Part shown: one piece after another, positions 1 through 64,000 of the stretch | Position numbering within the stretch: position 1 is the first letter of the stretch | How the letters are laid out: each line of letters starts with the position of its first letter | From: Occultella gossypii | Lineage (GTDB): Bacteria; Actinomycetota; Actinomycetes; Actinomycetales; Beutenbergiaceae | Direction: 5' to 3' | DNA: 64,000 bases | Assembly (NCBI RefSeq): GCF_019947135.1 | Contig: NZ_JAGSHT010000005.1 | Location: 186,001-250,000 of the forward strand | Position numbers and translations under genes: made by a program | Notes under the pieces: model-generated | What the model saw: only the letters and a program-made list of their open reading frames with translations | Databases searched by the model: none | What the model was told of the DNA's origin: nothing

Positions 1-1215
1 CGGATCGCACTGCTCACCGCGGGCGGTTTCGCCCCCTGCCTATCGGCCTCCGTCGCCGGGCTCGTGCGCCGCTACACCGAGGTCCTCCCGGATGCCGAGA
101 TCATCGCCTACCAGTACGGCTACCACGGCCTGCTCACCGGCACCTGGGTGGTTGTCGACGAACAGGCGCGCGCCGACATCGACGTCCTGGACAACTTCGG
201 CGGCTCCCCGATCGGGAACAGCCGGGTGAAGCTCACGAACGCGAAGAACCTCGTCGAGCGCGGCCTGGTCACCGAGGGCCAGGACCCGCTGCAGGTGGCG
301 GCCGAGCAGCTCCGCAAGGACGGTGTGGACGTCCTGCACACCATCGGCGGCGACGACACGAACACCACCGCGGCGGACCTCGCGGCCTACCTCGAGGACA
401 ACGGCTACCACCTGACCGTGGTCGGCCTGCCGAAGACGATCGACAACGACATCATCCCGATCCGGCAGTCCCTCGGCGCGAACACCGCCGCCGAGCAGGC
501 CTCGGTCTTCGCGCAGAACATCATCGGCGAGCACCGGTCCAACCCGCGGATGCTGATCGTGCACGAGGTCATGGGGCGGCACTGCGGCTGGCTGACCGCG
601 GCCGCGGCGCAGCGTTACCGGTCCTGGTGGTCGGAGCAGCAGTGGAACCCGGCCCTTGGCCTGGCCAAGGAGCGTTGGGACATCCACGCCGTGTTCCTGC
701 CCGAGCTGAAGCTCGACATGGCCGGCGAGGCGCAGCGCCTGCGGGGCATCATGGACGAGATCGGCAACGTGAACATCTTCCTGTCCGAGGGCGCCGGGGT
801 CCCGGAGATCATCGCCGAGATGGAGGCCGCCGGCGAGGAGGTCCAGCGCGACCCGTTCGGGCACGTCAAGCTCGACACCATCAACCCGGGGGCCTGGTTC
901 GCGAAGCAGTTCGCCGCCCTCATCGGTGCCGAGAAGACGATGGTTCAGAAGAGCGGCTACTTCTCCCGCTCGGCCCGCGCGAACGATGAGGACCTCGCGC
1001 TGATCCGACGCATGACGGACCTGGCCGTCGTCAAGGCCATCGCCGGTGAGTCCGGCGTGATCGGCCACGACGAGGAGAACGACGACGAGCTCACCGCCAT
1101 CGCGTTCCCGCGGATCGCCGGCGGCAAGGCGTTCGACATCGCCACGCCGTGGTTCGGCGACCTGCTCGGCGAGATCGGCCAGAACGCCGTGGCGGCGGAG
1201 CCCGCCGCGCACTGA
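1..1215 (+). CDS. pfp: Pyrophosphate-dependent 6-phosphofructokinase, 5' partial
   Basis: Phosphorylates fructose 6-phosphate to the 1,6-bisphosphate in cytosolic glycolysis, probably with pyrophosphate and reversibly. The reading frame is open from base 1, so the start codon lies upstream and only a few N-terminal residues appear to be missing. The first visible residues (LLTAGGFAPCLS) match the usual N-terminal glycine-rich loop. Two substitutions separate pyrophosphate from ATP enzymes in this family. GGDDT (near 350-360) has Asp where ATP enzymes have Gly, and PKTIDND (near 430-450) has Lys where ATP enzymes have Gly. Both are the pyrophosphate forms. MGRHCGW is the substrate-binding segment. 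The gene ends with TGA 84 bases before aroG and reads in the same direction. Donor assignment rests on family rules; the family itself is certain. Confidence 0.93.
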   Translation, partial: RIALLTAGGFAPCLSASVAGLVRRYTEVLPDAEIIAYQYGYHGLLTGTWVVVDEQARADIDVLDNFGGSPIGNSRVKLTNAKNLVERGLVTEGQDPLQVAAEQLRKDGVDVLHTIGGDDTNTTAADLAAYLEDNGYHLTVVGLPKTIDNDIIPIRQSLGANTAAEQASVFAQNIIGEHRSNPRMLIVHEVMGRHCGWLTAAAAQRYRSWWSEQQWNPALGLAKERWDIHAVFLPELKLDMAGEAQRLRGIMDEIGNVNIFLSEGAGVPEIIAEMEAAGEEVQRDPFGHVKLDTINPGAWFAKQFAALIGAEKTMVQKSGYFSRSARANDEDLALIRRMTDLAVVKAIAGESGVIGHDEENDDELTAIAFPRIAGGKAFDIATPWFGDLLGEIGQNAVAAEPAAH

Positions 1216-1286
1216 CTCCTGGTGGCTCGACCTCCGGGCCCGCGCCGGCGGCTGGACCACGGTCCGGTCCGCCCCGGCGCGGGCCC

Positions 1287-1299
1287 TATCCTTGGTGCC
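1287..1299 (+). promoter_or_regulatory. Leaderless promoter of aroG
   Basis: TATCCT at 1287-1292 ends 7 nt before the GTG at 1300, so transcription should begin at or next to the start codon. There is no Shine-Dalgarno sequence. No -35 match is obvious. Confidence 0.55.
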
Positions 1300-2652
1300 G
1301 TGAGCGTTCTCCCTGACCCCGCGGTACTGGCCGGCCTCGACACCTTCCGCGACCTGGAGGCGAAGCAGCAGCCGAGCTGGCCCGACGCGCAGGCCCTCGC
1401 CGATGTGACGGCGAAGCTCTCCTCCGTGCCGCCGCTGGTGTTCGCCGGTGAGGCGGACAATCTGCGCGAGCGGCTCGGTGCCGCGTCCCGCGGGGAGGCG
1501 TTCCTGCTCCAGGGCGGCGACTGCGCCGAGACCTTCGACGAACTCACCGCGGACAACATCCGGGACAAGATCAAGACGATCCTCCAGATGGCCGTGATCC
1601 TCACCTACGGGGCGTCCCTGCCGATCATCAAGATGGGCCGGATGGCAGGCCAGTACGCCAAGCCGCGCAGCTCCGACTCCGAGACCCGTGACGGCGTCAC
1701 CCTGCCCGCGTATCGCGGGGACATCATCAATGGCTTCGAGTTCAGCGAGTCGGCCCGGATCCCGGACCCGAACCGGCTCCTGGACGCCTATCACAACTCC
1801 GCGACCACGTTGAACCTGATCCGGGCGTTCACCCAGGGTGGGTTCGCGGACCTGCGCCGGGTGCACGAGTGGAACCGCGGCTTCATGGCCAACCGTGCCT
1901 ACGCCCGGTACGACACGTTCGCGGCGGAGATCGACCGGGCGATCCGGTTCATGCACGCCGCCGGCGCCGACTTCGAGGCGTTGCGCACCGTGGACTTCTT
2001 CTCGAGTCACGAGGGTCTGCTGCTCGACTACGAGCGGCCGCTGACCCGGATCGACTCCCGCACCGGCCTGCCCTACGACTGCTCCGCGCACTTCCTCTGG
2101 ATCGGCGAGCGCACCCGCCAGCTGGACGGCGCGCACGTGGACTACTTCTCCCGGGTTCGGAACCCGATCGGCGTGAAGCTCGGCCCGACCAGCACCGGGG
2201 ACGACGCGCTGGCGCTCATGGACAAGCTCAACCCCGACGGCGAGGCGGGGCGCCTGACGTTCATCACCCGGATGGGCGCGGGCAAGGTCCGCGACCTGCT
2301 CCCAGGGTTGGTCGAGCGGGTGCGAGCCGATGGCCGGCCCGTGGTCTGGGTGTGCGACCCGATGCACGGCAACGGCTTCACGTCCGACAGCGGGTACAAG
2401 ACCCGACGGTTCTCGGACGTGATCGACGAGGTGCGCGGCTTCTTCGAGGTGCATGCGGCCCTGGGTACGGTGCCGGGCGGCCTGCACGTGGAACTGACCG
2501 GCTCGGACGTGACCGAGGTGCTCGGCGGCAGCGAGGAGATCGACGACCTCGCCCTGGCCCGCCGGTACGAGACTCTGGTGGACCCCCGGCTGAACCACCA
2601 GCAGTCCCTCGAGATGGCGTTCCTCGTCGCGGAGATGTTGCGGGGCGACTGA
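1300..2652 (+). CDS. aroG: Class II 3-deoxy-7-phosphoheptulonate (DAHP) synthase
   Basis: Condenses phosphoenolpyruvate and erythrose 4-phosphate, the first step of the shikimate pathway to aromatic amino acids. At 450 aa it has the length of the plant/actinobacterial class II family. GGDCAE (metal Cys near residue 75), RMGAGKVRDLLP, WVCDPMHGNGF and GGLHVELTGSDVTE are family motifs for metal and phosphate binding. An upstream in-frame GTG at 1222 would add 26 unconserved residues. GTG 1300 is preferred because a TATCCT box sits 7 nt upstream and the protein then begins where the family begins. In M. tuberculosis the homologue lies close to pknL and Rv2175c, as here. The next gene starts 3 bases after the stop, so the two are probably cotranscribed. 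Confidence 0.96.
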   Translation: MSVLPDPAVLAGLDTFRDLEAKQQPSWPDAQALADVTAKLSSVPPLVFAGEADNLRERLGAASRGEAFLLQGGDCAETFDELTADNIRDKIKTILQMAVILTYGASLPIIKMGRMAGQYAKPRSSDSETRDGVTLPAYRGDIINGFEFSESARIPDPNRLLDAYHNSATTLNLIRAFTQGGFADLRRVHEWNRGFMANRAYARYDTFAAEIDRAIRFMHAAGADFEALRTVDFFSSHEGLLLDYERPLTRIDSRTGLPYDCSAHFLWIGERTRQLDGAHVDYFSRVRNPIGVKLGPTSTGDDALALMDKLNPDGEAGRLTFITRMGAGKVRDLLPGLVERVRADGRPVVWVCDPMHGNGFTSDSGYKTRRFSDVIDEVRGFFEVHAALGTVPGGLHVELTGSDVTEVLGGSEEIDDLALARRYETLVDPRLNHQQSLEMAFLVAEMLRGD

Positions 2653-2655
2653 CCG

Positions 2656-3303
2656 GTGAGTACCCCCCACCATCCCGACCCGCCGCTGGAGCGCTCGCTA
2701 CCGCCCGGTCAGTACTGGCGGCCCGAACCGCTCGTCATGCACTACGGCCGGGTGCCCAAGCCCCGCCCGGACCGGTGGACGTTCACGATCGGCGGCGCCA
2801 CCGCGAGCGGCGCCGAGCAGACCTTCGACATGGACGCCATCCGCGGCCTCGAGTTCGTCGAGGAGCTCGCGGACATGCATTGCGCCACCCGGTGGTCTGC
2901 GCTGGACCTGCGCTGGTCCGGCTACCGCGCCGCGGAGCTGCTCGAACTCGCCCCGCCGGACCCGCGGGTTCGCGAGGTCCTGGTCTTCGCCGAGTACGGC
3001 TACGCCGCGAACCTGAGCCTCGACGACCTCGTCTCACCCCGGTCCCTGCTCGCCACCCATCTCGACGGCGAGGAGCTCACCGCCGAGCGTGGCGCCCCGC
3101 TGCGGCTGGTGGTCCCGCACCTGTACACGTGGAAGGGCCCGAAGTGGGTGCGCGGCTGGAACTACCTGCTGCCCGACGACGGTGACCTCGGCTTCTGGGA
3201 GGAGCGCGGCTACCACGCCCACGGGGACGCCTGGCGGCAGGAGCGGTACGCCTACCAGTCCGAGGACGCCAGCGACGAGGTCACACCACCGTCAGGACGA
3301 TGA
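2656..3303 (+). CDS. Single-domain molybdopterin-dependent oxidoreductase, sulfite oxidase-like fold
   Basis: A 215-residue protein made up almost only of the oxidoreductase molybdopterin-binding domain. DMHC near residue 76 carries the Cys expected to ligate molybdenum. WSGYRAAELLELA and the YTWKGPKWVRGW segment are typical of this domain. There is no twin-arginine signal and no C-terminal dimerisation domain, so it is probably a cytosolic enzyme of the small YedY/SorA-like type. Substrate unknown. GTG 2656 lies 3 bases after the aroG stop, which points to translational coupling. The last 23 bases overlap the 3' end of the convergent kinase gene. Family sure, function not. Confidence 0.85.
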   Translation: MSTPHHPDPPLERSLPPGQYWRPEPLVMHYGRVPKPRPDRWTFTIGGATASGAEQTFDMDAIRGLEFVEELADMHCATRWSALDLRWSGYRAAELLELAPPDPRVREVLVFAEYGYAANLSLDDLVSPRSLLATHLDGEELTAERGAPLRLVVPHLYTWKGPKWVRGWNYLLPDDGDLGFWEERGYHAHGDAWRQERYAYQSEDASDEVTPPSGR

Positions 3304-5212
3304 CCGTGCCGGCGGGGTGCATCTCGCCGGCGGGTACCGACTGGCTGTGCACCGTGCCGAACAGGCCGCCGAGCACGTTCTCGCGGCGAACCTCGAACCC
3401 GAGGGCGGTCAGTTCCTCGGCGGCCGCGGCGTACTGGTCCCCGAACACGTTCGGCACCTCGAACAGCTCCGGCCCGAGCGAGACGATCACCTCGACCACG
3501 TCGCCGCGCAACGCCGGTCCCTCGAGGGACTGACTGATCACGTCCCCGGCAGTGACGGAGTCGCTGTACGCGGACGGCCCCAGCTGCGCGACCGCGCCCG
3601 CGGCCTCCAACTGGGCGACCGCCGTCGCCTCGTCGGCACCGACCACGTTCGGGACGGTGATCGGCTCGCGCCCCGCGGAGACAACCAGCGTGAGGGGCGT
3701 GTTGTGCGCGATCGTCTCCCCGATGGCCGGGTCGGTCCCGATGACAGTGCCCTCGGGAACCTCGGCATCCCACGGCCGGCGGACCTCGGCGGAGACCTCG
3801 AAGCCATCGCCGGTCAGGGTGTCGAGCGCGTCGGCCTCGGGCGAGCCGGCGACGTCGGGCACGGTGAGCATCTCGATGCCGAGGGAGATCAGCACCCCGA
3901 CCTCGCCACCCTCGCGCAGCACGTCCTCACCTGGAGCGGGATCGGTCGAGATGACCAGCCCGGCGGGCACCTCGTCGTGGTACGCGGAGTCGGGAACCGG
4001 CCGCAGTCCGTGCCCCTCGAGCTCGGCGAGGGCGGCGGCCTCCTCGTCCCCGGTCACGTCCGGAACCGCCGTGTAGGCGCCGGGGCCGACGCGCAGGTAC
4101 CACCAGCCGCCGGCGCCGAGGGCGAGCAGCACCACGAGGATGATCGCGATCACCCGCAGGCGACGCCGACGCTTGCGCCGACGGGTCGAGCGCTGCTCCG
4201 CGGCGGCGGCATCGGTGGCCGCGACCGCCCCGATCGGCAGCGCGATCGTGCCGGTGTGCCGGCTCACCGAGACGGTCTCGTCGCCGTCGGACTCCGCCTC
4301 GGCGTCGGCGACGATCTCGCCGACCTCGTCGGCGGGGGTGTCGGCGCGCACGGCCAGCGCCGTGGGGTCGAGCGTGGCGCGGGTACGCCGTACCAGCGCG
4401 AGCGCGGCGCCGGCGTCGACCGGGCGGTCGCCCACCTCGCGCGCGGTCAGCGTGGCGATCAGGTCGTCGATCTCGAGCGGTAGCCAGGGGACGTCGTCGG
4501 AGGCGGCCGGGATGGAGGAGTGCACGTGCTTGTACGCGACCTGGATCGGGGTCTCGCCCTCGAACGGCGGGTGCCCGGTGAGCATCTCGTAGAACAGGAT
4601 CCCGACGGCGTACACGTCGGCACGAGCGTCGGCGTTGCCCGAGGTGACGATCTCGGGGGAGAGGTAGGCGACGGTGCCGAGCAGGTTCCCGGTGCTCGCC
4701 GCCGTCGCCTCGGTGACGGCGCGGGCAAGGCCGAAGTCGGCAACCTTGACGCGCCCGTCGGCGGCGATCAGCACGTTCTCCGGCTTCATGTCCCGGTGCA
4801 CCAGGCCGGCGCGGTGCGCCGCGGCCAGGGCGTCCAGGATGGACTCGAGGACGTCCAGGGTCTCACCGAGGCTGAAGGCGCCCTTGGCCCGCAGCGCCCG
4901 CCGGAGGTTGCGCCCGTCGACGTACTCCAGGGTCAGGTAGTTGAGGTCGCCCTCGCTGCCCTGGTCGTAGACGCCGACGATGCCCGGGTGGGTGAGGCGT
5001 GCCGCGGCCCGTGCCTCCCGCCGGAACCGCGCGGCCACGTCCGCACCCTCGGCCAGGTGCGGATGCATGATCTTCAGCGCCACCTGGCGGTCCAGGCGCC
5101 GATCGGTGGCCAGGTACACGGTCGCCATGCCGCCCCGCGCGATCCGCGAGGACACCTCGTACCGACCGTCGACCAGGCGGCCGATCATGGGGTCGGTGAG
5201 GGTGCTGGCCAT
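3281..5212 (-). CDS. pknL: PASTA-domain serine/threonine protein kinase, PknL-like
   Basis: Membrane receptor kinase of 643 aa. The N-terminal kinase domain (about 12-280) has a glycine loop, catalytic Lys47 (VALKIM), HRDMKPEN with Asp141, DFG at 159-161 and GTVAYLSPE. An acidic linker and a basic cluster precede one transmembrane helix (about 353-371). Four PASTA repeats follow to the C-terminus, outside the cell, where such repeats usually bind peptidoglycan or lipid II. It is named PknL rather than PknB because of context: aroG on one side, and an Rv2175c homologue (a known PknL substrate in M. tuberculosis) and idsA on the other. The mycobacterial PknL lacks PASTA repeats as I recall, so the repeats here may be an older form. 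ATG 5212 is preceded by TAAACT with 7 nt between, a leaderless start. Confidence 0.94.
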   Translation of the reverse strand: MASTLTDPMIGRLVDGRYEVSSRIARGGMATVYLATDRRLDRQVALKIMHPHLAEGADVAARFRREARAAARLTHPGIVGVYDQGSEGDLNYLTLEYVDGRNLRRALRAKGAFSLGETLDVLESILDALAAAHRAGLVHRDMKPENVLIAADGRVKVADFGLARAVTEATAASTGNLLGTVAYLSPEIVTSGNADARADVYAVGILFYEMLTGHPPFEGETPIQVAYKHVHSSIPAASDDVPWLPLEIDDLIATLTAREVGDRPVDAGAALALVRRTRATLDPTALAVRADTPADEVGEIVADAEAESDGDETVSVSRHTGTIALPIGAVAATDAAAAEQRSTRRRKRRRRLRVIAIILVVLLALGAGGWWYLRVGPGAYTAVPDVTGDEEAAALAELEGHGLRPVPDSAYHDEVPAGLVISTDPAPGEDVLREGGEVGVLISLGIEMLTVPDVAGSPEADALDTLTGDGFEVSAEVRRPWDAEVPEGTVIGTDPAIGETIAHNTPLTLVVSAGREPITVPNVVGADEATAVAQLEAAGAVAQLGPSAYSDSVTAGDVISQSLEGPALRGDVVEVIVSLGPELFEVPNVFGDQYAAAAEELTALGFEVRRENVLGGLFGTVHSQSVPAGEMHPAGTVIVLTVV

Positions 5213-5225
5213 GGCCGTGAGTTTA
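5213..5225 (-). promoter_or_regulatory. Leaderless promoter of pknL
   Basis: On the minus strand TAAACT (5225-5220) is followed by 7 nt and then the ATG at 5212. This gives the kinase its own promoter, separate from the transglycosylase gene upstream. Confidence 0.5.
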
Positions 5226-5257
5226 CGGTGCTACCTCGCCGATCCCGGCGCTTGTGG

Positions 5258-5275
5258 GGTGCGTGTCACCGCACC
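5258..5275 (-). terminator. Hairpin after the LysM transglycosylase gene
   Basis: Arms GGTGCG and CGCACC close a 6-nt loop just past the stop codon of the LysM gene. There is no T-tract, so it may be a weak terminator or only an RNA-stabilising hairpin. Confidence 0.35.
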
Positions 5276-5301
5276 GTGCACACGGCCTCCACAGGTCGGG
5301 C

Positions 5302-6651
5302 TCAGTAGCGCGCCATCAGCGTCTGCACGTTCGCGACGTACCGGCGGGTGTCGTCGTACAGCCCGTTTCGGCTGACCGAGCCGAGGCCCTGGTAGTACCC
5401 GCCGATCGCGGACTGCATGTCCGGCGCGGTGCGGATCAGGGCCCGCAGGATGGCGACCCCCGCGGTGACGTTGTCCTGTGGGTCGAGCAGGTTCAACTGC
5501 CGCCCGACCAGGTCCGAGGCCCACACACCCGAGGACGGGATGACCTGCATGACCCCGACCGCGTTCGCGGGGGAGACGGCGCGCATGTTGAAGCCGGACT
5601 CCTGCTGGGCGACGGCCAGCGCCAGTGCCGGGTCCACGCCCATCGAGACGGCCGTGGTCCGGATCATCTCCTGCATTGCCGCGCGGCTGGGCACGGACAC
5701 GCTGAGCAGGGTCGCCGCGTTCGCGTTGGCGGCCGCGTTGACGTCGTCGGAGTAGGTGTAGTGCAGGAAGGTGTTCGGCACGAGCTGGGTGGACCCCGGG
5801 ATGGTCAGGGTCTGCCCGATGCGGATGAGGGCGCGGGAGTCGAGCCCGTTCGCGGACACGATCGCCGACGCCGTGGTGCCGTAGCGGGACGCGATCCCCG
5901 AGACGGTCTCGCCCGAACGCACCGTGTGCGAGGAACCGCCCGACGGCGCCGGAGCGGCCCGGGTGGGTGCGGCCGCCGGAGTGCTCGACGCCCCGCCACT
6001 CGAGGCGCCGCTGCCCGGGATGGTCAGGGTCTGCCCGATGCGGATGAGGGCCCGCGAATCGAGGCCGTTCGCGGACACGATCGCCGAGACCGTGGTGCCG
6101 TGGCGGGCCGCGATCCGGGAGACCGTGTCACCGCTGGTCACCGTGTAGGAGGAGCCGCCGGAGGTCACCGGCGCGGCCGGGGCGCGGCTGCTCGGGGCTG
6201 AACTGCTGGAGCCGGTCGAGGCGCCCGGGATGGTGAGGGTCTGGCCGATCCGGATGATCGCGCGGGAGTTGAGGCCGTTCGCGGACACGATCGCCGAGAC
6301 GGGCACGTCGAACCGAAGGGCAAGGTGGCCGACGGTGTCACCGGCGCGGACGGTGTACAGGCTGTCCCCGGCCGCCCGGGGCGCCGGTGCGACCGTGCGG
6401 AGCGTGGGGGACAGGCCGGCGCCCGCGCTCTCCGTGGTGATCCGGGTGGCCCGGCCGTCGTTCTTGCCGAGCAGGTGCGCCGGGACATTGCCCGGGCTGC
6501 GCTGCGGCTGTTCCTCACTGTGCGGCTGTGCTGCTGCCGGCGCCACCGACGAGGCGAGCCCCATCGCTGCGACGGCGCTGAGCGCTCCTGCAGTGGTCAG
6601 GGCAGAGCCCCAGCGAGCTTGGGCATGTCTGGGCCGTGCGGTGCGAGCCAT
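5302..6651 (-). CDS. Secreted LysM-repeat lytic transglycosylase
   Basis: A predicted exported cell-wall hydrolase of 449 aa. The N-terminus is basic, then hydrophobic, ending near APAAAQ at about residue 41, a classic Sec signal. Three LysM modules follow, each with a core like VRAGDTVGHLALRF and ending IRIGQTLTIPG, separated by Ser/Ala/Pro-rich linkers. LysM binds peptidoglycan glycan chains. The C-terminal ~150 residues form an SLT-type transglycosylase domain: AVAQQESGFNM holds the catalytic Glu, followed by ANAVGVMQVIPSSG and the Tyr-containing end. ATG 6651 is chosen because the signal peptide starts there and GGGGGA lies just upstream; a longer frame to 7026 has no signal sequence. It sits between pknL and the Rv2175c gene, suggesting a link to cell-wall signalling, which is inference. 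Confidence 0.92.
   Translation of the reverse strand: MARTARPRHAQARWGSALTTAGALSAVAAMGLASSVAPAAAQPHSEEQPQRSPGNVPAHLLGKNDGRATRITTESAGAGLSPTLRTVAPAPRAAGDSLYTVRAGDTVGHLALRFDVPVSAIVSANGLNSRAIIRIGQTLTIPGASTGSSSSAPSSRAPAAPVTSGGSSYTVTSGDTVSRIAARHGTTVSAIVSANGLDSRALIRIGQTLTIPGSGASSGGASSTPAAAPTRAAPAPSGGSSHTVRSGETVSGIASRYGTTASAIVSANGLDSRALIRIGQTLTIPGSTQLVPNTFLHYTYSDDVNAAANANAATLLSVSVPSRAAMQEMIRTTAVSMGVDPALALAVAQQESGFNMRAVSPANAVGVMQVIPSSGVWASDLVGRQLNLLDPQDNVTAGVAILRALIRTAPDMQSAIGGYYQGLGSVSRNGLYDDTRRYVANVQTLMARY
5797..6360 (-). repeat. Three near-identical LysM-coding repeats
   Basis: The three LysM modules are also close at DNA level. The segments starting near 5797, 6011 and 6226 share long identical runs around GGGATGGT-AGGGTCTG and GTTCGCGGACACGATCGCCG. 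Copies two and three (5797 and 6011) are the most alike, pointing to recent duplication or gene conversion. Module number may vary between strains. Confidence 0.7.
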
Positions 6652-6678
6652 GGGTTCCCCCGGGTGTTTCGGACGGAC

Positions 6679-6728
6679 GTCACGGCGTGTCGCCCGTGAC
6701 TGATGTGGCAATTGAGGTATATGTGCCA
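6679..6728. promoter_or_regulatory. Inverted repeats between LysM gene and Rv2175c-like gene
   Basis: Two inverted repeats lie in the 139-bp divergent intergenic region. One has arms GTCACGGCG and CGCCCGTGAC (6679-6687, 6691-6700; one bulged base). The other is TGGCA-N13-TGCCA (6706-6728). On the minus strand TTGGCA (6729-6724) could also serve as a -35. They may bind a regulator of the transglycosylase gene. No known riboswitch consensus was recognised. Confidence 0.4.
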
Positions 6729-6778
6729 AAAGTGACAGTAGCGTGGCTGATAGGTGACGACAACCCCAGTCGCGCCCG

Positions 6779-6790
6779 TAGGCTCTCCGG
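6779..6790 (+). promoter_or_regulatory. Leaderless promoter of the Rv2175c-like gene
   Basis: TAGGCT (6779-6784) is followed by 6 nt and then GTG 6791; no ribosome-binding site is present. Confidence 0.55.
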
Positions 6791-7174
6791 GTGACTACTG
6801 CGGACCCCCAGAACATCAAGTGGCTGAGCCTGCCGGAGGCGGCCGAACTCCTCGAGGTCGAACTGCGCGTCGTGCGCGGCATGCTGACCGAGCGCCGGAT
6901 CGTCGCCGTGCGGCGCGGCGAGAACAAGGCGCTGAGCATTCCGCGCGATTTCCTCGTGCTGCCCGGCGACGATTCCGTCATCGCGGATCCGCCGCTGGTC
7001 ATCCCGGCGCTGCGAGGGACGATCATCCAGCTCGCTGACGCCGGCTACGACGACGAGGACACGCTGCGCTGGCTCTATGCCGACAACGACGAGCTGGGCG
7101 AGACCCCGATCGTCGCGCTCCGGGCCGCCCGGACCCATGCGGTGCGGCGGGTCGCGCAGGCGCTCGCCTTCTGA
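6791..7174 (+). CDS. Rv2175c-type DNA-binding protein
   Basis: Small cytosolic protein of 127 aa with a winged helix-turn-helix N-terminal half (WLSLPEAAELLEVELRVVRGMLTERR) and a C-terminal half matching the Rv2175c family (GYDDEDTLRWLYADNDELGETPI). In M. tuberculosis the homologue is phosphorylated by PknL and its DNA binding is altered. Here the kinase is encoded about 1.6 kb away, with the transglycosylase gene between them. GTG 6791 is set by the TAGGCT box. The gene converges on idsA with 30 bases between stops. DNA targets are unknown. Confidence 0.88.
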   Translation: MTTADPQNIKWLSLPEAAELLEVELRVVRGMLTERRIVAVRRGENKALSIPRDFLVLPGDDSVIADPPLVIPALRGTIIQLADAGYDDEDTLRWLYADNDELGETPIVALRAARTHAVRRVAQALAF

Positions 7175-7204
7175 CGACCTTCCAGCAGGAGTATCCGGCG
7201 CCGG

Positions 7205-8317
7205 TCAGAAGGAGCGGGTGATCGCCGCGCGGGCGAGGGTGCGCAGTCGGTCCCGCGCCGGCTGCGCGTAGCCGGCCGCGTCGATCGCGGCCAGCGCGGC
7301 CGCGGTGCGCTCACCGATGAGCTCCTCGACGCTCGCGAGCGCACCGGTGCCGGTGAGGAGCTCCCGCACCCGCGCGACGGTGTCGGGGTCGAGGTCGGCG
7401 TTGCCGAGGGCGGACCGGAGCAGGTCCACGCCGGCGGCATCGGCGCGGGTCATGGCCAACGTGACCAGCACGGTGCGTTTGCCCTCCCGGAGGTCATCAC
7501 CAGCCGGCTTGCCGGTGACGTCCGGGTCGCCGAACACGCCGAGCACGTCATCGCGGAGCTGGAACGCCTCGCCGATCGGGAGGCCGATCCGGCTGGCCGC
7601 CCCGAGCGCGGGCTCGTCGGCGCCGGCCATCGCGGCGCCGAGCGTGAGCGGGTGCTCGACGCTGTAGCGGGCCGACTTGGACCGGATGACCCGCCGGGCC
7701 CGGTCCAGGTCCAGCGCGGCGTCGGCGCTCCATGGGGCCGACTGGGCGTAGATGTCGAGGTACTGCCCGACGGTGACCTCGGCCATCATCCGCTGCACGA
7801 TTCGCCGGCCCGCCGCCCGGGCCGACGCCGGGAGGAGCTCAAGCGCGTCCTGGAGTTCACCGACGGCGGCGACGAGGAGGAGGTCACCGAGGAGCACCGC
7901 GCCGGCCGCGCCGAAGTGGTCACCGGTGTCGAGCATGGCCCGCTGATCATGCAGGGTGGTGAACTGCCGGTGCGCAGCCGGGAGTCCACGGCGGGTCAAG
8001 GAGCCGTCGATCAGGTCGTCGTGGACGAGGGCCGCCAGCTGGAACAACTCCAGCCCGGATCCGGCGAGCACGATCTCCGGGGCCCGCTGCAGGTCGTCTG
8101 GGCCGCCGAGCGCGAGCCACCCGGCTGCGGCGAACGAGGCGCGGAGCCGCTTGCCGCCCGGCAGCATGGTGCCGGCGACGTCGAACAGGTCCGTCACCTC
8201 GGGGCCCACGTCCCGGAAGGACTCGCCGAGGCCTTCGACGGTGGTCCGAACGCGGGAGGACACCGCCTCCCGCAGAGACGTCAGTGGATCGGTGGGCGAC
8301 GCGGGGGAGACGGACAC
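7205..8317 (-). CDS. idsA: Polyprenyl (probably geranylgeranyl-type) diphosphate synthase
   Basis: Elongates allylic diphosphates with isopentenyl diphosphate, supplying precursors for quinones, carotenoids or lipid carriers. Both Asp-rich motifs are present: DDLID near 100-104 in LVHDDLIDGS, and LRDDVLGVFGD later in the chain, followed by GDDLREGKRT. About 370 aa fits the family. Two consecutive GTG codons (8320 and 8317) could start it. 8317 is preferred because TAGGCT at 8329-8324 then lies exactly 6 nt upstream, as at other leaderless genes here. Chain length cannot be set by eye. The homologue in M. tuberculosis (idsA2) occupies the same neighbourhood. Confidence 0.92.
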   Translation of the reverse strand: MSVSPASPTDPLTSLREAVSSRVRTTVEGLGESFRDVGPEVTDLFDVAGTMLPGGKRLRASFAAAGWLALGGPDDLQRAPEIVLAGSGLELFQLAALVHDDLIDGSLTRRGLPAAHRQFTTLHDQRAMLDTGDHFGAAGAVLLGDLLLVAAVGELQDALELLPASARAAGRRIVQRMMAEVTVGQYLDIYAQSAPWSADAALDLDRARRVIRSKSARYSVEHPLTLGAAMAGADEPALGAASRIGLPIGEAFQLRDDVLGVFGDPDVTGKPAGDDLREGKRTVLVTLAMTRADAAGVDLLRSALGNADLDPDTVARVRELLTGTGALASVEELIGERTAAALAAIDAAGYAQPARDRLRTLARAAITRSF

Positions 8318-8329
8318 CACCGCAGCCTA
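8318..8329 (-). promoter_or_regulatory. Leaderless promoter of idsA
   Basis: Minus-strand TAGGCT (8329-8324) lies 6 nt before GTG 8317 and 3 nt before the alternative GTG 8320. The spacing favours 8317. Confidence 0.5.
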
Positions 8330-8476
8330 TCCGTGTGGATCCGCGCGCCGATGCCTCACGATCCCCAGGGCACGGGCCGATCACCAAGGATCCCACGCGA
8401 GCGGCCCGGGGTCCGCGGGTCCAGAGCGCCGATGGTCGCCAACCTGCGCGGCGCCGCGCGCCGCTGCACTGGACCG

Positions 8477-9646
8477 ATGAGATCACACGAACCCGGACCC
8501 GAACCGGATCCCGACGACATCGGGGTGCCCACGCTGCGCCTCGACGACCCGCCCGAACTACTTGCCTACCTCCCGTTCCGGCTCGGCTTCCTGCCACAGG
8601 AGTCCCTCGTGCTGCTGGCGATCAGGGCCGAGCCCGGTGGCGGGCCGGAGATCGGCGTGGTCGCCCGTGTGGACCTCGCGGACCTCTCACGCCCTGGCCT
8701 CGCCCTGGGTGAGCATCTCCTCAGGCAACTGGCCATGGACGGCGCGGTCGCTGTGTTCGCCGCCGTCTACACCGAGTCCTCCTGGCCTGCCGTCCTGTCC
8801 GGGCGGGGCGCCGCGGGTGCCGCGCTGGCGTGGTGGCTCGCCCAGTCCCCGCTCGCCCACCCGACCCGGACCTGGCTCGTGGGCAACCGGTACTACCGGT
8901 GCATCGAGTGCATGAGTTCGCATTGCTGCCCGCCGGCCGGCCAGCCCGTCGACGGCCTCACCAACGCGCGGATCCGGGCGAGCCTCGTCTACCAGGGCGA
9001 GTCCTACGTCGCCTCCCGCGCGGACCTTCTGCCGGACCTGCGCTGCGCGGCGACGGACCGTCGGACCGCCGCCGGCGCGGCCACCCGGGAGCGACGCCGT
9101 CGGGAGCGACTGACCGGAGCCGACCTCACGCACTGGCGCGCGGACATGCGGGCCCGATGGCGCCGCCTGCTCGGCGCCGCCACACCGGGAGCAGAGCGGC
9201 GCGCCACCCAGGAGGTGCTCGCCGACATCCCTGCCGCCGAGTACGGACACCTGCTCGCCGGCCTGGAGGACACCCAGGTCCGGGACGCGATCCTGCTGTC
9301 CGTCGCGGCGGTGACCCGGATCGAGGACCCGGCCGACGCCGACTCCTCACGCATCCTCGAGGCTGTGTTCACCGGGGACCTGATGCCGGACCAGGCGGCG
9401 CTCGCGATGGCCGAGGCTGCCCTGGTCGCGGTGGCCGCGCACGCCGCCACGGCCCGCGCGGCGCCGGCGCTGGCGACCCTGGCCTGGCTCGCCTGGTGGA
9501 ACGGCGACGGCGCCCGTGCCGACGTGCTCGTCACCGCCGCCCTCGAACGCGACCCGCTGCACCGGTTGGCTCGGTTGCTGCGGCACGTCGTCGACCGCGC
9601 GGTCGCGCCGGGCTGGGCTCGACGCGAACACTCCGCGACGGCGTGA
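8477..9646 (+). CDS. DUF4192 domain-containing protein
   Basis: Soluble 389-residue protein of the actinobacterial DUF4192 family. It has LAYLPFRLGFLPQESLVLLAIR near the N-terminus, a central Cys-rich stretch (YRCIECMSSHCCPPAG) and an Ala-rich helical C-terminus. Function unknown in the family. The four clustered Cys residues might bind metal, which is only a suggestion. ATG 8477 is the first start that gives the normal family N-terminus; the frame is open much further upstream, antisense to idsA, but that part is non-coding in character. No Shine-Dalgarno or TANNNT box was recognised in the 156 bases upstream. It converges on the next gene. Confidence 0.85.
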   Translation: MRSHEPGPEPDPDDIGVPTLRLDDPPELLAYLPFRLGFLPQESLVLLAIRAEPGGGPEIGVVARVDLADLSRPGLALGEHLLRQLAMDGAVAVFAAVYTESSWPAVLSGRGAAGAALAWWLAQSPLAHPTRTWLVGNRYYRCIECMSSHCCPPAGQPVDGLTNARIRASLVYQGESYVASRADLLPDLRCAATDRRTAAGAATRERRRRERLTGADLTHWRADMRARWRRLLGAATPGAERRATQEVLADIPAAEYGHLLAGLEDTQVRDAILLSVAAVTRIEDPADADSSRILEAVFTGDLMPDQAALAMAEAALVAVAAHAATARAAPALATLAWLAWWNGDGARADVLVTAALERDPLHRLARLLRHVVDRAVAPGWARREHSATA

Positions 9647-9706
9647 GCGTTCCGGCCCGGCGACGGCGAGGTTGCTCCGGCGGATCGATCGGCGCGGGCC
9701 GCTCGA

Positions 9707-10450
9707 CTAGATCTTCACCGGGTACGTCAGCATGGTGACCACGCATCCGACCGCCACGATGACGGCCAGCCCAAGCATGGCCCGCTGCATCCAGGCCGCG
9801 TTCACGCGCTGGGACATCGCGGTCAGGAAGAGGACCAGGGCGAACAGGACGGTGAGCAGCGTGTAGTTGTCGCCGCGCTGGTTGTACTCGAGCGCCTCGT
9901 CGAACTTGGCGTCGGCCCGGTCGGCGAGCGCCACGGACTCGAGGGTGCCCGGGGGTACGTACTCGGGCACGGTGAACGGTCCGAGGGCCTCGCGACCGCC
10001 CGCCTCCCAGGCGTCGAACGCCACGGCGAACTGCGGGCTGAACCGCTCCTCGATGAATCCCTGCAGGTCCGTGTCCTGCGCTTCGACGGCGAGGACCCAC
10101 TGGGTATAGATGGTGAGGTCGTACTGGCGCGCAGCGTTCGCCTGCGCCTCGGCCGCCGTGGACTGGATCCGGGCGCTCGACGCCTGACTGAACGCGATCG
10201 ACATCTCGCCGCCCCACTTCGACGACTCGAAGCCGCACCAGGCGGTCAGCACCGCGATGAGGGAGAGCAGGAACACCGTGAGGATGTCGGCGGCGCTCTT
10301 GCTCTCGCCCTCATCCTTGGACCGGTTCGTGGGGCCGGGACGCTCTGCCGCAGCCTCGTCGGTCGTGACGTCGCCGGACCCGGTCTCCTCGACGTCGCCG
10401 GACCGGTCGGGCGCATCCGGGTGCTCGCCGGGTGTGGTCTGGTCACTCAT
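9707..10450 (-). CDS. Uncharacterised membrane protein with an extracytoplasmic helical domain
   Basis: I do not recognise the family. The 247-residue protein starts with about 50 acidic, low-complexity residues, then a transmembrane helix (about 54-73, DILTVFLLSLIAVLTAWCGF). A domain of about 120 residues follows, rich in Ala, Glu and Gln and probably helical. Two more transmembrane helices lie near 197-213 and 222-241. The layout (one helix, soluble helical region, two helices) resembles DUF4337-like proteins, but I cannot confirm this. ATG 10450 is supported by a GGAGAAGGGG sequence 11 bases upstream and a TAGTCT box further back. It is divergent from the universal stress protein gene. Confidence 0.8.
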   Translation of the reverse strand: MSDQTTPGEHPDAPDRSGDVEETGSGDVTTDEAAAERPGPTNRSKDEGESKSAADILTVFLLSLIAVLTAWCGFESSKWGGEMSIAFSQASSARIQSTAAEAQANAARQYDLTIYTQWVLAVEAQDTDLQGFIEERFSPQFAVAFDAWEAGGREALGPFTVPEYVPPGTLESVALADRADAKFDEALEYNQRGDNYTLLTVLFALVLFLTAMSQRVNAAWMQRAMLGLAVIVAVGCVVTMLTYPVKI

Positions 10451-10460
10451 GGGCGCCGCC

Positions 10461-10498
10461 CCTTCTCCGCACGGGTCGCGATCTCAGGCGTGAGACTA
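10461..10498 (-). promoter_or_regulatory. Promoter and ribosome-binding site of the 9707-10450 gene
   Basis: TAGTCT (10498-10493) would start transcription about 36 bases before the ATG; GGAGAAGGGG (10470-10461) is the ribosome-binding site. Confidence 0.45.
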
Positions 10499-10551
10499 GC
10501 GCCGCCGGGTACCCGGGGCCCGGCGACTGCGCCGCGAGCCCGCGGAAGCGC

Positions 10552-10557
10552 TACTGT
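10552..10557 (+). promoter_or_regulatory. -10 box of the universal stress protein gene
   Basis: TACTGT at 10552-10557 would give a transcript with a leader of about 33 bases containing GAGGGAG (10584-10590). No clear -35 is seen. Because gcvT begins only 36 bases after this gene, the same promoter may serve the gcv genes. Confidence 0.4.
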
Positions 10558-10596
10558 CGGAGGCGGACGCATTGTTGTGTGACGAGGGAGTACGTC

Positions 10597-10986
10597 GTGG
10601 CCATAGTGGTCGGTTTCATCGCCACCGCCGAAGGACGTGCGGCGCTCGATGCCGCGATCGTGGAAGCGCAGCGACGCTCCGATCGCCTCCTGGTGATCGT
10701 GCACGGCAGCCGCGGCGCCGACGAGGACGAGATCGACCGCGCCGTCGACGAGGCCCGGGACCTCCTGGACACCTCGGGCGTGGGCTTCGACGTGCGGCAC
10801 CTGCAGCGCGGCAACGACGTCGCCGAAGCCCTCATGGGAGCCGCCGAGGAGGCCGGCGCCGAACTCATCGTCATCGGGCTGCGCCGCCGGTCCCCGCTCG
10901 GCAAGCTCATCCTCGGCTCGAACGCACAACGCATCCTGCTGGACGCACCCTGCCACGTCCTCGCGGTCAAGCCCGCGCAGGCGTAG
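10597..10986 (+). CDS. Universal stress protein, single UspA domain
   Basis: Cytosolic 129-residue protein with one UspA domain: an N-terminal VVGFIATAEGRAAL strand-helix, and a C-terminal GLRRRSPLGKLILGSNAQRIL segment matching the ATP-binding glycine pattern, ending in LLDAPCHVLAVK. Such proteins bind ATP and appear in stress or stationary phase; the precise role is unknown. GTG 10597 is chosen because GAGGGAG lies 6 bases upstream and the protein then begins MAIVVGF, as in the family. It reads in the same direction as gcvT, 36 bases away, and may be the first gene of that transcript. Confidence 0.9.
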   Translation: MAIVVGFIATAEGRAALDAAIVEAQRRSDRLLVIVHGSRGADEDEIDRAVDEARDLLDTSGVGFDVRHLQRGNDVAEALMGAAEEAGAELIVIGLRRRSPLGKLILGSNAQRILLDAPCHVLAVKPAQA

Positions 10987-11022
10987 CCGCGCCCCGCCGT
11001 CACCACCTGAACGGAGCCACCA

Positions 11023-12174
11023 GTGCAGGCAGCAGTTCCCGGGCCCTCGGCCGCGCCGGACGGGCCCGCCGGGCCGTCCAGTCCGCTCGAGGCCACGCAC
11101 CGCGCTGCCGGCGCGACGATGACCGACTTCGCCGGGTGGCAGATGCCGCTGCGGTTCGCCGGTGACCTGGCCGAGCACCGTGCGGTCCGCGAGCGGGCGG
11201 GCCTGTTCGACCTTTCCCACATGGCCCAGCTCGAGGTGACCGGGCCGGAGGCGGCCGCGGCCCTCGACGGCGCCCTGGTCAGCGCTGCGTCGCGGCTGCG
11301 AGTCGGCCGCGCCCGCTACACGATGATCACCGCGATCGACGGCGGGATCCTCGACGACCTGATCGTGTACCGGCTCGACGAGCACGAGTTCCTGGTGATC
11401 GCGAATGCGGCGAACCGGCTCACCGTGCTCGACGAACTGACGAACCGGAGCGAGGGCCGTCAGGTCGCGGTGGTCGACCGCACCCCGCACCGGGCGCTGA
11501 TCGCGATCCAGGGGCCGGCCGCCGCCGGGGTGCTCGCCCCGCTCATCGACGCCGACCTGAGCGCTCTGAAGTACTACGCGAGCGTGTCCGCGTCCTTCGA
11601 CGCCCACGTCCCCACCCTCGTGGCCCGGACCGGGTACACCGGCGAGGACGGGTTCGAGCTGGCCGTCCCCGCGGCGGCCGCCACCGATGTGTGGGCCAGG
11701 CTGCTCGATGCCGGCGCCGAGGCCGGGGTCCAGGCCTGCGGGCTGGCGAGCCGGGACTCCCTGCGTCTCGAGGCCGGGATGCCCCTGTACGGCCAGGAAC
11801 TGACCGCCGCACTGACCCCCTTCGAGGTCGGCCTGGGCCGGGTGGTGCACCTCGACCATGAGTTCCTCGGCCGAGACGCGCTCGCCGAGCGGTCCGAGCA
11901 CCCCACCGGGACCCGCCTCATCGGGCTGCGCGGCGACGGCCGCCGCGCCGCTCGCGCCGGCAGTGAGGTTCTGGCCGCGGGGTCGGTGATCGGTGCCGTG
12001 ACCTCCGGTGTGCTGTCCCCGACGCTCGGGCACCCCGTCGCGATGGCCCTGGTCACCGCCGCCGACCAGGACACCGTCGCCGTCGGTCAGGTGCTGGACG
12101 TGGACGTGCGCGGAAGGTTCCAGCAGATGACCGTCACGGAGCTACCGTTCTACCGTCGCCCAGCCACCACCTGA
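11023..12174 (+). CDS. gcvT: Aminomethyltransferase (glycine cleavage T protein)
   Basis: T protein transfers the aminomethyl carbon from lipoyl-H protein to tetrahydrofolate and releases ammonia. The 383-residue chain has the expected MTDFAGWQMPLRF near the start, FDLSHMAQLEVTG, the GYTGEDGFELAVP folate-binding segment and RDSLRLEAGMPLYGQEL. An N-terminal tail of about 30 Pro/Ala-rich residues precedes the conserved start. GTG 11023 has ACGGAG 7 bases upstream. It leads gcvT-gcvH-gcvP. The 36-base gap upstream is too short for a glycine riboswitch, and none is seen. Confidence 0.96.
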   Translation: MQAAVPGPSAAPDGPAGPSSPLEATHRAAGATMTDFAGWQMPLRFAGDLAEHRAVRERAGLFDLSHMAQLEVTGPEAAAALDGALVSAASRLRVGRARYTMITAIDGGILDDLIVYRLDEHEFLVIANAANRLTVLDELTNRSEGRQVAVVDRTPHRALIAIQGPAAAGVLAPLIDADLSALKYYASVSASFDAHVPTLVARTGYTGEDGFELAVPAAAATDVWARLLDAGAEAGVQACGLASRDSLRLEAGMPLYGQELTAALTPFEVGLGRVVHLDHEFLGRDALAERSEHPTGTRLIGLRGDGRRAARAGSEVLAAGSVIGAVTSGVLSPTLGHPVAMALVTAADQDTVAVGQVLDVDVRGRFQQMTVTELPFYRRPATT

Positions 12175-12216
12175 CCCAGTCCCGACCCAGCCAGACGCAT
12201 TGAGGAGCGAGCCGTC

Positions 12217-12588
12217 ATGAGCGTCCCCGCCGACCGCCAGTACACCGCCGAGCACGAGTGGATCACCGTCGCCGACGGCGTCGCCACCGTGGGCATCACC
12301 GCCTACGCCGCCGACGCCCTCGGTGACGTCGTCTACGTCGACCTCCCGTCCGTCGGGGACTCGGTCACCGCCGGCGGGACGTGCGGTGAGATCGAGTCCA
12401 CGAAGTCCGTCAGCGAGCTCTACGCGCCGGTCACCGGTGAGGTGCTCAGCGTGAACTCCGAGGTCGTGGACAGTCCCGAACTCGTGAACTCCGCGCCCTA
12501 CGAGGGCGGCTGGCTGTTCACCGTCCGTATCGAGGCCGAGGGCGACCTCATCGACGCCGCCGCCTACACCGAGATCACGAAGGCCTGA
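12217..12588 (+). CDS. gcvH: Glycine cleavage system H protein
   Basis: Lipoylated shuttle protein of 123 aa that carries the aminomethyl group between GcvP and GcvT. The lipoyl-lysine motif [12 protein letters not shown] is intact, with Lys63 as the modified residue. The C-terminal half ([17 protein letters not shown]) is also standard. ATG 12217 has GAGGAGCGA about 8 bases upstream. It lies 42 bases after gcvT and 10 bases before gcvP, so the three genes form an operon. Confidence 0.98.
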
Positions 12589-12598
12589 TCAGCTCCCG

Positions 12599-15496
12599 AT
12601 GACCGCCACGCCCGAGTTCCCCGCCCGCCACATCGGAATCGACACCGCCGCCACCGAGCACATGCTGGAGGTGATCGGCCGGCCGAGCGTCGAGGCGCTG
12701 CTCGAGGCGGCCGTTCCGCCCGCGCTGCTCGGCGACGGCGTGCCCACGCTGCCGGACCTGCCCGCCGCCATCTCGGAGGCGCAGGTGCTCGCCGAACTGC
12801 GGGCCATCGCGGGCCGGAACACCGTTCGCACCTCGATGATCGGCCAGGGCTACTACGACACGTACACGCCGTCGGTGATCGCCCGCAACGTGCTGGAGAA
12901 CCCGGCCTGGTACACGGCCTACACGCCGTACCAGCCGGAGATCTCCCAGGGCCGGCTCGAGGCGCTGCTGAACTTCCAGACCATGGTCATCGACCTGACC
13001 GGGATGGACGTGGCCGGTGCGTCCATGCTCGACGAGTCCACGGCCGTGGCCGAGGCGATGCTGCTCGCCCGCCGGGTGGTGCGGGGCGAGGGCGGCCGGT
13101 TCTATGTCGATGCGGACAGCTTCGCCCAGACCAAGGCCGTGCTGGCGACCCGGGCCGAGGCGGTCGGCATCGAACTCGTCGAGTTCGACGCGTCCGGCAC
13201 CACCGACCTGACCGATGCGTTCGGGGTGCTCCTGGCCTACCCCGGCTCCTCCGGTGTGGTCCGGAACCGGGCCACCCTGGACCGCTGGATCACGGCCGCG
13301 CACGACGCCGGTGCGCAGGTGGTGTTCTCCGCGGACCTGCTCGCGCTCACCCTGCTCGATGCGCCGGGCACGCTCGGCGCGGACATCGTGGCCGGCACCA
13401 CCCAGCGGTTCGGGGTGCCGATGGGCTTCGGTGGCCCGCACGCCGGATACCTCGCCGTGCGGGACAAGGCCCAGCGGCAGCTGCCCGGCCGGCTCGTCGG
13501 CCTGTCCAAGGACGCCGACGGCGCCCCCGCCCTGCGCCTCGCGCTGCAGACGCGGGAGCAGCACATCCGCCGGGAGAAGGCCACCTCCAACATCTGCACG
13601 GCTCAGGTGCTCCTGGCCGTGATCGCGTCCATGTACGCCGTCTACCACGGTCCCGAGGGCCTGACGGCGATCGCTCGGCGGGTGCATGAGCGCGCCCTGG
13701 CCGTGGCGTCCGGTCTCGCCGGCCTCGGCGCCCAGGTGCGCCACACCTCGTTCTTCGACACGGTCACGGTCGACGTCCCGGGCCGGGCCGACGCGTTCGT
13801 CGCCGCCGCGCTGGAGCGCAACATCACGCTCTGGCGGGTCGACGCCGACACCGTCGGCGTCGCGTGTGACGAGACCACCACCGAGGAGACCGTCGCCGAC
13901 CTGCTCGACGCGGCCCGGGCGGTCCTGCCCGGCGCCACCACGGACGCGACCGCCGCCGCGGCGACCACGGCCGGCTCCGCCGTCGGGCACTCCGGCCTCG
14001 GCCTGCCGGCGGACCTGACCCGCAGCACCGAGTTTCTGACCCACCCGATCTTCTCCAGCCACCGGTCCGAGACGCAGATGATGCGGTACCTGCGCCGGCT
14101 CTCGGACCGGGACTACGCCCTCGACCGCGGCATGATCCCGCTCGGCTCCTGCACCATGAAGCTGAACGCGGCCACCGAGATGGCTGCGATCACGTGGCCC
14201 GAGTTCTCCCGGATCCACCCGTTCGCGCCGGCCGCGGACGTGGCGGGGTACCTCGAGCTGATCGACGGGCTCGAGACCGCCCTGGCCGGCCTGACCGGGT
14301 ATGCCGTGGTGAGCGTGCAGCCGAACGCCGGGTCGCAGGGCGAGCTCGCCGGGCTGCTGGCCATCCGCGACTACCACGCCGACCGCGGTGACGACGACCG
14401 CAGGGTCTGCGTGGTGCCGGCAAGTGCGCACGGCACGAACGCGGCGTCGGCGGTGCTCGCCGGCCTGGAGGTGGCCGTCGTGCGGACGGCGCCGAACGGG
14501 GACGTGGACCTCGACGACCTGCGCCGGGTGCTCGCCGTCCACGAGGGCCGGGTGGCCGCGATCATGGTCACCTACCCGTCCACGCACGGCGTCTACGAGC
14601 ACGGCATCACCGAACTGTGCGACCTGGTGCACGCCGCCGGCGGGCAGGTCTACATCGACGGCGCGAACCTGAACGCGCTGGTGGGGGTCGCCGGGCCCGG
14701 CGCGTTCGGCGGGGATGTCTCCCACCTGAACCTGCACAAGACGTTCTGCATCCCGCACGGCGGCGGTGGGCCCGGCGTCGGCCCGGTCGCCGTGGCCGAG
14801 CACCTGGTGCCGTTCCTGCCCGGGCACCCGCTGGCCCAGGCCGGCCGCCGGGTGCTCCGCGAGACCGGCACGATCAGCGCCGCGCCGTACGGGTCACCCT
14901 CGATCCTGCCGATCAGCTGGGCGTACCTGCGGCTGATGGGCACGACGGGTCTACGCGCCGCAACCGGCGCCGCGGTGCTCTCGGCGAACTATGTGGCCGC
15001 CCGGCTCGACGAGAAGTACCCGGTGCTCTACCGGGGCGAGCACGGCCTGGTGGCGCACGAGTGCATCCTCGACCTGCGCCCGCTCACGGCCGCCACCGGG
15101 GTCACCGTGGACGACGTCGCCAAGCGGCTCATCGATTTCGGGTTCCACGCGCCCACGATGAGCTTCCCGGTGGCCGGCACCCTGATGGTCGAACCGACCG
15201 AGTCCGAGGACCTCGGCGAGGTGGACCGGTTCATCGACGCGATGCTCGCCATCCACGCCGAGGCGAGCGCCGTCGGGGACGGCACCTGGCCGGCCGACGA
15301 CAACCCGCTCGTGAACGCCCCGCACACCGCCGTCTCGGCCCTGGGGGAGTGGGACCACCCGTACTCGCGCACCCAGGCCGTGTACCCCGCGGGCGCGACC
15401 CCGGACAAGTACTGGCCGCCGGTACGCCGGGTGGACGGAGCCTACGGGGATCGCAACCTCGTCTGCGCCTGCCCGCCGATCGAGGCGTACGCGTAG
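12599..15496 (+). CDS. gcvP: Glycine dehydrogenase (decarboxylating), P protein
   Basis: Pyridoxal-phosphate enzyme that decarboxylates glycine and passes the aminomethyl group to GcvH. At 965 aa it is the long single-chain form, in which the two halves found as separate GcvPA and GcvPB in other bacteria are fused. The PLP lysine is Lys714 in [17 protein letters not shown], preceded by [11 protein letters not shown]. The N-terminal half keeps [14 protein letters not shown] and [17 protein letters not shown] 12599 lies 10 bases after gcvH. The L protein (dihydrolipoyl dehydrogenase) is not in the window. Confidence 0.98.
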
Positions 15497-15513
15497 GGGT
15501 GGGAACAATCCGG

Positions 15514-15549
15514 GGGGTCCGGTGCGCTCTAAGAACAGCGGCCGGACCC
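15514..15549 (+). terminator. Hairpin after gcvP
   Basis: GGGTCCGG (15514-15521) pairs with CCGGACCC (15542-15549), and an inner CGCT/AGCG pairing extends the stem. It ends 37 bases before the sigA -10 box. There is no T-tract, as is common in GC-rich actinomycetes. Confidence 0.55.
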
Positions 15550-15585
15550 GCCTGTCATTGGACGGGCCGAGGCGGCTACTCCGGT

Positions 15586-15591
15586 TATAAT
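15586..15591 (+). promoter_or_regulatory. Consensus -10 box of sigA
   Basis: TATAAT at 15586-15591 is a perfect -10 match in otherwise very GC-rich DNA. No good -35 lies 16-18 bases upstream (TTGGAC at 15558 is 22 bases away). The leader would be about 55 bases, ending in CGAAAGG before GTG 15651. Confidence 0.6.
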
Positions 15592-15650
15592 TGTACTGCT
15601 GCGACTTACAGAACACCGGTCGCCCTCCATCCCCCGCCGAAAGGTTCTCT

Positions 15651-17168
15651 GTGTCGTCGCCTCTCAGTCCTGATGTCGTGCTGCCCCGCGAATACGAACA
15701 CACCGCTCTGCAGAACGCCTTCAGGTCCGGCCTGACGAGGGGATACGTCACAGCCGCCGAGTTTCGCGCGGCCTGCGAGGACGCGAACGTCAAGCCCCGC
15801 CGTCTCAAGGAGGTCCTGGGCGCAATGCACGAAGCCAAGATCAGCGTGACCGAGGTTCCCGACCGAGCGGTCGCGAACGCCGCGACCCGTTCCGGTGCCA
15901 CCACGGCGACCGTCGAGAAGCCGAAGACCACCACCCGCAAGACCGCCGCGAAGTCGACGGCGCCGGCCAAGACCGACGCCCCCGCCGAGGCCGAGGCCGT
16001 CGAGCAGACCCCGGCCAAGACCACCCGCGCCAAGCCGGCGACCAAGGCGGCCACCGCCAAGGCGAAGACCACCCGGGCGAGCAAGGCCAAGCTGGCCGCC
16101 GTCACCTCCGCCGACGAGGCCGAGCCGGAAGAGCCGGAGGCCGAGACGCCTGCGGACGGCGAGGCGAGCACGAAGTCCGGCGACGAGGACAAGGGCTTCG
16201 TCTACTCCGACTCCGACGACGACGACGCACCTGCCCAGCAGGTCGTCACCGCCGGCGCCACCGCCGACCCGGTCAAGGACTACCTGAAGCAGATCGGTAA
16301 GGTCGCGCTGCTGAACGCCGAGCAGGAGGTCGACCTCGCGAAGCGGATCGAGGCCGGCCTGTTCGCGGACGAGAACCTCGCCGAGTCCGGCGAGGGCATG
16401 GACCGCAAGCTCAAGCGCGAGCTCGAGTGGATCGCCATGGACGGCCGCCGGGCCAAGAACCACCTCCTCGAGGCGAACCTGCGGCTCGTGGTCTCCCTCG
16501 CGAAGCGCTACACCGGCCGCGGGATGCTGTTCCTGGACCTGATCCAGGAGGGCAACCTCGGTCTGATCCGCGCCGTCGAGAAGTTCGACTACACCAAGGG
16601 CTACAAGTTCTCCACGTACGCCACCTGGTGGATCCGACAGGCCATCACCCGCGCCATGGCGGACCAGGCCCGCACCATCCGGATCCCGGTGCACATGGTC
16701 GAGGTCATCAACAAGCTCGCCCGCGTGCAGCGCCAGATGCTCCAGGACCTGGGCCGCGAGCCCACGCCCGAGGAGCTCGCCAAGGAACTCGACATGACCC
16801 CCGAGAAGGTCGTCGAGGTGCAGAAGTACGGTCGCGAGCCGATCTCGCTGCACACCCCGCTCGGCGAGGACGGCGACTCCGAGTTCGGTGACCTGATCGA
16901 GGACTCCGAGGCCGTGGTGCCGGCGGACGCGGTGAGCTTCACGCTCCTGCAGGAGCAGCTGCACGCCGTGCTGGACACGCTGTCCGAGCGGGAGGCCGGT
17001 GTGGTCTCCATGCGGTTCGGCCTCACCGACGGCCAGCCGAAGACACTCGACGAGATCGGAAAGGTCTACGGGGTCACCCGGGAGCGGATCCGTCAGATCG
17101 AGTCCAAGACGATGTCGAAGCTGCGTCACCCGAGCCGCTCGCAGGTGCTGCGCGACTACCTCGACTGA
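15651..17168 (+). CDS. sigA: Primary RNA polymerase sigma factor
   Basis: Housekeeping sigma-70 factor of 505 aa. Region 1.1 is followed by a long linker (about 75-200) rich in Ala, Lys, Thr and Glu, as in actinobacterial SigA/HrdB. Region 1.2 starts near 206 ([16 protein letters not shown]). Region 2 has [34 protein letters not shown] and [16 protein letters not shown], which contact the -10 element. Region 4 ends with [13 protein letters not shown] and [14 protein letters not shown], which contact the -35. GTG 15651 has CGAAAGG 6 bases upstream and gives the family N-terminus. The TATAAT-like boxes in front of many genes here are what this factor should read. Confidence 0.98.
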
Positions 17169-17187
17169 TAGCGCCAGACATACGGAG

Positions 17188-17222
17188 GGGCTGTTCCCGG
17201 GCGATCCGGGAACAGCCCTTTC
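17188..17222 (+). terminator. Strong intrinsic terminator after sigA
   Basis: Arms GGGCTGTTCCCGG (17188-17200) and CCGGGAACAGCCC (17206-17218) are perfectly complementary around a 5-base loop and are followed by TTTC. It lies between convergent sigA and the ferritin gene and could serve both. Confidence 0.85.
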
Positions 17223-17247
17223 GGCATGTGCGGGCGGGTGCCGCAGG

Positions 17248-17790
17248 TCAGAGCGCGCCGCCCGCGGCCGCGGGGGCGTCCGCGGACTCGCCGGCGTCCC
17301 CGATGGACTCGCGGGCCACGAAGTTCTCGAGGTCGAACAGGTTCTGGCCGGCGCGCTGGGCCACGGTCAGCAGCGTGGACGCCGACGCGACCTCCTCCAC
17401 CTGCTCCTTGAGGAACCACAGCATGAACTGCTCACCGAGGGCGTCACCCTCGGCGCGGGCGGCCTGGAAGATCGCCTCGATCTGGCTGGTGACCTGCTTC
17501 TCCTGGTCGAGGGCCAGCCTGATCGGCGCGACGGCGTCGCCGAAGTCGTTCTGGACGGTCGAGCCGGCGGGGATGACGACTTTCAGGTCCCGATCGAGCA
17601 TGTACTGCACGATCATCATCGCGTGGTTGCGTTCCTCGACGGACTGCCGGTAGTAGTGGGCGGCGAGCTGGGGCAGGTCGTGGCTGTCGAACCAGACCGC
17701 GATCGCGACGTACTGCGTGTGGGCGTCGAACTCGTGACCGATCTGCTCGGTGAGGAGTCGGACGTAGGGGGATCCTTCGGCGGGAGTCAT
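17248..17790 (-). CDS. Ferritin-like iron-storage protein
   Basis: Cytosolic four-helix ferritin of 180 aa. LLTEQIGHEFDAHTQYVAIAVWF holds the first ferroxidase Glu, SVEERNHAMMIVQYM has the ExxH pair, and the later LKEQVEEVASASTLL helix completes the site. The C-terminus is a short Ala/Gly-rich tail. The length fits non-haem ferritins of actinomycetes such as BfrB. ATG 17790 is preferred over an upstream in-frame start at 17823 because TAGCGT lies 7 nt before it. It is convergent with sigA across a strong terminator. Confidence 0.92.
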   Translation of the reverse strand: MTPAEGSPYVRLLTEQIGHEFDAHTQYVAIAVWFDSHDLPQLAAHYYRQSVEERNHAMMIVQYMLDRDLKVVIPAGSTVQNDFGDAVAPIRLALDQEKQVTSQIEAIFQAARAEGDALGEQFMLWFLKEQVEEVASASTLLTVAQRAGQNLFDLENFVARESIGDAGESADAPAAAGGAL

Positions 17791-17803
17791 GATGCCCACG
17801 CTA
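17791..17803 (-). promoter_or_regulatory. Leaderless promoter of the ferritin gene
   Basis: Minus-strand TAGCGT (17803-17798), 7 nt, then ATG 17790. No iron-box-like palindrome was noticed. Confidence 0.5.
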
Positions 17804-17841
17804 GTTCGCGCCGGGTCGGCCACGCCAGGTGGCGCGGGTCC

Positions 17842-18606
17842 TCAGGGTGTGTCGCGGCGGGCGCTCAGGATGAACCGGGGCGCGACGTCCCGGAACTGCT
17901 CGCCACGCTCGAAGGCGGCGTGCAGGAGCCGCAGCGGGGCGTCGTAGCGGGCCACGTCGAAGTCGGCGACCTGCCAGGAGATCATCCGCAGGTACCAGAT
18001 CACCGCGCCGACGTCGGTGAAGATACGGCCCGGGTCGTGGGTCTGGGCCCGCTCGACGGTCAGGCCGGCCCGGGTGAGGCCGGCGGCGAACGGTTCCAGG
18101 GCGACGTCGGCCGGAACGTCCGGCCCGGGGCCACCGAGGGCCTCGTTCAGGCGGGTGCCGTCGGCCGAGCCGACCTGCTGGGTGAGGAACACCCCGCCCG
18201 GCGCCAGCACGCGGCTCACCTCTGCGGGGTCGTACGCCTCGTGTCGATCGAGGACGACGGCGAAGGTTGCGTCGGGCAGCGGTAGCCGGGTCGCGTCATC
18301 GGGCGGCAGTGCGGCGACCCGCACGCCGTGCGGGGCAAGGGCGGCGCGTGCCGTATCCACGTTCGGTGGCCAGCCCTCGGTGGCCGCGGACCCGGGCGGG
18401 AACGGACCGAGCGTGGCCAGGAGCTCACCGCCACCGGTGCCGAGGTCCAGGACCGGGCCGTCCGCCTCGGCGATGGCCGCACGGGCCAGCTCGGCGTAGT
18501 CCCAGGGCAGCGAGCCGTCGATCACCCGGCCGTGCACGGGCGTGAAGTCGAAGCCCTCGAGCGGCGTGCTCAGCGCCCGTTGCACGTGGTGGACGTAGGA
18601 CGGCAT
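17842..18606 (-). CDS. Class I SAM-dependent methyltransferase
   Basis: Soluble 254-residue protein. Motif I is VLDLGTGGGELLATL (SAM-binding glycine loop, about 51-65). ATRLPLPDATFAVVLDRHEAYD is motif II/III-like, and VLAPGGVFLTQQVG is the post-motif strand. The substrate is unknown; the layout resembles small-molecule methyltransferases of the UbiE/COQ5 type. The gene lies just downstream of a long G/C homopolymer block on the same strand, so its promoter region cannot be trusted if that block is an assembly fault. Confidence 0.85.
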   Translation of the reverse strand: MPSYVHHVQRALSTPLEGFDFTPVHGRVIDGSLPWDYAELARAAIAEADGPVLDLGTGGGELLATLGPFPPGSAATEGWPPNVDTARAALAPHGVRVAALPPDDATRLPLPDATFAVVLDRHEAYDPAEVSRVLAPGGVFLTQQVGSADGTRLNEALGGPGPDVPADVALEPFAAGLTRAGLTVERAQTHDPGRIFTDVGAVIWYLRMISWQVADFDVARYDAPLRLLHAAFERGEQFRDVAPRFILSARRDTP

Positions 18607-18649
18607 CGATGCCTTCTGTGCCGGCTCATTGCCGGCGGGGAGTGTGTGG

Positions 18650-18778
18650 GGCGGGGGCGGGGGCGGCGGCGGCCCGCCCCCCCCCCCCCCCGGGCGCGCC
18701 GGTGGGGCCGGGGGGGGGGGCGGGGGCCGGGGGAGGGGGGGGGGGGGGGGGGGGGCGGGCCCCCCCCCCCCCCCCCAC
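18650..18778. repeat. Poly-G/poly-C homopolymer block, possible assembly artefact
   Basis: About 130 bases made almost only of G and C runs: a 15-C run (18677-18691), 11 G (18710-18720), 21 G (18735-18755) and 17 C (18760-18776). Nothing like it occurs elsewhere in the window. Sequence on both flanks is normal. It begins 4 bases past the stop of the small zinc-ribbon gene and ends 40-odd bases before the methyltransferase start. Runs read as G when entered from either side, the pattern produced by dark cycles in two-colour sequencing. A real GC-rich terminator or quadruplex is the alternative. Confidence 0.8.
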
Positions 18779-18782
18779 CGGG

Positions 18783-19013
18783 TCAGCGCTGGTCGGCCTT
18801 GGGCTCGGCGAGGAGCCGGTCGGACTCGTCGTGGATGTGGGTGGCCACCGACGAGAGAGCCTCAGCGTGCTTGCGCCCGTGGTGGGCGCAGAAGAGGAGT
18901 TCACCGGTCGGAAGGAGTACACGCACGTAGGCCTGGGCACCGCATGCATCACAGCGGTCGGCCGCGGTCAGCTCGGGGGTCACTTGGTCTGCTGTCAGTA
19001 CGCTCACAGTCAC
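18783..19013 (-). CDS. Small zinc-ribbon protein (DUF7455-like)
   Basis: A 76-residue protein with a CDACG...CAHHG pattern, four potential zinc ligands flanking a short beta hairpin (AYVRVLLPTGELLFC), and a Glu/His-rich helical tail. It looks like the DUF7455 family that neighbours topoisomerase IV and sigma-factor genes in actinomycetes. The frame is open to 19178, but the conserved part starts at GTG 19013 or 19007. GGAAGG lies about 12 bases upstream of 19013. Function unknown. Divergent from parE. Confidence 0.8.
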   Translation of the reverse strand: MTVSVLTADQVTPELTAADRCDACGAQAYVRVLLPTGELLFCAHHGRKHAEALSSVATHIHDESDRLLAEPKADQR

Positions 19014-19052
19014 ATGTAACCATCGCCTTCCGACATTCCATCCGTTCAACGG

Positions 19053-19068
19053 GGTGAGTTCGCTCACC
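19053..19068. promoter_or_regulatory. Perfect hairpin with TTCG loop in the DUF7455-parE interval
   Basis: GGTGAG-TTCG-CTCACC is a perfect 6-bp stem with a tetraloop, midway between the two divergent genes. It could be an operator or an RNA hairpin; nothing else in this 158-base gap is recognised except the parE -10 box. Confidence 0.4.
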
Positions 19069-19159
19069 GCGTATCCCGGCCCGGACCGGCCCGGCGTGTT
19101 CCCATCGCCTCGTCCACCGAATCCGGATGGCGATCCCGTGGTTCGGCGCCGCCCGCGCC

Positions 19160-19171
19160 TACGATAAGGGG
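19160..19171 (+). promoter_or_regulatory. Leaderless promoter of parE
   Basis: TACGAT (19160-19165), then AAGGGG, then GTG 19172. The G-rich spacer is too close to the start to act as a Shine-Dalgarno sequence. Confidence 0.5.
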
Positions 19172-21298
19172 GTGTCATCCACCTCAGCAGACTCCAGTTA
19201 CACCGCGCGCCATCTCTCCGTCCTGGAGGGACTGGAGGCGGTCCGCAAGCGTCCCGGCATGTACATCGGGTCCACGGACTCCCGTGGGCTCATGCATTGC
19301 CTGTGGGAGATCATCGACAACTCCGTCGACGAGGCCCTTGAGGGTGCCGGGGACGCCATCGACATCGTGCTGCACCCGGACTCCTCGGTGGAGGTCCGCG
19401 ACAACGGGCGGGGCATCCCGGTGGACAACGTCGCGAACCTGGGCCTGAGCGGCGTGGAGGTCGTGTTCACGAAGCTGCACGCCGGCGGCAAGTTCGGCGG
19501 GGGCTCCTACGCCGCCTCCGGTGGGCTGCACGGCGTCGGTGCCTCCGTGGTGAACGCCCTGTCCGCTCGCCTCGACGTCGAGGTGGACCGGTCCGGCAAG
19601 ACCTACAGGATGTCCTTCCACCGAGGTGAGCCCGGCACGTTCGCCGACCGTGGCGGGCCCTCGCCGGACGCGCCGTTCACCCCGTTCACCGATCACTCGG
19701 AGCTGAACGTGGGCGGGCGGGTCAAGCGCGGGGTCAGCGGCACCCGGGTGCGGTACTGGGCGGACCGGCAGATCTTCCCGGAATCCGCCACATTCTCCTA
19801 CGACGAGCTGGTGACCCGGGCGCGGCAGACGTCGTTCCTGGTGCCCGGGCTGTCCCTGACCGTCCGTGACGAGCGTGGGCTGCCCGGCACGCCGGGGGCC
19901 GACGGCCCGGTCGAGGAGGTCTTCAAGCACGACGGCGGTGCCGTCGACTTCGTGGACTTCCTTGCCGCGGACGCATCCGTCACCGACACCTGGCGGCTGC
20001 AGGGGACCGAGACGTTCACCGAGAGCGTGCAGCAGCTCGACGCCAAGGGGCACCTGCGCCCGGCCGAGGTCGAGCGCAGCTGTGAGGTGGAGGTCGCGCT
20101 CCGGTGGGGCATCGGCTACGAGGCCGAGGTCCGCAGCTTCGTGAACATCATCTCCACCCCCAAGGGAGGCACCCACCTGGCCGGGTTCGAGCAGGGCCTG
20201 CTGAAGGCCGTGCGCAAGCAGATCGACGCGAACGCCCGCCGCCTGAAGATCTCCGGCAAGGACGCCAAGGAACGCGTCGAGAAGGACGACGTGCTCGCCG
20301 GCCTGACGGCCGTGGTCACGGTGCGCCTGCCCGAGCCGCAGTTCGAGGGCCAGACCAAGGAGATCCTCGGTACCGCCCCCGTGCGGGCGATCGTGTCAAA
20401 GGTGGTCGACCGGGAGCTCGAGGCGCTGCTCACCTCCGGCAAGCGGCACGAGAAGGTCCAGGCGGCGGCCGTCCTGGACAAGGTGGTGGGCGAGATGCGA
20501 GCCCGGGTGGCGGCCCGTGCCCACAAGGAGCTCTCCCGGCGCAAGAACGCCCTGGAGACCTCCACCCTGCCGGCGAAGCTCGCGGACTGCCGCTCCGACG
20601 ACGTGGAGCGTTCGGAGCTGTTCATCGTCGAGGGAGACAGCGCCCTCGGCACCGCGAAGCTGGCTCGCAGCTCCGACTTCCAGGCGCTGCTGCCGATCCG
20701 CGGCAAGATCCTGAACGTCCAGAAGGCCTCCCTGGCGGACATGCTCAAGAACGCCGAGTGCGCTTCGATCATCCAGGTGATCGGCGGCGGCTCCGGGCGC
20801 ACCTTCGACCTGTCCACCGTGCGCTACGGCAAGGTGGTCCTGATGACGGACGCGGACGTCGACGGTGCGCACATCCGGACCCTGCTGCTCACCCTGTTCT
20901 TCCGGTACATGCGACCGCTCGTCGAGGACGGCCGGGTGTACGCGGCGGTGCCGCCGCTGCACCGGGTGGAGACCACCGCGCAGGGCTCGCGCAAGGGTGA
21001 GACCACCTACACCTACTCCGAGGCGGAGCTGCACAAGTACTTGGCGAAGCTCGAGCGGTCCGGGCGCCGGTACAAGGAGCCGATCCAGCGGTACAAGGGC
21101 CTGGGGGAGATGGATGCCGACCAGCTCGCCGAGACCACCATGGACCCCGCGCACCGCACCCTGCGCCGGGTCACCATGGCCGACGTCGAGGCCGCGGAGA
21201 CCGTGTTCGAGTTGTTGATGGGCAACGATGTGGCTCCTCGGAAGGACTTCATCATCGCTGGCGCCGACGACCTGGACCGGGACCGGATCGACGCGTGA
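19172..21298 (+). CDS. parE: DNA topoisomerase IV subunit B (GyrB/ParE family)
   Basis: ATPase subunit of a type IIA topoisomerase, 708 aa. Its GHKL ATP site has EIIDNSVDEALEG and DNGRGIPV, then GGLHGVGASVVNALS. The TOPRIM domain has FIVEGDSALGTAK and LMTDADVDGAHI. It ends with the short GyrB C-terminal domain (YKGLGEMDADQLAETTMDP). ParE is preferred over GyrB because a GyrA/ParC-type partner lies nearby at 24267-26744 on the other strand; in actinomycetes gyrBA normally sits next to dnaA. GTG 19172 follows the TACGAT box. Confidence 0.93.
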   Translation: MSSTSADSSYTARHLSVLEGLEAVRKRPGMYIGSTDSRGLMHCLWEIIDNSVDEALEGAGDAIDIVLHPDSSVEVRDNGRGIPVDNVANLGLSGVEVVFTKLHAGGKFGGGSYAASGGLHGVGASVVNALSARLDVEVDRSGKTYRMSFHRGEPGTFADRGGPSPDAPFTPFTDHSELNVGGRVKRGVSGTRVRYWADRQIFPESATFSYDELVTRARQTSFLVPGLSLTVRDERGLPGTPGADGPVEEVFKHDGGAVDFVDFLAADASVTDTWRLQGTETFTESVQQLDAKGHLRPAEVERSCEVEVALRWGIGYEAEVRSFVNIISTPKGGTHLAGFEQGLLKAVRKQIDANARRLKISGKDAKERVEKDDVLAGLTAVVTVRLPEPQFEGQTKEILGTAPVRAIVSKVVDRELEALLTSGKRHEKVQAAAVLDKVVGEMRARVAARAHKELSRRKNALETSTLPAKLADCRSDDVERSELFIVEGDSALGTAKLARSSDFQALLPIRGKILNVQKASLADMLKNAECASIIQVIGGGSGRTFDLSTVRYGKVVLMTDADVDGAHIRTLLLTLFFRYMRPLVEDGRVYAAVPPLHRVETTAQGSRKGETTYTYSEAELHKYLAKLERSGRRYKEPIQRYKGLGEMDADQLAETTMDPAHRTLRRVTMADVEAAETVFELLMGNDVAPRKDFIIAGADDLDRDRIDA

Positions 21299-22266
21299 TG
21301 ACGACGACGGCCCCGCCCCCGGGGGCCCATCTCGGCCTGACCTGGCGCGCCCTCACGGCCGCGGACGTGGACACGGCCGCGGACCTCGCCGACCGGGCCG
21401 AGGCCGTCGACCGGTCCCTGCACCCGTTCACACGGGGCCGGATCGAGGACCTGCTGCTCTCACCCGGCACCGAGCCGGAGCACGACTCCCTGGCCGGATT
21501 CGACGGTGCCGGTGTGCTGCGTGCCGCGGGCCTGCTCCAGGTCGAGCCCTCCCACCCGCGGGTGATGTTGTGGGCGACCCTGGATCCGGCCTGGCGAGGT
21601 CGCGGCGTCGGGCGGGCGCTGCTCGGCTGGCAGGAGGGCCGGGCCCGGGAGATCCTCTCCGCCGCGCCCGGGCGGCGGGGCCGGATCGGCGTGCTCGTGG
21701 ACGAGCACCTCGCGGACCGGCGGCGCATGTGCGTCGCGGCCGGCTACGCCCCGACCCGCACCGTGCACAACCTCGAACTCCCACTCCCGGTCGACCAGGG
21801 CTCGGCGGCACCGGGCAGGGCGATCGCCGCGGAGCCGGCCGGGCTGCGGATCGTCGCGTGGTACCCGTCCGCCGGTGACGGCGCCCGGGCGGTCCACGAC
21901 GTGGCGTTCGACACAGCGGCGGCGCAGGACCCGCAGACCTGGTCGGGGCTGCTCCGGCGGTTGCGCCCGGCCTGGTCCTTCGTCGCGCTGGATGGCGGCG
22001 ACGTGGTCGGATTCGTGATCTCCAGCCATGACCCGGAGCTCGGTGACGGGCGCGTGGCGTACACCGATCTGCTCGCCGTGCGGCCCGATCGGGCCGGTGC
22101 CGGGATCGGGCGCGCTTTGCTCACCACGGCCCTGCACGCATACTCTGCCGATGACATGGACGTGGCCCGGCTGGACGTCGATGCCAGGAACCCGGCGCGT
22201 GACCTCTACGCGGGGCTCGGGTATCGGCTCCGCGGCTCCGGCGTGCTGTATTCGATCGAACTGTGA
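21298..22266 (+). CDS. GNAT-family acetyltransferase with two GNAT-like domains
   Basis: A 322-residue protein with two GNAT folds in tandem. The N-terminal one has LDPAWRGRGVGRALLGWQEG (acetyl-CoA pyrophosphate loop R/Q-x-x-G-x-G). The C-terminal one has LLAVRPDRAGAGIGRALLTTAL and ends in LYAGLGYRLRGSGVLYSIEL. The two-domain plan recalls mycothiol synthase, but the substrate is not known. ATG 21298 overlaps the parE stop by one base (TGATG), so translation is coupled. It is paralogous to the next gene. Confidence 0.87.
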   Translation: MTTTAPPPGAHLGLTWRALTAADVDTAADLADRAEAVDRSLHPFTRGRIEDLLLSPGTEPEHDSLAGFDGAGVLRAAGLLQVEPSHPRVMLWATLDPAWRGRGVGRALLGWQEGRAREILSAAPGRRGRIGVLVDEHLADRRRMCVAAGYAPTRTVHNLELPLPVDQGSAAPGRAIAAEPAGLRIVAWYPSAGDGARAVHDVAFDTAAAQDPQTWSGLLRRLRPAWSFVALDGGDVVGFVISSHDPELGDGRVAYTDLLAVRPDRAGAGIGRALLTTALHAYSADDMDVARLDVDARNPARDLYAGLGYRLRGSGVLYSIEL

Positions 22267-22348
22267 GACCTGACGTGTACCTGATCCACCACCTCCACCT
22301 GCGGCGTGCGCGGACCGCTCCCTCCTGCGCGCCCACCTCGGCGGCCGG

Positions 22349-23395
22349 ATGACCCAGGAGAGCGCACCCGAACTCGCCCCCCTCGCCGAGCGTGCGCGGG
22401 CCCCACGTCTGCTCACGCTCCCGTCCGCCGAGACCGGGCTGACCTGGCGCGCCCTCGGCGTCGGCGACGTGCAGGAGCTGCACGGGTTGTTCGCCCGGGT
22501 CGAGTCCCACGACAACCCGCCCTACCGGACCACCCTGGAGGAGGCCGCCGAGACGTTCCAGGGCGACTGGAAGGATGCTCCGAACAACAGTCTCGGCGGG
22601 TTCGACCCCGCCGGGGTCCTCCGGGCGTACGGGACGGTGACCGCGCAGCCAGGTGACGTGCGCTCGGTGCGGGCGTTCCTCGAGGGTGGCGTGGATCCGG
22701 ACTGGCGGCGCCGGGGCATCGGTTCCGCGGTGCTGCGGTGGCAGGTGGACCGGTCCCGCCAGGTCCTCGCCGCGTCCGGCAAGGACGTCCCGGGCCGGAT
22801 CGTGGTCCACGTCGAGGACGGCATGACGGACTCGGTGCGGATGCTCACCGAGCAGGGTTTCAGCCCGCGGCGCTGGTACACCGAGATGCGCCGGGATCTG
22901 AAGCTCGAGCTGCCGGCGGTCAAGCTTCGGAGCAATCTGGACCTGGTGACCTGGTCCGCCGAGCTCGACGATCAGGTCCGGCTCGCCCACAACGAGTCCT
23001 TCCGCGACCACTGGGGCTCCGAGCCGCACACCGTGGAGACCTGGCAGGAGGGCCGCACCTACTTCGCACCCAGGTGGAGCTTCCTCGTGCTCGACCGCAC
23101 GAGCGACCGCGCCCAGGTGGCCGGCTACCTGCTCTCCGGACGGTACGAGCAGGACTGGGACTCCCTCGGCTGGACCGAGGGGTACATCGACATCCTCGGC
23201 GTCCGGCGCGAGTGGCGCGGCCAGCGGATCGCGACGGCCCTGCTCGCCCGCGCCATGGCGGCCTACCGCGAGGACGGCATGGAGTACGCCGGACTCGGCA
23301 TCGACACGGACCAGCCGACCGGTGCGTTCGGCCTCTACGGGAACCTCCAGTTCGAGCCCACCCGAGGGTCGACGATGTATACGATCGAGGTGTGA
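22349..23395 (+). CDS. GNAT-family acetyltransferase, paralogue of the preceding gene
   Basis: A 348-residue double-GNAT protein. It shares with its neighbour the TGLTWRAL start block, a GGFDPAGVLRAYG-type strand, VDPDWRRRGIGSAVLRWQ (first acetyl-CoA loop), a second loop in VRREWRGQRIATALLARAM and the terminal LYGNLQFEPTRGSTMYTIEV. The pair therefore arose by tandem duplication and then diverged. Substrate unknown. It lies 82 bases after its paralogue. Its stop overlaps the next start (GTGA). Confidence 0.87.
   Translation: MTQESAPELAPLAERARAPRLLTLPSAETGLTWRALGVGDVQELHGLFARVESHDNPPYRTTLEEAAETFQGDWKDAPNNSLGGFDPAGVLRAYGTVTAQPGDVRSVRAFLEGGVDPDWRRRGIGSAVLRWQVDRSRQVLAASGKDVPGRIVVHVEDGMTDSVRMLTEQGFSPRRWYTEMRRDLKLELPAVKLRSNLDLVTWSAELDDQVRLAHNESFRDHWGSEPHTVETWQEGRTYFAPRWSFLVLDRTSDRAQVAGYLLSGRYEQDWDSLGWTEGYIDILGVRREWRGQRIATALLARAMAAYREDGMEYAGLGIDTDQPTGAFGLYGNLQFEPTRGSTMYTIEV
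23380..23391 (+). promoter_or_regulatory. Possible internal leaderless promoter before the YhhN-like gene
   Basis: TACGAT (23380-23385), 6 nt, GTG 23392. It lies inside the end of the upstream coding region, and GAGGT there can also act as a ribosome-binding site, so its use is uncertain. Confidence 0.3.
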
Positions 23396-24213
23396 TTGCG
23401 CCGGTGCGTCAGGTCCTGCGGGGACTGGGTCGGCGTACCAAGGTGCTCGGTGGGGCCTACCTCGCCGTCGGCGCCATCCACCTCGCCTCGCGACTGGTCG
23501 ACGGCGGCGCGGCCGTGGCCGGCATCTCCCAGATCCTGCTGATGCCCGCGCTCGGTGCGGCGTTCGGTTCCGCGATCGCCGACCTGGCACCGGTCCGGCG
23601 CCGCACCGTCGCGTTGATGACGGCCGGCCTGGCCGCGTCCTGGGCGGGGGACACCATCCCGAGGTTCGTCACCGGCGATGCCGCCTTCCTGGGCATGGTG
23701 AGCGGTTTCCTGGTGGCGCAGGCCTGCTACCTGGCCGCCTTCGCGCCCTATGCGGCGAAGGCCTGGCGACGGCGGCCCGCGCCGGTGCTCGCCGCCGGCG
23801 CCGTGTTCGGGGCCGGGTTCGGTGCACTCACGGTGTGGTGCCTTCCCGAGGCCGGCTTCCTCGGCGGACCGGTGGTCGGCTACGGGCTGCTCCTGGCCGC
23901 GATGGCAGCGGCGAGCACCACCGTGAACCGGGCCACCGCCGTCGGCGGCGCCTTGTTCTTCGTCTCCGACGCGATGATCGCGCTGAACACGTTCTCGCCC
24001 GGGTACTACTTCGGCGGCCACCACCTGGCCGTGATGAGCACCTACATCGCCGCCCAGGCGCTCCTCGCGGCCGGCATCGTGACCGACCTCGCCGCCGCCG
24101 ACCGGCCGGATCGCGCGCGACCCGCCGAGCCCCGCGCGACGGACCCCGCCACGGAACCGGCCGCCGACCCCAGCGCCGACCCCGCCACCGAACCGGCCGC
24201 CGTCGCCGACTGA
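23392..24213 (+). CDS. YhhN/TMEM86-family membrane protein (lysoplasmalogenase-like)
   Basis: Multi-pass membrane protein of 273 aa with about eight hydrophobic helices. The family pattern of charged residues includes ASWAGDTIPRF and FFVSDAMIALNTF (a conserved Ser-Asp in a helix) and a terminal HHLAVMSTYIAAQALLAAG. Animal members hydrolyse lysoplasmalogens; the bacterial role is not settled. The C-terminal 35 residues are a Pro/Ala/Thr/Asp repeat (DPATEPAADPSADPATEPAA). GTG 23392 overlaps the previous stop by 4 bases. It converges on parC. Confidence 0.82.
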   Translation: MIAPVRQVLRGLGRRTKVLGGAYLAVGAIHLASRLVDGGAAVAGISQILLMPALGAAFGSAIADLAPVRRRTVALMTAGLAASWAGDTIPRFVTGDAAFLGMVSGFLVAQACYLAAFAPYAAKAWRRRPAPVLAAGAVFGAGFGALTVWCLPEAGFLGGPVVGYGLLLAAMAAASTTVNRATAVGGALFFVSDAMIALNTFSPGYYFGGHHLAVMSTYIAAQALLAAGIVTDLAAADRPDRARPAEPRATDPATEPAADPSADPATEPAAVAD

Positions 24214-24259
24214 GCCAGGTCGCCTGGGACCAACTTGAGCCAGGTCGCCCTGGACCAGC
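24211..24259. repeat. Tandem 24-25-bp repeat with hairpins between convergent genes
   Basis: Two direct copies of TGAGCCAGGTCGCC-GGACCA (24211-24235 and 24236-24259). Each copy contains CCAGG-TCG(C)-CCTGG, a small stem-loop. The first copy begins with the stop codon of the YhhN-like gene, and parC ends at 24267. It probably acts as a two-way transcription terminator. Confidence 0.6.
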
Positions 24260-24266
24260 CCGGGTC

Positions 24267-26744
24267 TCAGCCCAGGCCGGCCACGGGGGCGGCGAGGGCG
24301 GTGCCGGAGCCGTCGCGACGGTCCACGGGCGCGGGGAGGTCGACGCTCTGTCCGCCGGAGCCGACGGCCCGCACCGGGGCCGGTGCCACGGACGCCAGGT
24401 ACAGGCTGTCCTCGCCGCGCAGGAACCGGTGCGCGCGGACCCCACCGGTGGCACGGCCCTTGCCCGGGTAGAGCGCGAACGGGGTCACCTTCGCCGTCCC
24501 CGGCACCGTGCCCGGCAGCGCGCCGGAGGACCCGGCCAGGGTGACCACCTGGGCGGCCGCGGCCGCGTCGGGACCGAGCGCCCCGAAGAACACCACCGTG
24601 TCCCCGGCGACCAGCTTGATCCCGGCCATGCCCTGGCCGCTGCGACCCTGCGGGCGCACCGCGCTCGCGCCGAAGTGCAGCAGCTGGGCCTCGGCGGTGA
24701 CGAACACGAGCTCGTGGTCGTCTGCGGCGTTCGCGGCACCGACCACCTCGTCACCCTCCTTGAGGGAGATGACCTCCCACGCGTCGCGGTTGCCCGGGCG
24801 GTCCGCGGTGACCCGCTTGACCACCCCGTCCCGGGTGCCGAGGGTCAACGGCGGCGCGGCGTCGTCCAGCGGTGCCAGGCCGACGATCCGCTCGCCCTTC
24901 TCGAGCAGCAGCACCTCGCTGGCCGGCACCCCGCCGGACAGGCTCGGCGGCCCGTCCGTCGGCGGCAGCGACGGCACCTCGATGACGGAGAGCTTCAGCA
25001 TCCGGCCGGTGTTCGTGACCGCTCCGACCTCACCCCGGGCGGTGGCGGCCACCTCGGCGCGGAGGGCGTCGTGGGCGGCTCGATGTCCGTCCCGCCGGGT
25101 CGGGGCGTCGTCCGCGGTGCGCGCGAGCAGCCCGGTCGCGGAGAGCAGCACCCGGCACGGGGCGTCCGCGACCTCGAGGTCCGGCATGGCCGCCGCGGAC
25201 CGCCTGGACCGGGGGGCGCCGTCGGCCGCGGCGGTGGCGGTGGTGCCGCTGGACTCCAGCAGAACCGTGCGCCGGGGCGTCCCGTGCTCGGCGGCCACCT
25301 GGGCCAGCTCGTCGGAGACGACCTGCCGGAGCAGGCCCTCGTCGGCGAGGATCGCGCGCAGCTCCTCGATCTCCCGGGCCAGCTCGTCGCGCTCGGCCTC
25401 CAGCTCGATCCGGGAGAACTTCGTCAGCCGGCGCAGCCGCAGCTCGAGGATGTACTCGGCCTGGGCCTCGGACAGGTCGAACACCGCGATCAGGCGGGAC
25501 CGGGCGGCCTCGGCGTCGTCGCTGCTGCGGATCACGGCGATGACCTCGTCGATGTCCGCGATCGCGATCAGCAGCCCCTCCACGAGGTGCAGCCGGTCGA
25601 TCCGCTTGCCGAGCCGGAACTCGGTCCGGCGGCGGACCACGTCGTAGCGGTGCTGCACGTACACGGTGAGCAGCTCACGCAGGCCGAGGGTGCGCGGCTG
25701 CCCGCCGACCAGGGCCACGTTGTTGATCCCGAAGGACTCCTCCAGCGGCGTCAGCTTGTACAGGTGCGCGAGTACCGCGTCCGGGTTGAACCCGTTCTTC
25801 ACCTCGACCACGAGCCGCAGCCCGTTGACGCGGTCGGTGAGGTCGGTGACCGCCGAGATCCCCTGCAGCTTCTTGGACTGGACGGCGTCCTTGATCTTCT
25901 CGATGACCCGCTCCGGTCCCACCAGGTACGGGAGCTCGGTGAACACGATGCCCTTGCGCCTTGGGGTGAGGTTCTCGATCCGGGCGCTCGCGCGGGTGCG
26001 GAACGAGCCGCGGCCGCTCGCGTAGGCGTCCCGGATCCCCTCGAGGCCGACGATCTTCCCGCCGCCGGGCAGGTCCGGGCCGGGCACGAACCGCATCAGC
26101 GCCTCGAGGTCCGCGTCCGGGTGCGCGATCAGGTGCCGGGCCGCGGCGATGACCTCGACCAGGTTGTGCGGGGGCATGTTCGTGGCCATGCCGACGGCGA
26201 TCCCGCTGGCACCGTTGACGAGGAGATTCGGCAGCGCGGAGGGGAGCACCTCCGGCTGCGTGAGCTGGTTGTCGTAGTTGGGGACGAAGTCGACGACGTT
26301 CTCGTCCAGGCCGGCGGTCATCACCAGGGCCGCCGTGGCGAGCCGGGCCTCGGTGTACCGGGGCGCCGCGGGCCCGTCGTCGAGCGAGCCGAAGTTGCCG
26401 TGCCCGTCCACCAGCGGCAGTCGTAGCGAGAACGGCTGGGCCATCCGGACCAGGGCGTCGTAGATGGCGGTGTCCCCGTGCGGGTGCAACTTGCCCATCA
26501 CCTCGCCGACCACGCGGGCCGACTTCACGTGCCCGCGGTCGGGCCGCAGCCCCATGTCGGCCATCTGGTAGAGGATCCGGCGCTGCACGGGCTTGAGCCC
26601 GTCCCGGGCGTCGGGCAGTGCCCGCGCGTAGATGACGGAGTACGCGTACTCGAGGAACGATCCCTGCATCTCCGCGGAGACGTCGATGTCGATGATGTTC
26701 GTGGGATCGGAGCCGGGGGTGGTGCCGGTGGTGCGTCGTGCCAT
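24267..26744 (-). CDS. parC: DNA topoisomerase IV subunit A (GyrA/ParC family)
   Basis: DNA-cleavage subunit of a type IIA topoisomerase, 825 aa. Catalytic Tyr130 lies in [10 protein letters not shown]. The quinolone-resistance region reads [20 protein letters not shown], with Thr92 at the position of E. coli GyrA Ser83. The coiled-coil gate has [17 protein letters not shown]. The C-terminal beta-pinwheel keeps [12 protein letters not shown] and [19 protein letters not shown] GyrA box (QRRGGKG) was not seen, in line with ParC. ATG 26744 is chosen; upstream in-frame starts would run into the divergent gene's promoter. Partner of parE at 19172. Confidence 0.93.
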
Positions 26745-26813
26745 GGGTCCATTCTCACCGATCATGGCCGCCAACCCCGCCGTCCCACACCGAGGAGACC
26801 GGAGCCGCCTGAC

Positions 26814-26826
26814 TAGGATCGAGGAC
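26814..26826 (+). promoter_or_regulatory. Leaderless promoter of the Pat-like gene
   Basis: TAGGAT (26814-26819), 7 nt, ATG 26827; divergent from parC. Confidence 0.5.
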
Positions 26827-29514
26827 ATGCAGAGCCAGGAGCCCGCGTCGGCGAGCGAGCCCCGAGCAGCCGACGGCGTCGAGCCGGACCCGCCGGAGTA
26901 CCCGGCGCACTGGGAGGCGGACGTCGTGCTGCGGGACGGGTCCACCGCCCGGATCCGGCCGATCCGCCCGGACGATGCCGACGCGCTGCAGCGGTTCCAC
27001 ACGCGGCAGTCCCCGGAGTCCACCTACCTGCGCTTCTTCGCGCCACTGGAGCGGCTCCCGGACCGGGACCTGCACCGGTTCACGCACGTCGACCACTCCG
27101 ACCGGGTCGCGCTGGTGCTGCTCCTCGGTGAGGACATCGTGGCGGTCGGGCGGTTCGACCGGCTCGGCGGCGGGGACGCCGAGGTGGCGTTCAACGTCCT
27201 CGACGACGTCCAGGGCAGAGGGCTCGGCTCGGTCCTGCTGGAGCACCTGGCCGCGGCCGGACGCGAGCTCGGGGTGCGCCGGTTCGTCGCGGACGTGCTG
27301 CCCCAGAACACCCGGATGGTGCGGGTGTTCTCCGACGCGGGCTATGACGTGGACCAGGCCCTCGACGACGGTGTCCTGGCGGTCTCCTTCACGATCCGGC
27401 CGACCGACCGGTCGCTGGCCGTGCTGGCCGAGCGCGAGCAGCGCGCCGAGGCGCTCTCCATGGCCGGGCTCCTCGACCCCGGCGCGGTGCTCGTGTACGC
27501 GGCAGAGCCCGACGGCGTCAGGTTCGGTGAGCGGCTGCGCACGGCCATCGAGGGCGGCGACTACGCCGGCACGATCCGCTGCGTCGGCCTGCCGGGCGGC
27601 CCGGCGACGTTGGCCGACGTCGCCGACGCAGGTCCGTTCGACCTCGCCCTGGTCGCCGCGCCCGCCGTCGGGGTCCCGACGATCCTCGGCGACCTCGCCG
27701 GCCTCGGCGTGCACGGTGTGGTGCTCTACTCCGGCGGCTTCACCACCGCCACCCATGAGGGCCGGGTGACCCAGCGGGTGCTGGTCCGGGCCGCCCGCGA
27801 GGCCGGGCTGCGGCTGGTCGGCCCGCACTCGTTTGGGCTGGTCACCGGCGGCGCCCATGGACACCTGAACGCGACCATGTCGCCGCGCCCCCTCCGGCAG
27901 GGCACCGTCGGGCTGTTCTGCCAGTCCGGGGCGGCCGGACTGGCGATGGTCACCGGGGCCGCCGAACGGGACCTCGGGGTGTCCTCGTTCCTGTCCGCCG
28001 GGCACCGGGTGGACGTCTCCGGCAACGACACCATGCAGTTCTGGCTCGCCGACGAACGCACGCGTGTGAGCGCCCTGCGCTTCGAGTCGATCGGGAACCC
28101 GCGCAAGTTCTCCCGGGTCGCGCGCCGGCTGTCGGAGAAGGGGCCGGTGATCACGATGATCGCAGGTACCACCGGCCAGCTGAACCCGCCGGGACACGCC
28201 GTGCGGATCTCGCGGGAGCCCCGGCGCGCCCTGGACGAGCTGATGCGGCAGGCCGGGGTGATCAGCGCGGAGACGATCCCCGAACTCCTCGACCTGGCCA
28301 CCCTGTTCTCCGAGCAGCCGCTGCCTGGGGGCCGGCGGGTCCTGGTGCTGACCAACTCCGGCACCCAGGCCGCCGTGATCGCCGAGCTGCTCGGCGGTGG
28401 CGGGCTGCAGGTCGCCGGCACCCCGATCGCGCTGGTGCCGACCGCGGGCCCCGAGGCCTACCGCGAGGTCATCGACGCGGCCCTGGCCCGCGACGACTGG
28501 GACGCGGCCATCGTCGCGTACGTGCCGATCCTCGACGACATGGGCTCCGCCGTCGGCCCCGAGATCGCTCGCCTCGCCGAGCGCTCCGGGCGCACCACGG
28601 TCGCCTGCGTCTTCGGGATCGCCGGATTGACCCCCGAACTGGCCACCGACCAGGTGCGGGTGCCGGGCTTCTCGACCGTGGAGGCGGCCACCTACGCGCT
28701 CGTCCAGGCAGCCCGCTACCACGACTGGCGCAGCGCGGACCGGGGCCGTCGCGTCGACCCGGACGACATCGACCGGCGCCGCGCGAAGGAACTGGTCCAG
28801 GCCGAGCTCGCCGACCTCCCGCGCGGGCTGACGAAGCGGCTGAGCGCGGAGCGCGCGGCCGAGCTGCTGGCCACCCACGGACTGCAGAAGTGGCGTGAGA
28901 TCACCGTCACAGCCGCGGACGGGGCCGTCGCGGCAGCCGAGGAGCTCGGGTGGCCGGTCGCGCTGAAGACCTCGGACGAGGTGCTGCGCCACCGGGCCGA
29001 CCTCGGCGGCGTGCGTTTGGACCTGTCCAACCCGGCCGAGCTGCGGGAGGCGTTCGCCCAGAGCGAGGCCCGGGTGCACGCGATGGTGGGACGCGGCACC
29101 ACCTTCGACGTGCAGTCGATGGCCCCGACGGGCGCCGCGTGCGTGATCCGGGCCACCGAGGACGAGCTGTACGGGCCGATCATCAGCGCCGGTATGGGCG
29201 GGGACGCCGTCGAGCTGCTCGGGGACGTCTCCTACCGGGTCCCGCCGCTGACCGACGTGGATGCCCTCGAGATGATCCGCTCGTTGCGGGCCTCGGCGCG
29301 ACTGTTCGGGCACCGCGGCCTGCCCGCCCTGGACATCGCCGCGCTCACGGATGTGATCGGCCGGGTCAGCATCCTCAAGGACGAGCTGGCCGAGGTCACC
29401 TCGATCACCCTGAACCCCGTGCTCGTGTCCGAGACCGGGGCCGCCATCCTCGGGGCCACCGTGGACGTCGGCCATCCGGCCCGCGGGGATGCCGCGCGAC
29501 GGGTGCTCCCGTGA
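26827..29514 (+). CDS. Pat-type protein acetyltransferase: GNAT fused to NDP-forming acyl-CoA synthetase domains
   Basis: Large cytosolic protein of 895 aa. Residues about 30-185 form a GNAT domain ([17 protein letters not shown], then [14 protein letters not shown]). A CoA-binding Rossmann domain follows, then a succinyl-CoA-ligase-like domain, then an ATP-grasp C-terminus ([22 protein letters not shown]). Such proteins acetylate lysines on acetyl-CoA synthetase and other targets in response to acetyl-CoA. GNAT first and synthetase second is the order reported for streptomycete PatA, the reverse of E. coli Pat. The usual GPNCxG loop of active synthetases reads GPHSFG here, suggesting a regulatory rather than catalytic synthetase part. 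ATG 26827 follows TAGGAT. Confidence 0.88.
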
Positions 29515-29565
29515 CCCGCGGCCGACCGTGAGCCGAGGATCGTCGTGAGGTGGGAGACTGGGTCG

Positions 29566-30156
29566 GTGCAGAAGTCACGAGCCCAACAGATGCGCCACCT
29601 GCGCAGCGATATCGAGCGCGCCGGCTACTACCCGTCGCTGGTCGCCGACGTATTGGAGATCGCCCTCGCCGGCGAGGAGGTCGTCGCGCACCTGGTGCAC
29701 CCCGAGACCGTCTTCGATCGCACCGAGGTGCGCCGGCACGTCACCGCGCTGACCCTCACGCCCACCCGGCTGATCGTCGCCCATGTGGACGACGTGCCGC
29801 CCGAGGAGGTCGACGGCGCCTCGACGGCCGCCGCCACCACAGAGGCCGTCCCGATCGGTGCGATCCGGTCGGTGGCGCTCACCCATGGGGTCGTCGACCC
29901 GGCCGTCTACCAGCAGGGCAGCGGCGGTACCGAACTGACGCTGGCCCTGAACTGGGGCTCCGTACAGCGGATCGATCTCGAACCCGCGACCTGCCCGGAC
30001 CCCAACTGCGAGGCCGACCACGGGTACACCGGCACGTCGATGCCGGACGACCTCGTGGTCCGGGTCAGCGCCGAGGCCGAGGGGGCGGACGCGATGGCCG
30101 CGGCCGTCTCGTTCGCGGCGGCACTGTCCGCCGCCACCGCTCGCCCCGGCGCGTGA
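29566..30156 (+). CDS. DUF5998 family protein
   Basis: Soluble 196-residue protein of an actinobacterial family of unknown function. Recognisable blocks are RHLRSDIERAGYYPSLVADVLEIALAGE, VVAHLVHPETVFDRTEVRRHV and the short Cys-containing CPDPNCEADHGYTGTS. GTG 29566 is the best start: an in-frame GTG at 29545 also exists, but GAGACT (29554-29559, one mismatch to TANNNT) lies 6 nt before 29566. The stop overlaps the next start by 4 bases (GTGA). It leads a DUF5998-phosphodiesterase-tdk operon. Confidence 0.85.
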   Translation: MQKSRAQQMRHLRSDIERAGYYPSLVADVLEIALAGEEVVAHLVHPETVFDRTEVRRHVTALTLTPTRLIVAHVDDVPPEEVDGASTAAATTEAVPIGAIRSVALTHGVVDPAVYQQGSGGTELTLALNWGSVQRIDLEPATCPDPNCEADHGYTGTSMPDDLVVRVSAEAEGADAMAAAVSFAAALSAATARPGA

Positions 30157-31346
30157 GCACATCGCTCGACTCCGGCTCCGGCTCCGCCGCCGAACCGGCG
30201 GGCACGCTGGGTGAGGTCCTGTGGGGCGCCGTCGGCGCCTGCGGGATCGACCTCGCAATGCCCGACGGCGCAGCCACCTCGACCGTGGACGTGGCGGCCG
30301 CGCTCGGCCTTCCGCAGGCCCGCAAGGCGGTCGTCGTGCTCGTCGACGGGCTCGGCTGGCACAACCTCACCGACCGCGCGGACGTGGCGCCGTTCCTGAC
30401 GTCGGCGGGTCGGCTGGGCGCGCTGACCTGCGCGTTCCCGTCGACGACGGCGACGAACCTCGGCTACCTCGGCACCGGCCGGGCCGGCGGCTCGACCGGG
30501 CTGCTCGGGTACACCGTGCGGGACCCACGCGGTCGGCTGATGAACATGATCTCGTGGAACACCGGCGCGGACCCGCTGGCCTGGCAGCGCCAGCCCACGG
30601 TGTTCGAACGGCTCGAGGAGGCCGACCGCTCAGCGGTCAGCGTCGGGCCATGGCGGTTCGCCTCCTCCCCGCTGACCAGGGCGGCCCTGCGTGGCTCGGA
30701 GTTCCTGCCCGCCGAGACCCTGCCCGAGCGGGTGGACACCGCGCTGGGGGCGCTGCGCGAGGTCGACGTTGACCTCGTGTACCTGTACTGGGGTGACGTC
30801 GACTCGACCGGCCACCACGAGGGCTGGCGCTCGGGGGAGTGGGCCGACGCGCTCGCACACACCGACACCGAGCTGGCCCGGCTGGCCCGGCTCCTGCCGC
30901 ACGGCACGACGATGCTGGTCACGGCCGATCACGGGATGGTGGACATCCCGCACGGGCCGAGCACGCACTTCCCGGGACCGGCCCGGGTGGACGTCGCGGA
31001 CCGCCCCGACCTGGCCGCGGGAGTGGACCTGGTGGCTGGCGAGCCCCGTGCCGTGCATCTGTACTGCCGCCCGGGCGCCGCGGAGCAGGTCCGGGAGGTG
31101 TGGGCCGACGCCCTCGGCGACCGGGCCCGGGTGCTGTCCCGGGCCGAGGTGATCGACGCCGGGCTGCTCGGCCCGGTCGACCCACGGTTCACGGAGGTCA
31201 TCGGGGACCTCGTGGTGGCCGCGCTCGGCGACCTCGCGGTGCATGACTCCCGAACTCAGACCGCTGCGTCGCTCACCCTGGTCGGGATGCACGGGTCCAT
31301 CACCCCGGCCGAGCGCACCGTGCCACTCGTGGTGCTGGAGGGCTGA
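30153..31346 (+). CDS. Alkaline phosphatase superfamily nucleotide pyrophosphatase/phosphodiesterase
   Basis: A 397-residue metal hydrolase with no signal peptide, so probably cytosolic. AVVVLVDGLGWHNL gives the first metal Asp. CAFPSTTATNLGYLGTG carries the nucleophile Thr. YLYWGDVDSTGHHEGW and LVTADHGMVDIP supply the remaining Asp/His ligands, and a late VGMHGSITPAER completes the set. Fold and metal site are clear; the substrate is not. GTG 30153 overlaps the DUF5998 stop, and its own stop overlaps the tdk start (TGATG), so three genes are coupled. Confidence 0.9.
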   Translation: MSTSLDSGSGSAAEPAGTLGEVLWGAVGACGIDLAMPDGAATSTVDVAAALGLPQARKAVVVLVDGLGWHNLTDRADVAPFLTSAGRLGALTCAFPSTTATNLGYLGTGRAGGSTGLLGYTVRDPRGRLMNMISWNTGADPLAWQRQPTVFERLEEADRSAVSVGPWRFASSPLTRAALRGSEFLPAETLPERVDTALGALREVDVDLVYLYWGDVDSTGHHEGWRSGEWADALAHTDTELARLARLLPHGTTMLVTADHGMVDIPHGPSTHFPGPARVDVADRPDLAAGVDLVAGEPRAVHLYCRPGAAEQVREVWADALGDRARVLSRAEVIDAGLLGPVDPRFTEVIGDLVVAALGDLAVHDSRTQTAASLTLVGMHGSITPAERTVPLVVLEG

Positions 31347-31993
31347 TGGCGGACCTGGTGTTCTTCTCGGGAACCATGGACTGTGGAAAGTCCACCCTGG
31401 CGCTGCAGATGGACTACACCCACGCCACCCGCGGCCGCCGCGGGGTGATCTTCAGCCGCGACGACCGGGCCGGCGCCGAGATGCTCTCCTCCCGCCTCGG
31501 CCTGGCCGTCCCCGCTGTCGAGGTGACCGAGGACACCGACTTCTGGCAGGAGGTGGTGCACCGCCGCACCCGCGGCCAGGTGGTCGACTACCTCGTCTGC
31601 GACGAGGCGCAGTTCTACGCGCCCGAGCAGATCGAGCAGCTCGCCCGCGTCGTCGACGACCTGGTCGTGGACGTGTTCGCGTTCGGGATCACGACCGACT
31701 TCCGCACCAGGCTGTTCCCCGGATCGGCGCGGCTGCTCGAACTGGCCGACCGGGTCGAGGTCCTGCAGGTGCGCGCCCTGTGCTGGTGCGGGCGCCGGGC
31801 GACGCACAATGCCCGCACGGTCGGCGGCGCCATGGTCACCGAGGGCGAGCAGATGGTGGTCGGGGACACCGGAACCCGCACCGGTGAGGTGGGCTACGAG
31901 GTGCTCTGCCGGCGCCACCACCGGGCCGGCCTCACCGCGACCTCCGCGCACGCGCCGAGCCCGTCGCCGGATCCGCTGGATCTGAGCGGCTGA
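31346..31993 (+). CDS. tdk: Thymidine kinase
   Basis: Salvage enzyme that phosphorylates thymidine with ATP. The 215-residue chain has a P-loop GTMDCGKST (9-17), the DEAQFY Walker B with catalytic Glu, and the zinc-binding half CWCGRRATHNAR plus the later CRRHH pair. The lasso loop GYEVLCRRHH region is present. The last 20 residues are Pro/Ser-rich. ATG 31346 overlaps the previous stop by one base. dut lies 3 kb away, but the two are in different transcripts. The gene converges on sepH with 14 bases between stops and no hairpin. Confidence 0.95.
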   Translation: MADLVFFSGTMDCGKSTLALQMDYTHATRGRRGVIFSRDDRAGAEMLSSRLGLAVPAVEVTEDTDFWQEVVHRRTRGQVVDYLVCDEAQFYAPEQIEQLARVVDDLVVDVFAFGITTDFRTRLFPGSARLLELADRVEVLQVRALCWCGRRATHNARTVGGAMVTEGEQMVVGDTGTRTGEVGYEVLCRRHHRAGLTATSAHAPSPSPDPLDLSG

Positions 31994-32007
31994 TTCCTCG
32001 GGCTCGG

Positions 32008-33165
32008 TCAGTCGTTCTTGGCGCCGAAGACGATCTCGTCCCAGGACGGCACGCTGGTACGCCTGTTGCGCCGCGGACGCTTGTTCCTGGCGGCCGCCGC
32101 GGGACCGGTCGGCTCCTCCTCGTCGTCGCCGGCGGCGGGACCGCCGGCAGGGTCGGCCAGGTGTGGAGGCAGGTCGATGACGCCCGCGTCCTGAGCCTCC
32201 TCGGGGTGAGATGCCGGTGGGTGCGCCGCTGGAGGATCGTCCCAGAGCATCGGCTCGTGGACACCGTCGCCGGCCACACCGGGCCGCTCGCCGGCCGGGC
32301 CCGCACCGTCCACCCCGGGAACGCGTTCGTCCTCGTCACCGTCGTCATCCATCTCGACCGGCTGCCGCACCCCACGGCTGGCGGTCAGGTGGTCCAGGAG
32401 TGCCTCGGTGCCGGACGCCGTGTCTTGACTGTCCGGATCGGGTTCCTCGGGGGCAGCCGGTTCGTCGTGGTCGGCGGCCACCGGCCGCGAGTCCCGGATG
32501 ACCGCGTCGACGGCCTGGAGCGAGGGCGCGATGTCCGCGTCGGTCTCGACGTCGTAGAGCCGGGCACCGCGCACGGCACTGAGGTGGCGCCGCGGTCCGG
32601 GTGCGCTCAGGTCCGTCTCCGACAGCCAGCGGCTCTCGTCGTCGAGGGCCGTGACCATCGACGAGGCGAGATCGACCTGCCAGACGGCCTCGCGGTCCCG
32701 GTCGCCCGCGATGAACCGGGCCACGAGCTCCCACGGTTCACTGCCACGGCGGCGGGCGTCCCAGTCGATGGAATCCGCGTCGACACCGCGTGCGGCGAGC
32801 CGGTCCACGACCAGGTCACCGAGCTGCGGCGCGCCGGACTCCCGGCCGATGGTGAGCATCCGGGCGCGGCGGGCGACGTGCTCGCGCTCGGCGATGACCG
32901 GGCCCTCGTAGCGGCGGATCTGCTCGATCGCGAGGCCGGACTCGCCGGCGATGTCCTCAGCGCTCGCGCCGGCGCGGATCAGGATCTGGATGTCCCGCGG
33001 CCGGAGCGCCGAATCGCTGCGCAGCTTCTCCAGCTGGGGGCGGTCGCGACGCACGGCCGCGCGCAGGGCATCGTCGATGGGCAGCCGGTGCCGTTCGCCG
33101 TCGGGTCCGATGAGGATCAGATGCTCACCATCCGCATGGATCCCAACCAGTTCTAGCTCCACCAT
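32008..33165 (-). CDS. sepH: Septation protein SepH (DUF3071)
   Basis: Actinobacterial cell-division protein that binds and stimulates FtsZ assembly. The 385-residue chain begins with the conserved MVELELVGIHADGEHLILIG block. A helix-turn-helix-like segment follows (LRPRDIQILIRAGASAEDIA, then LAIEQIRRYEGPVIAEREHVARRA). After the DUF3071 domain (to about 230) comes a long acidic, Pro-rich disordered stretch, and the end is a short conserved basic tail with SVPSWDEIVFGAK. ATG 33165 has a near-perfect GGAGGTG 4-5 bases upstream, one of the strongest ribosome-binding sites in the window. Confidence 0.95.
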   Translation of the reverse strand: MVELELVGIHADGEHLILIGPDGERHRLPIDDALRAAVRRDRPQLEKLRSDSALRPRDIQILIRAGASAEDIAGESGLAIEQIRRYEGPVIAEREHVARRARMLTIGRESGAPQLGDLVVDRLAARGVDADSIDWDARRRGSEPWELVARFIAGDRDREAVWQVDLASSMVTALDDESRWLSETDLSAPGPRRHLSAVRGARLYDVETDADIAPSLQAVDAVIRDSRPVAADHDEPAAPEEPDPDSQDTASGTEALLDHLTASRGVRQPVEMDDDGDEDERVPGVDGAGPAGERPGVAGDGVHEPMLWDDPPAAHPPASHPEEAQDAGVIDLPPHLADPAGGPAAGDDEEEPTGPAAAARNKRPRRNRRTSVPSWDEIVFGAKND

Positions 33166-33346
33166 GACACCTCCGTACCGTGCACACCCCGAGCCTGCCA
33201 GCCCACCGGTCGGGACTGCCGCATTACGTCCGGTGTGGCGGTGTTTCCCGCGACCGGGCCGCTACTGGGGCGACCGTGGCAGCCTAACGCGGCTCCGTGA
33301 GCGCCCGCCCGTCGGCGTGTGGTGCTCCGAACGGCCAAGACCGTTG

Positions 33347-33360
33347 TATGGTTCGCCCCG
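33347..33360 (+). promoter_or_regulatory. Promoter for small ORF and/or DUF4193 gene
   Basis: TATGGT (33347-33352) lies 8 nt before GTG 33361 and about 200 bases before the DUF4193 start. It could drive both. Confidence 0.4.
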
Positions 33361-33510
33361 GTGAGGCTGCGCGGACCCCGGTCCAACACGCCGGCTGCGC
33401 GTCGTCCTCGCCTCAGTTTCAAGGGATTTCTCCATTCGGTGCGCACACGTGGCGTCCCGGGTGGACAATCCCTTCGCTACGGGAACATTTCGAAGCCCTA
33501 CGCGTTGTAA
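33361..33510 (+). CDS. Candidate leaderless small ORF, 49 aa, basic
   Basis: No family recognised. GTG 33361 sits 8 nt after TATGGT, the same geometry as annotated leaderless genes here. The predicted peptide is Arg-rich (MRLRGPRSNTPAARRPRLSF at the start, ending NISKPYAL) and stops with TAA 43 bases before the DUF4193 gene. It could be a real small protein, a translated leader peptide, or chance. Codon use is less biased to G/C at third positions near its end, which weighs against a conserved gene. Confidence 0.3.
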   Translation: MRLRGPRSNTPAARRPRLSFKGFLHSVRTRGVPGGQSLRYGNISKPYAL

Positions 33511-33553
33511 CTGCGACCACCATCATCAAGAGAAACCGGAGCGCTTGCCCACC

Positions 33554-33853
33554 ATGGCGACCGACTACGACGCACCGCGCAAGAACGAAGAGGACCTCAG
33601 CGAGGACTCCCTGGAGGAGCTGAAGGCCCGGCGTGCGGAGAAGAACTCCGGGGCGGTCGACGAGGACGAGACGGAAGCCGCCGAGGGGTTCGAACTCCCC
33701 GGCGCCGATCTCAGCGGAGAAGAACTCTCCGTCCGCGTCCTGCCCCGCCAGGCAGACGAGTTCACCTGCTCGCGCTGCTTCCTGGTCCACCACCGCAGCC
33801 AGCTGGCCTACGAGGAGAACGGTCAGCCGGTCTGCTCGGAGTGCGCGGCCTGA
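33554..33853 (+). CDS. DUF4193 family small zinc-ribbon protein
   Basis: A 99-residue acidic protein that begins MATDYDAPRKNEEDLSEDSL, typical of the DUF4193 family found across actinomycetes. It ends in a zinc ribbon: CSRCFLVHHRSQLA followed by CSECAA (two CxxC pairs). Function is unknown; the family resembles small RNA-polymerase or ribosome accessory factors only in size. ATG 33554 gives the family N-terminus; GGAG is 12 bases upstream, rather far. The last 31 bases overlap the 3' end of the convergent DUF3093 gene. Confidence 0.9.
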   Translation: MATDYDAPRKNEEDLSEDSLEELKARRAEKNSGAVDEDETEAAEGFELPGADLSGEELSVRVLPRQADEFTCSRCFLVHHRSQLAYEENGQPVCSECAA

Positions 33854-34290
33854 GCCGCATCACCCACCAGGGCACGCGCCAGTTCGGCGGCGCGCCTGGT
33901 GGAGATCAACCAGTACGGCGTTGGGTCCTGCGGGTCTCGCAGGACCACCCGTACCGCCGCCGGCGCCGATGAACTGAACTGGACGTGGGCGCGGGCATCC
34001 AGGCCCGGCCCCATCGCCTCGTCGAGGCCGCTGCCCTCGACGATCTCGACCGCGTCGATGAACTCCCTGGCGATGTGCGCCCGGCCGGCCCGCAACTCGT
34101 CCGCCGTGACGATGGTCACGGGCGCGGTCCGTAACTGCACGGCCGCCAGCACGATGGTCACGGCCACGCCTACGGCGACGGCGACCGGCATGCCCAGGAC
34201 AACCGTGATCATGGCGGCGCCGAAGCCACCGGCTGGGGCGAGCAGCCATTTCCAGACGGAGGGCAGCAGGGTCTCGGAGAACACGGGCAC
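33823..34290 (-). CDS. DUF3093 family membrane protein
   Basis: A 155-residue protein with two close hydrophobic helices near the N-terminus (LLPSVWKWLLAPAGGFGAAMITVVLG and VAVAVGVAVTIVLAAVQL) and a C-terminal soluble domain (DARAHVQFSSSAPAAVRVVLRDPQDPTPYWLISTRRAAELARAL), the DUF3093 signature. Role unknown. The frame is open to 34539, but GTG 34290 gives the family start (MPVFSETLLPSVWK), and CAGACT lies 7 nt upstream (one mismatch to the leaderless box). It is adjacent to and divergent from dut, as in mycobacteria. Confidence 0.87.
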   Translation of the reverse strand: MPVFSETLLPSVWKWLLAPAGGFGAAMITVVLGMPVAVAVGVAVTIVLAAVQLRTAPVTIVTADELRAGRAHIAREFIDAVEIVEGSGLDEAMGPGLDARAHVQFSSSAPAAVRVVLRDPQDPTPYWLISTRRAAELARALVGDAAQAAHSEQTG

Positions 34291-34303
34291 GAACGCCAGT
34301 CTG
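34291..34303 (-). promoter_or_regulatory. Probable leaderless promoter of the DUF3093 gene
   Basis: Minus-strand CAGACT (34303-34298), 7 nt, GTG 34290. The first base departs from TANNNT. Confidence 0.3.
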
Positions 34304-34385
34304 CCACCGGCCACGGGTGCACCGGGCAACGACCACCCGTCCCCGACGATCCACCCCGGCCGCCACGAGCGGTCGCGGGGAGAAG

Positions 34386-34397
34386 TAGGCTCGAGAC
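34386..34397 (+). promoter_or_regulatory. Leaderless promoter of dut
   Basis: TAGGCT (34386-34391), 6 nt, GTG 34398. The ATG at 34401 directly after it is an alternative start, but its spacing of 9 is less typical here. Confidence 0.5.
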
Positions 34398-34886
34398 GTG
34401 ATGACTGATAACGACGACCCCGGCACGGACGTGGACATCCTGATCCAGCGGCTCGACCCGGAGTTGCCGGTGCCCGCCTATGCCCACCCCGGTGACGCCG
34501 GCCTCGACCTGCGCGCGGCCGAGCCCGTGACCCTGCCACCCGGTGGGCGGGCGACGGTGCCGACCGGCATCGCGATCGCCCTGCCGCGCGGGTACGCCGC
34601 GTTCGTGCACCCCCGCTCCGGCCTCGCCGCGAAGCACGGCATCACCACGCTGAACGCGCCCGGGACGGTGGACGCCGGCTACCGCGGCGAGATCAAGGTC
34701 ATCCTCGTCAACACCGACACCGAGGCCGAGGCCCGCCTTGAGCGGGGCGACCGGATCGCGCAGCTCGTGATCCAGCAGGTCGCCGCCGCCGCCTTCGTCG
34801 AGGTCGAGCGCCTGCCGGGCAGCGATCGCGGCGATGGTGGGTTCGGTTCGACCGGGGGCTACGCGATCGCTGAGGGAGCACGCTGA
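34398..34886 (+). CDS. dut: dUTP diphosphatase
   Basis: Trimeric dUTPase of 162 aa that hydrolyses dUTP to dUMP, keeping uracil out of DNA and feeding thymidylate synthesis. All five motifs are in order: [56 protein letters not shown] and the mobile C-terminal [11 protein letters not shown]. Its stop overlaps the start of the DUF3710 gene. The same dut-DUF3710 order occurs in M. tuberculosis as I recall (Rv2697c-Rv2696c). Confidence 0.98.
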
Positions 34887-35593
34887 TGGCACTGTTCGGA
34901 CGCAAGAAGAAGGCCGCCCAGATCGAGCCCACGGACTCGGTGGATTCCGCGGCCTCGGCACCGAGCCCCGTCGAACCCGAGGGCCGCGGCCCGTGGGACG
35001 TCGACGAGGTCCCCGAGTTGGGTGGCCGCATCGACCTGGGCGCGATCCGGCTACCGAAGCGGGCGGGTAGCCAGGTCAAGATGGAGCTGGACTCCAAGAC
35101 CCGCCGCGTGGTCGCCGTGCGCCTCTTGATGGACTCCTCGAGTCTGCAGTTGCAGGCGTTCGCCGCTCCGCGCAGCGAAGGACTCTGGGAGGAGTTGCGG
35201 GAAGAGATCGCCCAGCAGGTCGTCAAGCAGGGCGGGTCATCCGACGAACGCACCGGCCCGTTCGGCCGCGAGCTGCTCGCCCGGCTCCCCGCCCGGCTGC
35301 CGGACGGGCGCACGGGCAGCCGCCCCGCCCGGTTCATCGGCGTCGACGGTCCCCGCTGGTTCCTGCGCGCCGTGATGTCCGGCAAGGCGACCGTGGACAC
35401 CGAGGCGGCGGCCGCACTGGAGGACGTGCTCGCGGACGTCGTGGTGGTGCGTGGCTCCGAGGCCCGCCCGCCGCGAGACCTGCTCACCCTGCACCTGCCC
35501 GGACGTCCGGGCGAGTCGACCCCGGACCTCGCGGAAGGGCGGCCGACCCTCGACCTGCCCAAGCGCGGCCCCGAGATCACCGAAACCCGTTGA
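34886..35593 (+). CDS. DUF3710 family protein
   Basis: Soluble 235-residue actinobacterial protein of unknown function. It starts with a short basic segment ([12 protein letters not shown]) that might associate with membrane or nucleic acid, then an acidic linker. The DUF3710 core follows: GPWDVDEVPELGGRIDLGAIRLP, QLQAFAAPRSEGLWEELREEIAQQV and RFIGVDGPRWFLRAVMSGKA. ATG 34886 overlaps the dut stop by one base (TGATG), so translation is coupled. A Pro-rich tail ends the chain. Confidence 0.88.
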   Translation: MALFGRKKKAAQIEPTDSVDSAASAPSPVEPEGRGPWDVDEVPELGGRIDLGAIRLPKRAGSQVKMELDSKTRRVVAVRLLMDSSSLQLQAFAAPRSEGLWEELREEIAQQVVKQGGSSDERTGPFGRELLARLPARLPDGRTGSRPARFIGVDGPRWFLRAVMSGKATVDTEAAAALEDVLADVVVVRGSEARPPRDLLTLHLPGRPGESTPDLAEGRPTLDLPKRGPEITETR

Positions 35594-35617
35594 ACCGGCA
35601 GTGAGGTCGAGGACACG

Positions 35618-36004
35618 ATGAGTCTGCGCAACTCATGGGACCGGCTGACGGCCTCCCAGGCCGAGCTCGAGGCAGACGACGAGCGGCTCGAGGTACGCCG
35701 CCGGGGCACCCAGCCGGTGGGCCGGTGCCATGCACGTAGCCGCGCCACGGTCTCGGGAGTGGTCCGGGCGGTGACGTTCGCGCCGGCCGCCGCCGGCCCG
35801 GCCCTGGTGGCGGAGCTGTACGACGGTTCCGGCAGCCTCGATCTCGTCTGGCTTGGCCGGCGGGAGATCCCCGGTATCGAGCCGGGGCGCCGGCTGGTCG
35901 CGGAGGGCATGATCACCTCGGCCGACTTCGGCCGCACGCACGCCACCATGTTCAACCCGGAGTACCGACTCCTGGCCCCCGACTCCGCAGAGGCGACCCT
36001 ATGA
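35618..36004 (+). CDS. Small OB-fold nucleic-acid-binding-like protein
   Basis: A 128-residue protein whose centre reads as one OB fold: ATVSGVVRAVTFAP (strand 1), ALVAELYDGSGSLDLVWLGRREIPGIEPGRRLVAEGMIT (strands 2-4) and a closing strand. This matches the tRNA-anticodon/RecG-wedge type OB domain seen in the Rv2694c group. The ligand is unknown. ATG 35618 has GAGGTCGAGGAC within 15 bases upstream. Its stop overlaps the next start by 4 bases (ATGA). Confidence 0.82.
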   Translation: MSLRNSWDRLTASQAELEADDERLEVRRRGTQPVGRCHARSRATVSGVVRAVTFAPAAAGPALVAELYDGSGSLDLVWLGRREIPGIEPGRRLVAEGMITSADFGRTHATMFNPEYRLLAPDSAEATL

Positions 36005-36756
36005 CCGAGAACCGCGAGGCAGACCCGGCCCAGGACGCTTCCGACCAGATCGTGCAGGGCGACGGGGCCGGCCCGGGCCGCACGGCCGGTGCCGTGCCCG
36101 GCGGCCGTGGCATGGGCCAGCTCGCGGCGGGGGAGTTCAGCCTGGCCGCGTCCATCGGTGGCGTGCGCGGCCTCGTCGAGTCGACGGCGCCCGGACTGGT
36201 GTTCGTGGTGGTGTTCGTGGCCACCCGGGAACTCATGCCGGCGTTGATCTCCTCGGTGGCCGTCGCCGTCGTCGCCACGATCGCCCGGCTGGTCGCCCGG
36301 ACGCCGGTCACGCAGGCCGTCGGCGGACTCCTCGGCGTGGCGATCGGCGCCATCTGGGCGTGGCGCACCGGCGAGGCGCAGGACTACTTCGCCTGGGGAC
36401 TGTACGTGAACGCCGCGTTCGTGGTCGGTGTGACCGTGTCCATCCTGGCCAGGTGGCCGGTGGTGGGCGTGATCGTCTCGAGCCTGTTCGGGAAGGGGTT
36501 CGAGTGGCGTGCGGACCGGGCACTGCTGCGCCGTTACTCGCTCGCGTCCTGGCTCTGGGTCGGTGCGTTCGCAGCCCGGCTGGCCGTGCAGGTGCCCCTG
36601 TACCTGAACGCGGAGGCGGGCTGGCTCGGGACGGCACGCCTGGTCATGGGACTGCCGCTGTGGGCCCTGGTCCTGTGGATCACGTGGCTGCTGGTGAATC
36701 CCCGAGCAGGTGCTGCAGCTCAAGCAGATCCGCCTGCTCCGCAGACGACACGATGA
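36001..36756 (+). CDS. DUF3159 family multi-pass membrane protein
   Basis: A 251-residue inner-membrane protein with an acidic, Gly-rich N-terminus and about six helices from residue 60 on (TAPGLVFVVVFVATRELMPALI, AVAVVATIARLVA, VGGLLGVAIGAIWAW and others). The FEWRADRALLRRYSLASWLWVGAFAARLAVQVPLYL block is diagnostic of DUF3159. Function unknown; position beside TrkA and permease genes is conserved and suggests a role in ion or envelope homeostasis, which is inference. The last 77 bases overlap the end of the convergent trkA gene. Confidence 0.87.
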   Translation: MTENREADPAQDASDQIVQGDGAGPGRTAGAVPGGRGMGQLAAGEFSLAASIGGVRGLVESTAPGLVFVVVFVATRELMPALISSVAVAVVATIARLVARTPVTQAVGGLLGVAIGAIWAWRTGEAQDYFAWGLYVNAAFVVGVTVSILARWPVVGVIVSSLFGKGFEWRADRALLRRYSLASWLWVGAFAARLAVQVPLYLNAEAGWLGTARLVMGLPLWALVLWITWLLVNPRAGAAAQADPPAPQTTR

Positions 36757-37360
36757 GCAGCAGCTCGTCGCCGGCCTCCAGGGTGTCGTCCTGGCTGGGT
36801 GCGATCGGCTGATCGCCGCGGATGATCGCAGCCAGCACGGCCGCGCTCGGCCACCCGATCTGGGAGATCTGCTGACCCACCACCGCCGCGGCGGGGGACA
36901 GGGTGATCTCATACATGCTCGCCCCGGACTGGTGGAACGTGAAGATCCGGACCAGGTCGCCGACCGACACCGCCTCCTCCACCAGTGACGTCATGATCCG
37001 CGGTGTGGAGACGAGCACGTCCACGCCCCAGGCCTCGTCGAACATCCACTCGTTCTTCGGGTTGTTCACCCGGGCCACGACACGCGGCACCGCGAACTCG
37101 GTCTTCGCCAGCAGCGAGACCACGAGGTTCGCCTTGTCGTCGCCGGTGGCGGCGACCACCACGTCGGCGGCGGCGAGGTCGGCCTGGCTCAGCGAACTGA
37201 TCTCGCAGGCATCCGCGAGCAGCCACTCGGCCTCGCTGACGGAGGAGACCTTCATGGCCATCGGGTCCTTGTCGATCAGCAGGACCTCGTGGTCGTGACC
37301 GATGAGCTCCCGGGCGATCGAGCGACCGACGCTCCCGGCGCCGGCGATGACGACCCGCAT
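36680..37360 (-). CDS. TrkA-type K+ channel/transporter regulatory protein (second of pair)
   Basis: Cytosolic RCK protein of 226 aa. An N-terminal Rossmann domain with VVIAGAGSVGRSIARELIGH (NAD-binding GxGxxG) and LLIDKDP is followed by VVVAATGDDKANLVVSLLAK, and a C-terminal TrkA-C domain (VSVGDLVRIFTFHQSGASMYEITLS) gives a ligand-binding half. Such proteins gate K+ uptake in response to NADH, ATP or c-di-AMP. ATG 37360 overlaps the stop of the first TrkA gene by one base. Its 3' end overlaps the DUF3159 gene by 77 bases antisense. It corresponds to one of the ceoB/ceoC pair. Confidence 0.93.
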   Translation of the reverse strand: MRVVIAGAGSVGRSIARELIGHDHEVLLIDKDPMAMKVSSVSEAEWLLADACEISSLSQADLAAADVVVAATGDDKANLVVSLLAKTEFAVPRVVARVNNPKNEWMFDEAWGVDVLVSTPRIMTSLVEEAVSVGDLVRIFTFHQSGASMYEITLSPAAAVVGQQISQIGWPSAAVLAAIIRGDQPIAPSQDDTLEAGDELLLIVSSAEQADLLELQHLLGDSPAAT

Positions 37361-38028
37361 CAGTCCTCCTCGGGCTTGGGCACCGTGGCCAGGATCCGCT
37401 GGACCTCGTTGATGTGTTCGGTGTACACGATGACGTGCAGCACGTCGTTCTCCTGGAGCACGTCGAGCGGGGACGGGATGTAGGCGTCACCGAACCGGGT
37501 GATGTACGCGATCCGCGTCTTGGCGAGGTTCTGCAGCTGTCGCACCGTGTGGCCGATCCATCCCTCGTGCAGATCCATCTCGCACAGGCTCACGCCACCG
37601 GAGGCGTCGCGGTACTCACTGGCCGCGCCGGTGGGCATCATCCGGCGCAGCACCTGGTCCGCGGTCCACCGGACGGTCGCCACGGTCGTGATCCCGAGCC
37701 GCTGATAGATCTGGGCCCGGCCCGGGTCGTAGATGCGGGCCACCACGTTGTCGATCCCGAACACCTCGCGGACCACCCGGGCGGCGATGATGTTGGAGTT
37801 GTCCCCGCTGGACACGGCCGCGAACGCGTATGCGTCCTCGATGCCGGCCTGCTTCAGGGCCTCGCGGTCGAAACCCATGCCGGTCACCCGGCTGCCCGCG
37901 AAGTCGTCCGAGAGTCGCCGGAACGCCTCCGGGTTCTGATCGATGATCGCTACGGAGTGACCTTTGGACTCCAGGGTCTCGGCGAGGGTGACCCCGACGC
38001 GACCCGCGCCCATGATGACGAAGTGCAC
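37360..38028 (-). CDS. TrkA-type K+ channel/transporter regulatory protein (first of pair)
   Basis: A 222-residue RCK protein: Rossmann half with FVIMGAGRVGVTLAETLESKG and VAIIDQNPEAFRRL, then FAAVSSGDNSNIIAARVVREVFG, and a TrkA-C half (YIPSPLDVLQENDVLHVIVYTEHINEVQRIL). It probably forms a hetero-ring with its neighbour to control a K+ transporter; the KimA-like gene next door is the obvious candidate. GTG 38028 is set by TAGCGT at 38042-38037. Divergent from the deazaflavin-type gene. Confidence 0.93.
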   Translation of the reverse strand: MHFVIMGAGRVGVTLAETLESKGHSVAIIDQNPEAFRRLSDDFAGSRVTGMGFDREALKQAGIEDAYAFAAVSSGDNSNIIAARVVREVFGIDNVVARIYDPGRAQIYQRLGITTVATVRWTADQVLRRMMPTGAASEYRDASGGVSLCEMDLHEGWIGHTVRQLQNLAKTRIAYITRFGDAYIPSPLDVLQENDVLHVIVYTEHINEVQRILATVPKPEED

Positions 38029-38042
38029 GAGTCCAGACGCTA
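38029..38042 (-). promoter_or_regulatory. Leaderless promoter of the trkA pair
   Basis: Minus-strand TAGCGT (38042-38037), 8 nt, GTG 38028. Confidence 0.45.
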
Positions 38043-38103
38043 CACCGGGAGTACGGTTGCGGCGTCAGCAGTCGACGCACGGGAGCTCAGAACGGAGACA
38101 CCG

Positions 38104-38484
38104 ATGAGTCCGCTGTCCCGATCGGTCGCGGAGCGCAACAAGAAGTACCTGAACCACGTCATGCGTCACGTCGCGCCGAGGTTGCCCGGGTTCGGGCTGC
38201 TCACGCACACCGGCCGCACGTCCGGCACGAAGTACACCATCCCGGTGAACGTGTTCCAGCGGAACGGCTCGTACGTGTTCGCACTCACCTACGGGTCCCG
38301 GACCGACTGGGTACGTAACGTGCGCGCCGCCGGTTCCGCGCGGATCGTCACCCGGGGCCGCACCGTGGATCTGGTCGACCCCGTGCTGGGCAGGGACGAG
38401 ACCGCCTCCTGGGCTCCGTTCGTCGTCGCCAGGATCCTGCGCGCGACGGACTCGCGCGAGACGCTCACGATGCGGGCGCGGTAG
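38104..38484 (+). CDS. Deazaflavin (F420)-dependent nitroreductase-like protein, DDN family
   Basis: A 126-residue split-barrel protein: FGLLTHTGRTSGTKYTIPVNVF, then YVFALTYGSRTDWVRNVRAAG, the family fingerprint. Members bind F420 or related flavins and reduce quinones or nitro compounds; the substrate is unknown. ATG 38104 has CGGAGAC upstream at good spacing. TACGGT (38052-38057) could be its -10, in a region that also carries the divergent trkA promoter. It lies 28 bases before the permease gene but that gene has its own TACAGT box. Confidence 0.85.
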   Translation: MSPLSRSVAERNKKYLNHVMRHVAPRLPGFGLLTHTGRTSGTKYTIPVNVFQRNGSYVFALTYGSRTDWVRNVRAAGSARIVTRGRTVDLVDPVLGRDETASWAPFVVARILRATDSRETLTMRAR

Positions 38485-38498
38485 CCGGGACCTACGCG

Positions 38499-38512
38499 TA
38501 CAGTGAGCCACC
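38499..38512 (+). promoter_or_regulatory. Leaderless promoter of the KimA-like permease gene
   Basis: TACAGT (38499-38504), 8 nt, GTG 38513. Confidence 0.5.
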
Positions 38513-40540
38513 GTGCCTGATCTCTCCGACGCCGCGAAACGCATTCTCGTCGGGCGCCCGGTCCGAAGCGAGCGGCTGGGCCACACGCTGCTGCCGAAGC
38601 GCATCGCGCTGCCGGTGTTCGCCTCCGACGCGCTCTCCTCGGTCGCCTACGCCCCCGACGAGATCCTGCTCACGCTCTCCCTGGCCGGCCTCGCCTCGTA
38701 CACGATCTCGCCGTGGGTCGGGCTCGCCGTCGTCATCGTCATGCTCACCGTCGTGGCCTCCTACCGGCAGACCGTCCGGGCCTACCCCTCCGGGGGCGGC
38801 GACTACGAGGTGGCCACCACGAACCTCGGTCCGCGCGCCGGGCTGACCGTCGCCAGCGCGCTGCAGGTCGACTACGTGCTCACCGTGGCCGTGTCCGTCT
38901 CCTCCGGCTCCCACTACCTCGCCACCGTGCTCCCGGCTGCCCGTGACCACGAGGCGATCATCGCGATCGGCCTGGTCGCGCTCATCGCGCTGATCAACCT
39001 GCGCGGCGTGCGGGAGTCGGGCACCGGTTTCGCGTTTCCCGTCTACCTGTTCATGGCCGGCATGGGCGTGATGGCCCTCGTCGGCGGCATCCAGTGGGCC
39101 ACCGGGACGCTCGGCATCGCCGAGAGCGCCCAGTTCGACGTCCTCGCCGAGCCCGGCTACGAGGAGGGCCTGATGGGCCTCGCCGGCGGCTTCCTGGTGT
39201 TGCGTGCGTTCTCCTCCGGTGCAGCAGCCCTGACCGGCGTCGAGGCGATCAGCAACGGCGTGCCCGCGTTCCGCAAGCCGAAGTCCAAGAATGCGGCGAC
39301 CACCCTGCTCCTGCTCGGCCTGATCGGCGCGACCATGCTGATGACGGTGATCGGGCTCGCCCGGGCCACCGGCGTCCGATTCGTCCAGGACCCACATCTG
39401 CAGCTCGCCATGAACGGGCAGCCGGTGCCCGAGGGGTACGAACAGGACCCGGTGATCGGGCAGATCGCCCAGACCGTGTTCGCGGGCTTCCCGCCGATGT
39501 TCTACCTCGTCACCGCCTCCACCGGTCTGATCCTCCTGCTCGCCGCGAACACCGCGTTCAACGGGTTCCCCACGCTCGCCTCGATCCTCAGCAAGGACGG
39601 CTACCTGCCGCGCCAGCTGTACACCCGCGGGGACCGGCTCGCGTTCTCCAACGGGATCATCATCCTGGCGCTGGCCGCCATCGCGCTGATCTGGGTATTC
39701 GACGCCGAGGTGACCCGGCTGATCCAGCTCTACATCGTGGGCGTGTTCGTCGCCTTCACGCTCGGCCAGCTCGGCATGATCAAGCACTGGAACGAGCGAC
39801 TGCCCAGCGTCGTCGCGGCGCGGGAGCGCGGGGCCATGAAGCGCTCGCGTGCGATCAACGCATTCGGCTTCGCGCTGACCGCGCTCGTCCTCGCGGTGGT
39901 CCTGATCACGAAGTTCACCCACGGTGCGTGGATCGCCATCGGACTGATGGGGCTGCTGTTCGCCGTCATGGTGTTCATCCACAGGCACTACCAGCACGTG
40001 GCCGACGAGCTCGAGATCGAGGACGTCGCCGCGGCCCGGGCACTGCCGAGCCGCGTGCATGCCCTCGTGCTGGTCTCCAAGGTGCACAAGCCGACCATGC
40101 GCGCCCTGTCCTACGCCCGCGCGACCCGCCCCTCCACATTGCAGGCCATCACCGTCGCCGTGGACCGGGACGCCGCCGAGCAGGTCCGCCGGGACTGGGA
40201 CGCCGCCGAGGTGCCGTTGCCGTTGACGGTCCTCGACTCCCCGTACCGTGACCTGACCCGCCCGGTCCTGGAGTACGTGAAGTCGATCCGGCGGGAGTCC
40301 CCGCGGGACCTGGTGGTGGTGTACGTGCCAGAGTACGTCGTGGGTCACTGGTGGGAGCGGGTGCTGCACAACCAGAGTGCGCTGCGGCTGAAGTCGCGTC
40401 TGCTCTACACTCCCGGCGTGGTGATGGCGTCGGTTCCCTGGCAGCTCGCGTCCTCCGCGCGGAGCCTGGTGAACCCCGACGACCCGGGCGAACGGCTCGG
40501 CGACCTGCCCGCGCCGGGGATGGTGCGACGTGGCGAGTGA
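38513..40540 (+). CDS. APC-superfamily permease, KimA-like (probable K+ importer)
   Basis: A 675-residue inner-membrane transporter. About twelve helices span residues 40-490, starting PVFASDALSSVAYAPDEILLTL, followed by YPSGGGDYEVATTNLG and the LTGVEAISNGVPAFRKPKSKNAA loop. A cytosolic C-terminal domain of about 180 residues starts at RVHALVLVSKVHKPTMRALSYA. That domain and the loop match the KimA/YdaO group of proton-coupled K+ importers rather than amino-acid permeases. Two adjacent TrkA genes strengthen the K+ reading. No c-di-AMP riboswitch precedes it; the transcript is leaderless. The end overlaps the next gene by 11 bases. Confidence 0.85.
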   Translation: MPDLSDAAKRILVGRPVRSERLGHTLLPKRIALPVFASDALSSVAYAPDEILLTLSLAGLASYTISPWVGLAVVIVMLTVVASYRQTVRAYPSGGGDYEVATTNLGPRAGLTVASALQVDYVLTVAVSVSSGSHYLATVLPAARDHEAIIAIGLVALIALINLRGVRESGTGFAFPVYLFMAGMGVMALVGGIQWATGTLGIAESAQFDVLAEPGYEEGLMGLAGGFLVLRAFSSGAAALTGVEAISNGVPAFRKPKSKNAATTLLLLGLIGATMLMTVIGLARATGVRFVQDPHLQLAMNGQPVPEGYEQDPVIGQIAQTVFAGFPPMFYLVTASTGLILLLAANTAFNGFPTLASILSKDGYLPRQLYTRGDRLAFSNGIIILALAAIALIWVFDAEVTRLIQLYIVGVFVAFTLGQLGMIKHWNERLPSVVAARERGAMKRSRAINAFGFALTALVLAVVLITKFTHGAWIAIGLMGLLFAVMVFIHRHYQHVADELEIEDVAAARALPSRVHALVLVSKVHKPTMRALSYARATRPSTLQAITVAVDRDAAEQVRRDWDAAEVPLPLTVLDSPYRDLTRPVLEYVKSIRRESPRDLVVVYVPEYVVGHWWERVLHNQSALRLKSRLLYTPGVVMASVPWQLASSARSLVNPDDPGERLGDLPAPGMVRRGE

Positions 40541-41855
40541 CGCGTTCACCGGACCCGTGGCATCCGGACCGGCGGCGGTCGGCGACGTGCTCACCCTCGA
40601 TGTCGGCGCCCCCGTGCACGGCGGGCACTGCCTGGCCCGCCACGAGGGCCGGGTGGTCTTCGTCCGGCATGCGCTGCCCGGCGAGCGGGTCCGCGCGGTT
40701 CTGACCGAGGCCCGCCGCAAGGGCTACTGGCGGGCCGACGCGATCGAGGTGCTCACTGCCTCTCCGGACCGGGTGGACTCGGTCTGGCCGGCCGCGGGGC
40801 CCGGCGGAGTGGGCGGGGGCGAACTCGCGCACGTGAGCCTGCCGGGACAACTGGCTTGGAAGCGGGACGTGATCACCGATGCTCTCCGCCGGATCGGCCG
40901 GCTCGGCGACGACCACCCGGCGCTCGCCGGCCTGAGCGTCGAGCGGGCTCCCGGTGACGTCGAGCGTGGCGGTCTGCGCACCCGGAGCCGGATCGAACTC
41001 GTGGCCGACGGCGAGGGCCGGGCCGGTATGCACCGGTACCGTTCGCATGAGGTGCTCGCGCTGACGGACATGCCGCTCGCCGCCGAGCCGATCGCGGCCG
41101 CGGACCTGTTCGGGCGCACCTGGCGGCCCGGGGCCACCGTCGAGGCGGTCGCCCCGTCCGACGGTGAGGTGCTGCTCCTCGTCGACGGCGAGCCGCTCCG
41201 GGGTGGGCGGCGCAACGTGCGCGAGCGGGTTCGCCTGGCCGACGGGCGCGAGTTCGCCTACCGGGTGGCCGGAGGCGGCTTCTGGCAGGTGCACGTCGAG
41301 GCGCCACGGACCCTGGTCACCGCGGTGCTGGAGGCTGCCGCCGTCGGCCCCGGCGCAGCCGTGTGGGACCTCTACTCCGGTGCGGGCCTGTTCACCGTGC
41401 CGCTCGCCGACGAGGTCGGTCCCGAGGGTCGCGTCGACTCCGTCGAGGGCGATACCCGCGCCCTCGCCGACGCGCGTCGCAACGTCCACGGCCTCGATCA
41501 GGCGGTGCTCCACGGCGGCGACGTGGCGGCAGTGCTGGCGGAGCGCAACGGCCGCAATGGCGCCGCCGGCGCAGCGCCGGGCGCCGGCGCCGGGCGGGGC
41601 CCCGCCCCGCACGCCGACGTCGTCGTCCTGGACCCGCCGCGCGCGGGTGCCGGTGCGGCCGTGATGGACGCCGTGCTCGCGGCCGGCCCGGACCGGATCG
41701 TCTACGTGGCCTGCGATCCCGCGGCCCTGGCCAGGGACGTCGCCCACGCGCGCGAGCGCGGGCACGAGCTGGTGTCCCTGCGCGCGTTCGACCTGTTCCC
41801 GCACACCCACCACGTGGAGTGCGTGGCGGTCCTGGCTCCCACGAAGCGCGGATGA
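40530..41855 (+). CDS. TrmA/RlmD-type RNA (uracil-5-)-methyltransferase, without Fe-S cysteines
   Basis: A 441-residue enzyme: TRAM domain first (LTLDVGAPVHGGHCLARHEGR), then a SAM domain with VWDLYSGAGLFTVPLA, VVVLDPPRAGAG and the catalytic-Cys motif VYVACDPAALARDVAHA, ending HTHHVECVAVL. It should make 5-methyluridine in tRNA or rRNA. The four-Cys iron-sulfur cluster of RlmD-type enzymes is absent: the usual CGGC stretch reads VGGGELAHVSLPGQLAWK. A Gly/Ala insertion of about 20 residues lies near 345. GTG 40530 overlaps the permease stop by 11 bases. The same permease-methyltransferase pair occurs in mycobacteria (Rv2690c-Rv2689c, from memory). Confidence 0.9.
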   Translation: MASDAFTGPVASGPAAVGDVLTLDVGAPVHGGHCLARHEGRVVFVRHALPGERVRAVLTEARRKGYWRADAIEVLTASPDRVDSVWPAAGPGGVGGGELAHVSLPGQLAWKRDVITDALRRIGRLGDDHPALAGLSVERAPGDVERGGLRTRSRIELVADGEGRAGMHRYRSHEVLALTDMPLAAEPIAAADLFGRTWRPGATVEAVAPSDGEVLLLVDGEPLRGGRRNVRERVRLADGREFAYRVAGGGFWQVHVEAPRTLVTAVLEAAAVGPGAAVWDLYSGAGLFTVPLADEVGPEGRVDSVEGDTRALADARRNVHGLDQAVLHGGDVAAVLAERNGRNGAAGAAPGAGAGRGPAPHADVVVLDPPRAGAGAAVMDAVLAAGPDRIVYVACDPAALARDVAHARERGHELVSLRAFDLFPHTHHVECVAVLAPTKRG

Positions 41856-44254
41856 GCACCACCGAGGTGGGGCTCGGCCTGACCGCCGCGGATGTCGCGG
41901 CCCGGGTCGCCCGCGGCGAGGTGAACGTCGCCCCGGAATCGTCCTCGCGCAGCCTGGCCGCCATCATCCGCGGCAACCTGTTCACCCTGTTCAACGCCAT
42001 CCTCGGCACCGCCCTGGTGGTGGTGCTGCTGGTCGGGAGCTGGCAGGACGCCGTCTTCGGGTTCGTGCTCCTGTCCAACGCCCTCATCGGCGGGCTCACC
42101 GAGTACCGGGCAAAGCGCACCCTGGACAAGCTCGCGATCCTCGACGCCCCGAACGCCACCGTCCTGCGTGACGGTGCCGAACAGGTCGTCGACCTCCATG
42201 AGATCGTCACCGACGACATCCTCCTGCTCCGCCTCGGCGACCAGGTGCCCGCCGACGGGGAGGTCCTGACCAGCCGCGGCGCCGAGATCGACGAGTCGAT
42301 GCTCACCGGCGAGAGCGAGCCGGTGAGCAAGCGCCCCGGGGACGAGGTGCTCTCCGGCTCCGCCGTCGTCGCCGGCTCCGCGGTGATCAGGGCCACCCGG
42401 GTCGGCACCGCCGGCTATGCGAACCAGCTGACGGCGCAGGTCCGGCGGTTCTCCCTGGTGAACTCCGAACTGCGGTCCGGCATCAACCGGATCCTCGTGT
42501 ACGTGTCCTGGGCGATCGTGCCGATCGCGATCCTGCTCGTCTGGAGCCAGATCCGGCACCACGGCGGCCTCGACCTCGCCCTGGCGGACGGCACCTGGCG
42601 CAACGCGGTGGTCTCCGCCGTCGCCGGTGTGGTCGGGATGGTGCCCGAGGGTCTGGTGCTGCTCACCTCGATCAACTTCGCCCTGGCCGCGATCGTGCTG
42701 GCCCGGCGGAAGGTGCTCGTGCAGGAACTGCCCGCTGTCGAGGTACTGGCCCGGGTGGACGTGCTCTGCCTGGACAAGACCGGGACCCTGACCGACGGCA
42801 CCCTCGCCCTGGCCGAGCTGATCGAGCTCAGCCCGGTGCCGGGTGCCCGGGGGGCGCTGGCCGCGCTCGCCGCGGACCCGGATGCCAACGCCTCCGCGGC
42901 CGCGATCGCCGCCGGCGTGACGGACGTGCCCGTGCCCGCGGCGCAGGTGCTGGTCCCGTTCTCCTCGGCCCGCAAGTGGAGCGCGCACCGCACCGAGGCC
43001 GGCACCTGGGTGTGCGGCGCGCCCGAGGTGCTGCTCGAAGCGGGCGACGGCGTCCTGCAGCGGGTGCGCGACCTCGCCGACACCGGTGCCCGGGTGCTGC
43101 TCCTCGCCGCGGCACCGGCGGACGCGCTCACCGAGAGCGAGCCGGAGCCCGGCCCGCCGCGCGGATTGCGCCCGGCCCACCTGGTGGTGCTGCGCGAGCA
43201 CGTGCGCCCGGACGCCGCGCAGACCCTCGCGTACTTCGCGGCGCAGGGCGTCACGGTGAAGGTGATCTCGGGGGATAACCCGGCCACGGTCGCGGCGATC
43301 GCCGGGGCCGTCGGCCTGGGTGGCGGCGACGTTGGCCGGCCGGTCACCGGGGTGGATGCCCGCACCCTGCCCGACGATGCCGAGGCGCTGGCCGACGTGG
43401 TCACCACCGAGCAGGTGTTCGGCCGGGTCACGCCGGAGCAGAAGCGAGCATTCGTGCACGCGCTGCAGTCCCGGGGGCACACGGTCGCGATGACCGGCGA
43501 CGGTGTCAACGACGCCCTGGCCCTCAAGGACGCCGACCTCGGCATCGCGATGGGCTCGGGAGCGGCTGCCACCAAGGCGGTGGCCCGCCTGGTGCTCCTG
43601 GACGGGCGCTTCTCGACGCTGCCCGGGGTGGTCGACGAGGGCCGCCGGGTCATCGCGAACATGGAGCGGGTCGCCTCGCTGTTCCTGAACAAGACCACCT
43701 ACGCCGTGCTGCTCGCCATCGTGGTGGCGATCACGGCGTGGCCGTACCCGTTCCTGCCCCGGCACCTGACCCTCGTCGGCGCGCTGACGATCGGCACGCC
43801 GGCCTTCTTCCTGGCCCTGGCACCCAGCCGGCAGCGGTACGTGCCCGGGTTCCTGCACCGGGTGCTGACCCTGGCGATCCCGTGCGGGGTCGCCTCGGCC
43901 ATCGCGGTACTGGTGGTCTACGGCACCCTGAATGCCCGCGACGCCGGGCTGCAGGCGAACACCGGTGCCACCCTGACCCTCGTCATCATGGGCCTGTGGC
44001 TGCTCGGTGCACTCGCCCGGCCGTGGAACTGGTGGCGGGTGGCGCTCTTCGCCGCCATGGCCGCCGGCGCCGTGCTGGCCATCGTCGTGCCGTTCGTGCG
44101 CAACTTCTTCGCGCTCGAGGTGCCGGAGCCGTTCACCGCCGTGCTGGTGGCGGTCACGGCAGCGGTCGGGTGCGTCGTCATCGAGGTCGTGTACCGCCGT
44201 CGGCAGGCGCACCCGGGCGCCGCCGAGGTACACCCGCGCACGGAAGTGCGATAA
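41852..44254 (+). CDS. ctpE: CtpE-like cation-transporting P-type ATPase
   Basis: P-type pump of 800 aa. Phosphorylation motif [10 protein letters not shown] with Asp308; actuator motif [11 protein letters not shown]; hinge [25 protein letters not shown]4 motif [13 protein letters not shown]. About ten transmembrane helices; there is no N-terminal metal-binding CxxC domain. The PEGL motif and compact size fit the CtpE group, for which Ca2+ transport has been reported in mycobacteria, so Ca2+ is the first guess. ATG 41852 overlaps the methyltransferase stop by 4 bases. The stop codon lies 3 bases before the acnA operator palindrome. Confidence 0.92.
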
Positions 44255-44256
44255 GA

Positions 44257-44274
44257 TATCTCGACATCGAGATA
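44257..44274. promoter_or_regulatory. 18-bp perfect palindrome, operator of acnA
   Basis: TATCTCGA-CA-TCGAGATA (44257-44274) is a perfect inverted repeat with a 2-base centre, in AT-rich DNA that stands out from its surroundings. It would cover the -35 position relative to the TAGCAT box at 44293, so a bound protein should block transcription. Size and form suit a MarR- or TetR-type dimer; the regulator is not encoded in the window. Confidence 0.75.
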
Positions 44275-44292
44275 AATTACCTGATGCGGTCG

Positions 44293-44306
44293 TAGCATTA
44301 AATGCA
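44293..44306 (+). promoter_or_regulatory. -10 box and small palindrome before acnA
   Basis: TAGCAT (44293-44298) is the likely -10. It overlaps GCATTAAATGC (44296-44306), a second perfect inverted repeat. The leader would be about 45 bases, with GAGGAG (44338-44343) before GTG 44349. Confidence 0.5.
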
Positions 44307-44348
44307 AGGATGCGGACGCGACCCGCGAGAGAGCGCCGAGGAGTGGTT

Positions 44349-47117
<2,769 letters not shown>

Positions 47118-47128
47118 CACGACAGGAA

Positions 47129-47170
47129 GCCCCAGCACGCGCCCTTGAATCCAAGGCCGCGTGCCGGGGC
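47129..47170 (+). terminator. Strong hairpin terminator after acnA
   Basis: GCCCCAGCACGCG (47129-47141) pairs with CGCGTGCCGGGGC (47158-47170) with one A-C mismatch, and an inner CCTTG/CAAGG stem fills the loop. It starts 12 bases after the acnA stop. Confidence 0.8.
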
Positions 47171-47355
47171 CCCTTGCTGCCCGGAGCCAGCCATCGGGAC
47201 CGGCCCGGTCGACCCGCCCGGTTGTCAGTTCGCCTGACGCGAAGTGCGGGTTCCGGGCCGACCGACCCACAATTCGGGTCAGGGAAGCCGAGCGAGGGTG
47301 TCAGGGCTGGGGGCTGGGCGACCGGGTCGCGGGCGGCTGGGTGGTTCGCGCCGGC

Positions 47356-49314
47356 TCAGGCGGGGGTGAAGCCGAAGGCCTGGCCGTAGAAGGCCAGCTC
47401 CGCGGTGGCGGCGGCCTGGATATTCTCGGCGCCGCGGAAGCCGTGGCCCTCGCCGTCGAACATGACCAGTTCCACGTGCAGCCCCTTGTCCGCCACGGCC
47501 TTGGCCATCGACTCGGCCTGGTTCGGGGGGACCACCCGGTCGTCGGTGCCCTGGAGCAGGATCATCGGGGCGCTGAGCCGGTCCGTGTGGTGGATCGGGG
47601 AGCGGGCCAGGTACCGGTCCCGCTTCTGCGGGTAGGGCCCGATCAGCGAGTCGAGGTAGCGGCTCTCGAACTTGTGCGTGTCCCGAGCCAGCGCCTCGAG
47701 GTCGCCGATTCCGTACAGGCTCGCACCGGCCGTGAACGTGTCGGTGAACGTCAGGGCCGCCAGGGTCGTGAAGCCACCGGCGCTGCCACCCCGGATCGCC
47801 AGGCGGGCGCCGTCGACCCGCCCCGTGTCCGCGAGCCAACGGGCGCCGGCGGCGCAGTCCCGCACGTCCGCGAGGCCCCAGGCTCCGCGTAGGCGGTCCC
47901 GGTAGGCGCGCCCGTACCCGGTGCTGCCGCTGTAGTTCACGTCCAGGACGGCGAAGCCGCGGGTGGTCCAGAACTGCACGCTCGGCCGGAACCCGGGGGA
48001 GGTGGCCCCGGTGGGCCCGCCGTGGCTGAACACCAGCAACGGCGGCAGCTGCCCGGCCGGCCCGGCTGCGCTGCTGGACGTCGGCGGGTAGAAGAAGCCG
48101 TGGGCGATGCCTGCCTCGGAGCGCCATCGGACGGCCTCCGGCCGGGACACGTCGGCCGGGTCCAGGTGCAGCTGCGAGGAGGACCTCAGCACGTTGACCT
48201 GCCCGCCCGCGAGGTCGAGCTCGACGATCGCGCCCGGCTGCGTCGCGGACTCGCCGATGAAGACCACCCGGTCCCCGTGCGCTCGCACCGGGCCCCACGG
48301 TTCCCAGTCGCCGTCCCAGCGCTCCAGCTGACCGTTCGCGGTCAGCATCGCGCCGAGGAACCGGTGCCCGCCGCTGGACCAGGAGACCACCAGGTGCGCC
48401 TCGTCGAGGACGTCGTGGGTGCGCGGCCCGAAGCCCCACTGCGGCAGCGAGAAGTCCGCCTCGGCCGGGTGCAGGTGCCGGGTCCGGGCCTCACCCTCGA
48501 CGAACTCGGTGCGGTACAGGTTCCACCAGCCGGTGCGGTCGTCGACGTGGATCAGGTCTCCGGTCGGGGTCCACTGCGGCTCCGCCGCGCTCACGCCGGG
48601 ACCACCGGCGAGCGAGCGCTCGTGCAGGAGCCGGCCGCCGCCGTCGGCCACGGAGGCCACGTGCAGCGTGGTCGAGTCCCACGGCATGTTCGGGTGGTCC
48701 CAGGAGATCCAGGCCAGCAGCGCGCCGTCCGCGGACAGCCGCGGCGAGGTGACGAAGTCGGGGCCGTCCACCAGCACCGCGATTGCGGCCGGGTCGCCGA
48801 CGGCGCTGCCGTCGAGCGGCAAGGAGACGAGGGTGGTCCGCGGGTCGGTCCGCTGACCGCCGGGGGTGCCGTGGTCCTCGGCGACGGCGTAGACCACCCC
48901 GCGCTCCGCGTCGACCTCGAGGTCGGCGTACCGGCGCCCGTCCGCAGGCACCAGCGGGACCGGGCGGGAGAACGAACCGCCGGCGTCGCGGTCGACCCGG
49001 TACAGCAGGTCGTCCTCGCGGCGGGACAGCACCACACCGGTGGGTGTCACCGCGTAGGACGCCCCGCCGTACTCGTGGGCACGGGTGCGCACGTCGAACG
49101 TCGCATCGACGACGTCGGTGACGGCGCCGTCGGCCTCATGCCGTACGAGCGCCTGCCGCCCGCCCTCGCTCGGCCGTCCCTCGATCCAGTAGGTCGCGTC
49201 GCCGTCGAGGGCGACCTCGGCGAGCCGGACCGTCCCCGAGGTGAGCTCGGTGACTCCGAGGGGGGAGGGCCATGCGCCGAACGGCGCACGAGTGCGGGTG
49301 TCGGTCTCGGTCAT
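47356..49314 (-). CDS. S9-family prolyl oligopeptidase / acylaminoacyl-peptidase
   Basis: Cytosolic serine peptidase of 652 aa. The N-terminal two thirds form a beta-propeller of weak repeats. The C-terminal alpha/beta-hydrolase domain has FSHGGPTGATSPGF (oxyanion region), IRGGSAGGFTTLAAL with the nucleophile Ser, GTDDRVVPPNQAESM with the Asp and FDGEGHGFRGAENIQ with the His. There is no signal peptide. ATG 49314 is preferred; another in-frame ATG at 49332 is possible. Divergent from the serpin gene with 53 bases between starts, so the two may share regulation. Serpins rarely inhibit S9 enzymes. Confidence 0.92.
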   Translation of the reverse strand: MTETDTRTRAPFGAWPSPLGVTELTSGTVRLAEVALDGDATYWIEGRPSEGGRQALVRHEADGAVTDVVDATFDVRTRAHEYGGASYAVTPTGVVLSRREDDLLYRVDRDAGGSFSRPVPLVPADGRRYADLEVDAERGVVYAVAEDHGTPGGQRTDPRTTLVSLPLDGSAVGDPAAIAVLVDGPDFVTSPRLSADGALLAWISWDHPNMPWDSTTLHVASVADGGGRLLHERSLAGGPGVSAAEPQWTPTGDLIHVDDRTGWWNLYRTEFVEGEARTRHLHPAEADFSLPQWGFGPRTHDVLDEAHLVVSWSSGGHRFLGAMLTANGQLERWDGDWEPWGPVRAHGDRVVFIGESATQPGAIVELDLAGGQVNVLRSSSQLHLDPADVSRPEAVRWRSEAGIAHGFFYPPTSSSAAGPAGQLPPLLVFSHGGPTGATSPGFRPSVQFWTTRGFAVLDVNYSGSTGYGRAYRDRLRGAWGLADVRDCAAGARWLADTGRVDGARLAIRGGSAGGFTTLAALTFTDTFTAGASLYGIGDLEALARDTHKFESRYLDSLIGPYPQKRDRYLARSPIHHTDRLSAPMILLQGTDDRVVPPNQAESMAKAVADKGLHVELVMFDGEGHGFRGAENIQAAATAELAFYGQAFGFTPA

Positions 49315-49353
49315 GGGCCCATCTTTCACCATCGAGGCAAGGCGCACCCCCGG

Positions 49354-49367
49354 TAGGCTGCACGGCC
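49354..49367 (+). promoter_or_regulatory. Leaderless promoter of the serpin gene
   Basis: TAGGCT (49354-49359), 8 nt, ATG 49368. Confidence 0.5.
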
Positions 49368-50690
49368 ATGGGACGCGGGTCGATGAGGACGGGTGGGCGA
49401 GGGTCGATGGGGGCGCGGGCGAGCGTGGCGGGGCTGGGCATCATGCTGTTGGTCCTGGCCGGCTGCACCAGCCCGAACGGGACCACGCCGGGCCTGGACG
49501 TCCTGGAGTCGAGGGCACCACGGGCGGCCGTGGCCGTGACCGACGTGCCGGTCGCGGCCGCCGCCACCGTCGCTGCGGCCTCGGGGCTCGGCGCCCGGCT
49601 CATGGACGCGGCCCCGGACGAGAACCTGGTCGTGTCCCCGATCTCGGTCCTGGTGGCCTTCGGGATGCTGCGGGAGGGCGCCGCCACAACCACCGCGGCC
49701 GAGCTGGACGCCGTGCTGGGCTTCCCGGCCGAGCAGCGCGGGGAGGCGATGAACGCACTGCTGCGTCAGCTCGAGCTCCACGACGGCGACCCGGGCGAGG
49801 TACCCGCCGGCGAGGTCCCGGACGTGCCGGTGCTGCGCGTGGCCGACCAGGTCTTCCTGCAGGAGGGGTTCGCCGTGCAGCAGCCGTTCCTGGACGCCCT
49901 CGCCACCCACTACGGCGCGAACGCCGTCCAGGTGGACTTCACCGCGACCGGCCGCGCCGGCGGGCGCGCGGTCGTCGACGACTGGGTGGCCGAACACACC
50001 GGAGGGCAGATCGAGGCGGCGCCGGTGCCGTTCGACCGGAGCACCAGGCTCGCCCTGCTCAACACGGTCTACCTGGCCGCTGCCTGGCAGGAGCCGTTCG
50101 GCGACGGGACGTCGCTTGGGCAGTTCCACCGGCCCGACGGCACGATGGCCACGGCGCGGTTCCTCGAGGAGACCCGGGACCTGGCGTACTTCGTCGGTGC
50201 GGACGGTGCCGCGGCCGTACGGATCCCGTACACCGCGGACTTCGCGATGGATGTGGTGCTCGCTCCCGAGGGTCGCTGGGCACCGGCCGGATGGCCCGCG
50301 GTCGCGGCCGGCCTGGATGCCGCGGCGGGCGCGCCGGTGCCGGTGGAACTCACGCTGCCCACCTGGGAGCACACCACCAGCCTCGACCTGCGATCGATGT
50401 TGCGCGAGGCAGGCCTGTCCGAGACCCTCGGCGTGGCCCCCGACCTGAGCGGCATCGCGCCGGGGCTGTATGTCTCCGCGGCCGCACATGAGGCAACGAT
50501 CACCGTGGATTCCGCGGGCACGGTGGCTGCGGCCGTCACCTCGGTCGCCGTCGGCGAGGCGAGCGCCGAGGTCACGCCGGACGCGGTCGTGTTCCGTGCG
50601 GACCGGCCGTTCGCCTACCGGATCGTGCACCTGCCCACCGCCGTGCCGGTGTTCATGGGCCAGGTGGTGGACCCGGGCGAGGGGGAGTGA
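49368..50690 (+). CDS. Lipoprotein serpin (serine protease inhibitor family)
   Basis: A 440-residue secreted protein: basic N-terminus, hydrophobic stretch and lipobox LVLAGC at about 29-34, so it should be lipid-anchored outside the membrane. The serpin fold is shown by NLVVSPISVLVAFGMLREGA, VADQVFLQEGFAVQQPFLDAL, LALLNTVYLAAAWQEPF and the C-terminal RPFAYRIVHLPTAVPVFMGQV. The reactive loop hinge (AGTVAAAV) keeps Gly at P15, Thr at P14 and Ala at P12-P10, as in inhibitory members. Counting 13 residues from P14 puts Ala-Ser at the scissile bond, an elastase-like site; the loop is longer than usual on the far side, so this is tentative. Serpins are patchy in bacteria. Confidence 0.92.
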   Translation: MGRGSMRTGGRGSMGARASVAGLGIMLLVLAGCTSPNGTTPGLDVLESRAPRAAVAVTDVPVAAAATVAAASGLGARLMDAAPDENLVVSPISVLVAFGMLREGAATTTAAELDAVLGFPAEQRGEAMNALLRQLELHDGDPGEVPAGEVPDVPVLRVADQVFLQEGFAVQQPFLDALATHYGANAVQVDFTATGRAGGRAVVDDWVAEHTGGQIEAAPVPFDRSTRLALLNTVYLAAAWQEPFGDGTSLGQFHRPDGTMATARFLEETRDLAYFVGADGAAAVRIPYTADFAMDVVLAPEGRWAPAGWPAVAAGLDAAAGAPVPVELTLPTWEHTTSLDLRSMLREAGLSETLGVAPDLSGIAPGLYVSAAAHEATITVDSAGTVAAAVTSVAVGEASAEVTPDAVVFRADRPFAYRIVHLPTAVPVFMGQVVDPGEGE

Positions 50691-50726
50691 CGCTCGGCGG
50701 TGACACCGGCTCCCGCAGGTGGTGAC

Positions 50727-53920
<3,194 letters not shown>

Positions 53921-53924
<4 letters not shown>

Positions 53925-54814
53925 CCCTTGATGGCGCCGTCCTGGGTGGACGTGATGCGGCGCTGGAACACGATGAACAGCACCGCCACCGGGATCGACA
54001 TGATGACCGCGGCGGCCAGCTTCAGCGGGTACTGGGTGCCCTGACTGAGGGCCCCGGCGGTCAGCTGGGCGACGCCCTTCGTGAGCGTCTGCAGCTCGGG
54101 CCGGTCCGAGGCCACGATGAAGTGCGACAGCTCGTTCCAGGAGCCCTGGAAGCTCAGCACGACGATCGTGATCAGGGCCGGACGGGCCATCGGGAGCACC
54201 ACGGACCAGAACACCCGGAACGGGCCGGCGCCGTCGATCCGGGCGGCCTCCTCGACCCCGAGGGGCACGGACATGAAGAAGTTCCGCATGATGAAGATAC
54301 CGGCCGCGTCCGCCAGCAGCGGCAGGATCAGGGCCGCGAAACTGTTGTAGATGCCGAGGGAGTTGATGACCAGGAAGCGTGGGATCAGCAGCACCACGCC
54401 CGGTACGGCCATGATCGCGACGAGGGCTGCGAACACGAGGCTGCGGCCCGGGAACCGCAGGCGGGCGAGCGCGTAGCCGGCCATCGAGTCGAACAGCACC
54501 CGGCCGGTCGTCACGGCGAGGGTGACGATCACCGAGTTACGGACCCAGAGCGGGAAGTCGGAGTTGCGCAGGAGTTCGGTGTACGCGGCCGTGGACGGGG
54601 TGGCCGGGATCAGGGACAGCGGGTCCGTGGCGGCCTCGGCATCGGACTTCAGCGACGTCGCCAGGCTGATCGCGAACGGGTACAGATAGGCGACCGCGAG
54701 GATCACGAGCACGGTCAGCGCCACCGCGGTGCCGGACCGGGACCGGCGCAGCCAGGCGGGACCGCGGTCGCGGCGCACGGCGGACCGGCGGGCCGTGGCG
54801 ACGGCTCCGGTCAT
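53921..54814 (-). CDS. Carbohydrate ABC transporter permease, MalG/CUT1 type
   Basis: A 297-residue inner-membrane permease with six helices (first AVALTVLVILAVAYLYPFAISL). The cytoplasmic EAA loop EEAARIDGAGPFRVFWSVVLPMARPA docks the ATPase, and the C-terminal QRRITSTQDGAIKG is typical of CUT1 proteins. ATG 54814 overlaps the MalF-like stop by 4 bases. It is the last gene of a lacI-SBP-malF-malG transcript. No ATPase gene accompanies it; actinomycetes often use one shared MsiK-type ATPase. Confidence 0.93.
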
Positions 54815-55851
54815 CGCGGGTCCTCCCGCTCGCCCAGCAGCCGGCGGCCCACGAGGGTGCACGCCACGATGATCGCGAACAGCAGGAACGCGATGGCGGC
54901 GCCACGACCCCACTCCTGCTGCTCGAACGAGACCTGGTAGGACAGGTACGCCGGGGTCAGGGTGGTCTTGCCGGGCGTGCCACCGGTGCCGGTGTACACC
55001 TGATCGAACATCTGCCAGGTCCCGATCAGGCCGAGCGTGATCACTGTGAACAGCGTGGGGCGCAGCATCGGCACGGTGATCCGGCGCAGCCGCTGCCAGG
55101 GCGTGGCGCCGTCGACGACCGCAGCCTCCTCGACCTCGCCGGGCAGGTGCTGCAGGGCCGCCAGGAACAGCAGCATGAACGTCCCGGACGTGGTGAACAC
55201 GGCGAGGACGATGAACACGCACATCGCCACGCTCGGACCCGAGATCCAGTTCCACCAGGACAGCCCGAGCAGCAGCGGGCCACTCTCGTACGGCGCCCGG
55301 ACCCCGATCGCACCGAGGAACAGGTGCACCACACCGCGGGGGTCGGCGAACCAGTTCGGTCCCTCGACGCCGAGGACGGCGAGCAGCCGGTTCGTCGCGC
55401 CGGTGGCGGAGAACAGGAACAGGAACACCACGGTGATGGCCACCGACGACGTCACCGACGGGAAGTAGAACGCGCTCCTGAAGAAGCCCCGCCCGGCGTC
55501 CACCCGCCGGTGCACGAGGACGGCCAGTGTCAGCGCGAGGATCGTCTGTAGCGGGACCACGGCGAGGACGTAGTACACGTTGTTGCGCATCGCCCGGCCG
55601 AAGTCCTTCGTGGCGAGTCCGTCCCCGCCGAGCAGCTCGGTGTAGTTGGTGGCGCCGACGAACTGCGCGGACCCGGTCATCGGGTTCCCGATGCCGCGCC
55701 AGTCGGAGATGCTGACCCAGAACGCCATCGCGATCGGGACCACGAGGAACAGGCCGAGGATCACGACAGCGGGTGTGAGGAACACCCAGCCCGCCACGCC
55801 CTGCCGGGTCACCGACCGCCTACCGGTCCGCTGGGCCACCCGACGCCTCAC
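54811..55851 (-). CDS. Carbohydrate ABC transporter permease, MalF/CUT1 type
   Basis: A 346-residue permease with six helices (WVFLTPAVVILGLFLVVPIAMAFW is the first). The EAA loop reads EEAAVVDGATPWQRLRRITVPMLRP. GTG 55851 is chosen because it overlaps the binding-protein stop by 4 bases (GTGA). Later GTGs at 55839 and 55812 would leave a gap but would also keep the first helix. An 80-residue periplasmic loop between helices carries TGATNRLLAVLGVEGPNWF. It pairs with the MalG-like permease. Confidence 0.92.
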   Translation of the reverse strand: MRRRVAQRTGRRSVTRQGVAGWVFLTPAVVILGLFLVVPIAMAFWVSISDWRGIGNPMTGSAQFVGATNYTELLGGDGLATKDFGRAMRNNVYYVLAVVPLQTILALTLAVLVHRRVDAGRGFFRSAFYFPSVTSSVAITVVFLFLFSATGATNRLLAVLGVEGPNWFADPRGVVHLFLGAIGVRAPYESGPLLLGLSWWNWISGPSVAMCVFIVLAVFTTSGTFMLLFLAALQHLPGEVEEAAVVDGATPWQRLRRITVPMLRPTLFTVITLGLIGTWQMFDQVYTGTGGTPGKTTLTPAYLSYQVSFEQQEWGRGAAIAFLLFAIIVACTLVGRRLLGEREDPR

Positions 55852-57131
55852 CCGCCGAGCACGGCTTGCAGGTCCACCTGGACCGACGCGAGGATGGCCG
55901 CCGGATCGGCGTCCGGCAGGCCCTCGAGCTGGGCGTTGAAGTCGGCGAGCACCGCCGAGGCGCCCGGCGCGGACGGGAAGCCATGCGCGTAGTCGGCGCC
56001 GGCCAGGAACGCGGCCTGGTCCGGGTGCGCGGCGGCCCACTGTTCCCCGGCGGTGGACACCGACGGCATCACCCCGTACGCGTCCGCGAAGGCGAGCTGC
56101 TGGTCCGGGGAGACCAAGGTGGTGACCAGGTCGACGGCGGCCTCGGTGTCCGTGCCGGCCGCGACGCCCCAACAGTTCGTGAACTGCAGCGTGCCCGGGC
56201 CTCCCGGTCCCTGCGGTAGTTCGACCACCCGGTAGCGCACGTCCGGGAAGTCGGCGGTCATGGCCCCGACGACCCAGTTGCCCTCGATCACCATCGCGGC
56301 GTTGCCGCTGCCGAGGGCCTCGCCGCCCCAGCCGGTGTTCAGGCTGGATGGAAAGGCCGCCACCCCGGCGGCGAGCAGGTCGCGGACGTAGGTCAGGGCT
56401 TCGAGGTTCTCCGCGGAGTCGACGGTGGCTGCCGCGTTGTCCCTGGAGGTGAGCGTGCCGCCGGCCGCGGCCATGAACGCTCCGATGCGTTGCCATTCCG
56501 GTGCGAAACTCAGCCCGACGTGGTCATCGGTCGTCAGGGTCGTGGCCACCTTCCGCAGTTCCGCCCAGGTGGTCGGCAGATCGGCGTCCGTGAGGCCGGC
56601 CGCGTCCCAGTAGTCGGTGTTGATGACCAGGGCGAGCGTGGAGAAGTCCTTCGGGGCGCAGTAGGTGGTGCCCCCATACGTGAACGAGCGGAGCAGGCTG
56701 CTGTAGAACTCATCGGCCTGGGGGACCTGGTCCAGGTACGGGTGGAGCGAGCCGTTGTCGGCATACCCGGCGAACTGGTCGGAACTGAGGTAGAAGACGT
56801 CCGGAGGTTCGGCGGCCGCGAAGCCCTGGCTCAGCTGCTGGGTCAGGTCGGCCGCGACCAGGACCTCCGCCGGTGTGCCGGACTCGTCGGACCAGGCCGC
56901 GACGGCCGCCTCCACGGACTCCGTCTCGGCGGCCCCGCTGGAACCGATCAGCACGGTCACGGTGCCGTCGTCGACGCCGTCGTCCCCACCGCTCGGGGTC
57001 TCCTCGGTGAACCCCGTGCCGCCCGAGCAGGCCGCCAGGCCGAGGGTGATCGCGGCGGCGGCACCCGCGGCTCCAGCCCTTCGCCGACGGGACCGAGCGG
57101 CACGCCGGACCGGGGTCGTGTGCTGGTTCAT
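55848..57131 (-). CDS. Sugar ABC transporter substrate-binding lipoprotein
   Basis: A 427-residue extracellular binding protein. Lipobox LAACSGG after an Arg-rich start and hydrophobic core (GAAGAAAAITLGLAAC) gives a lipid-anchored mature protein. FKDFSTLALVINTDYW-like CUT1 features are seen (APKDFSTLALVINTDYWDAAGL, TTWAELRKVATTL, GNAAMVIEGNWVVGAM, and FTNCWGVAAGT). The sugar cannot be read from sequence. The debranching-type enzyme controlled by the same LacI protein suggests an alpha-glucan or maltodextrin. ATG 57131 has GGGGAG 6 bases upstream. Confidence 0.92.
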   Translation of the reverse strand: MNQHTTPVRRAARSRRRRAGAAGAAAAITLGLAACSGGTGFTEETPSGGDDGVDDGTVTVLIGSSGAAETESVEAAVAAWSDESGTPAEVLVAADLTQQLSQGFAAAEPPDVFYLSSDQFAGYADNGSLHPYLDQVPQADEFYSSLLRSFTYGGTTYCAPKDFSTLALVINTDYWDAAGLTDADLPTTWAELRKVATTLTTDDHVGLSFAPEWQRIGAFMAAAGGTLTSRDNAAATVDSAENLEALTYVRDLLAAGVAAFPSSLNTGWGGEALGSGNAAMVIEGNWVVGAMTADFPDVRYRVVELPQGPGGPGTLQFTNCWGVAAGTDTEAAVDLVTTLVSPDQQLAFADAYGVMPSVSTAGEQWAAAHPDQAAFLAGADYAHGFPSAPGASAVLADFNAQLEGLPDADPAAILASVQVDLQAVLGG

Positions 57132-57234
57132 GAGCAGCTCCCCGGTCGGTGACGGACGCCAGGCCTTCATCCAACCGCGCCCGGCGTCACTTGGCACGGC
57201 TTTGGTGGCCTCGGCAGCTCCCGCTCACCAGCAC
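57132..57234. other. 103-bp gap between lacI-type gene and binding-protein gene
   Basis: It holds the ribosome-binding site of the binding-protein gene and one ATCCAA half-site (57169-57174) resembling the half-sites at the divergent operator. No clear -10 box is seen, so the transporter genes may be read from the lacI promoter. Confidence 0.4.
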
Positions 57235-58278
57235 TCAGGACCCGACCGTGCCGGACAACGGGTCGGGCCGGATGCTCGTGCGCCGAACGATCAGCTCGGG
57301 AGGGAGCAGTTCGTTGCGAGCAGCAGTGCCACCTGGCTCAACGCCGATCTGACGCAGCACCAGGGCGAGGGCGCGACGCGCGGCCTCGGCGATCGGCTGG
57401 GCGAGCGTGGTCATCCCGGCCACGTAGGAGACAGCGGAGTCGTCGAATCCGGTCACCGCCACCCGGCGCCCCTGCGACTCGGCGGCCTGCATGACCCCCA
57501 GTCCGACCGTGTCGCTGACGCACACCACCGCACTCGGGCCCACCCGCCGCAGGAGTCTCGCGGCGGCCACCTCGGCGTGCTCGGTGGCGTTGTCCGTCGT
57601 CTCCTGCCACCGCTCGTCGGCGTTCAGACCGAGCTCGGCCATCGTCGACGACCACCCTGAGCGGCGGTCGTCACCGACGCCGGAGCCGTGGGGCCAGCCG
57701 AGGTAGGCGATCCGGGTGTGCCCCAGTTCGTGCAGATGCCGGGTGGCAGCGGCCGTACCGGCGGCTCCGTCCACGTCCACCCACGGGTGCGTCCCGTGCT
57801 CGGCGTCCCACGGGCGACCGAAGGTCACGAACGGGACGTCACGCTCGGTGAGCCAGGTGGTGCGGGGGTCGTCGTGATGGGTGTTCGTCAGCACGAAGCC
57901 GTCGAGGTCCGCGCCGGAGAGCAGCTCGTCGAACTGGACGATCTCCTCGTCGTCGTTCGAGGCCGCGAAGAGCATGATCCGGTAGCCACGTTCCTGGGCG
58001 GCCTGGGCCAGCCCGTGCACGAACCGGTCCCCGATGGTGCCGTACACGCTGTAGGTGACCGGCCCGAGGGCATAGCCGAGGATCTGGGAGCGCCGGGTCC
58101 GGAGCTGCCGTGCTGCCCGCGAGGGCTGATAGCCGAGTTCAGCGATCGAGTCGAGCACTCGGGCGAGGGTCTCCGGCTTGACGACGTCCGGGGCATTGAT
58201 CGCGTTCGAGACCGTCTGACGGGACACCTTGGCGTGCGCGGCCACCGATTCCAGGGTGACTCGTTGCCGGGATCGCAT
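57235..58278 (-). CDS. LacI-family transcriptional regulator
   Basis: A 347-residue repressor. The N-terminal helix-turn-helix is VTLESVAAHAKVSRQTVSNAINAP, with hinge helix PSRAARQLRTRRS; the rest is a periplasmic-binding-protein-like sugar domain (GYALGPVTYSVYGTIG, GFVLTNTHHDDPRTTWL, GFDDSAVSYVAGMTTLAQPI). ATG 58278 has GGGAGG 6 bases upstream; a TTG at 58308 is also in frame but lacks a site. It leads the transporter genes and is divergent from the debranching-type gene. The operator cluster between them predicts control of both sides and of itself, relieved by an unknown sugar. Confidence 0.94.
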   Translation of the reverse strand: MRSRQRVTLESVAAHAKVSRQTVSNAINAPDVVKPETLARVLDSIAELGYQPSRAARQLRTRRSQILGYALGPVTYSVYGTIGDRFVHGLAQAAQERGYRIMLFAASNDDEEIVQFDELLSGADLDGFVLTNTHHDDPRTTWLTERDVPFVTFGRPWDAEHGTHPWVDVDGAAGTAAATRHLHELGHTRIAYLGWPHGSGVGDDRRSGWSSTMAELGLNADERWQETTDNATEHAEVAAARLLRRVGPSAVVCVSDTVGLGVMQAAESQGRRVAVTGFDDSAVSYVAGMTTLAQPIAEAARRALALVLRQIGVEPGGTAARNELLPPELIVRRTSIRPDPLSGTVGS

Positions 58279-58301
58279 TTGCCGCCTCCCCGCAGAATCG
58301 T

Positions 58302-58352
58302 GATCCAATCCGGGTCAATAATGGAGCAAAACCGTTCCAATCATATTGGATC
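58302..58352. promoter_or_regulatory. Operator cluster of the LacI-type regulator
   Basis: TCCAAT-CAT-ATTGGA (58336-58350) is a perfect 15-bp palindrome. A third copy of the half-site, in GATCCAAT (58302-58309), mirrors ATTGGATC (58345-58352). The palindrome covers both the -35 of the rightward promoter and the -10 of the leftward one. Confidence 0.65.
58340..58345 (-). promoter_or_regulatory. -10 box of the lacI-type gene
   Basis: Minus-strand TATGAT (58345-58340), inside the operator palindrome; leader of about 55 bases with GGGAGG before the ATG. No good -35. Confidence 0.45.
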
Positions 58353-58374
58353 GTTCAAACATTTGCCCTAGAGT
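58346..58374 (+). promoter_or_regulatory. Promoter of the debranching-type gene
   Basis: TTGGAT (58346-58351) and TAGAGT (58369-58374) are separated by 17 bases, one of the few full -35/-10 pairs in the window. The -35 lies within the operator. Confidence 0.65.
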
Positions 58375-58416
58375 GGTCCGGAACCGGGGTGGCTGTCAAG
58401 CATGGAAGGCGAGGTC

Positions 58417-60534
58417 ATGGTCCGGCAACCGCTCCTGCATGAACAGCTGGTTGCCCTGGCCGCGCCGACGCAGGCATGGTCGGGTGCCGACGGGCAGATC
58501 CGAGCAGGGCGACCGGAGTTGCACGGGGTCTTCCACGCGGACGTCCGGGTGCTCAGCGAGGCTCTTCTGACGATCGACGGCGTCGAGCCCGAGGCGATCG
58601 TCACCGCGGGCGCGGGGGCCGGCACCGTCAGGGTCGTCGGGCTCGCTCGCGGTCTGGACGGGCCCGGTGCCGATCCGACGACGAGGATCGACCTTGAACG
58701 CACCGTCACCCCGGGTCGGATGCGGGAACGGTTGACCCTCTCCTCCGCCGCGGCCGGGACGGTCCGGGCCACCGTCCGGGTCCGCCTCGGCGCGGATCTG
58801 CTCGCCATGGACCTCGTCAAGCGCGGGCGGACCGGGGATCCGACGGTCCCCACCCGCACCGCAGCCGGCCTGCGGTGGGCCGGTGCCGGGGCCGCTGCCG
58901 GCGGGATCGGCATCCGGGTGCAGGCCCCGGGGGCGCGGATCGATCTCGACGATCCGATCGCCCCGACCCTGATCTGGACCGTCACCGCTGAGCCCGGGCG
59001 ACCGGCCGAGCTCGAGTGGGACCTCGAGTGCGAGGACGCGGCGGGCGTCGTCCGCGCCGCGCCGCCTGCGCCCAGCCGGCCCGCCGACGCGGTCGGGGGT
59101 CGGCTGCCGTGGTCGACACCGACCGTGGACGCGTGGGACCGGCGCCTCCCGGAACTGCTGACCCGGAGCCTGGACGACGTGGCGGGTCTGCTGATGTCGA
59201 GCGCGCAGGCACCGGACGAGATCTTCCTCGCCGCCGGAGCGCCGTGGTTCTTCACCCTGTTCGGCCGGGACTCGATCTGGGCAGCGCGAATGATGCTGCC
59301 GTTGGGGACCGCCCTGGCCGGCGGCACGCTGCGCACCCTGGCGGCCTTCCAGGGCCGTGTGGTCGATCGCGCCACCGGCGAGGAGCCGGGCAAGATCCTG
59401 CACGAACTCCGGCGCGCCCCGATCGGCGCCGGCCACGCGAGGCTGCCGCCGCTCTACTACGGCAGCATCGACGCCACGCCGCTGTGGGTGTGCCTGCTCG
59501 CGGACGCGTGGCGCTGGGGCCTGCCGGACGCCGAGGTGGCCGCGCTGCTCCCGGCCGCCGAGCGTGCCCTGGACTGGATGGTCCGGTACGGGGACGCCGA
59601 CGGCGATGGCTTCCTCGAGTACGACTCCGATGGTCGGGGTCTGGCGAACCAGGGCTGGAAGGACTCGGACGATTCGGTGCGGTGGCGCGATGGCGCTCTC
59701 GCCACGCCGGCCATCGCCCTGGTGGAGGTCCAAGGCTATGCGCACGAGGCCGCCCTCGCCGGAGCCGACCTGCTGGCCGCGTTCGGCCGCCCGGGTGCGG
59801 ATCGCTGGCGGGACTGGGCGGGGGAGCTTGCCACGAGGTTCCGGGGCGCCTACTGGGTCTCGGACGCACGGGGCCCGTACCCCGCGATCGCCCTCGATGC
59901 GCAGAAGCGCCCGGTGGACTCCGTGGCCTCGAACATGGCGCACCTGCTCGGTACCGGCCTGCTGAACGCCGACGAGGAACGAGCCATCGCGGACCGGGTC
60001 GGTGGCGCGGCGCTCGACTCCGGGTACGGGTTGCGCACCCTTGCCGTTGGCTCCGGCGGGTACTGGCCGCTCAGCTACCACGGCGGCGCGGTCTGGCCGC
60101 ACGACACGGCGATCGCGGTCCACGGGCTTGCCCGGGCCGGGTTCGGTGAGGTCGCCGCGCGACTCGGGGACGGGCTCGTGCGGGCCGCCCCTGCGTTCGA
60201 CTTCCGGCTGCCCGAACTGTTCGCCGGTGACGCCGCCGCCGACGTGAGCCGACCGGTGCCGTATCCGGCGTCGTGCCGTCCGCAGGCGTGGGCCGCGACG
60301 GCGGCGGTGGCGATCCTGCAGGCACGCCTCGGTCTGACGGCGGACGTCCCGAACGGAATCGTCCGGGTGCGTCCCGCCGGCTCCGGCCCGCTGTCGGTCT
60401 CCGGCCTGCGGCTGGGGACCGAGGAACTGGCCGTGTCGGTCGACGCCCGTGGCGGTGTCGACGTGCAGGCGCCGGCCGGGTACCGGGTGGAGGGCCCGGC
60501 CGGCTTCCGTGCGACGAGCCGTGGCGGGACCTGA
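58417..60534 (+). CDS. Glycogen-debranching N-terminal-domain glycosidase (amylo-alpha-1,6-glucosidase-like)
   Basis: A 705-residue cytosolic protein. The N-terminal beta domain of the glycogen-debranching family (about 1-215) starts LHEQLVALAAPTQAWSGADG. A catalytic-type (alpha/alpha)6 barrel follows with WFFTLFGRDSIWAARMMLP, PLYYGSIDATPLWVCLL, GDGFLEYDSDGRGLANQGWKDS and WPHDTAIAVHGLARAG. It should act on alpha-glucans; linkage is not provable by eye. ATG 58417 has GGCGAGG directly upstream; ATG 58402, five codons earlier, is the alternative. Control by the LacI operator ties it to the ABC transporter. Confidence 0.88.
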   Translation: MVRQPLLHEQLVALAAPTQAWSGADGQIRAGRPELHGVFHADVRVLSEALLTIDGVEPEAIVTAGAGAGTVRVVGLARGLDGPGADPTTRIDLERTVTPGRMRERLTLSSAAAGTVRATVRVRLGADLLAMDLVKRGRTGDPTVPTRTAAGLRWAGAGAAAGGIGIRVQAPGARIDLDDPIAPTLIWTVTAEPGRPAELEWDLECEDAAGVVRAAPPAPSRPADAVGGRLPWSTPTVDAWDRRLPELLTRSLDDVAGLLMSSAQAPDEIFLAAGAPWFFTLFGRDSIWAARMMLPLGTALAGGTLRTLAAFQGRVVDRATGEEPGKILHELRRAPIGAGHARLPPLYYGSIDATPLWVCLLADAWRWGLPDAEVAALLPAAERALDWMVRYGDADGDGFLEYDSDGRGLANQGWKDSDDSVRWRDGALATPAIALVEVQGYAHEAALAGADLLAAFGRPGADRWRDWAGELATRFRGAYWVSDARGPYPAIALDAQKRPVDSVASNMAHLLGTGLLNADEERAIADRVGGAALDSGYGLRTLAVGSGGYWPLSYHGGAVWPHDTAIAVHGLARAGFGEVAARLGDGLVRAAPAFDFRLPELFAGDAAADVSRPVPYPASCRPQAWAATAAVAILQARLGLTADVPNGIVRVRPAGSGPLSVSGLRLGTEELAVSVDARGGVDVQAPAGYRVEGPAGFRATSRGGT

Positions 60535-60544
60535 GGTTCACCGT

Positions 60545-60566
60545 CCGGCCCTTGTACCTGGGCCGG
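60545..60566 (+). terminator. Hairpin after the debranching-type gene
   Basis: CCGGCCC (60545-60551) and GGGCCGG (60560-60566) form a perfect 7-bp stem with an 8-base loop, 10 bases after the stop. No T-tract. Confidence 0.55.
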
Positions 60567-60613
60567 TCGCGCTCCGGCCCGCGAGCCTGCGCCGGGCAGG
60601 CCGCGTGGTCGCG

Positions 60614-60626
60614 TAACCTCTAGCGG
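60614..60626 (+). promoter_or_regulatory. Leaderless promoter of the YqaJ-like nuclease gene
   Basis: TAACCT (60614-60619), 7 nt, GTG 60627. Confidence 0.5.
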
Positions 60627-61295
60627 GTGGAGCAGAACCGGTATCGCTACGTGCAGGGCCCGGGCGGCGATCCGATCACCTCCCGGCAGCGCGTCGCCTG
60701 GCTCCGGGCCAGGCTCTGGGGCGTCACCGCCACCGATGCGCGCCGACTGGTCACCTCCCGCGGGCAGGTCAGCAAGCAGCGCAAACGGCTGCTGGCCGCC
60801 AAGCTGAGCGGCTGGGAAGGACCCCGGTTGCCCCAGTTCGAGCATGGCATCCTGCGCGAGCCGGTCATCGCTGCCTGGGTGCAGCAGCGGTTCGGCATCG
60901 ACCCGAACTCACACCTGTGCGCCGGGGAGAACCCGCGCCACCTGGCCACGCCGGACGGCGTCGGCGAGCATTCGATCTGTGAGATCAAGACCGCCGTCGC
61001 CGACCTCGACGAAGCCGCGGGCGTCTACCGGGACCAGCTCCAGTGGCAGCTGCACGTGACCGGCTGCGAACGGGTGCTGTTCGTCGTCGAGAACCGCCAC
61101 AGCTACCGCCGAGACTTCCGCTGGGTCGGGCGGGACGAGGCCCGGATCGGGATGCTCGCCGAACACGCCGACGCGTTCCTGATCGAGCTCGACGAGCACC
61201 GTGCCCTGGCCATCGAGGCCGAACGACGTGGCGAGGAGTACCTGCTGGCGGGAGCGACGCCGTCGGGCTATGGGGCCCGGCCACGGACCGCCTGA
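60627..61295 (+). CDS. YqaJ-like PD-(D/E)XK nuclease
   Basis: A 222-residue protein that fits the YqaJ/lambda-exonuclease group. GVTATDARRLVTSRG opens the fold, FEHGILREPVIAAWVQQRFG has the first acidic residue, HLATPDGVG supplies the second Asp, SICEIKTAV is the ExK catalytic pair and YRDQLQWQLHVTGCERVLFVVEN is the QxxxQ helix. Such enzymes resect DNA ends for recombination and are most common in phages with a RecT-type partner. No partner or phage gene is near, and codon use matches the neighbours, so it is probably a resident gene. GTG 60627 follows TAACCT. Confidence 0.85.
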   Translation: MEQNRYRYVQGPGGDPITSRQRVAWLRARLWGVTATDARRLVTSRGQVSKQRKRLLAAKLSGWEGPRLPQFEHGILREPVIAAWVQQRFGIDPNSHLCAGENPRHLATPDGVGEHSICEIKTAVADLDEAAGVYRDQLQWQLHVTGCERVLFVVENRHSYRRDFRWVGRDEARIGMLAEHADAFLIELDEHRALAIEAERRGEEYLLAGATPSGYGARPRTA

Positions 61296-61310
61296 GGCGA
61301 CGAGCGGTCG

Positions 61311-61372
61311 TACCATGGAGCCCGCGACAGCAGTGTCGGTCGGCGCCGGCCGACGTGGGCACGGTGGGAGGA
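61311..61372 (+). promoter_or_regulatory. Promoter and ribosome-binding site of dxs
   Basis: TACCAT (61311-61316) is a fair -10, giving a leader of about 55 bases. GGGAGGA (61366-61372) is a strong ribosome-binding site 6 bases before TTG 61379, and this decides the unusual start. Confidence 0.5.
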
Positions 61373-61378
61373 TCGGCA

Positions 61379-63289
61379 TTGGGTGAGCTCGAGAGGTTGA
61401 GCGGACCGGGCGACCTTCGCGGCCTGACCCCGAAGCGGATGCGCGCCCTGGCTGCGGAGATCCGCACGTTCCTCGTCGACTCGGTCTCGCGCACCGGCGG
61501 GCACCTCGGCCCCAACCTCGGCGTCGTCGAGCTGACCATGGCCGTGCACCGGGTGTTCTCGTCCCCGAAGGACAGCATCGTCTTCGACACCGGGCATCAG
61601 GCCTACGTGCACAAGATCCTGACCGGGCGCACGGACTTCACCGGACTGCGCTCGCGCGGCGGGCTGAGCGGGTACCCGAGCCGGGCCGAGTCCGACCACG
61701 ACGTCGTCGAGAACTCCCACGCGTCCACGGCGATCTCCTGGGCCGACGGGATCGCGCGCGCGAACCAGGTGCTCGGGCACACGGACCGGCACGCCGTGGC
61801 CGTCATCGGTGACGGCGCCCTCACCGGGGGACTGGCGTGGGAGGCCCTGAACAGCGTCGCCGGCAGCGACGACCGCCGCCTCGTGGTGGTGGTCAACGAC
61901 AACGGCTGGTCCTACTCGCCCACCGTCGGCGGACTGGCCCGCTACCTGGACGCGATGCGCACGGACCGCAACTACGAACGGGTGCTGAGCTGGGGCAAGA
62001 ACACGCTGCGCAGCGGGGGCCTGCCGGGCCGGATGACCTATGACGCCCTGCACGGCCTCAAGGAGGGCCTCAAGGACGTACTACGCCCCCAGGGCCTGTT
62101 CGAGGGCCTCGGGATCAAGTATGTGGGTCCGATCGACGGCCACGACCTGGACGCGCTCGAGTCCGCGCTCCGCAACGCCAAGGGCTTCGGCGGGCCGGTC
62201 ATCGTGCACGCCATCACCGAGAAGGGCCACGGCTACACCCCCGCCGAGCACGACGCCGTCGACCACTTCCACGCCGTCAAGGTGATCCACCCCGAGACGG
62301 GGTTGCCGGTCGCCGCCGCCGGGACCGACTGGACGTCGGTCTTCGGCGACGAGATCGTGGGCATCGCCAGGGCCCGGTCGGACGTCGTCGCGATCACGGC
62401 CGCGATGCCGGTGCCGGTCGGGCTCGGCGGGATGCAGAAGGAGTTCGCCGACCGCGTCTTCGACGTCGGGATCGCCGAGGAGCACGCGCTCACCTCGGCG
62501 GCCGGGATGGCATTCGCCGGCCTGCACCCCGTGGTCTGCCTGTATGCGACGTTCCTGAACCGGGCCTTCGACCAGCTGCTCATGGACGTCGGCCTGCATC
62601 GGGCCGGCGTCACCATCGCCCTGGACCGGGCCGGGCTCACCGGTGACGACGGGGCCAGCCACAACGGGATGTGGGACATGGCCATGGCCCGCATCGTCCC
62701 CGGGCTTCGTCTGGCGGCCCCGCGGGATGAGGCGACGCTGCGCGAGGCACTGCGCGAGGCCGTCGCCGTCCGGGACGCCCCGACCGTGGTCCGTTACCCC
62801 AAGGGCGCCGTTGGCGATCCGATCCCGGCGATTCAGCGGGACGGCGTCGTCGACGTGCTCGCCCGGACCCCTGGTGACGGCGACGCCCGGGTCCTCGTGG
62901 TGGGCATCGGCCCGTTCGCGGCCACGGCCGTCGAGGTTGGGAAGCGGCTCGCCCGGCAGGGCATCGGCAGCACCGTGGTCGACCCCCGGTGGGCACTGCC
63001 GGTCCCGGAGCAGATCCTCGACACCGCCACCCGGCACGACCTCGTCGTCACGATCGAGGACGGTGTCGTCCAGGGCGGCGTGGGGGCTGCGATCCGGGAC
63101 GCCCTGGCCGAGCGGGACGTGCCGGTAGGTGTGCGTACGCACGGCCTCCCGACCCGGTTCCTCGGCCACGCGAGCAGGTCCCAACTCATCGAAGACCTCG
63201 GCCTGCGAGCCAAGGACGTCGCCCGCGACACGGCCGCGGCGGTGGCGGCGCTCACGGACCGTCGCGCCGACGTCGACCAGATCCCCTAG
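61379..63289 (+). CDS. dxs: 1-Deoxy-D-xylulose-5-phosphate synthase
   Basis: Thiamine-diphosphate enzyme that joins pyruvate and glyceraldehyde 3-phosphate, the entry step of the MEP isoprenoid pathway. It is 636 aa, full length. Motifs: SVSRTGGHLGPNLGVVELT; TGHQAYVHKILTGR; GDGALTGGLAWEALN-30-NDN (cofactor site); DVGIAEEHALTSAAGMAFAG; and HNGMWDMAMAR. The start is a TTG; no ATG or GTG in frame gives the normal N-terminus, and the GGGAGGA site is well placed. Products would feed idsA at 7.2 kb among others. Confidence 0.96.
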   Translation: MGELERLSGPGDLRGLTPKRMRALAAEIRTFLVDSVSRTGGHLGPNLGVVELTMAVHRVFSSPKDSIVFDTGHQAYVHKILTGRTDFTGLRSRGGLSGYPSRAESDHDVVENSHASTAISWADGIARANQVLGHTDRHAVAVIGDGALTGGLAWEALNSVAGSDDRRLVVVVNDNGWSYSPTVGGLARYLDAMRTDRNYERVLSWGKNTLRSGGLPGRMTYDALHGLKEGLKDVLRPQGLFEGLGIKYVGPIDGHDLDALESALRNAKGFGGPVIVHAITEKGHGYTPAEHDAVDHFHAVKVIHPETGLPVAAAGTDWTSVFGDEIVGIARARSDVVAITAAMPVPVGLGGMQKEFADRVFDVGIAEEHALTSAAGMAFAGLHPVVCLYATFLNRAFDQLLMDVGLHRAGVTIALDRAGLTGDDGASHNGMWDMAMARIVPGLRLAAPRDEATLREALREAVAVRDAPTVVRYPKGAVGDPIPAIQRDGVVDVLARTPGDGDARVLVVGIGPFAATAVEVGKRLARQGIGSTVVDPRWALPVPEQILDTATRHDLVVTIEDGVVQGGVGAAIRDALAERDVPVGVRTHGLPTRFLGHASRSQLIEDLGLRAKDVARDTAAAVAALTDRRADVDQIP

Positions 63290-63292
63290 CAT
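63287..63292 (+). promoter_or_regulatory. -10 box overlapping the dxs stop
   Basis: TAGCAT (63287-63292) begins with the dxs stop codon and would give the prs-like gene a leader of about 22 bases containing GAAAGG. Confidence 0.4.
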
Positions 63293-63320
63293 CGCCAGCA
63301 GACCCCCGAAAGGCACGCGC

Positions 63321-64000
63321 ATGCGAGACATTGTGGTGTTCACCGGCAGCGCGCACCCCGCGCTCGCCAGGCAGATCTGTGACGAGCTCGGGATCGAGGT
63401 GTCCCCGTCGGAGACCTCCCGGTTCAGCAACGACTGCCTGCAGGCGCAGCTGCTGGCGAACTGCCGCCAGCGGGACGTGTACATCGTGCAACCACTGGTG
63501 CCGCCCACCCAGGAGCACCTGATGGAGCTGCTCCTCATGATCGACGCGGCCAAGGGCGCCTCCGCCGCGCAGATCACGGCGGTGATCCCGCACTTCGCCT
63601 ACGCCCGGTCGGACAAGAAGGACGCGTCCCGGATCTCGCTCGGCGGGCGTCTCGTCGCGGACATGCTGGTCGCGTCGGGAGCCGACCGGATCCTCACGAT
63701 GACGCTGCACTCGCCGCAGGTGCACGGGTTCTTCTCGGTGCCGGTGGACCACCTGACGGCCCTCGGGGTGCTCGCCGACCACTACCGCCGCCGTGACCTG
63801 TCCGACTCGATCGTGGTCTCGCCGGACCTGGGGAACGCGAAGACCGCGACCCAGTTCGCACGGCTGCTCGGCCTGCCGGTGGCCGCGGGCAGCAAGCAGC
63901 GGCTCGCCGACGACAAGGTGGTCATCGACGCCATCGTGGGCGACGTCGCCGGCAAGCGGGCGATCGTGCTCGACGACGAGATCGCGACCGGTGGCTCGAT
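63321..64000 (+). CDS. prs: Ribose-phosphate pyrophosphokinase of a divergent type, 3' partial
   Basis: Makes PRPP from ribose 5-phosphate and ATP. The first 226 residues are visible; the gene runs off the window. VVFTGSAHPALARQICDELG and TMTLHSPQVHGFFSVPVDHL fit the family. ARSDKKDASRISLGGRLVADML is the catalytic flexible-loop region. Two signatures differ from housekeeping PRS: the FSDGE motif reads FSNDC, and the PRPP loop reads VLDDEIATGGS rather than VDDMIDTGGT. It is therefore likely a second, specialised PRS. ATG 63321 has GAAAGG about 7 bases upstream. Confidence 0.85.
   Translation, partial: MRDIVVFTGSAHPALARQICDELGIEVSPSETSRFSNDCLQAQLLANCRQRDVYIVQPLVPPTQEHLMELLLMIDAAKGASAAQITAVIPHFAYARSDKKDASRISLGGRLVADMLVASGADRILTMTLHSPQVHGFFSVPVDHLTALGVLADHYRRRDLSDSIVVSPDLGNAKTATQFARLLGLPVAAGSKQRLADDKVVIDAIVGDVAGKRAIVLDDEIATGGS

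Follow-up and report, generated by a model that had tools for sequence, protein, structure and literature searches.

The role of serpins in prokaryotes is described as enigmatic by Spence et al. 2021, a study based on a serpin phylogeny of 6,000 sequences, in which actinobacteria are among the phyla with serpins and a membrane-anchored class is used for prokaryotic members (PMC8233489). The described systems closest to the locus studied here include: miropin of Tannerella forsythia (group T), likewise a bacterial inhibitory serpin, which has been suggested to be surface-exposed (PMC4604654); the serpin of Bifidobacterium longum, also actinobacterial, which is reported to inhibit neutrophil elastase (PMC6718151, PMC5127057); thermopin of Thermobifida fusca (group U), another actinobacterial serpin, with PDB entry 1SNG (PMC8233489); and Pnserpin and Tkserpin, which are archaeal and hyperthermophilic and belong to serpins for which an intracellular housekeeping role is supposed.

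Here we analyse a serpin gene of Occultella gossypii, whose genus is placed in Ruaniaceae by the NCBI taxonomy. The gene lies in a window of 64,000 nucleotides (the whole stretch of DNA that was analysed, positions 186,001 to 250,000 of contig NZ_JAGSHT010000005.1, assembly GCF_019947135.1), to which all coordinates refer. Since both the membrane-anchored class and actinobacterial serpins have already been described, the lipoprotein serpin found here is of a known kind; among the matches listed in the open-licence literature, none describes an Occultella serpin, a Cellulomonas serpin or this gene. It differs from its described relatives in several respects. Miropin comes from a Gram-negative oral pathogen and has known targets. 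B. longum is a gut commensal with known host targets, and its serpin is likened to the present one by description. Thermopin matches the Occultella serpin with an E value of 1.1e-22, but its host is a moderate thermophile and its C-terminal extension packs on the breach, whereas the Occultella protein ends in VVDPGEGE. Occultella offers an intact predicted lipoprotein serpin in which the role of bacterial serpins could be addressed.

Family assignment and distribution

The encoded protein matches the Pfam serpin family PF00079 with an E value of 1.4e-62 and 212.5 bits (cut-off 27) over residues 76-436, and the match covers positions 12-370 of the 370 in the profile, which is nearly its entire length. 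A phmmer search against solved structures places conserpin first (E 1.3e-31) and PAI-1 second. The Pfam and phmmer matches together confirm the initial annotation of the gene as a bacterial serpin, and as such the protein is genuine but unremarkable in an established family. The features of the gene and its neighbours are collected in Table 1. The start codons of the serpin gene and of the adjacent S9 peptidase gene are both uncertain: the longer, mechanically called open frame over the serpin gene begins upstream, at 49272, and alternative in-frame ATG codons occur at 49383 and 49407. The lipobox is retained whichever start applies.

Orthologues are present in the three other Occultella genomes at 74-89% identity, with O. 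aeris at 89% and O. glacieicola at 74%, and the O. gossypii assembly itself contains two serpins (the second is described below). More widely, a sample of 396 Actinomycetales genomes contains 90 with serpin matches, fragments included, which represent 31 of 109 genera; in the family, 8 of the 24 genomes have such a match. Serpins had been called rare in bacteria when the gene was first annotated; in this order their distribution is better described as patchy, not rare. From 116 serpin-matching open frames, 88 unique full-length sequences were kept, of which 82 belong to Actinomycetales and 6 to Bacteroidales, and these full-length counts leave out weak or partial matches (for example those in G069, G080, G110, G113, G121, G126 and G267). 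The frequencies given below for the 82 Actinomycetales serpins come from sequences many of which are closely related, and they do not represent 82 independent cases.

Table 1. Features of the serpin locus, with positions in the window
Feature	Position	Strand	Basis or remark
Aconitase gene (5' end approximate)	44193..47117	+	PF00330 E 3e-165
S9-type peptidase gene, 652 aa	47356..49314	-	PF00326 E 9.2e-48; judged outside the serpin system
Serpin gene, 440 aa, predicted lipoprotein	49368..50690	+	Frame, PF00079, orthologues
Lipobox LAGC, with lipidation predicted on Cys33	49455..49466	+	Residues 30-33, sequence
Tether of ~30 residues, Cys33 to serpin domain	49467..49553	+	Sequence; first model helix from ~residue 64
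Hinge P15-P8, GTVAAAVT	50517..50540	+	Conserved in orthologues and order
Variable part of reactive centre loop, P8 to P12'	50538..50597	+	Orthologue variability
Predicted P1-P1' bond, Ala398-Ser399	50559..50564	+	P15 count; structural alignment
IMP dehydrogenase/GMP reductase-domain gene (boundaries approximate)	50730..52163	-	PF00478 E 1.3e-95; orthologues in related genomes

Lipobox and predicted location

The sequence LVLAGC follows a hydrophobic stretch near the amino terminus and is kept in all four Occultella orthologues; the lipobox reported in the initial annotation holds at the level of the motif. In a simple motif test at the sequence level, a lipobox was called in 64 of the 82 unique full-length Actinomycetales serpins; the shuffled control gave a mean of 2.6 and a maximum of 6 over 50 shuffles, and other open frames gave 18 of 1355. 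The group to which Occultella belongs is monoderm, and a predicted lipoprotein should therefore be displayed on the outside of the membrane, beneath the wall. Such a position would suit the cell's own exported proteases and incoming ones alike.

The hinge, breach and shutter

The inhibitory type that had been assigned to the hinge from GTVAAA at P15-P10 (G384-T-V-A-A-A389) is supported, with deviations from the full motif. At P15, P14, P12, P10 and P8 the protein carries residues of the inhibitory type; among the 82 Actinomycetales serpins, P15 is Gly in every case, P12 is Ala in 81 and P10 is Ala in 80; and the segment P15-P9 carries 0 or 1 nonsynonymous difference per pair in the six ortholog pairs from Occultella. 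Measured against the inhibitory motif ExGTEAAAA, given for P17-P9 in PMC8233489, the Occultella serpin has Ser instead of Glu at P17 and Val at P13 and P9. Across the order, 71 of the 82 serpins have Glu at P17, while Ser and Ala occur there in 4 each. The Ser at P17 is a deviation that the initial annotation did not mention.

In alpha1-antitrypsin the P17 Glu pairs with Lys290. The Occultella serpin combines the P17 Ser with a Thr at the position of this Lys partner, a Ser/Thr pair that is found in 3 of the 82. The conserved shutter and breach positions of serpins, S90, N232, W240, P331 and H374, are all present. At position 374 the order is divided between Gln (49 of 82) and His (33), and the residue here is His.

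Predicted structure of the reactive loop

The fold of the protein was predicted with AF2 for residues 63-440 from 12 sequences (pLDDT 83.9, pTM 0.81); the tether is thus absent from the model, which is a prediction and not a solved structure, represents the inserted state and is silent on the native state. The model strand 322-335 corresponds to P15-P2 and is placed like the inserted strand of cleaved serpins. When the model is compared with known structures by VIA-align, cleaved serpins rank first, with 1hle_A at a Z score of 39.0 (rmsd 1.8 A, 319 residues aligned), and miropin cleaved by subtilisin (5ncu_A) matches with a Z score of 37.5 at 25% identity. In Foldseek, several full-length chains superpose with an rmsd near 17 A, which by our reading is due to the displaced part after P1; residues 339-344 of the model, immediately past P1', have pLDDT values below 50.

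Counting from the hinge Gly puts P1 at Ala398 (codon 50559-50561). Structural alignment points to the same residue: model residue 336, which is Ala398, is the last one aligned, and it is aligned to residue 358 of cleaved 8api_A and 7api_A, the ranges reporting only the first and last aligned residues. Residue 358 is the known P1 of alpha1-antitrypsin. The distance from P15 to the xRPF motif is 28 residues, a length shared by 10 of the 82 order serpins, with 26 residues in 37 and 27 in 20. The initial reading would have been refuted by a predicted loop whose length does not permit insertion; with a strand at P15-P2 in the model and P1 at the place of the alpha1-antitrypsin P1, the loop looks to be of the right length for insertion. 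The counted P1 is a soft guide, however, because cleavage of the bacterial siropins was found at P3-P2 and P6-P5 (PMC5127057).

A variable bait in a conserved frame

The reactive loop is among the fastest changing parts of the protein. In the four Occultella orthologues, a 20-residue loop window ties with two overlapping windows as the most variable of 421. Pairwise dN/dS ratios for P8-P12' are 0.70, 1.55, 1.20, 0.18, 2.32 and 1.86, exceeding 1 in four of the six pairs, and lie between 0.17 and 0.35 for the core; these are plain ratios from pairs that are not mutually independent. The signal region changes fast as well (0.52-1.73), and the closest ortholog pair reaches just 0.18 in the loop. 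When the domain is scanned in 12-residue windows, the variability of the loop is exceeded by 4 of 349 windows in Occultella; in five further genera the numbers are 2 of 363, 33 of 352 (genus g19), 20 of 350, 17 of 344 and 3 of 358. The bait thus changes between close Occultella species and the hinge barely does, which means that targets could be compared from one species to the next.

The residue at P1 takes part in this change. By count it is Ala in O. gossypii, Thr in two of the four genomes and Ser in O. glacieicola, in which the loop is one residue shorter (a Glu by alignment). The Ala-Ser bait bond proposed in the initial annotation is therefore upheld in its position, by both the count and the structural alignment, and is not upheld as a stable specificity, since P1 changes within the genus. 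Over the whole set of 82 the P1 residue, again by count, is Thr in 27, Ser in 16, Gly in 16, Ala in 9, Val in 9, Met in 3, Ile in 1 and Leu in 1, which makes it small or aliphatic in all and charged or aromatic in none. P1' is Ser in 38, Ala in 33, Gly in 9, Met in 1 and Leu in 1 (80 of the 82 have one of the first three). These counts and those of the lipobox suggest that tethered serpins with a small P1 are common in Actinomycetales. A small or aliphatic P1 would suit elastase- or subtilisin-like targets, and the Occultella serpin probably traps proteases that prefer small residues.

Taken together, the protein is probably a membrane-tethered inhibitory serpin, with family, fold and hinge arguing for inhibition; lipidation, protease trapping and the class of target are what we infer. 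After export the serpin would receive its lipid at Cys33, and the tether would keep it at the outer side of the cytoplasmic membrane. A serine protease that prefers small residues, as elastase, subtilisin or alpha-lytic protease do, would attack the exposed loop at or near Ala398, upon which the loop would insert into sheet A as a strand and carry the protease, now linked covalently, to the opposite end. There, as expected from family, fold and hinge, the protease would be distorted and dead. Because the loop evolves faster than the rest of the protein, the target probably differs between species.

Neighbouring genes and the history of the locus

The S9 peptidase gene is divergent from the serpin gene, with its ATG at 49314 on the minus strand and 53 bases between the called start codons, as the initial annotation had it, and the two genes are adjacent in all four Occultella genomes. 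This arrangement could be taken to mean that the serpin and the peptidase form a regulated pair, which we consider extremely unlikely. Full-length S9 orthologues are found in 15 of the 24 family genomes, and co-occurrence of the two genes is limited to Occultella: both are present in 4 genomes (all of this genus), 4 have the serpin without S9, 11 have S9 without the serpin, and 5 have neither. The neighbourhoods also speak against a pair. S9 matches near a serpin were seen at 4 of the 59 loci with longer flanks (loci with flanks of ~1.5 kb were left out), three of them from Occultella and one a match at 27%; and in genus g8 the S9 gene lies beside the IMPDH-like gene at all six loci and a serpin at none of them, with aconitase seen within the available flank at four. 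Moreover, the S9 protein has no export signal by eye, which would put it and the serpin on opposite sides of the membrane, and S9 enzymes are not known to be serpin targets. The serpin-S9 partnership, for which a survey of relatives had been proposed, was rejected on both co-occurrence in the 24 family genomes and neighbourhood at the 59 loci; the pairing is confined to one genus.

Aconitase is a neighbour kept more widely than S9, with a match at 10 of the 59 serpin loci examined. In eight genomes from two families, the serpin lies 3' of aconitase on the same strand: G001, G007 and G022 in the family of Occultella, and G355, G119, G218, G302 and G329 in another (loci L042, L044, L045, L092, L093, L095, L097 and L099). 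The gap between the two genes is 116-261 bases in six of these, 878 in G007 (L045) and 1576 in G355 (L092), and the IMPDH-like gene faces the serpin from 2.5-5.6 kb beyond. In the simplest history, the serpin would have occupied the slot between aconitase and the IMPDH-like gene since before the two families split, S9 would have entered it in the lineage of Occultella and g8, and g8 would have lost the serpin. Transfer may instead have been involved. The presence of S9 beside the serpin is best explained by history, not by function.

Candidate targets and functions

The proteases against which a tethered inhibitory serpin would act may be foreign or the cell's own. Defence against foreign proteases, be they of competitors, predators or hosts, was proposed in the initial annotation and is a reading that we hold tentatively and at somewhat less than an even chance: the fast change of the loop between close species fits an external, changing opponent, and miropin is suggested to be surface-exposed and to protect its bacterium (PMC4604654), although a location under the wall may limit large enzymes. 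A role in protecting the cell from subtilases (S8) that it exports itself appears doubtful. The tether would place the serpin where these enzymes emerge and mature, so that it could trap those active at the membrane, and small P1 residues suit subtilases. In the family, the median number of S8 matches is 6.5 in the 8 genomes with a serpin versus 2.5 in the 16 without (Mann-Whitney p 0.00013; p 0.013 by genus means), and trypsin-family matches are equal in the same 24 genomes (2 versus 2, p 0.94); O. gossypii has 7 S8 matches. However, the S8 contrast was first noticed in the same family that gave this p value, and all of the comparisons ignore relatedness. The pattern in family f9 looked supportive by eye, and its genus g45 was tested for that reason: in its 60 genomes, 11 of them with a serpin and two weak hits set aside, the S8 medians are 6 versus 3 (p 0.09), or 6 versus 4 (p 0.17) once six genomes are removed by quality filtering, and the trypsin-family numbers do not differ with and without a serpin. 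Genera g21, g19 and g29 have no S8-serpin link by eye, in counts that stop at 5; as the order-wide count scores at most 5 S8 candidates per genome, no statistic was drawn from it. The S8 statistics set aside G080 and G422. We regard the link between S8 and serpins as a lead only.

A broader form of the S8 reading seems rather unlikely. In it, serpins tethered by a lipid would protect cells throughout Actinomycetales from the subtilases that they export; P1 would remain small, the other bait residues would follow the S8 repertoire, and in two families the gene would have been kept beside aconitase. The protein could also be a non-inhibitory serpin, such as a binding or storage protein. The P17 Glu and the Lys opposite it are lost, and for a clade of Streptomyces serpins whose breach and shutter are altered, a non-inhibitory function has been proposed (PMC8233489). 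But the key hinge positions from P15 to P8 carry residues of the inhibitory type, and the hinge hardly varies although the bait does; we judge a non-inhibitory role to be quite unlikely for the Occultella protein.

Other serpin loci

The second serpin of O. gossypii (L046:2925-7558, contig C35) also has a lipobox by motif; it is missing in the other three Occultella genomes and is 72% like serpins of two other families. It follows a CBASS pair, consisting of an HNH-SAVED effector and a CD-NTase, and a resolvase lies further on; near its two nearest relatives, no CBASS match was found within 14 kb. In genus g45, G431 combines a small genome (2.5 Mb) and a single serpin with 17 matches to S8 subtilases. 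At L092:3815-6336 two serpins that differ in their bait loops lie in tandem, and neighbouring hits in G418, G402 and G397 suggest similar doublets.

One scan of contigs classed as viral returned four serpin loci, and a second scan found none. One of the four (L119) was dropped, as no plus-strand open frame of at least 150 aa covers the match. L118:1456-2469 and L120:1498-2580, on contigs of 136 kb and 22 kb, are serpin genes whose products have no signal peptide by eye. At L117:1-2127, the serpin domain ends an open frame of 708 aa, with an integrase-like gene (by eye) nearby.
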